Part shown: positions 1 to 20,381 of the stretch, in pieces
How positions within the stretch are numbered: the first letter of the stretch is position 1
Layout: the number at the start of each line of letters is the position of its first letter
Assembly (NCBI RefSeq): GCF_963675165.1
Contig: NW_026986603.1
Span: forward strand, 1-20,381
Origin: Halichondria panicea
Taxonomy: Eukaryota > Porifera > Demospongiae > Suberitida > Halichondriidae
Length of the DNA stretch: 20,381 nucleotides
Direction of reading: 5' to 3'
Notes under the pieces: model-generated
What the model saw: the letters and a program-made list of their open reading frames with translations, nothing else
Told to the model about the DNA's origin: nothing
The model's database searches: none
Made by a program: the position numbers and the translations under genes

Positions 1-303
1 AGTTGTTGCAACCACAACACCTAAATTAGCGTCTATGGTATCGAGACTGGCTGCTTGCGCACCAGCATTAGCAGTTAATGTATCAATGCTAGTTGCCTGA
101 GTTGCGGCATTGCTGGTTAGCGTTGTTATGTTTGTTGTTGCGGTACCTAAATTAGCATCTAGTGTTGTAATGTTTGTAGTAGCAACACCCAAGTTGGCAT
201 CTAATGTGTCGATACTAGTTGCCTGTGTAGCGGCATTAGAAGTTAATGTTGCAATATTTGTAGTAGCAACACCAACGTTGGCATCAAGTGTGTTGAATGC
301 TGT
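1..303 (-). repeat. Tandem 42-bp coding repeats in the tail fibre
   Basis: Near-identical 42-base units (14 codons) follow each other to the window edge. They alternate between TSNAATQA-type and DANLGxAT-type endings and show a higher-order period of three units (126 bases). They encode the fibre stalk. Such tandem repeats let stalk length change by recombination or slippage. The total copy number is unknown because the array continues beyond position 1. Confidence 0.75.
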
Positions 304-663
304 TTGTGTAGCAAATCCTGCATTGGCCGCGAACAGCGCAATTGATGCGTTGGCCGCTGTGATATTTGCTCTGAGTGCATCAATTTCTACGTTGGATGCG
401 GTTGTGTTTGCTTGTAAACTAGCAATCTCAAGATTAGCGGCTGCAACATTAGCATTAGTTGAACTGATATTTACATTACTATCAATTTGTGCTAGATTAG
501 CCAGCAAGTGTCCACCTGCTGTGACTCCGTCTTGTACTCGTACTGTGTTTAGATCTGTGTCAACAACAAGCTCGCCTACTAGGCCTGTATAAGTTGAGCT
601 CACTGAGGTATTGCCTCGCTTGGCCAATAAGTGTGTAGTTAATGTTACGTTGCTGGTTGTCAT
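1..663 (-). CDS. Tail fibre / host-recognition protein, N-terminal part (runs off left edge)
   Basis: 221 codons are open to the window edge, so the C-terminus is missing. Residues 12-52 (HLLAKRGNTSVSSTYTGLVG, then GELVVDTDLNTVRVQDGVTA) carry the short attachment signature seen at the head of many T4-like marine phage fibre and structural proteins. From about residue 121 the protein becomes 14-residue repeats of the form TNIxTLxxNxxxxx, with hydrophobic positions at regular spacing, as expected for a trimeric coiled-coil or beta-stalk. This suggests a trimeric virion fibre whose distal receptor-binding part lies outside the window. The ATG overlaps the stop of the BppU-like gene upstream (TAATG), so the two are translationally coupled and very likely late genes. 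The plus strand shows a long open frame here, but it is the low-complexity shadow of this gene. The exact fibre type is an inference. Confidence 0.8.
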   Translation of the reverse strand, partial: MTTSNVTLTTHLLAKRGNTSVSSTYTGLVGELVVDTDLNTVRVQDGVTAGGHLLANLAQIDSNVNISSTNANVAAANLEIASLQANTTASNVEIDALRANITAANASIALFAANAGFATQTAFNTLDANVGVATTNIATLTSNAATQATSIDTLDANLGVATTNITTLDANLGTATTNITTLTSNAATQATSIDTLTANAGAQAASLDTIDANLGVVVATT

Positions 664-1157
664 TATATTTGTCCTGAATCTATTACAGCATTAGCGGCAA
701 AGTTAAGTGGATCACTTTCGTACCATCCCGGCAATACTTCAATCTTTAATTGTGCACCAAAGTTATCATCTACATACAGAGGTCTGTCAATGTTGGTTGT
801 TGTGTTGGTTAGTTTAAGTGTAAGCAGATACATTCTCTGCTTCAGTGCCACTGTGGTTGCTTTGGGAATAGTTACACTGCATAAGCCAGTTTCAGCATTG
901 TCAATAGTCACAGCCAAACTTTCAACAGCACCTTTTTCGAATGGATCTTGGATATCCAATTGCATGGTGTTGCCTGTTAAATTAACGGCTTTTTGTTGTT
1001 GATTCCTAACAACGATCTGTAGTGGATTATCAATTCCTTGATATACTTTTATTGGTTTACTAAACACAACTCGTTTCCTTGGTGGCAAAAAGGTTCCCTG
1101 ATCCAGAATTTGGACCCGAATAATATTATCATATAAATAACTTTGGATTTCATACAT
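663..1157 (-). CDS. BppU-like baseplate/structural protein
   Basis: 164 residues with an Ig-like beta pattern typical of the BppU N-terminal family (baseplate upper protein). After a short N-terminal tail, about residues 36-60 read VKVYQGIDNPLQIVV-like (here KVYQGIDNPLQIVVRN), followed by a strand-rich body with TGLCSVTIP and a closing DRPLYVDDNFGAQLKIEVLP. Family members attach receptor-binding proteins or fibres to the baseplate, which fits its position just upstream of the tail-fibre gene and the 1-base overlap with it. The start codon lies within a 14-bp palindrome, and a T4-type late box ends 6 bases before it. Family assignment is by pattern recognition; the role in this virion is inferred. 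Confidence 0.7.
   Translation of the reverse strand: MYEIQSYLYDNIIRVQILDQGTFLPPRKRVVFSKPIKVYQGIDNPLQIVVRNQQQKAVNLTGNTMQLDIQDPFEKGAVESLAVTIDNAETGLCSVTIPKATTVALKQRMYLLTLKLTNTTTNIDRPLYVDDNFGAQLKIEVLPGWYESDPLNFAANAVIDSGQI
1132..1139 (+). promoter_or_regulatory. T4-type late promoter TATAAATA, rightward
   Basis: A perfect TATAAATA box. In T4 such a box occupies about -13 to -6, read by gp55 with gp33 and the sliding clamp, which puts the start of transcription near 1145. That leaves a leader of about 34 bases before the plus-strand gene starting at 1179. It lies within the first codons of the oppositely oriented BppU-like gene. Confidence 0.65.
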
Positions 1158-1165
1158 TAATGTAT
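1152..1165. promoter_or_regulatory. 14-bp perfect palindrome over the BppU-like start
   Basis: ATACATTAATGTAT is a perfect inverted repeat. It covers the leftward start codon, the predicted leftward transcription start, and the end of the leftward late box. It could be an operator-like site between divergent late units, or chance in AT-rich DNA. Confidence 0.35.
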
Positions 1166-1170
1166 TTATT
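1163..1170 (-). promoter_or_regulatory. Late promoter AATAAATA, leftward
   Basis: On the minus strand the box reads AATAAATA, matching the NATAAATA late consensus reported for T4-like marine phages and one base off T4's TATAAATA. If it is used like a T4 late box, +1 falls at about 1157, the A of the BppU-like start codon, giving an almost leaderless transcript for the baseplate and fibre genes. The spacing argument is inference. Confidence 0.5.
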
Positions 1171-1178
1171 GAACTTAT

Positions 1179-1556
1179 ATGGTTGACATAGACTACGAGA
1201 AACTACTCACCGAGTACCCTTTCCTTACCTACTTAATATACGGAGGTAACGAGTATATTGGTGTGATTCAGAATGTAGACGATATATTAACCACAATGTA
1301 CGATTATGGTGCGCTGAACAATTTAGAAGAAAAACAACACTTCCTTGCATTAGCTGATACCTGGTGGTGGGAAAGCAACAGACTAATACCAATTAATGTA
1401 TTCTTAAAAACAGAGTGGGCTCCGTTCAAGATGATAGTAAAAACCATGAACAGTAAGGATGTGGACATCAAATTTGGTCCACACATTAGCCTTAAATCAA
1501 TAGCGTCCAAACGTACAAAGCGTAGAAGTATTACTCTTGTGCGGAAATTAAGTTAA
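1179..1556 (+). CDS. Conserved T4-like marine phage protein of unknown function
   Basis: 125 residues and the only plus-strand gene in the window. It has the look of a real soluble protein: an acidic N-terminal half (VDIDYEKLLTEYPFLTYLIY), a central DTWWWESNRLIPINVFLK block, and a basic C-terminal tail (KSIASKRTKRRSITLVRK). I recognise this layout (WW-ESNR-IPIN, NSKDV, basic tail ending LVRK) from conserved hypothetical proteins of T4-like cyanophages, but know no function. A perfect late promoter lies upstream at 1132-1139, so late expression is likely. Its 3' end overlaps the 3' end of the minus-strand DnaE-like gene by 26 bases. The basic tail may bind nucleic acid (inference). Confidence 0.75.
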   Translation: MVDIDYEKLLTEYPFLTYLIYGGNEYIGVIQNVDDILTTMYDYGALNNLEEKQHFLALADTWWWESNRLIPINVFLKTEWAPFKMIVKTMNSKDVDIKFGPHISLKSIASKRTKRRSITLVRKLS

Positions 1557-2109
1557 CATTTACTACTACCAAATGCGAATAACTGATCGCATGTGCTTTC
1601 TTGAAATAGTAACTATCATCTGTAGGTTTCTCCCACACAGTCTTTTCAACTTCAGCCCACGGCTTGCCTATTAGGTGACGTTTTGCAGGACGTATAACTG
1701 CCAAAAACATTGCTAACTTTTCTATTGTGTTTACTGCTTCTGGCATTTTTATCAACGTGTCGTAATGATTGCCTATGTGTATCAGTTTACTGCAGAAGTC
1801 TTTGTCATATAAACATTCCCAGGCTGGTTCTTGTGCTAGTAATTGATCCAGGTGTTGTTCGTTGCGTACTTCAGTGTATAGACCAAGATTCAGCATGTCT
1901 ATCTTCATGTACCCACGATCCTCTGCTACCTTGTGATCTATACTGGCGTATCCTGTAAACGGGTCCTCGGGTGTATCTGTCACGTAAACACCTGTGTTGT
2001 GTTTTACATATTCGCCGTTGCGCAATATCACTGCCGGAGTGTGCGGGAACAGTTCAAGCACTGTGTCTCTATCTCCTACATCAATATCAATATCACTGGT
2101 AAACTTCAT
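1531..2109 (-). CDS. Miniature DnaE-like (DNA polymerase III alpha core) protein
   Basis: 192 residues starting at the ATG of an ATGA overlap with the upstream gene; an 11-residue longer start is possible but less likely. Several DnaE landmarks appear in the right order. SDIDIDV at 5-11 matches the PDxDxDF palm motif (D8, D10). HNTGVYV at 37-43 matches the GVHAGGV-type motif. KIDMLNLGL at 69-77 matches KFDFLGL, with D71 as the third metal-binding Asp. LAVIRPA at 136-142 matches the ALFRPG fingers motif. FKKAHAISY at 169-177 matches FNKSHSAAY. Normal DnaE is about 1,100 residues, so the PHP, thumb, most of the fingers and the C-terminal domains are gone. Whether it can polymerise is unknown; it might be a reduced polymerase, a nucleotidyltransferase or a decoy. 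The motif order makes homology likely; activity is inference. Confidence 0.65.
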   Translation of the reverse strand: MKFTSDIDIDVGDRDTVLELFPHTPAVILRNGEYVKHNTGVYVTDTPEDPFTGYASIDHKVAEDRGYMKIDMLNLGLYTEVRNEQHLDQLLAQEPAWECLYDKDFCSKLIHIGNHYDTLIKMPEAVNTIEKLAMFLAVIRPAKRHLIGKPWAEVEKTVWEKPTDDSYYFKKAHAISYSHLVVVNVNLISAQE

Positions 2110-2786
2110 AATCCTGCTTCCTGTAACAGGTGCTTGCACCACTCTACATCACCCATGTAGTCAGTAAATTTTCTATTCCAGTAGTCAGGGTCGATCCAGG
2201 GGAGTATAATAGCAATTTGATCATCTGCAAGACTAGATAACCAATCCACGCCGGAAACACAATTAAACACAATCCAAGGACTAATGCGCCCGGTACTGAT
2301 ATGATGACAAATCCTATTAGCATTACCATACCGAAAATAGTCTTGGAATCCCGCAAGTCCCGAACCGTTGCTTGCATAATCTTCCATGGTTTTAAGAGCA
2401 CGTTCAAGAGCATCTTGTACTGCCTCCTTTTTTAAATATTCACGCATCCACTCATCATAAAAAACATCTTTTGTCCAGTAGTCCAGTTTCTTGTTGTTTT
2501 TCAATAACCAGGTTGTGTAGTTTTGTATGTTGAGGCATTTGATGTTGACACAGTGCCTGCCAAATTTTACAAATGCCTTGTAGTATGGACTGGTTACAAA
2601 GTCTGCAAAACTTTTGTTTTTGGCACTGCCCTGTGTTGTTTCAAAGAACTGTAAGTAAGCTCTAAGTCCAAACTGCACACCTGTTTCTTTTTCTTCCTGC
2701 CAACGTCGCTTGGGCTCGCAAAGATGAGCCGCAAGTGTTGATTCCTTGCGATAACTTTTGTCGCAATACTTACAGGTGTAACTCAT
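2106..2786 (-). CDS. C2H2 zinc-finger conserved phage protein
   Basis: 226 residues. The N-terminus, YTCKYCDKSYRKESTLAAHLC at residues 3-23, has CxxC and a distal HxxxC, i.e. a C2H2/C2HC-like finger. The rest is helical and rich in W and Y: SFADFVTSPYYKAFVKFGRH, KLDYWTKDVFYDEWM, then GRISPWIVFNCVSG and a C-terminal DPDYWNRKF. The same overall arrangement (finger, YYKAFVKFG, ISPW) occurs in conserved hypotheticals of T4-like marine phages. It likely binds nucleic acid through the finger, but no biochemical role is known to me. Its stop overlaps the DnaE-like start (ATGA) and its start overlaps the 3' end of the SGNH-like gene by 17 bases, so the three are probably co-translated. A strong sigma70-like promoter lies about 240 bases upstream. 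Confidence 0.7.
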   Translation of the reverse strand: MSYTCKYCDKSYRKESTLAAHLCEPKRRWQEEKETGVQFGLRAYLQFFETTQGSAKNKSFADFVTSPYYKAFVKFGRHCVNIKCLNIQNYTTWLLKNNKKLDYWTKDVFYDEWMREYLKKEAVQDALERALKTMEDYASNGSGLAGFQDYFRYGNANRICHHISTGRISPWIVFNCVSGVDWLSSLADDQIAIILPWIDPDYWNRKFTDYMGDVEWCKHLLQEAGL

Positions 2787-3504
2787 GTTTTCTTATATAT
2801 GTTTCCAAATAATTGTTCAACCACCCATGTGCGCCTGGCAAGCGATGTCGTAGTTCTGGTTCAACATGTTCTTCGTCGGATATGTATGGTACACCTGCTC
2901 GATGTTGTTCTCTAACTGCACACCACTTAAAATCACCTATGATATTTTTATGTCCTTCTAGTAGACGTACCCTGTTGACCTCTTCAGGTAACACACCTCC
3001 CCACCAATGGTCTGCTTGTTGAAATATTATACAACTATGTCCTCGGTGTGTCAAACTATCAATTAATGACAACATTTGATACATTAAATTTTCTGTTCTA
3101 TCAACTAGCGAATGTTTTTCGTATCGTTCTCGAAACAATACCCACTGCTTGGTTTCCCATTCGTTCCAGTCTGCTACCCATCTATTCTTGCCAAACTGTT
3201 GATTTTGTGGATTTGACCATGCACCTTCCCAAACTTCTTTCTCTGTATGTTCTGCTGGGTCATGATGACAAATAGGAAGTTCTTCTCTGCTAACAAATGT
3301 CATACCCAACACATACAAAGTTTTTTTGTTCGTTTCGTAGCTGTGTTTCAGTGTTGTTCTTATAATTCTACTGTTGGCGCTACCCGTGATGCTTAAACTA
3401 TTACTGCTCGGTATCTGTAGAGCTTGTGCCAAGTCAGCATGGCCGTTGCCTTCGAAGTAAGTCTGCATGTAACTGCAACCATTGATAACCAATTCAGTAA
3501 TCAT
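2770..3504 (-). CDS. SGNH/GDSL-hydrolase-like protein
   Basis: 244 residues. It opens with a strand followed by VINGCSYMQ (S11 as candidate nucleophile, block I). GSANSRIIRTT at 41-51 supplies the Gly and Asn positions of blocks II/III. Near the C-terminus RLPGAHGWLNNYLETYI provides a candidate catalytic His (about H226) before a final helix. This order suits the SGNH fold, whose members deacetylate or hydrolyse sugars and lipids. The substrate is unknown; acyl groups on surface glycans are plausible given the LmbE deacetylase and second SGNH-like gene nearby. The long middle section (DPAEHTEKEVWEGAW to KNRWVADW) has no recognised match. The start overlaps the stop of the upstream gene by 4 bases. 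Confidence 0.6.
   Translation of the reverse strand: MITELVINGCSYMQTYFEGNGHADLAQALQIPSSNSLSITGSANSRIIRTTLKHSYETNKKTLYVLGMTFVSREELPICHHDPAEHTEKEVWEGAWSNPQNQQFGKNRWVADWNEWETKQWVLFRERYEKHSLVDRTENLMYQMLSLIDSLTHRGHSCIIFQQADHWWGGVLPEEVNRVRLLEGHKNIIGDFKWCAVREQHRAGVPYISDEEHVEPELRHRLPGAHGWLNNYLETYIRKHELHL
3026..3054 (-). promoter_or_regulatory. Perfect sigma70 consensus TTGACA-17-TATAAT inside the SGNH-like gene
   Basis: On the minus strand -35 TTGACA (3054-3049) is separated by 17 bases from -10 TATAAT (3031-3026), an exact match to the bacterial consensus. It lies in coding sequence and would start a transcript about 240 bases upstream of the C2H2-finger gene and the DnaE-like gene. It lacks the CCAAAA spacer box of the phage's three early promoters. 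Function is unproven, but a perfect match is rare by chance. Confidence 0.45.
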
Positions 3505-3962
3505 TTGAGTGCGTCTCGGATCTTTTTATCTTCCCAACCGTTTGACTTAGCTAGTTCTTTAAGTTCTTTCTTGTCGCTAATTTCTGCCAGTGTTTCTAAG
3601 TCTTCATCTGTGTAGTCTGGATAGAAGTTGCGCAAGAACTTAACCACTTTGTTATTGCTTTCACGTTTCTTTTGTTTGATCCATTCATGCCTATGTGTGC
3701 CCATGCCTGGACTCACAGTTGTTGCCAACAACCATTGCAGTTCTGGATACTTGCTTAGGTCGAACCAATTCTTGTTTAGTCTTTTATTACAACTCATCAA
3801 GTAATAACTCTGTAATTCGGCACTGCCACCTACTGCACTACCCCAGCGGATCATGAGGAAGTTGCTGAACTTTTTGCGTTCTTCGTCTGTAAGTTCACTA
3901 TAGAATGATCTATTCTTGAGATCAAACTGTTTCATTTCATAAAATATGTCTAGTTTGTTCAT
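3501..3962 (-). CDS. Probable clamp-loader small subunit, gp62-like
   Basis: 153 residues. The pattern resembles gp62 of T4-like phages: an FLMIRWGSA block, a helix YYLMSCNKRLN followed by FDLSKYPELQWLLATTV, a Gly/Arg-containing turn (SPGMGTHRHEWIKQKKR) where gp62 proteins have PRGKRYGKW or RRKRFSKW, then two C-terminal helices ending KELAKSNGWEDKKI. gp62 works with four gp44 AAA subunits to load the gp45 sliding clamp, which also activates late transcription. gp44 and gp45 are not in this window, although in T4 the genes are adjacent. Assignment is by pattern and length only. Stop and start overlap both neighbours by 4 bases (ATGA). Confidence 0.5.
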   Translation of the reverse strand: MNKLDIFYEMKQFDLKNRSFYSELTDEERKKFSNFLMIRWGSAVGGSAELQSYYLMSCNKRLNKNWFDLSKYPELQWLLATTVSPGMGTHRHEWIKQKKRESNNKVVKFLRNFYPDYTDEDLETLAEISDKKELKELAKSNGWEDKKIRDALK

Positions 3963-4255
3963 ACTGGGTGATGCATTACGGGTCCGTTGTCATCTTTCTT
4001 ACTAAGTTCATACAGTACTTTAGCACGTTCTAGTGCTTCTTGCAAGGCGGGATTGTCCTTTGCGGCTTCAACTATTTTGTGCCAGTAGTGCGACTCTTGT
4101 ATCCAATTGTCCACTGGGTATGTTCCTATTAATACCCTTTTGCTGTTTGCTTGTCCAAGTGGTCTACCCCATATGTTACCATATGTGTCATTTTCGTAAA
4201 TGTATTTGGTTCCTGTTTCTGTGGCTTCCCATTCAATTTGATCTTTTGGATCCAT
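3959..4255 (-). CDS. Small protein of unknown function
   Basis: 98 residues, not recognised. The N-terminal half is strand-like and aromatic (TGTKYIYENDTYGNIWGRPL), followed by GTYPVDNWIQESHYWHKI and an amphipathic helix of about 25 residues (DNPALQEALERAKVLYELSK). There are no membrane segments and no metal motif. The start lies 23 bases inside the end of the LmbE-like gene and the stop overlaps the gp62-like start (ATGA), so it is translated as part of the operon. Compact size, good codon structure and overlaps at both ends support a real gene. Confidence 0.65.
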   Translation of the reverse strand: MDPKDQIEWEATETGTKYIYENDTYGNIWGRPLGQANSKRVLIGTYPVDNWIQESHYWHKIVEAAKDNPALQEALERAKVLYELSKKDDNGPVMHHPV

Positions 4256-4805
4256 CTGTGTATTTCCTTGCAGGTTCTGTAACTATGTATCTACCAGTTA
4301 GCCTATCCCGGAAGCCCTTGATAACTTCGCGATGCAGTGGTAAATCTTCTAGCCCATAGTCAGGCGAAGCACATTCGTAGTTGGTATTGAACGTACTAGC
4401 AAAATAAACTTGCGGTATATCTATATCTTTAACACAATCATGCACAAACTTGTGATGTAGGTGTCCGTAGTCACCATCCTCGTTATGTGTGAGTATCAAC
4501 TTGTATCCTTGTGTCAGGTATTGTATTTTTTCTCTTGCTTCTTGGCCGTCAAATCCCAACTCGCCACGCTCCACATAACTGTAGTCATCGCGGTTGCCAA
4601 GGAAATAAGTATCAATATTGCGCTTGCGCCAAAACGATCTTACTTCGCGAGCCCTATCATCCTTGTCAAAATAGGTTAGGTACATTATGTCCCATTCGAA
4701 TCCAGTATGATTATGCAGGAACGGATACCCAAATATAATACAATCATCTGGGTGTGCTACTAGTAGTAATGCTCTACCAGCACTTGGAATAGTCAACGAT
4801 TTCAC
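4233..4805 (-). CDS. PIG-L/LmbE-family deacetylase
   Basis: 190 residues with the family hallmarks: strand LLLVAHPDDCIIF, where AHPDD at 17-21 binds the catalytic zinc (His18, Asp21) and holds the general base Asp20, and a distal THNEDGDYGHLHHKFVHD at 106-123, whose GHxHH supplies further metal ligands. Members remove acetyl groups from N-acetylglucosamine in GlcNAc-PI, mycothiol, bacillithiol and lipopolysaccharide-type substrates. In a phage it may modify a host or virion sugar, or act with the C-methyl and heptose pathway encoded to the right. The start lies 32 bases inside the preceding gene's end. The family is clear; the substrate is unknown. Confidence 0.85.
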   Translation of the reverse strand: MKSLTIPSAGRALLLVAHPDDCIIFGYPFLHNHTGFEWDIMYLTYFDKDDRAREVRSFWRKRNIDTYFLGNRDDYSYVERGELGFDGQEAREKIQYLTQGYKLILTHNEDGDYGHLHHKFVHDCVKDIDIPQVYFASTFNTNYECASPDYGLEDLPLHREVIKGFRDRLTGRYIVTEPARKYTDGSKRSN

Positions 4806-5277
4806 TCTGTCTTGAAATATCTTTTACAAAATATGCACACCTTGGTTTTTGTACATTTGTTTCCAGCGGTATAGCCAACATTTGACCCGGACGTAATTTA
4901 GGAAAATACCATTTAACATCTTGATATATGTCCATAACCTCTATAGACTCAAATTCTGGTCTATAATCTGTTAGTGGATTGAACAAGAATGTACTGAATC
5001 CTCTATCGTTAATACTAGTCAACGGAACAACTTCAAGGTCTCCTACATCTGGTTCTCCGATTAGCACTTGCCAATCCACAGGCATTTTTATTACACTTTC
5101 GCCAATGCGTAATACCAGTGCTGGACTGTTGAATGATTCCAGGAAGATCAGTGGTATGTAGAAATAATCAGGGTTACGGGGATCACTATTATCCAACACA
5201 GCAAAACGCATGTCATCAATTTCTTCTGGTATTTCATTAATCTCGTATGCTACGTTATCTAGTGTTAATATTCTCAT
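4774..5277 (-). CDS. Conserved T4-like marine phage protein, unknown function
   Basis: 167 residues, all-beta in appearance and acidic. Distinctive blocks are EEIDDMRFAVLDNSDPRNPDY, IPLIFLESFNSPALVLRIG, LTSINDRGFSTFLFNP and VKWYFPKLRPGQMLAIPLE. These resemble conserved hypotheticals from T4-like marine phages, where no function is established that I know of. No catalytic motif is evident. It overlaps PRMT-like gene's stop by one base (TAATG) and its own 3' end runs into the LmbE-like gene, so it belongs to the same leftward operon. Confidence 0.65.
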   Translation of the reverse strand: MRILTLDNVAYEINEIPEEIDDMRFAVLDNSDPRNPDYFYIPLIFLESFNSPALVLRIGESVIKMPVDWQVLIGEPDVGDLEVVPLTSINDRGFSTFLFNPLTDYRPEFESIEVMDIYQDVKWYFPKLRPGQMLAIPLETNVQKPRCAYFVKDISRQSEIVDYSKCW

Positions 5278-6266
5278 TAGTAGGTCAATCTCCAGTTCTG
5301 TATGCTATAGTCGTACCATATAGCAAGGTTTTTTGTTTTGTCTCTTGTGCGGTCCAGGATCGTTTTTGCAGGACTTCCCCATATAGTATCTTCGACACGC
5401 ATGTAGATATCGTCAATCATCTGTGCTCGCCATTTTAGCACAATAGCAAAATCATTGTGCATGCAATAGTGAGGCAAGTCACTTACTTTTTCGTTGTGGG
5501 TTATTTCAAACTTAATTTCATTTACATCTATGTCAGGGTCATTTAAATCAACAACAAAAGGTTGGTGTTTATATTCATAATTAAATTTTAAATCTATTTT
5601 GTCCTCTTCAAACCATTTTAACTGTTGAAACAGATTGTTTATCATGTTAAATCTGTACAGTGTACTGTCTGCAGGGTGCTTCTGCTGAAATGTGTCGTTA
5701 ATTGTTTTTTCGTATGCGTCGTCAATCTCAATGTCAGGTTGAAATTCAAAGGCTTCTGACTCAGCATAAACCAACGGTAGTATAGGATGATTTCTGTATA
5801 CCTCAGCAGTAACTTCAATCTTTCCTGGAATAAAAGTTCCACCCCACTGTTTAGCATGCTTGGATAAATCAACAATATTCTCGTTGAAGATAGGATTACC
5901 GATAGTCTCAGAAATAAAATAATCTATATCGTCTGGAATATCTCCTCTGTCACACCTTAAAAAGTTCTTGTTGATTACCTGTATGTTTGTAATACCAAGT
6001 TGGTCTATCATGTCCCTGGCAAATTTTGCACGACCTGGATCCATTTCAATACTGTATACCTTCTTTGCTCCAGCCTTGGCGGCCAGGATACTCAACAGTC
6101 CGGTACCTGTGCCTATGTCACACATGACGCTGCCTGGTGCTACACGTTCTATTGCGGCTTTGTATGCAATGTTACGCCCAGTGTCGTTGATCATTGGCAT
6201 GTAGATGCCGTTGTTTTTAAACCAATCAAAGTCGTCGGGTGATTGTGTTATGGTATTGTCAGTCAT
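5277..6266 (-). CDS. Protein arginine methyltransferase-like SAM methyltransferase
   Basis: 329 residues. The N-terminus MINDTGRNIAYKAAIER (25-41) matches the PRMT motif Ml-D--R---Y--Ai. Motif I is MCDIGTGTGLLSILAAKAGA (48-67), followed by VYSIEMD with the ribose-binding acidic residue E74. The segment SETIGNPIFNE (119-129) has the same length and the same two glutamates, nine apart (E120, E129), as the double-E loop SEWMGYxLxYE that grips arginine in PRMTs. A beta-rich C-terminal half follows, as in the PRMT beta-barrel. It may methylate arginines or other guanidino/amine groups on host or phage proteins. PRMT-like proteins are essentially eukaryotic, so this is notable. Closest alternative: a small-molecule methyltransferase with the same fold. 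Confidence 0.65.
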   Translation of the reverse strand: MTDNTITQSPDDFDWFKNNGIYMPMINDTGRNIAYKAAIERVAPGSVMCDIGTGTGLLSILAAKAGAKKVYSIEMDPGRAKFARDMIDQLGITNIQVINKNFLRCDRGDIPDDIDYFISETIGNPIFNENIVDLSKHAKQWGGTFIPGKIEVTAEVYRNHPILPLVYAESEAFEFQPDIEIDDAYEKTINDTFQQKHPADSTLYRFNMINNLFQQLKWFEEDKIDLKFNYEYKHQPFVVDLNDPDIDVNEIKFEITHNEKVSDLPHYCMHNDFAIVLKWRAQMIDDIYMRVEDTIWGSPAKTILDRTRDKTKNLAIWYDYSIQNWRLTY

Positions 6267-7074
6267 TTATTTTAAACCTGTCTCTTATAATGTTCACATA
6301 TCTATCAGCTAGGTACTCTTGGCTTTGTTCCCCACCGTGGTAACCTGGGTCTTCGCCTGAAAACGGATACTCATTTGTAGCATATGCTGGTGTATCCTCA
6401 AAGTCCAAAGTTAAACAACGATCGGGTATACTCCAAGGAAATTCATCACGCACAGTTGTACTGTCGTATATGTTGCAAGCCACTAGCAAGAAAGGAATGT
6501 TCGCATGGTGTAATCTAAATATACCATCACTGATAATGTATCTATCCTGTTGTAATTTCCAATTGTTGTCGTACATGTAATTGATGTACTGCTTTACTGC
6601 TGTTGCTGTATTCTTGTCCAACTTTTGACTACGGTAATGATGATCATAGTTTTCTGCTAAACTGAAAATAGTTTCTGAAATCATCCTGTAGTTGTTGTTG
6701 CCCCAGTTAATATTGTTAACTCCTACCTTGGGGTCATAGCCAGTGCCGTGATCTGTTTGCAGGTGTTGCTGTAGGTCACTGTTCCAACCTTTGTTTTCGT
6801 TCTTGGGTGCTACATAAGGTGCGGCCCCTCCTGGTATTTCCATCCTGTCATGAAATGTGGGTGCTACTATAGCAAAGTCTGGCTTTTGGCGTAGTATCTC
6901 ATCTATCATTACACGTATGCCGCCATTGCTCATGCCCTGACGTGCCAAGTGTACCAAGTCCCAATCCAATTTAGCCGCTAGTTTTTCGCCCCAACTGGTT
7001 CCTACTAGTGCAGGGTCTGTACTGGGCGCACTGAAACTGCACCCTGTGATCATTAGTTTTTTTCTTATTGCCAC
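6259..7074 (-). CDS. Second SGNH/GDSL-hydrolase-like protein
   Basis: 271 residues. Block I is LMITGCSFSAP (S13 candidate nucleophile). LARQGMSNGGIRVMIDEIL gives the block II Gly and an Asn (N50). A strand PDFAIVAPTFHDRMEI follows. Near the C-terminus GEDPGYHGGEQSQEYLADRY gives an Asp/His pair (D242, H246) for block V. The overall layout parallels the other SGNH-like protein in this operon (2770-3504), but sequence identity is low beyond the motifs. It may act on an acylated or sulfated sugar; the substrate is unknown. The start lies 10 bases inside the end of uvsW. Confidence 0.6.
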   Translation of the reverse strand: MAIRKKLMITGCSFSAPSTDPALVGTSWGEKLAAKLDWDLVHLARQGMSNGGIRVMIDEILRQKPDFAIVAPTFHDRMEIPGGAAPYVAPKNENKGWNSDLQQHLQTDHGTGYDPKVGVNNINWGNNNYRMISETIFSLAENYDHHYRSQKLDKNTATAVKQYINYMYDNNWKLQQDRYIISDGIFRLHHANIPFLLVACNIYDSTTVRDEFPWSIPDRCLTLDFEDTPAYATNEYPFSGEDPGYHGGEQSQEYLADRYVNIIRDRFKIND

Positions 7075-8519
7075 TTTGTTTTCTCCACAGCAAACGGATA
7101 GTTTGCATCTCGATAGAATGCTTTACGTTTGGTTAAGTGTCTTTTTGCGAACTTGCAGGTACTGGTTATATCCCAGATCTGCACGAAGTCTTTGTCTTGG
7201 GCTTTACGAATGCCCCGACCAATGCTTTGAATAACACGTACAAAACTCTTACCAGGTTCAATGAGAACAAGATTAAAAATACGGGGAATGTTAATACCAA
7301 CACTAGCAACACCGTAAGTGGCGATAATGATCTTGCCTTCTGCTTCTGCCACTTCATCATAGTGTTCTTTTCTTTCTCCGGCTTTAGTTGATCCTGATAC
7401 AAATACACTGTCTGGTAGTCTTCCGGCTAGTTCTTTACCTGCGGATATTCTGTCTACTAGAATAAGTGTGTTGCCTGACTCATTAATAGTACTTATCAGT
7501 CCACTGATGTAGTCTAAACGTTCTTGATTCTCCAGCAAATACTTTAGTTCGCTTTGATAGTTTGTATACTCTGTATGATCCACAAGTTGTACAACATTAA
7601 CATGGCACATGGCCAAGTGTCCTGCTTCCTGTAGTTCACGTGCGCTTAGTTGCCCTACTACTGAACCTAAGTTGCAGAATATGCTCATGTACTCAAACTG
7701 TTCTTTGGGTATGGTGCCTGTTAGTCCCCAACGTATAGGGATACGACTCATTGGTCCACTCAGTAATGTTTTAAGTGCGTCTGCTTTAGCACCGTGTACC
7801 TCATCAACAATAACACCCACTACACCTTCCAAGAACTCACCAATGGTAATGTCTGCTTCTGCGTTCCTGGTTTGTTTCAGCATGTTGTTGAGACTTTGCC
7901 AAGTACATATGGTATGCACACGACCAAACTCTTTTCTATCACCAAAATAAACACCAACATCCAAGTCCAAGTTATCAAAGTCTTCTTCGGTTTGCGTGAC
8001 CAAACTCTTGTTAGGCACAATAACAATAGTACGACCGTACTCACTAACCTTGTCAGCAAGTGCCGCTGTCATTATGGTTTTACCTGCGCCTGTTGCTACT
8101 TCTTGCACACACTGCGGATTCTTCAAGAAGTTGTTTACCAACTCAACTTGATAGTCCCTTAGTTCAATAGGCTCACCCACTTTAGGATGATTCTTGGGCC
8201 ACGCCTTATGCGAATAACTCTGTTCATTTACTTCTGTAAAGTCAAACTTGGTCCTGTAGTCCCTGAGGTCTTCCACTTCAATATCATATCCTTGTTCATC
8301 AAGATATGGAAGTATCTCTGGCAATAGATTAATGTATGTGGTCCCGCCAAGATTAAAGAATGGCACTTTACCATCCCAACGTCCTAATCTAACTGCTGGT
8401 TGATAACGTGCGCCAGGAACATCAAACTTAAACTTGCGCACCAATGCTGTTCGGGTGCCCAATTCTAGTCCTTCGATCTTTACATTAACTTCATCTTTGA
8501 TTATTAACTTGGCTTGCAA
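7065..8519 (-). CDS. uvsW: UvsW-type SF2 DNA/RNA helicase
   Basis: 484 residues with a probable TTG start at 8519, chosen because AAAGGAAAAT lies just upstream and the product then begins, as UvsW does, right at the small N-terminal DNA-binding domain (QAKLIIKDEVNVKIEG, then VPGARYQPAVRLGRWDGKV). No ATG is available without deep overlap into the upstream gene. Helicase motifs: Q-type RDYQ, Walker A ATGAGKT (142-148), DEVH (239-242), LTGT (266-269), QSIGRGIRK (431-439). UvsW unwinds branched DNA and R-loops, drives fork regression, and in T4 switches replication from origin-dependent to recombination-dependent mode. It is adjacent to a HARP-like protein. Confidence 0.9.
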   Translation of the reverse strand: MQAKLIIKDEVNVKIEGLELGTRTALVRKFKFDVPGARYQPAVRLGRWDGKVPFFNLGGTTYINLLPEILPYLDEQGYDIEVEDLRDYRTKFDFTEVNEQSYSHKAWPKNHPKVGEPIELRDYQVELVNNFLKNPQCVQEVATGAGKTIMTAALADKVSEYGRTIVIVPNKSLVTQTEEDFDNLDLDVGVYFGDRKEFGRVHTICTWQSLNNMLKQTRNAEADITIGEFLEGVVGVIVDEVHGAKADALKTLLSGPMSRIPIRWGLTGTIPKEQFEYMSIFCNLGSVVGQLSARELQEAGHLAMCHVNVVQLVDHTEYTNYQSELKYLLENQERLDYISGLISTINESGNTLILVDRISAGKELAGRLPDSVFVSGSTKAGERKEHYDEVAEAEGKIIIATYGVASVGINIPRIFNLVLIEPGKSFVRVIQSIGRGIRKAQDKDFVQIWDITSTCKFAKRHLTKRKAFYRDANYPFAVEKTKWQ

Positions 8520-8520
8520 T

Positions 8521-9678
8521 CTATTTTCCTTTGTATGTATTGTACACTTCTGCGGCAAAGAACACAACCTTTTCAGCACGTTGTAGCAATAAAGTTTTTT
8601 CTGCACCATGCATCATGCCAGCACTGGTCACCAACAGTGGAATATCCTGTGGCCAGTGTGAGCGGTATTTGGTAAAGTAAACAACCTTTTTGCCTGTTGT
8701 GTCGATAGGTTCATTATCGCGTGGTGCGAACAGTACATCCTCTTCATTAAAATAACCTAACACAAACTTGTCTCGTAGTCTATTGCTGAGGTCTGGTTCG
8801 TACACATAGATAGGAAACCTATTGCTTACTTCAGCATACACAAACAACTGGTCCAATACTTCTTTTTCTATGTCTGGATTATACCTTGTGTGATTGTGCC
8901 TTAGCAAATTATAAAGTCTAGTAGATTTGTACCTGCTGATAAACAAATCTTCAACTGTTGGACTTATGGCAAAATAACATATGGCAGCAAGGTCAACAAT
9001 TTTTATTAAATTGTCAATTGTTATATCCCCTGCCTTTTCCTGTACAAACTCCAACAACGAGTCGGGTGCATTCACAAGGCTAAGTTTTTCATCTACCATG
9101 TCTAACTCAATACCATATGGTTGCACTTGCTGTATTTTTTGTTCAATCTCCAAGGTCCTGGCATCTATTTCAAAGTTATTTTCTCTTGCCAACTGTAACA
9201 CAGTAATAAAGTTTGGTTCAGTTAGTGCAATATGCCATTGCTTTTTGTTATCGTTTTCAAATCTCCAACTGCCTTTGCTTTCTTTACACAAGTCCCTAAC
9301 CAAATCTACTATCTTTGGTTCAAAACTAAACTGCAATACTATGTGGTCCTGTTCTATCCACATCAGTCTCCTGCGATCTATAGAACGTAGTTGCATTCTA
9401 TACTGCGGTGATTCAACAGGACCAACGTCTATGCCTAGGTTAGCAAGTTGCCGCTGATACTTTAGTATTAGTTTGCATGCCAATTCTGCTTGTCTGTCTG
9501 TGAGTGCAATTCCGCTACGCACACCAGTTGCCATGCTGTTGATTACTCTAACATCATATCTAGCCAAACTGATAACAGGATCGATCCTACCAAATATACC
9601 ATAGTACTGATTGGTTGCAGGATCTTTATCACCGTTGATAATTTCTAAGTAATCTTCTACATGTGGGAATTTTCGCAT
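8521..9678 (-). CDS. HARP-like-domain protein next to uvsW
   Basis: 385 residues from the ATG at 9678; a GTG at 9696 would add six residues, and neither has a clear ribosome site. An N-terminal part (ALTDRQAELACKLILKYQRQLANLGI) resembles segments preceding the helicase core in some phage ATPases. Residues 118-180 in the longer numbering (DHIVLQFSFEPKIVDLVRDL, KGSWRFENDNKKQWHIAL, ITVLQLARENNFEI) follow the pattern of the HARP domain of SMARCAL1 annealing helicases: F-Y-p-lv--ik-l, W, W-ipl. The C-terminal half (VYFTKYRSHW, PLLVTSAGMMHGAEKTLLLQ) has helicase-like strands but no Walker motif. I infer a DNA-annealing or fork-binding partner of UvsW. Stop to TTG start spacing is one base. Confidence 0.5.
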   Translation of the reverse strand: MRKFPHVEDYLEIINGDKDPATNQYYGIFGRIDPVISLARYDVRVINSMATGVRSGIALTDRQAELACKLILKYQRQLANLGIDVGPVESPQYRMQLRSIDRRRLMWIEQDHIVLQFSFEPKIVDLVRDLCKESKGSWRFENDNKKQWHIALTEPNFITVLQLARENNFEIDARTLEIEQKIQQVQPYGIELDMVDEKLSLVNAPDSLLEFVQEKAGDITIDNLIKIVDLAAICYFAISPTVEDLFISRYKSTRLYNLLRHNHTRYNPDIEKEVLDQLFVYAEVSNRFPIYVYEPDLSNRLRDKFVLGYFNEEDVLFAPRDNEPIDTTGKKVVYFTKYRSHWPQDIPLLVTSAGMMHGAEKTLLLQRAEKVVFFAAEVYNTYKGK

Positions 9679-9704
9679 CTTAGGATAAGTATACACTAGT
9701 GAGT

Positions 9705-9710
9705 ATTATA
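9705..9710 (-). promoter_or_regulatory. Possible promoter -10 (TATAAT) before the HARP-like gene
   Basis: TATAATAC on the minus strand sits directly after the terminator of the preceding operon and 27 bases before the ATG at 9678. No -35 box is recognisable because the terminator stem occupies that place. It could be a phage-sigma-type or weak host promoter restarting transcription of the HARP-like/uvsW operon. Confidence 0.3.
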
Positions 9711-9715
9711 AAGTC

Positions 9716-9751
9716 AAAAAGAAGCCTACCGGATTATTACATCCGATAGGC
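9716..9751 (-). terminator. Rho-independent terminator after the AAA ATPase/oxygenase operon
   Basis: On the minus strand an 11-bp stem (arms 9751-9741 and 9734-9724) with a 6-base loop is followed by TTCTTTTTG. One pair is a G-U wobble in minus-strand RNA but an A-C mismatch in plus-strand RNA, and only the minus strand has the T-run, so the terminator faces left. It separates the oxygenase operon from the HARP-like/uvsW operon. Confidence 0.85.
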
Positions 9752-9794
9752 CCAAAGGAACCGACATAAAAGGAGCTAACAAAAATGTCGGTTG

Positions 9795-10367
9795 TTACAA
9801 CCCAAAGTTATAATCAAACAACTCTGGGTTAAACCTGCTACTTAGAATTGCTCTAAACTTGCTATGTTCTGTCACTGGCTTGTGCGGTGTATGGTTGTTT
9901 ACAAAGGCACAGGTTGTTGCTGGCATTCTATCTATTTCTACTGCTGTTGATTCGTTATAAAATAAAACCTTGTCTTTGCCGTCTTCTGGATTAACTGTGT
10001 TGATAATTGGTTCTTCTGCACTGTACCAAACTGTATATGAATCTTCGCAGTTTACGATTGGTACGTTAAAAGCAAAACATCTTTCGCTTGGATCATAAAC
10101 ATCTGTGTGAATCTGTAATGTTGTGTCTTTATTTGTTGTTATTAAGGCACTGGTGTGCCATCTTTCTTCTAATCCCAAAATATTTATAAGTTGAGTATAT
10201 CTTGGCGACAATTTCTTTATCTGTTCTACGTCTACGTGTATAAACTGCCCTGGGTCAGTTTCCCAGTTTGGGATAACTTGTGGCACAATGTTCCATAGTT
10301 CCTTTTGCATTTCTGCAAGGTTATCCACGGCTACCTCATGCCAATTCCAAACTGGGACCTGTACCAT
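9795..10367 (-). CDS. 2OG-Fe(II) oxygenase-like protein
   Basis: 190 residues. A beta-strand section LQIHTDVYDPSERCFAFNVPIV (84-105) contains HxD (H87, D89), and NNHTPHKPVTEHSKFRAILSSRF (157-179) supplies the distal His (H162) and an Arg (R172) ten residues on. This is the usual iron and 2-oxoglutarate binding arrangement of a double-stranded beta-helix dioxygenase, close to aspartyl/asparaginyl hydroxylase-like phage proteins. Such enzymes hydroxylate proteins, sugars or bases. It follows the AAA ATPase by one base (TAATATG) and precedes the terminator, so the two form one transcript. Confidence 0.6.
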   Translation of the reverse strand: MVQVPVWNWHEVAVDNLAEMQKELWNIVPQVIPNWETDPGQFIHVDVEQIKKLSPRYTQLINILGLEERWHTSALITTNKDTTLQIHTDVYDPSERCFAFNVPIVNCEDSYTVWYSAEEPIINTVNPEDGKDKVLFYNESTAVEIDRMPATTCAFVNNHTPHKPVTEHSKFRAILSSRFNPELFDYNFGL

Positions 10368-10368
10368 A

Positions 10369-11406
10369 TTATGCTGACTTCATACAAGTTGACTCAGTCA
10401 TTGCTCGCCAGTTACCTGGGAAGCTCTTGTACAACTGAGCAATTTTAATTGCCATACGCAGACTCATTTCACGTAATCTGCTCTTGTTGGTATCCATGAA
10501 CTCAATGATATCGTCCTGCCCACTCTGTTCGATATCCAGGTCCTGGAACAACGCACCACTCTTAGCAATCTGTTTGATACGCAATATCTTGTCACGCATG
10601 CTGTCCAGTGTAAGATCCAAGTAGTGACATCGTGACTGCAATGCATCCAAGTGATCACGTAGTTTCTGTGAGCGTACCTTGTCAAACTTCAAGTTGGTGA
10701 TAAAAATCACACTGCCTTTGAAGTAGAACGAATCGGGTATGTCTTCGCTACGCAACACTCTGGATTCTGCCAACCAACTGATCTTGCGTTTCTTGCCTGA
10801 GTCCAGTGCACCTTTTAGTAGGTTAAGTGCAACGTCATCCATTAAGATTGCATCACAGTCATCAAACACAACCAAACAATTACGGTCTGAATACTTGTAA
10901 AGTGTTTGGTACAGGCCAATTGGCGTAGCAGAACCTTTTACAACTTCTGCTCGTAACCTACGTCCTGCGATTTGATCAAACAGTGTGGCCTTTTCAATCT
11001 CCTGCTCAACACCATAACTCTTACCAACCCCTGGAGGGCCACTTACGATCATTGCAGTGATCTCGTTTTGGGTTGCGGCTTTGGTCATGTCCTCAAGTAT
11101 TTGAAAACGCTGAGCAATCTGTTCAATGCGTTCTTCGTCGCTAACACCAGCATTTGGATCTGCTTCAGCTTGTGTTACCAACTGCTGTACTGCTTGATCT
11201 GACTCAGTTGTGAACTCGTAGTCAGCAACGCCATTCAATTTGATGCGAAGTTTTTCTGGATAGGCAGGAAACTGGTTACCGTTTTGTACTGTAACAAAGC
11301 CACCGTCATCACTGGATTGAAATTGTTTTACCAATTGAAAAGTCTTACCACTGATGTCCATATTGCGATATGAACCAGACTTGATCTTGATATATGCTGT
11401 AGACAT
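10369..11406 (-). CDS. AAA+ family ATPase
   Basis: 345 residues. After a beta-rich N-terminal region of about 65 residues and a helical linker comes an AAA core: Walker A GPPGVGKS (123-130), Walker B CLVVFDDCD (177-185), sensor 1 SVIFITN (232-238), and a C-terminal helical lid with an Arg-rich stretch (NKSRLREMSLRMAI). It is not gp44: the core is longer in the N-terminus and lacks the clamp-loader SRC motif. Similar single-AAA proteins are common in marine T4-like phages without assigned role. A strong ribosome site (AAAGGAGC) precedes the ATG and an early promoter lies about 57 bases upstream, so it is likely an abundant early protein. Confidence 0.75.
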   Translation of the reverse strand: MSTAYIKIKSGSYRNMDISGKTFQLVKQFQSSDDGGFVTVQNGNQFPAYPEKLRIKLNGVADYEFTTESDQAVQQLVTQAEADPNAGVSDEERIEQIAQRFQILEDMTKAATQNEITAMIVSGPPGVGKSYGVEQEIEKATLFDQIAGRRLRAEVVKGSATPIGLYQTLYKYSDRNCLVVFDDCDAILMDDVALNLLKGALDSGKKRKISWLAESRVLRSEDIPDSFYFKGSVIFITNLKFDKVRSQKLRDHLDALQSRCHYLDLTLDSMRDKILRIKQIAKSGALFQDLDIEQSGQDDIIEFMDTNKSRLREMSLRMAIKIAQLYKSFPGNWRAMTESTCMKSA

Positions 11407-11462
11407 ATAAGGCTCCTTTGAAAAATTATAAAATATATTACTTGTTTTGTTATTATATGTTC

Positions 11463-11491
11463 ATTTTACGCTCTTTTGGCGCAGTTGTCAA
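11463..11491 (-). promoter_or_regulatory. Early promoter TTGACA-17-TAAAAT (for the AAA ATPase)
   Basis: -35 TTGACA (11491-11486), 17-base spacer, -10 TAAAAT (11468-11463), with CCAAAA at spacer positions 7-12 and a G at 15. It starts eight bases past the stop of the 54-residue gene and sits about 57 bases before the ATPase ATG. Same architecture as the promoters at 12384-12412 and 12828-12856. Reads as a host-sigma70 early promoter. Confidence 0.8.
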
Positions 11492-11498
11492 CCTCTCA

Positions 11499-11663
11499 TT
11501 ATCCGTAGTTCCTAGGGTCATTTTCCTCAGGTCCGAATCTACCTTCTTTCTTTACAGCCCAATGATCACCTGCGTTATCATCTCTTTCGACATAACGAGT
11601 TGGCGATGGTGAAAACAGTATCCTAAATATCAAGCCTATTGTTATATCCCATAAAAATCTCAT
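11499..11663 (-). CDS. Small membrane-anchored-type protein (54 aa)
   Basis: Found by reading the gap between larger genes. A textbook ribosome site (AGGAGG) lies ten bases before the ATG. The product begins MRFLWDITIGLIFRILF, a short hydrophobic segment able to anchor in the membrane, followed by a polar tail with RYVERDDNAGDHWAVKK and GRFGPEENDPRNYG. The polar tail is reminiscent of small proteins in T4-like cyanophages. Function unknown. It is the last gene of the four-gene unit driven from 12384-12412 and its stop lies just before the next early promoter. Confidence 0.75.
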   Translation of the reverse strand: MRFLWDITIGLIFRILFSPSPTRYVERDDNAGDHWAVKKEGRFGPEENDPRNYG

Positions 11664-11665
11664 TG

Positions 11666-11812
11666 TTAATATACCTCCTGGACTTCTTCGGTTTTAATTT
11701 TGCAATATGCAAGTCTCTCAGCATCTTCCCAAGTATACCCTTCAGACTCATACTCCTCGATTAGGTCCTGGTATCTTTGTTCGTAATACTCTTCGTTTGC
11801 ATGACAACTCAT
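11666..11812 (-). CDS. Small acidic protein (48 aa)
   Basis: The ATG overlaps the stop of the preceding gene (TAATG). The product begins MSCHANEEYYEQRYQDLIEE and is acidic and helical, with CxxH-like N-terminus and a second Cys (CKIKTEE) near the end. Its 3' end carries the AGGAGG used by the next gene. Small MSCH-type acidic proteins occur in T4-like marine phages; function unknown. Tight coupling to both neighbours makes it a real gene despite its size. Confidence 0.7.
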   Translation of the reverse strand: MSCHANEEYYEQRYQDLIEEYESEGYTWEDAERLAYCKIKTEEVQEVY

Positions 11813-12105
11813 TATAACGCTCCTGTCCATCTAATTTCAAAATCTTCTAATATGTTACCACGTGCAAAGTTGGTTGCTGGTGCGGCCCAACTTGCGGCTT
11901 TGAGTATGTCACCTTTTGAAAACTTTGTATCGTCCTGCTTAACAATAAAACTGTGAACACTGTTGCGTTGTGTAACTTTGTAGTACTTCTTGCCTTCACG
12001 GATCTCGATGCTGTCAGCAAACTCTTTCTGCATGTCCACGTTATCACAACGGCTGTTGTAGTCTTGGATCATTTTCTGCTTGTAGATTTCTAATTGTTGT
12101 TCCAT
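11812..12105 (-). CDS. Small early protein of unknown function (97 aa)
   Basis: Start chosen at 12105 because GGGAG precedes it, and because the longer in-frame start would run into the upstream gene. N-terminal helix MEQQLEIYKQKMIQDYNSR, then a strand-rich part (YYKVTQRNSVHSFIVKQDD) and the ending TNFARGNILEDFEIRWTGAL. Looks like a small alpha/beta soluble protein. Not recognised. Early expression from the 12384-12412 promoter is likely. Confidence 0.7.
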   Translation of the reverse strand: MEQQLEIYKQKMIQDYNSRCDNVDMQKEFADSIEIREGKKYYKVTQRNSVHSFIVKQDDTKFSKGDILKAASWAAPATNFARGNILEDFEIRWTGAL

Positions 12106-12118
12106 TATAATCTCCCTA

Positions 12119-12352
12119 TTATTCGCAAAAATCAAATGCGTATTCGTCAGTGATGCCGCATCTGTGCATTTGCACATTACCGAATACATATTGAAGTTTA
12201 TCTAACACCTTGTCCATTATCTCTCGGCTCAAGCCATTAATGAACAACGTACCGTTATACCACTCTCTCCAGTAGAAACTATCTTTAACTACTGTATCAA
12301 GTACTGTATCAACGTCCTGTTCTACCATAAGTTCAAATGCGTTATCAGCCAT
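12119..12352 (-). CDS. Small acidic early protein (77 aa)
   Basis: ATG at 12352 preceded by AAGGAG with good spacing. A longer TTG start would lie in the promoter itself, so it is excluded. The product is acidic (MADNAFELMVEQDVDTVLD) with SFYWREWYNGTLFINGLSRE in the middle and a C-terminal Cys-rich end (HRCGITDEYAFDFCE). First gene of the four-gene early unit. Not recognised. Confidence 0.7.
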   Translation of the reverse strand: MADNAFELMVEQDVDTVLDTVVKDSFYWREWYNGTLFINGLSREIMDKVLDKLQYVFGNVQMHRCGITDEYAFDFCE

Positions 12353-12383
12353 CTGTAGCTCCTTATTAGTTAATATACGTAGT

Positions 12384-12412
12384 ATTTTAGACGATTTTGG
12401 ACCTAATGTCAA
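12384..12412 (-). promoter_or_regulatory. Early promoter TTGACA-17-TAAAAT (four small genes)
   Basis: -35 TTGACA (12412-12407) and -10 TAAAAT (12389-12384) with exact 17-base spacing and CCAAAA at spacer positions 7-12. An AT-rich tract (TAATTATTTTGG) precedes the -35, like an UP element. It drives the genes from 12352 leftward to 11499. Confidence 0.8.
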
Positions 12413-12422
12413 CCAAAATAAT

Positions 12423-12442
12423 TAGTTGTTTAAAATCAACTA
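12423..12442 (-). terminator. Weak hairpin between early units, copy 1
   Basis: 6-bp stem (TAGTTG / CAACTA) with an 8-base loop, followed on the minus strand by ATTATTTTGG. It is too weak and its T-run too broken for a strong terminator. It may attenuate read-through or protect the upstream mRNA's 3' end. Confidence 0.4.
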
Positions 12443-12453
12443 CTTAGCGGACA

Positions 12454-12783
12454 TTACTTTTGCTTTTTAATGCTGTATATGATGCCTTGAGGCGTATTTT
12501 TACTAGTAATACCCTCCGCTTTCCAATCTGCTTCTAGTTGTGCAAGAGTCTTTCTATCCGCTACTCGTGGGTTTTCTACTTTGATTGCTATTTTAGTTTT
12601 ACGAAATGTGTTGTGGACTTTCTTGTGATAGTAAACTAACTCGAGCGCAAGACGTATCTGCTCTGCTCTAAGTTTTTGCGCATCCGAATAGTTTTGCTTG
12701 TGCATATTGCTAGTGCTAATTGCGTTCATACGTGCCGCCCAAGCAAACTGTCCTGCGCTTTTGTTGTTAGTAGTATCGTCCAT
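12454..12783 (-). CDS. Basic early protein of unknown function (109 aa)
   Basis: 109 residues, lysine-rich (pattern AGQFAWAARMNAISTSNMHK, then YYHKKVHNTFRKTKIAIKVE, ending IIYSIKKQK). The middle looks helical and the product is basic, so nucleic-acid or host-protein binding is possible; not recognised. AAGGAGC precedes the ATG. It is the only gene between the two repeated cassettes, has its own early promoter (12828-12856), and its stop codon lies inside cassette copy 1. Confidence 0.7.
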   Translation of the reverse strand: MDDTTNNKSAGQFAWAARMNAISTSNMHKQNYSDAQKLRAEQIRLALELVYYHKKVHNTFRKTKIAIKVENPRVADRKTLAQLEADWKAEGITSKNTPQGIIYSIKKQK

Positions 12784-12827
12784 TTATAGCTCCTTGTTTT
12801 TGTATTAATAACTGTACTACAAGTGCT

Positions 12828-12856
12828 ATTTTAGGCTATTTTGGACAAATAGTCAA
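12828..12856 (-). promoter_or_regulatory. Early promoter TTGACT-17-TAAAAT (109-residue gene)
   Basis: -35 TTGACT (12856-12851), 17-base spacer, -10 TAAAAT (12833-12828), CCAAAA at spacer positions 7-12 and the same AT-rich upstream tract as the neighbouring promoter. The transcript would carry a leader of about 40 bases before the ATG at 12783. Confidence 0.8.
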
Positions 12857-12867
12857 CCAAAATAATT

Positions 12868-12888
12868 AGTTGTTTAAAATCAACAACT
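12868..12888 (-). terminator. Weak hairpin between early units, copy 2
   Basis: 7-bp stem (AGTTGTT / AACAACT) with a 7-base loop, followed by AATTATTTTGG on the minus strand. A one-base difference from copy 1 (A at 12885 versus T at 12441) shifts the pairing register but keeps a hairpin. Terminator strength is doubtful. Confidence 0.4.
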
Positions 12889-12897
12889 TAGCAGACA

Positions 12898-13257
12898 TTA
12901 CTTTTGACTGTCGCCAGGGCGAACCCTGTAATTATCCTCTACTGAATCAGGTGTGCTGACTTCTATTATGGTACCTGCTACATCACAGATGATTTGATGC
13001 GGAAGCAAAGGCATGTTGCGCCAAGTGTCGCCAGGCTTTAGTTTTATTTCTTTCTCTGACGCATCTTTGGTGTCAATGTACTTTACAGTATACTCACCGT
13101 CCCACACATACCATGTTTCGTCTTTTTCGCTATGAAAGTGCATGCTGAACCTTGCTCCTTGATTAAACTTCATTAGTTTACCACAGTACTTGTCGTTGGT
13201 GGCCCATATGAGTTCATGTCCCCAACCTTTCTCTACAAAGCCTTCTAATCTAGTCAT
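12898..13257 (-). CDS. Sugar-isomerase-type cupin
   Basis: 119 residues. It begins MTRLEGFVEKGWGHELIWA, like mannose-6-phosphate-isomerase/guanylyltransferase cupins (PWGyE-iw). Cupin motif 1 is complete: GARFSMHFHSEKDETWYVWDG (34-54) with H40, H42 and E47; motif 2 includes LPHQIICD with the third His. Such stand-alone cupins act on or bind nucleotide- or phospho-sugars. It closes the sugar cluster that includes the heptose kinase, GT9 proteins and C-methyltransferase. Its start sits two bases after the stop of the inserted gene, and a truncated copy of its first codons exists at 14361-14426. Confidence 0.8.
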   Translation of the reverse strand: MTRLEGFVEKGWGHELIWATNDKYCGKLMKFNQGARFSMHFHSEKDETWYVWDGEYTVKYIDTKDASEKEIKLKPGDTWRNMPLLPHQIICDVAGTIIEVSTPDSVEDNYRVRPGDSQK

Positions 13258-13270
13258 TAACTAACCTACC
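13226..13270 (-). repeat. 45-bp direct repeat, copy A (start of cupin)
   Basis: 45 bases with 43 identical to 14395-14439. It contains the first eleven or so codons of the cupin and the last three codons of the sulfotransferase-like gene. With copy B it brackets that gene. Confidence 0.85.
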
Positions 13271-14364
13271 TTATATCGTTCTAATAATTCAAAAACTGAT
13301 TTAGGAAATTCCACAGGGCCAATTGGCAATTCCATATGGTATATCTGCTCAATTTTACTATTGATAAATGCTTCTTCTATAACTGTTAATTCTAAAAAAT
13401 CTAAAGGTTGTTTATTAATTATATGCTGTATGATGTTGTCTATCTTTTCTGCAGTATCTTTGTATGGTTGCCGTTCTAGAAATTTATCGTGCAGTCCTGC
13501 TAGATCAAAATTGGTAAACTCTAATTTAAAAAAATCTTTAATTTTTACAATTTCTTCTAAAAATTTGTCTTTTTTATAAAAATAACTATAAGGCAAATAG
13601 TATACGTTCTTATTTCTCAGTGGTTTAGAATATGGGTCAAAATCTGCACCGAATCCCAAAGTGTCGTGGTTTAGATTACGAAACTGATTTTTGTAGTAGT
13701 GCCTGATAATATTCTTTGAACAATTGGGATACTCTTCACTCACTCCAAAAAATGGTTGTCCGAATCTACTTATATATTCTTGCTGGATTTCATCTGACAG
13801 GTCGTGGAAATCAGAAGGTTGAGTTATTGCGGGCCATTCTTCTTGTCTTTCTTCTGACTCGTCTCTGATGATATTGTATAAATCAAGAGTAACTGTTTCG
13901 TTCATTAGATTAAAGATTTTTAATTCGGATATGCAATGATCTCTAAGAGAAGGATGACCAGGTAACGTTTTCGAGAACATACTAAACATGTCAGTAGTTA
14001 GTTTTTTAGGGTCAATATTCTTGTCTGACACTCTATGCATATGTAATTGGTACACTGCCGGAATATCTCTTTCAGTAACACTTATTCTAATTACGTTGTC
14101 TCCTAAGAATTTAGGAAAAAGAGCAGATGCAGAATAATAATTTAATTGGTCTTCTTTGTAAAACACATGTGTCGGGTCAAAATCTGGTTGACTCCAATGC
14201 CAACCAAACACCGATAATTCTATAGACCGTAAATGGTTATGGCTAGTTCCAATATTAGTAAAAGGATCGTCTCCTGGGTATAAATCTCCCAGTATTAATT
14301 TATTAAGTAGAAACGTCAAATAGTTTCCGTGTGTCCCGCCTAAAAAATCGACAAATAGTTTCAC
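13261..14364 (-). CDS. Sulfotransferase-like protein, apparently inserted
   Basis: 367 residues from a GTG start that overlaps the stop of a mini-ORF (GTGA); GAGG lies about eight bases upstream. The N-terminus KLFVDFLGGTHGNYLTFLLN has a strand and GGxxGNxL loop like the 5'-phosphosulfate loop of sulfotransferases. A later YYLPYSYFYKKDKFLEEIVK with IKDFFKLE resembles the region before the 3' loop. No full catalytic set is visible, so the assignment is tentative; a nucleotide-binding glycan-modifying enzyme is another option. It is much richer in AT than its neighbours: sample lines are about 17-23% GC against about 38% in the adjacent kinase gene. It is flanked by a 45-bp direct repeat. Confidence 0.5.
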   Translation of the reverse strand: MKLFVDFLGGTHGNYLTFLLNKLILGDLYPGDDPFTNIGTSHNHLRSIELSVFGWHWSQPDFDPTHVFYKEDQLNYYSASALFPKFLGDNVIRISVTERDIPAVYQLHMHRVSDKNIDPKKLTTDMFSMFSKTLPGHPSLRDHCISELKIFNLMNETVTLDLYNIIRDESEERQEEWPAITQPSDFHDLSDEIQQEYISRFGQPFFGVSEEYPNCSKNIIRHYYKNQFRNLNHDTLGFGADFDPYSKPLRNKNVYYLPYSYFYKKDKFLEEIVKIKDFFKLEFTNFDLAGLHDKFLERQPYKDTAEKIDNIIQHIINKQPLDFLELTVIEEAFINSKIEQIYHMELPIGPVEFPKSVFELLERYKVG

Positions 14365-14426
14365 ACAAAAATACCTCGACTATTAATTCCTACGCCTTTC
14401 TCTACAAAGCCTTCTAGTCTAGTCAT
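14361..14426 (-). pseudogene. Truncated duplicate of the cupin 5' end (21-codon mini-ORF)
   Basis: The ATG lies inside the last codons of the kinase gene. The product starts MTRLEGFVEKG, identical to the cupin's first eleven residues, then diverges (VGINSRGIFV) and stops. It is the 5' remnant left when the sulfotransferase-like gene entered between the kinase and the cupin. Its TGA overlaps the GTG start of that gene, so it may still serve as a translated leader. Confidence 0.75.
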
Positions 14427-14439
14427 TGACTAACCTACC
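14395..14439 (-). repeat. 45-bp direct repeat, copy B (end of kinase)
   Basis: Partner of 13226-13270 with two mismatches. It spans the end of the kinase gene and the beginning of the mini-ORF, and marks the right border of the inserted segment. Confidence 0.85.
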
Positions 14440-15177
14440 GTAGTGTCGTTCAATTTCTTCCAACTTGGGTGCATATACTCCTGTGTGCAGGATGGTGATA
14501 CTTGCGGCTTTGTTGGCAAATCCAATTGCTTTTCGTATGTCTTTGTCCTGTGTGTAGTTATAAGCAAAAGCCGCTAAGAATGTATCACCTGCTCCGCAAG
14601 CATCATGCGCCTCTACTTGCGGGCTGGGCACTTCAATTATACCACACTTAGCACCCAAGCTACCACGGGTTACAATATAATAGTTGTCGGGCTTGCTGAC
14701 TGCACGTTCATTTTCCAAACTGTTGACTTTTACAAAACATCCTTCAAACCGTTTTAGATCTGTTTTCTTACTGTCTACAAATACCGGACCGTTGTACTCA
14801 CGTCTAATAGTTTCGACTGTTTCATAACTGATGCTACCTTTGTTGTAGTCACTGATCACAACTGCATCATAGTCGTTGTAGTTTATACCTGCTAGTGTAA
14901 GCGGATCGCTGGCATGATCTTCATCTATACGCAACAGGTGTTGATTACTACGAACGTCAATATATCTAGTTTTGATACAGATCTTGTTACCATACCGTGT
15001 ATCCACTGTACACCCAAGTGCTTTTAAGTTCTCTGCCACGTTGGCTGCCATGCCAGGCAGTTCTTTTGTTTTGAACACTCCACTTATTACAGGCACTGGT
15101 GCTTCTGGACTCATGCGTTTTACTGTGCCGAAGTGGTAACGGTCTGTTGCTCGATCTCCAATTAATAGTATTTTCAT
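14419..15177 (-). CDS. Heptose-7-phosphate-kinase-like PfkB protein (HldE/RfaE1 kinase domain)
   Basis: 252 residues from the ATG at 15177 (the earlier in-frame start would lie in the preceding gene). MKILLIGDRATDRYHFGTVK and RMSPEAPVPV at 19-28 match the HldE N-terminus (VVGDVMLDRYW, SRISPEAPVPV). LPGMAANVAENLKALG corresponds to RPGGAANVAMNIASLG. SDYNKG precedes the active site, and DACGAGDTFLAAF holds the PfkB catalytic Asp and anion hole. It would phosphorylate D-glycero-D-manno-heptose 7-phosphate at C1 on the way to ADP- or GDP-heptose. The C-terminal nucleotidyltransferase domain of HldE is absent, and the kinase is shorter than usual (about 320). The ATG is two bases past the stop of the frameshifted GT gene's second frame. 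Confidence 0.8.
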   Translation of the reverse strand: MKILLIGDRATDRYHFGTVKRMSPEAPVPVISGVFKTKELPGMAANVAENLKALGCTVDTRYGNKICIKTRYIDVRSNQHLLRIDEDHASDPLTLAGINYNDYDAVVISDYNKGSISYETVETIRREYNGPVFVDSKKTDLKRFEGCFVKVNSLENERAVSKPDNYYIVTRGSLGAKCGIIEVPSPQVEAHDACGAGDTFLAAFAYNYTQDKDIRKAIGFANKAASITILHTGVYAPKLEEIERHYGRLVND

Positions 15178-15179
15178 GT

Positions 15180-15936
15180 TTAAAAATATGTTATGTTGTT
15201 TCGTGGAAAATAACATTCGTTATTTTGTAGTGGTTTAATTTTCATAGTTTCTAATACACTTGTCTTACCTAGTCCCATTGCTAAACTGTTAGGCTACACT
15301 TTGATTGCCTACAAACAAATCGGCACCTTCAATTACTGCGGCCATCTCTAGCATGTCTTTAACTTTGTAATGCTGTATAGGTCCAACCGTGTTAACAAAA
15401 TCTTCGTGTTCACCTTGGGTACCCAAGAAGATTCCAGTCTCTCCCATCTTACCATCATGGTACATTTTTTGCCACATAGCATCACCACGTTGTAAATCTC
15501 TATAGCGCATGGTACGATTAACCACAACAGGTGCTACTTTGTTGGATGCGGCTGTTAACCATGTATGATCATAATCCGACATCACAAAGTCAAGTTTGTG
15601 TGTAATGCACATGGCTTGAACATAGTTACCTTCAAATCCTCTGAACAGTACTCCCCTGAACTTGTCCAAGTCCACATCATGCTTGCCGTCCCAAACTACA
15701 ACATCGTCAATGTATGGTTGTGCCTTTAACAATGGTTCAAGTAGTTCATAATCTGCTAGTGTGAAACGACCTCGGTGTGCTTCATCTACTTCCTCAGGTT
15801 TATACGCATACTCACTAACACAATTTTCTATGTTGTAGAGTGCGATAGCAATAGTGCCTCCGCCCATGCGCTCCACAGCAAATAGGCTGTAGATCAAATC
15901 ACCAAATGTTCCTGAATGTTTATATACTTTGCTCAT
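15180..15936 (-). pseudogene. GT9-like glycosyltransferase gene interrupted by a frameshift
   Basis: The first 215 residues (15936-15289) run MSKVYKHSGTFGDLIYSLFA to AAVIEGADLFVGNQSVA and then hit TAA. A one-base shift after GCC reopens the frame as SLAMGLGKTSVLETM, about 35 codons ending NNITYF at 15180, exactly where the kinase gene begins two bases later. FVGNQSxxxSLAMGLGK is the usual C-terminal donor-binding stretch of GT9-like ADP-heptose transferase relatives, so the intact gene would continue. A single extra A (TAAC for TAC) explains the break. It may be a true inactivation, a recoding site or a sequencing error. It overlaps the upstream GT9 by 4 bases. Confidence 0.7.
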
Positions 15937-16832
15937 AGATAATCCAATATTGCTTTTGCTATTTTGTCTGCATCAAACAGACGGCTACAACGGAAGTCTT
16001 CTGGTCCGTGTACACAGTTGATTTGTCTTACTGGCTTTGGTTGCAGTTCATTGCATCCAACACAATCAATTTCACTTTTGATTGCAGTTACTTCTTTGTC
16101 CCTGGGTGCTACACGTTCCGGCAACAAGTGTGTATGCAAACTTACCATACTGGTTTTGCTTGCAGATGCTATGTGATATGGTCCACTGTCTATGCCCACA
16201 AAACAATCAGCACCATCCATCAGCAGTTTGGTTTGTTGTAAATTTAGTTTACCCCTTGCATCCACAAACAACGGATGATCTACCATGCCGTCCTGCTCAC
16301 TACCAACGCACACAATCTTAAAGTCTGTGCGTTCAGTAAACAACTTTTCAAATACTGCATACCATGTATCCCATGCCATGTTCTTCATTGCCCAATACCA
16401 CTGTCTGATGTGTATACAGATGTACTTGTCTAATTCATTAACCAACTGAAAATGTTCTACTGCATTGTCGTCCTGTTGTGGTTTGTAAAACAGTTCAGGC
16501 GACATGTCCTCTATTGTACTGATGTCTGTGCCGAACGCACGATAAAAATAACAGTCCACATAGTGCATGTCTTTTGCACGTTCATAAGCATCATCCAAAT
16601 CAACATACATGTCATAGGTGCTAGGGTCCGGCATTGCATTGGTATGATACAAATGATTGATATGTGGATTGTTGTTGAACACATCCAAGAACTCTGTGGC
16701 CATGTCGATAGTTGAACGTGGAAAACGTTTGCGTAATTCACGTACAACACCAGTGGCCATAATCGCATCACCTAGTGCGGCTCTGCGTCTTACCAGTATG
16801 CGTGTTTCGGGGTACTCAGGTGGCTTTTTCAT
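15933..16832 (-). CDS. GT9-family (ADP-heptose:LPS heptosyltransferase-like) glycosyltransferase
   Basis: 299 residues. The N-terminus RILVRRRAALGDAIMATGVV, then RELRKRFPRSTIDMAT, is the classic GT9 start (R-aLGDvi-t-p). KYICIHIRQWYWAMKNMAWDTWYAV corresponds to the hinge region, and DCFVGIDSGPYHIASASK holds the D-SG--HiA donor-site motif. The C-terminus is Cys-rich (CVGCNELQPKPVRQINC), as in some GT9 relatives. It likely adds heptose or a related sugar to a glycan, together with the kinase and the second GT9-like gene. The start lies 17 bases inside the preceding gene. Confidence 0.85.
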   Translation of the reverse strand: MKKPPEYPETRILVRRRAALGDAIMATGVVRELRKRFPRSTIDMATEFLDVFNNNPHINHLYHTNAMPDPSTYDMYVDLDDAYERAKDMHYVDCYFYRAFGTDISTIEDMSPELFYKPQQDDNAVEHFQLVNELDKYICIHIRQWYWAMKNMAWDTWYAVFEKLFTERTDFKIVCVGSEQDGMVDHPLFVDARGKLNLQQTKLLMDGADCFVGIDSGPYHIASASKTSMVSLHTHLLPERVAPRDKEVTAIKSEIDCVGCNELQPKPVRQINCVHGPEDFRCSRLFDADKIAKAILDYL

Positions 16833-17904
16833 TGTTTAAATGGTGTTCTATTGTGTAGTAGAGGTCGTTAGAGAAACCTTCATCTCTGAAAATTTCAAAA
16901 TTTTGTTCTATTAGTGGTTTGCAATCGTTGTATATTTCAGCAATCTTTTCTATAGGCTGATTGATAAAGTCTAGTAGGCTTTTACGAGCCGCGATCAATC
17001 TTTCCCAGTTGTCTTGGATATTGTCGTAGCTGGTATCAATAATATGATCAAATGTATTGTATCCTCGATGCGTTCGTAACCAGTCAAGAGCACCTTGAGC
17101 TCCTACATAAAAGAATATCTGTTTATATGCAATGCTATTGAAGACTTTCTCGCTAAAGAATATGCCCGGGGACTCATAGAATGTTTCAACAGTTAATCCA
17201 ACGAATGTTCTCAGATGAAATTTACAGTCAGTGTGTTCAACTTCAATAGTATTGTCTAGTGATGGCAACGGTACAATATCCTGTACAGAATCACATTCAC
17301 TAATTACATGTTGTTTAACAGATTGGTTGGATGTTCTCATGTCACTACTTGGTATGTCAGATACTATGCACTTGTAGTTTACAAGACTATCTTTGATAAC
17401 ATCGTTGTTGTGCAGTCCTGCTAACATGTACCTTCGCCAGTAAATATCTTTGGTATTGGCCCAGTAAAGTTTCTTGTCTTTGGGATAGTATATATCCTGT
17501 GTTGTGTCTCTGCCAGACACTTCGACCTGCTTGTTGTAGATAAGATTTGCAAACTGAGAAAACTGATTGATCCTGTATAGACCAAACTTTAATTCCGGAA
17601 GATTATATGATACATTGTTCAATCTTCCGTTGATCACTATAATCTTGTTGGGCACACACTCAGCAAATGAGTTTAATGGCGATATCCATCCGATATTTTC
17701 GTCCACGTTCCAGGCCATAGCATTCAGTATTACCAATGTGTCAGCTGTTGCAGTAGGTACGTTACCAATACTGTCAGATAGTCTTGAAATAAAATCAGCA
17801 GGATCGTCGATATCACGTGATGTGAACTCTATTAGAATATAATCATCAACTGGTATATGTATGTCTACGTCTAGCGCATTGTACACAAAATTAAAATTAG
17901 CCAT
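16816..17904 (-). CDS. Glycosyltransferase-like protein
   Basis: 362 residues. The C-terminal section SPGIFFSEKVFNSIAYKQIF, FYVGAQGALDWLRTHRGYNTFD, DTSYDNIQDNWERLIAARKSL matches the pattern of phage and bacterial fucosyltransferase-like glycosyltransferases (itEKtfkpIa-kqPFi--G-pgsL--Lr--GfkTf, then deSYD). The N-terminal half looks Rossmann-like but is unfamiliar. It probably transfers a sugar in the same glycan pathway. The start overlaps the 3' end of the small frameshifted gene by 8 bases. Confidence 0.6.
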   Translation of the reverse strand: MANFNFVYNALDVDIHIPVDDYILIEFTSRDIDDPADFISRLSDSIGNVPTATADTLVILNAMAWNVDENIGWISPLNSFAECVPNKIIVINGRLNNVSYNLPELKFGLYRINQFSQFANLIYNKQVEVSGRDTTQDIYYPKDKKLYWANTKDIYWRRYMLAGLHNNDVIKDSLVNYKCIVSDIPSSDMRTSNQSVKQHVISECDSVQDIVPLPSLDNTIEVEHTDCKFHLRTFVGLTVETFYESPGIFFSEKVFNSIAYKQIFFYVGAQGALDWLRTHRGYNTFDHIIDTSYDNIQDNWERLIAARKSLLDFINQPIEKIAEIYNDCKPLIEQNFEIFRDEGFSNDLYYTIEHHLNNEKAT

Positions 17905-18245
17905 TTTTTATTTCCCTCACTGGATCATCCAGCAACTTGGCCATATGATTTTTCATTTGTATTCTTAGATTATTAAAGTCTCTTATTTCCAACGCCCTGC
18001 GTCCTATTTCTTCTAGGTCAACATTGTCCAACTTGCATTTTTTAAAATCATCTTCCAAGTCCCAAATGGAATTGTGAAGATCCACCAGTGCTGTTAACCA
18101 AACGGATATTTTCTCAAAGTCAAATTCTTTGAATTGTGCTTGATAAAAAATCCAGTTCTTCTTGATTTGCACCGTTGGTTCGCTGGTGTTTGACCTGTGC
18201 TATTGTGTATCTGTCTACCAGCTCAATCAGTGGAAACTTATACAA
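17897..18245 (-). pseudogene. Small helical glycan-cluster protein interrupted by a frameshift
   Basis: The first frame starts at a probable TTG (18245, after GAGGTGAGAG) and encodes FPLIELVDRYTIAQVKHQRT, NGANQEELDF before running out. The second frame, from about 18150 leftward, encodes FYQAQFKEFDFEKIS, LVDLHNSIWDLEDDFKKCK, EEIGRRALEIRDFNNLRIQMK, DDPVREIKNG. Together they make the usual 115-residue small helical protein seen in phage and bacterial sugar clusters (LVDR-TI---K, iW-LEd, iGrRAleIRd-N--R). The break lies in a run of six T (plus-strand A6, 18145-18150) where five would keep the frame. The distal 91 codons could also be read from a GTG at 18172. Function of the family is unknown to me. 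Confidence 0.65.
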
Positions 18246-19449
18246 CTCTCACCTCAGGAAAATATCTAATAAACTTATCGTTTGGGTTATTTCTCTTTGT
18301 TAGTATCTTTGCTTTGATCTCGTCAAAGAAGTTCCATGCAAGCGGTACAAACACAACCTTGTGATTGTCTGAGATGTTTTCTAATAGACTGTCCATGCTT
18401 ACTACGCCAATGTCTTTGCCTGGACTGTATGTGTTTTGTTTAAGTTTGTTGTCGTCAATGATTGCATCCAGTGTTGTTTCAACATAGTTTAAAAAAGTAT
18501 TACCTTTTGCAGCCGCGCCATATCCAATAGCAGTGTAGCCTTGATCTTGTAAATCAGTAATTGCTTTATCATATTGTTGAGCAATTTGTTTAGCACGAGT
18601 GGCCCACACTGAGTATATGTCGGGTGTGTACAGTTCTTTTTCAAGTTGTTTAAGGTTGTGTATGTGCTGTGGTCTGGACTGGGTAGCACTAATCACAAAC
18701 ACATAACTGGTCCCATGACATGGTGTTTTTACAACATCACACAAAAACAAACCTGCACGTTCACATAACTTTTGCATCGAGTTGATGTTGTAAAAGTTAA
18801 CATGTTCGTGGTAGATTGTGTCAAACTCCCCATTTTGCACCATTTCACTCTGACTTGTCTGTATAAACACATAACCCTTGTCTTTAATCAATGGCTTGAG
18901 CAACTTTAAGTATTCGTCAGGGTTAGGGTTATGCGCAAATGCATTTTGTGCTACAACAATATCAAATTTATTATTGCCGATCTGGTCAACTGCATGCTGG
19001 TCCCAAAAACCACAAATCATATCGTCTACTACACTGCTGTTGGTTGCATATAAGTTTTCTGCTGGGTCCACACCAAATGTTCTGTAGCCTGTTGCGCTGT
19101 ACATGCTTAATTGTGTACCGTCATTGCATCCAATGTCCAATACATTACCACGGGCTTTGCCCACATACTCCTGAGTCCAATCACAAAACCAACGCATGTA
19201 TTCTACATAGGTTTGACTAGTGCCGCTTACGTATGCGTAGTCTTTGTATATGATTTCTGGATCAACTACATCTGTTAATTGTAGATGATAACATTCAGTA
19301 CATCTATTAACTGCTAGTGGGTACAGTTCGTTTTGTCCTGGTTGCTTTAAGAAGTTGTTTGCCAGTGGTTGCAGACCTAAGTCCAGTGTTAACTCTAAGT
19401 TGTCACTACCACATGCAAGACACTTTGTGAGTGGTGTACAGTTTTGCAT
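18238..19449 (-). CDS. NDP-hexose C-methyltransferase (TylC3/NovU type)
   Basis: 403 residues, the usual length. N-terminal zinc domain: C10-x2-C13 and C50-x2-C53. SAM domain: NVLDIGCNDGTQL (102-114), GVDPA (126-130). IYHEHVNFY (212-220) is the family's catalytic HEH block. The C-terminal domain has AIGYGAAAKGNT (307-318) and IDDNKLKQNTYSPGK (331-345). These enzymes put a methyl group on carbon 3 (or 5) of a dTDP-4-keto-6-deoxyhexose, making branched deoxysugars. The 4,6-dehydratase-like gene two positions upstream would supply the substrate. It follows the glycosyltransferase-like gene by one base. Confidence 0.9.
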   Translation of the reverse strand: MQNCTPLTKCLACGSDNLELTLDLGLQPLANNFLKQPGQNELYPLAVNRCTECYHLQLTDVVDPEIIYKDYAYVSGTSQTYVEYMRWFCDWTQEYVGKARGNVLDIGCNDGTQLSMYSATGYRTFGVDPAENLYATNSSVVDDMICGFWDQHAVDQIGNNKFDIVVAQNAFAHNPNPDEYLKLLKPLIKDKGYVFIQTSQSEMVQNGEFDTIYHEHVNFYNINSMQKLCERAGLFLCDVVKTPCHGTSYVFVISATQSRPQHIHNLKQLEKELYTPDIYSVWATRAKQIAQQYDKAITDLQDQGYTAIGYGAAAKGNTFLNYVETTLDAIIDDNKLKQNTYSPGKDIGVVSMDSLLENISDNHKVVFVPLAWNFFDEIKAKILTKRNNPNDKFIRYFPEVRVV

Positions 19450-19450
19450 T

Positions 19451-20170
19451 TTAGTTTTGTATAGGTTGACCGTTTGGTGCTATACTTCCTTCTACACCAA
19501 GTACGGGAATTTCGGTGACCAGGTCAGCTGGCAAGAACTTGTACAACACATGTTCTATGTCTGCGTATCCACCTTGCTTTACTCTATCTGCCATGTAGTA
19601 CAAACTGTCCTCGTATACCTTGATGATACGCTCTGTGATGTCAGCAGGCCACGACCAAAGTCTAGCCATGTACTGCAAATCAATCCCAGTTACTCCTGGC
19701 GGAAACTGACTCTTGTATTTTTCGCCAATGATGATTCTATCTGTGTGCTGTTCGTACAGTGGTATTGTTGGATAGAACTGACTGTTTAGAACATAGCGAC
19801 CTGACATTTTGTGAATCCTATCACAACCGTCAAAGTCGCCATCCTCCAAACATAGGCGAAGTGTCTTACCGAAACACAATATCTCAGTACTGTTTTTTAC
19901 AATATCCCAGTTATCAGTACTGTTGTATATCGCTTGTACTTCAGCGTCCTCACTGTAATCAATCAGCAAGTCTGAACGTTCTTCTAACAGGTCACTCTGG
20001 GAATCCGTTAGTGGTGTTCCGGTACACTCCATTACTATGATCTTTGCATCTGGAATATAACTTTTGATACTGGTTATTGTGGTTAATGTTTGTTGTAGTC
20101 TAGCCGCTGGGCTGTATACACCAAACTTTGAATTTACTGCACTTGTCATTACAAAACAATGTTTAATCAT
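19451..20170 (-). CDS. Glycosyltransferase-like protein (GT-A type)
   Basis: 239 residues. Opens with a strand and MIKHCFVMTSAVNSKFGVYS, TITSIKSYIPDAKIIVMECT (Rossmann-like first unit). FDGCDRIHKMSGRYVLNSQF (about 114-133) carries the K-SGRY-L block typical of a group of phage and bacterial glycosyltransferase-like proteins. No clear DxD is seen. ATGA overlap with the dehydratase-like gene. Likely attaches a sugar to a growing glycan; donor and acceptor unknown. Confidence 0.55.
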   Translation of the reverse strand: MIKHCFVMTSAVNSKFGVYSPAARLQQTLTTITSIKSYIPDAKIIVMECTGTPLTDSQSDLLEERSDLLIDYSEDAEVQAIYNSTDNWDIVKNSTEILCFGKTLRLCLEDGDFDGCDRIHKMSGRYVLNSQFYPTIPLYEQHTDRIIIGEKYKSQFPPGVTGIDLQYMARLWSWPADITERIIKVYEDSLYYMADRVKQGGYADIEHVLYKFLPADLVTEIPVLGVEGSIAPNGQPIQN

Positions 20171-20381
20171 TTACGCAACCATCTGTTGTTTTCCAAGGTC
20201 CAATGGACCACTTGTTTTATACGTTCGCTTAGTTTAATCTTTGGTTCCCACCCTAGACTTGCTAACAAACTACCATCCAGTGCATAACGCATATCATGTC
20301 CTGGACGACTGGTATGAAAGTCGGTCATTTCATAGTTGAGTGGTTTACCCACTGCTTCAGCAATCCATTGTGCCAACTGCA
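20167..20381 (-). CDS. NDP-sugar 4,6-dehydratase/epimerase, C-terminal part (runs off right edge)
   Basis: 71 codons, open to the window edge. FHTSRPGHDMRYALDGSLLA, SLGWEPKIKLSERIKQVVHW and TLENNRWL are the characteristic C-terminus of dTDP-glucose 4,6-dehydratase (RmlB-type) and related SDR sugar enzymes (RPGHDxRYAxD, LGW-P, Gi--Tv-Wy--n--W). It would make the 4-keto-6-deoxy sugar used by the C-methyltransferase downstream. The N-terminus with its NAD site is outside the window, so RmlB versus a close relative cannot be decided. Confidence 0.85.
   Translation of the reverse strand, partial: QLAQWIAEAVGKPLNYEMTDFHTSRPGHDMRYALDGSLLASLGWEPKIKLSERIKQVVHWTLENNRWLRK

Follow-up and report, generated by a model that had tools for sequence, protein, structure and literature searches.

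A 192-residue protein encoded on a small contig of the Halichondria panicea assembly is, with a probability that we put at roughly 0.7, the C-terminal half of a minimal C-family DNA polymerase made of two chains, which would act as an auxiliary enzyme beside a family B replicase. Sequence comparison and predicted structures point to this reading. Its computed support consists of homology, the complementary tiling of the DnaE palm by the two halves (half-N and half-C), invariant catalytic residues, co-occurrence of the two genes and purifying selection; mutual binding of the halves, DNA synthesis by the pair and its auxiliary role are what we infer.

The split minimal Pol III of jumbo phages is already known, and the gene studied here is a further example of it. 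Iyer et al. (2021, Viruses 13:63; PMC7824862) described a minimal Pol III alpha made as two distantly encoded proteins in jumbo phages of group 2.2, considered that the two likely reconstitute an enzyme, and proposed the arrangement as a model of the ancestral form. Atu_ph07, which the same paper places in group 2.2, carries a relative of our gene, and there is no difference in kind between the two. The first-pass annotation of this sequence, which knew of no described mini C-family polymerase of this sort, was in that respect outdated. Its view of the protein as a self-contained miniature polymerase core had to be given up as well: the protein is half of a split enzyme, and the half with the GxGRGS motif, phrog_11127, is encoded elsewhere. 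Excerpts of the genome papers of Atu_ph07 (PMC6102473) and CBB (PMC5259590) mention only the N half, as the Pol III alpha subunit gp316 and as a truncated 172-aa protein, respectively. No experimental study of the split Pol III was found among the open-access papers searched. What is new here is the exact position of the cut, the counts of co-occurrence and conservation, the models of both halves, the demonstration that there is no space for an intein, the finding of a 141-kb phage, Slicko01, with both halves, and the finding of the same cut loop in larger DnaEs from Bacteroidota phages.

The DNA analysed, referred to as the window (positions 1-20381), makes up an entire contig of a 131-Mb assembly of 39 contigs. 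Because it presents phage genes on one small contig of so large an assembly, it is probably a stray phage contig. Its features are collected in Table 1.

Table 1. Genes of the window and motifs of half-C (window coordinates)
Feature	Position	Strand	Remarks
Half-C gene	1531..2109	-	C-terminal half of split minimal DNA polymerase III alpha, comprising the catalytic-Asp strands of the palm and shortened fingers; 192 aa; phrog_11778
D6-D10, DIDID, first two metal-binding Asps (D6, D8)	2080..2094	-	D6, D8, D10 invariant in 67/67; motif match to E. coli D401, D403
H37-V41, HNTGV	1987..2001	-	DnaE HAGGV 511-515; H37, G40 invariant in 67/67; profile-profile alignment
K69-L73, KIDML	1891..1905	-	third metal-binding Asp D71 (D555) and K69 (K553); K69, D71, L73 invariant in 67/67; profile-profile alignment
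R140-P141 of the fingers	1687..1692	-	DnaE FRPGP 638-642; invariant in 67/67; profile-profile alignment
F169-Y177, FKKAHAISY, fingers motif	1579..1605	-	DnaE FNKSHSAAY 756-764; H173, Y177 in 67/67; F169, K170 in 66/67
Convergent gene	1179..1556	+	125 aa; phrog_11637, function unassigned in PHROG; overlaps half-C 3' end by 26 nt
Upstream gene	2106..2786	-	226 aa; phrog_11058; N-terminal C2H2-type zinc finger (E 2e-4, under the Pfam cut-off)
PIG-L-type deacetylase	4236-4805	-	
UvsW-type helicase	7065..8609	-	UvsW_N, ResIII; 5 kb upstream of half-C, same strand
PfkB kinase	14422-15216	-	
C-methyltransferase	18241-19449	-	

The half-C protein and its likeness to DnaE

The open reading frame begins with ATG, and its product matched a PHROG family labelled DNA polymerase over residues 4-190 (phrog_11778, E 9.8e-63). 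Matches to further PHROG families were weak (E 0.0044-0.2). In single-sequence searches no family from Pfam or NCBIfam came up at E ≤1, nor any PDB sequence at E ≤10, and a profile of 14 sequences returned no PDB sequence at E 1. The relationship to DnaE is argued from the motifs, the weak PHROG matches, a modest profile-profile match and the fold taken together.

All five DnaE motifs that the first-pass annotation had read in this frame are present, in the order it gave. Their counterparts in the DnaE of E. coli K-12 are PDFDVDF (400-406), HAGGV (511), KFDFLGL (553), FRPGP (638) and FNKSHSAAYA (756); the RP and KxHxxxY motifs of the fingers are typical of C-family polymerases. By motif matching, D6, D8 and D71 correspond to D401, D403 and D555, which we take to be the catalytic aspartates of the E. 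coli enzyme, and D10, likewise invariant, corresponds to D405. Among 67 non-redundant homologues, every one keeps D6, D8, D10, H37, G40, K69, D71, R140, P141, K143, H173 and Y177. Before redundancy was removed, the set comprised 90 proteins, from 80 IMG/VR viral loci, the nine isolates and the window itself. The viral loci had been fetched with six short peptide patterns; scored motifs occur in some of these patterns, which favours conserved copies. In a pattern-free control, nine isolates obtained by tblastn and read in a 14-row alignment kept the same residues in 9/9 cases. Orthologues in both samples thus retain the three aspartates and the RP and KxH residues on which the earlier annotation relied. 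It was right that the metal-binding aspartates are kept but misnumbered them: they are D6, D8 and D71, not D8, D10 and D71.

Compared with bacterial DnaE and PolC (PF07733 and PF17657), half-C shares the palm and fingers fold and the three catalytic aspartates, HxxG, RP and KxHxxxY in the same order, but it is one sixth the size. The PHP, thumb, OB and clamp-binding regions are absent: Pfam gave no match to them, and the length of the chain and the spacing of its motifs leave no space. At the position of the thumb about 80 residues are absent (motif spacing 27 against 106), and the fingers too are shortened, by about 88 residues (33 against 121). No more than 16 residues precede the first aspartate in any of the 67 homologues; half-C begins at the strand of this aspartate, and the GxGRGS loop with which DnaE grips the nucleotide is therefore missing from the chain and, in contrast to DnaE and PolC, is found on another protein. 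The proposal of a DnaE-type palm and fingers from which the PHP, thumb and C-terminal domains have gone is upheld by the fold match, the lack of a Pfam match and the motif spacing, but it overlooked two further losses, the trimming of the fingers and the absence of the GxGRGS loop.

An AlphaFold model of half-C, computed with 56 sequences, had a mean pLDDT of 90.5 and a pTM of 0.82. Foldseek placed eight C-family chains on top (E 1.3e-3 to 9.9e-3). With VIA-align the 14 best rows were all C-family (Z 5.6-8.6; next row, Z 3.2), among them PolC 3f2b (residues 969-1294, Z 8.6), E. coli 2hnh (397-779, Z 8.0) and M. tuberculosis 7pu7 (417-806, Z 5.7); rows titled only "DNA polymerase" were presumed to be C-family, in part from their matching numbering. 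The predicted fold of half-C is that of a C-family palm and fingers, as the first-pass annotation had expected of a model, and no non-palm fold was seen. When profiles were compared locally with an alignment of six DnaE sequences, the matches were modest, with probabilities of 57% for half-C (residues 36-142) and 93% for half-N (122-170). The global profile-profile alignment misplaced the start of half-C over the region of the absent thumb; the structural alignment is free of this error. In the model, a long C-terminal helix (171-191) holds the fingers motif. Several database records annotate half-C as a putative membrane protein, in the case of GAP32 owing to a predicted transmembrane segment.

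The complementary half and its genomic company

When nine relatives were searched with PF07733, a second gene in each of them (9/9) gave a match above the cut-off that covered only profile positions ~16-98; two further matches below the threshold, in GAP32 and Vibrio phage 2.275.O, were set aside. The isolate genes that were read contain GxGRGS and stop shortly downstream of it (8/8), and the proteins of all five isolates scanned fell into phrog_11127, also labelled DNA polymerase. These half-N proteins have about 170 residues. In a 56-row alignment drawn from 81 distinct viral copies, the stretch G139-R-G-S-S143 is invariant; many of the viral copies were fetched with a pattern that includes GxGRGS, and the eight isolate copies were found through PF07733. 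As read from these sequences, the active site is divided over two separately encoded proteins, with GxGRGS on half-N and the aspartates on half-C. Half-N of the window's own phage was not found in a search of the 20-kb contig and the rest of the assembly.

The model of half-N had a pLDDT of 89.0 and a pTM of 0.70. Its residues 72-171 matched C-family structures in all 15 rows (Z 7.4-11.6), for example E. coli 4jom 279-393, PolC 3f2b 825-965 and 7pu7 305-413, and its first ~70 residues lie outside nearly all of these alignments. Foldseek matches were weak (best E 2.8e-2), and a profile search of PDB sequences with half-N gave no match. Together the two halves tile the DnaE palm: in the ten entries that occur in both sets of structural alignments and are aligned from half-C residue 1, they are 3 or 4 residues apart. 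Given the weak Foldseek scores and the structural aligner's own caveat that a Z below 8 (below ~13 for helical models) can reflect a common arrangement, weight is put on the fact that C-family rows alone stand clear of the rest.

Half-C was found by tblastn in 63 of 50,697 phage records, and the records named by two such searches taken together also number 63. Most of the named carriers are large phages, among them RaK2, GAP32, 121Q, PA5oct, Atu_ph07, SCTP-2 and XacN1. One tblastn query detected half-N in 60 of these 63 records, and Slicko01, detected through PF07733, raises the count to at least 61/63, the other two records being Slickus01 and PP728206.1. Conversely, all 60 records of that query also have half-C. 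Two other half-N queries (86 and 513 records) caught ordinary DnaE genes as well, and the pairing counts are therefore taken from the one query only. PP728206.1, of 109 kb when most relatives have ~350 kb, has half-C and no half-N match. Among 12 IMG/VR contigs of mixed size with half-C, half-N was present only in the one of 338 kb, the 11 misses being contigs of 19-108 kb. Among 11 contigs of 180-354 kb, picked for holding one half, nine held both; the exceptions were a 191-kb contig with half-C only and a 289-kb contig with half-N only. Relatives are common in IMG/VR: a first scan found 260 stretches related to half-C, and alignment-based scans at E 1e-3 found at least 600 relatives of each half, some of which may be of the unsplit kind.

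As the first-pass annotation had supposed, the setting is that of T4-like phages with a replicase of their own: the relatives are large, T4-related phages, and a family B polymerase is present in 9/9 related isolates (family A in 0/9). In RaK2 and GAP32, genes for UvsX, a DnaQ-like exonuclease, UvsW, gp61 and gp41 lie near half-C, with UvsW ~3 kb upstream. The gene for half-N is four genes away from that for the gp44 clamp loader in both RaK2 and Atu_ph07, and in RaK2 the two halves are ~33 kb apart. Slicko01 has its family B polymerase, too, in two adjacent genes (locus 2491-5129).

In the window, UvsW stands 5 kb upstream of half-C, and the other flank has tail- or head-like genes in place of gp61/gp41. 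The stop codon of the 226-aa gene overlaps the half-C start by 4 nt (ATGA), and because of this overlap the two genes are probably co-translated. The convergent phrog_11637 gene was found by blastp at the same place in 8/9 isolates, and of 75 viral loci that extend far enough to show this region, 73 have a convergent frame of more than 80 aa there. Its product in the window has a WWWESNR core and a basic, KR-rich tail. The deacetylase, PfkB kinase and C-methyltransferase genes are probably sugar-modification genes.

What the pair may do

In the mechanism that we propose, the GxGRGS loop of half-N would hold the triphosphate of the incoming dNTP, and half-C, with its three metal-binding aspartates and trimmed fingers, would take care of the metals and the templating base. 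The halves would dock non-covalently at the loop where the DnaE palm is cut and so rebuild a single nucleotidyl-transfer site; no covalent link is expected, because there is no space for intein parts at the cut. Since the pair has neither a thumb nor a clamp-binding tail, it would likely be a small, weak, distributive enzyme of low processivity, which favours gap filling, repair or primer extension as its task. Proofreading might be provided in trans by the DnaQ-like exonuclease that several relatives encode. If this is true, the nucleotide grip and the metal site reside on two small proteins from separate genes, and the pair would be, to our knowledge, the smallest C-family polymerase and a tool to ask how little of DnaE suffices for synthesis.

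What counts against a two-chain polymerase is that, as far as the sequences tell, the lack of a thumb, PHP, OB and clamp-binding domain leaves its grip on DNA without an explanation. The halves might instead be a non-catalytic remnant, which binds DNA as a structural or regulatory component of the family B replisome and synthesises nothing. The disappearance of the thumb, PHP and C-terminal domains, the trimming of the fingers and the family B polymerase of all nine relatives agree with this. However, pseudo-enzymes usually lose some catalytic residues, and here the three aspartates, K69 and the H, R and K residues of the fingers are invariant in 67 half-C proteins, and GxGRGS is intact in 81/81 viral half-N copies (many of them pattern-fetched) and in 8/8 isolate copies. 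We therefore consider a remnant unlikely.

The pair could also be an active nucleotidyltransferase that does not copy a DNA template, such as a terminal transferase or one that modifies RNA or nucleotides. The palm fold is found in many non-polymerase proteins too (PMC11646218), and the thumb that should hold the primer-template is absent. This possibility, to which we give little credence, is at odds with the retention of the RP and KxHxxxY motifs of the fingers, and with the replication and recombination genes that neighbour half-C in RaK2 and GAP32. That half-C is merely a broken full-length dnaE, through decay or faulty assembly, might be suspected from its occurrence on a small contig of a 131-Mb assembly, but this is refuted by its homologues: their length is held within 188-214 aa in 67 proteins, the tblastn match covers at least 80% of the query in each of the 63 phage records, and dN/dS, computed for ten pairs, is 0.063-0.133 in nine of them (in the tenth dS is saturated), a sign of purifying selection. 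A two-chain polymerase thus remains the reading that we prefer.

The cut in the palm loop and its possible origin

The DnaE of cyanobacteria is cut elsewhere, and its halves are joined by a split intein. The corresponding idea for the jumbo-phage halves, that a split intein joins them into one chain, is contradicted by where the proteins end. Half-N stops 29 or 30 residues past GxGRGS in 81/81 viral copies, and half-C has only 1-16 residues ahead of its first aspartate in 67/67 homologues, to which in-frame upstream starts would add at most 24 codons in the loci examined for them. Measured by the usual sizes of intein parts, there is no room for them at the cut ends. In MIJ3, which carries both halves, PolB is putatively of the split-intein kind and is associated with an HNH gene (PMC6892783), but against the evidence of the ends we attach next to no probability to such joining here. 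The likeness to cyanobacteria is that DnaE comes from two genes (PMC3919608), the difference being trans-splicing, for which the jumbo halves have no space.

A closer parallel is found in larger phage DnaEs. In Tenacibaculum phage Larrie, DnaE is encoded by two adjacent genes of 515 and 676 aa (phrog_13169 and phrog_12219), which keep the PHP and helix-hairpin-helix domains and are cut at PF07733 position 98/100, in the same loop. Cellulophaga phiST (Cbastvirus) has a two-gene DnaE like Larrie's. The two halves of the Bacteroides phage BS-TP1 enzyme are separated by a helicase gene, and its C piece, which is unannotated, is a frame that continues to the end of the record; in the faecal contig MT835494.1 open reading frames including one for an HNH endonuclease intervene. 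The DnaEs of Larrie, phiST and BS-TP1 share with the jumbo halves the cut in the palm loop, between ..ERFL...R and PDIDxDF, but are much larger, have tails on their N pieces and lie side by side, apart from the helicase gene of BS-TP1. The N pieces of all four, MT835494.1 included, have an extra C-terminal tail. That of BS-TP1 gave an E of 0.0022 against PF14890, an intein splicing domain (18.3 bits, below the cut-off of 35.8), a weak match that is no more than suggestive of an intein; the tails of Larrie, phiST and MT835494.1 did not match PF14890, and NCBIfam intein models matched none of the four N tails and two C heads. In gut Jug phages, DNA polymerase genes are often split by endonucleases (PMC12363816).

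The shared cut and the signs of mobile elements suggest that the jumbo split is a derived fracture, as opposed to the published idea of an ancestral state. It is tempting to speculate that the palm loop before the first catalytic aspartate is a recurrent break point of phage DnaEs, opened by inteins or homing endonucleases, although we would rate the odds as rather against this. Some Bacteroidota and gut phages would present fresh-looking breaks, with larger halves, a weakly intein-like tail, and a helicase or HNH gene in between; in the jumbo lineage, the mobile element would have gone, and the pieces would have moved apart and shrunk to ~370 residues, leaving a stable two-chain polymerase that is active only when its chains meet. 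Alternatively, the loop may simply be tolerant of breakage and have been broken twice. Among the papers searched we recognised none that compares the jumbo split with the larger split phage DnaEs; a cut common to both makes the origin of the split testable.

In Chryseobacterium phage MA9V-3, dnaE is unsplit. A match in Staphylococcus phage SA 1306 Kay was dropped, since it is an unsplit DnaE frame of 1,073 codons in an unverified record and probably host DNA. The family phrog_21652 has 476 positions, of which the Larrie N piece matches 26-69 and the C piece 70-443; these matches give it the look of a small, undivided C-family core, and it is a possible intermediate in size.
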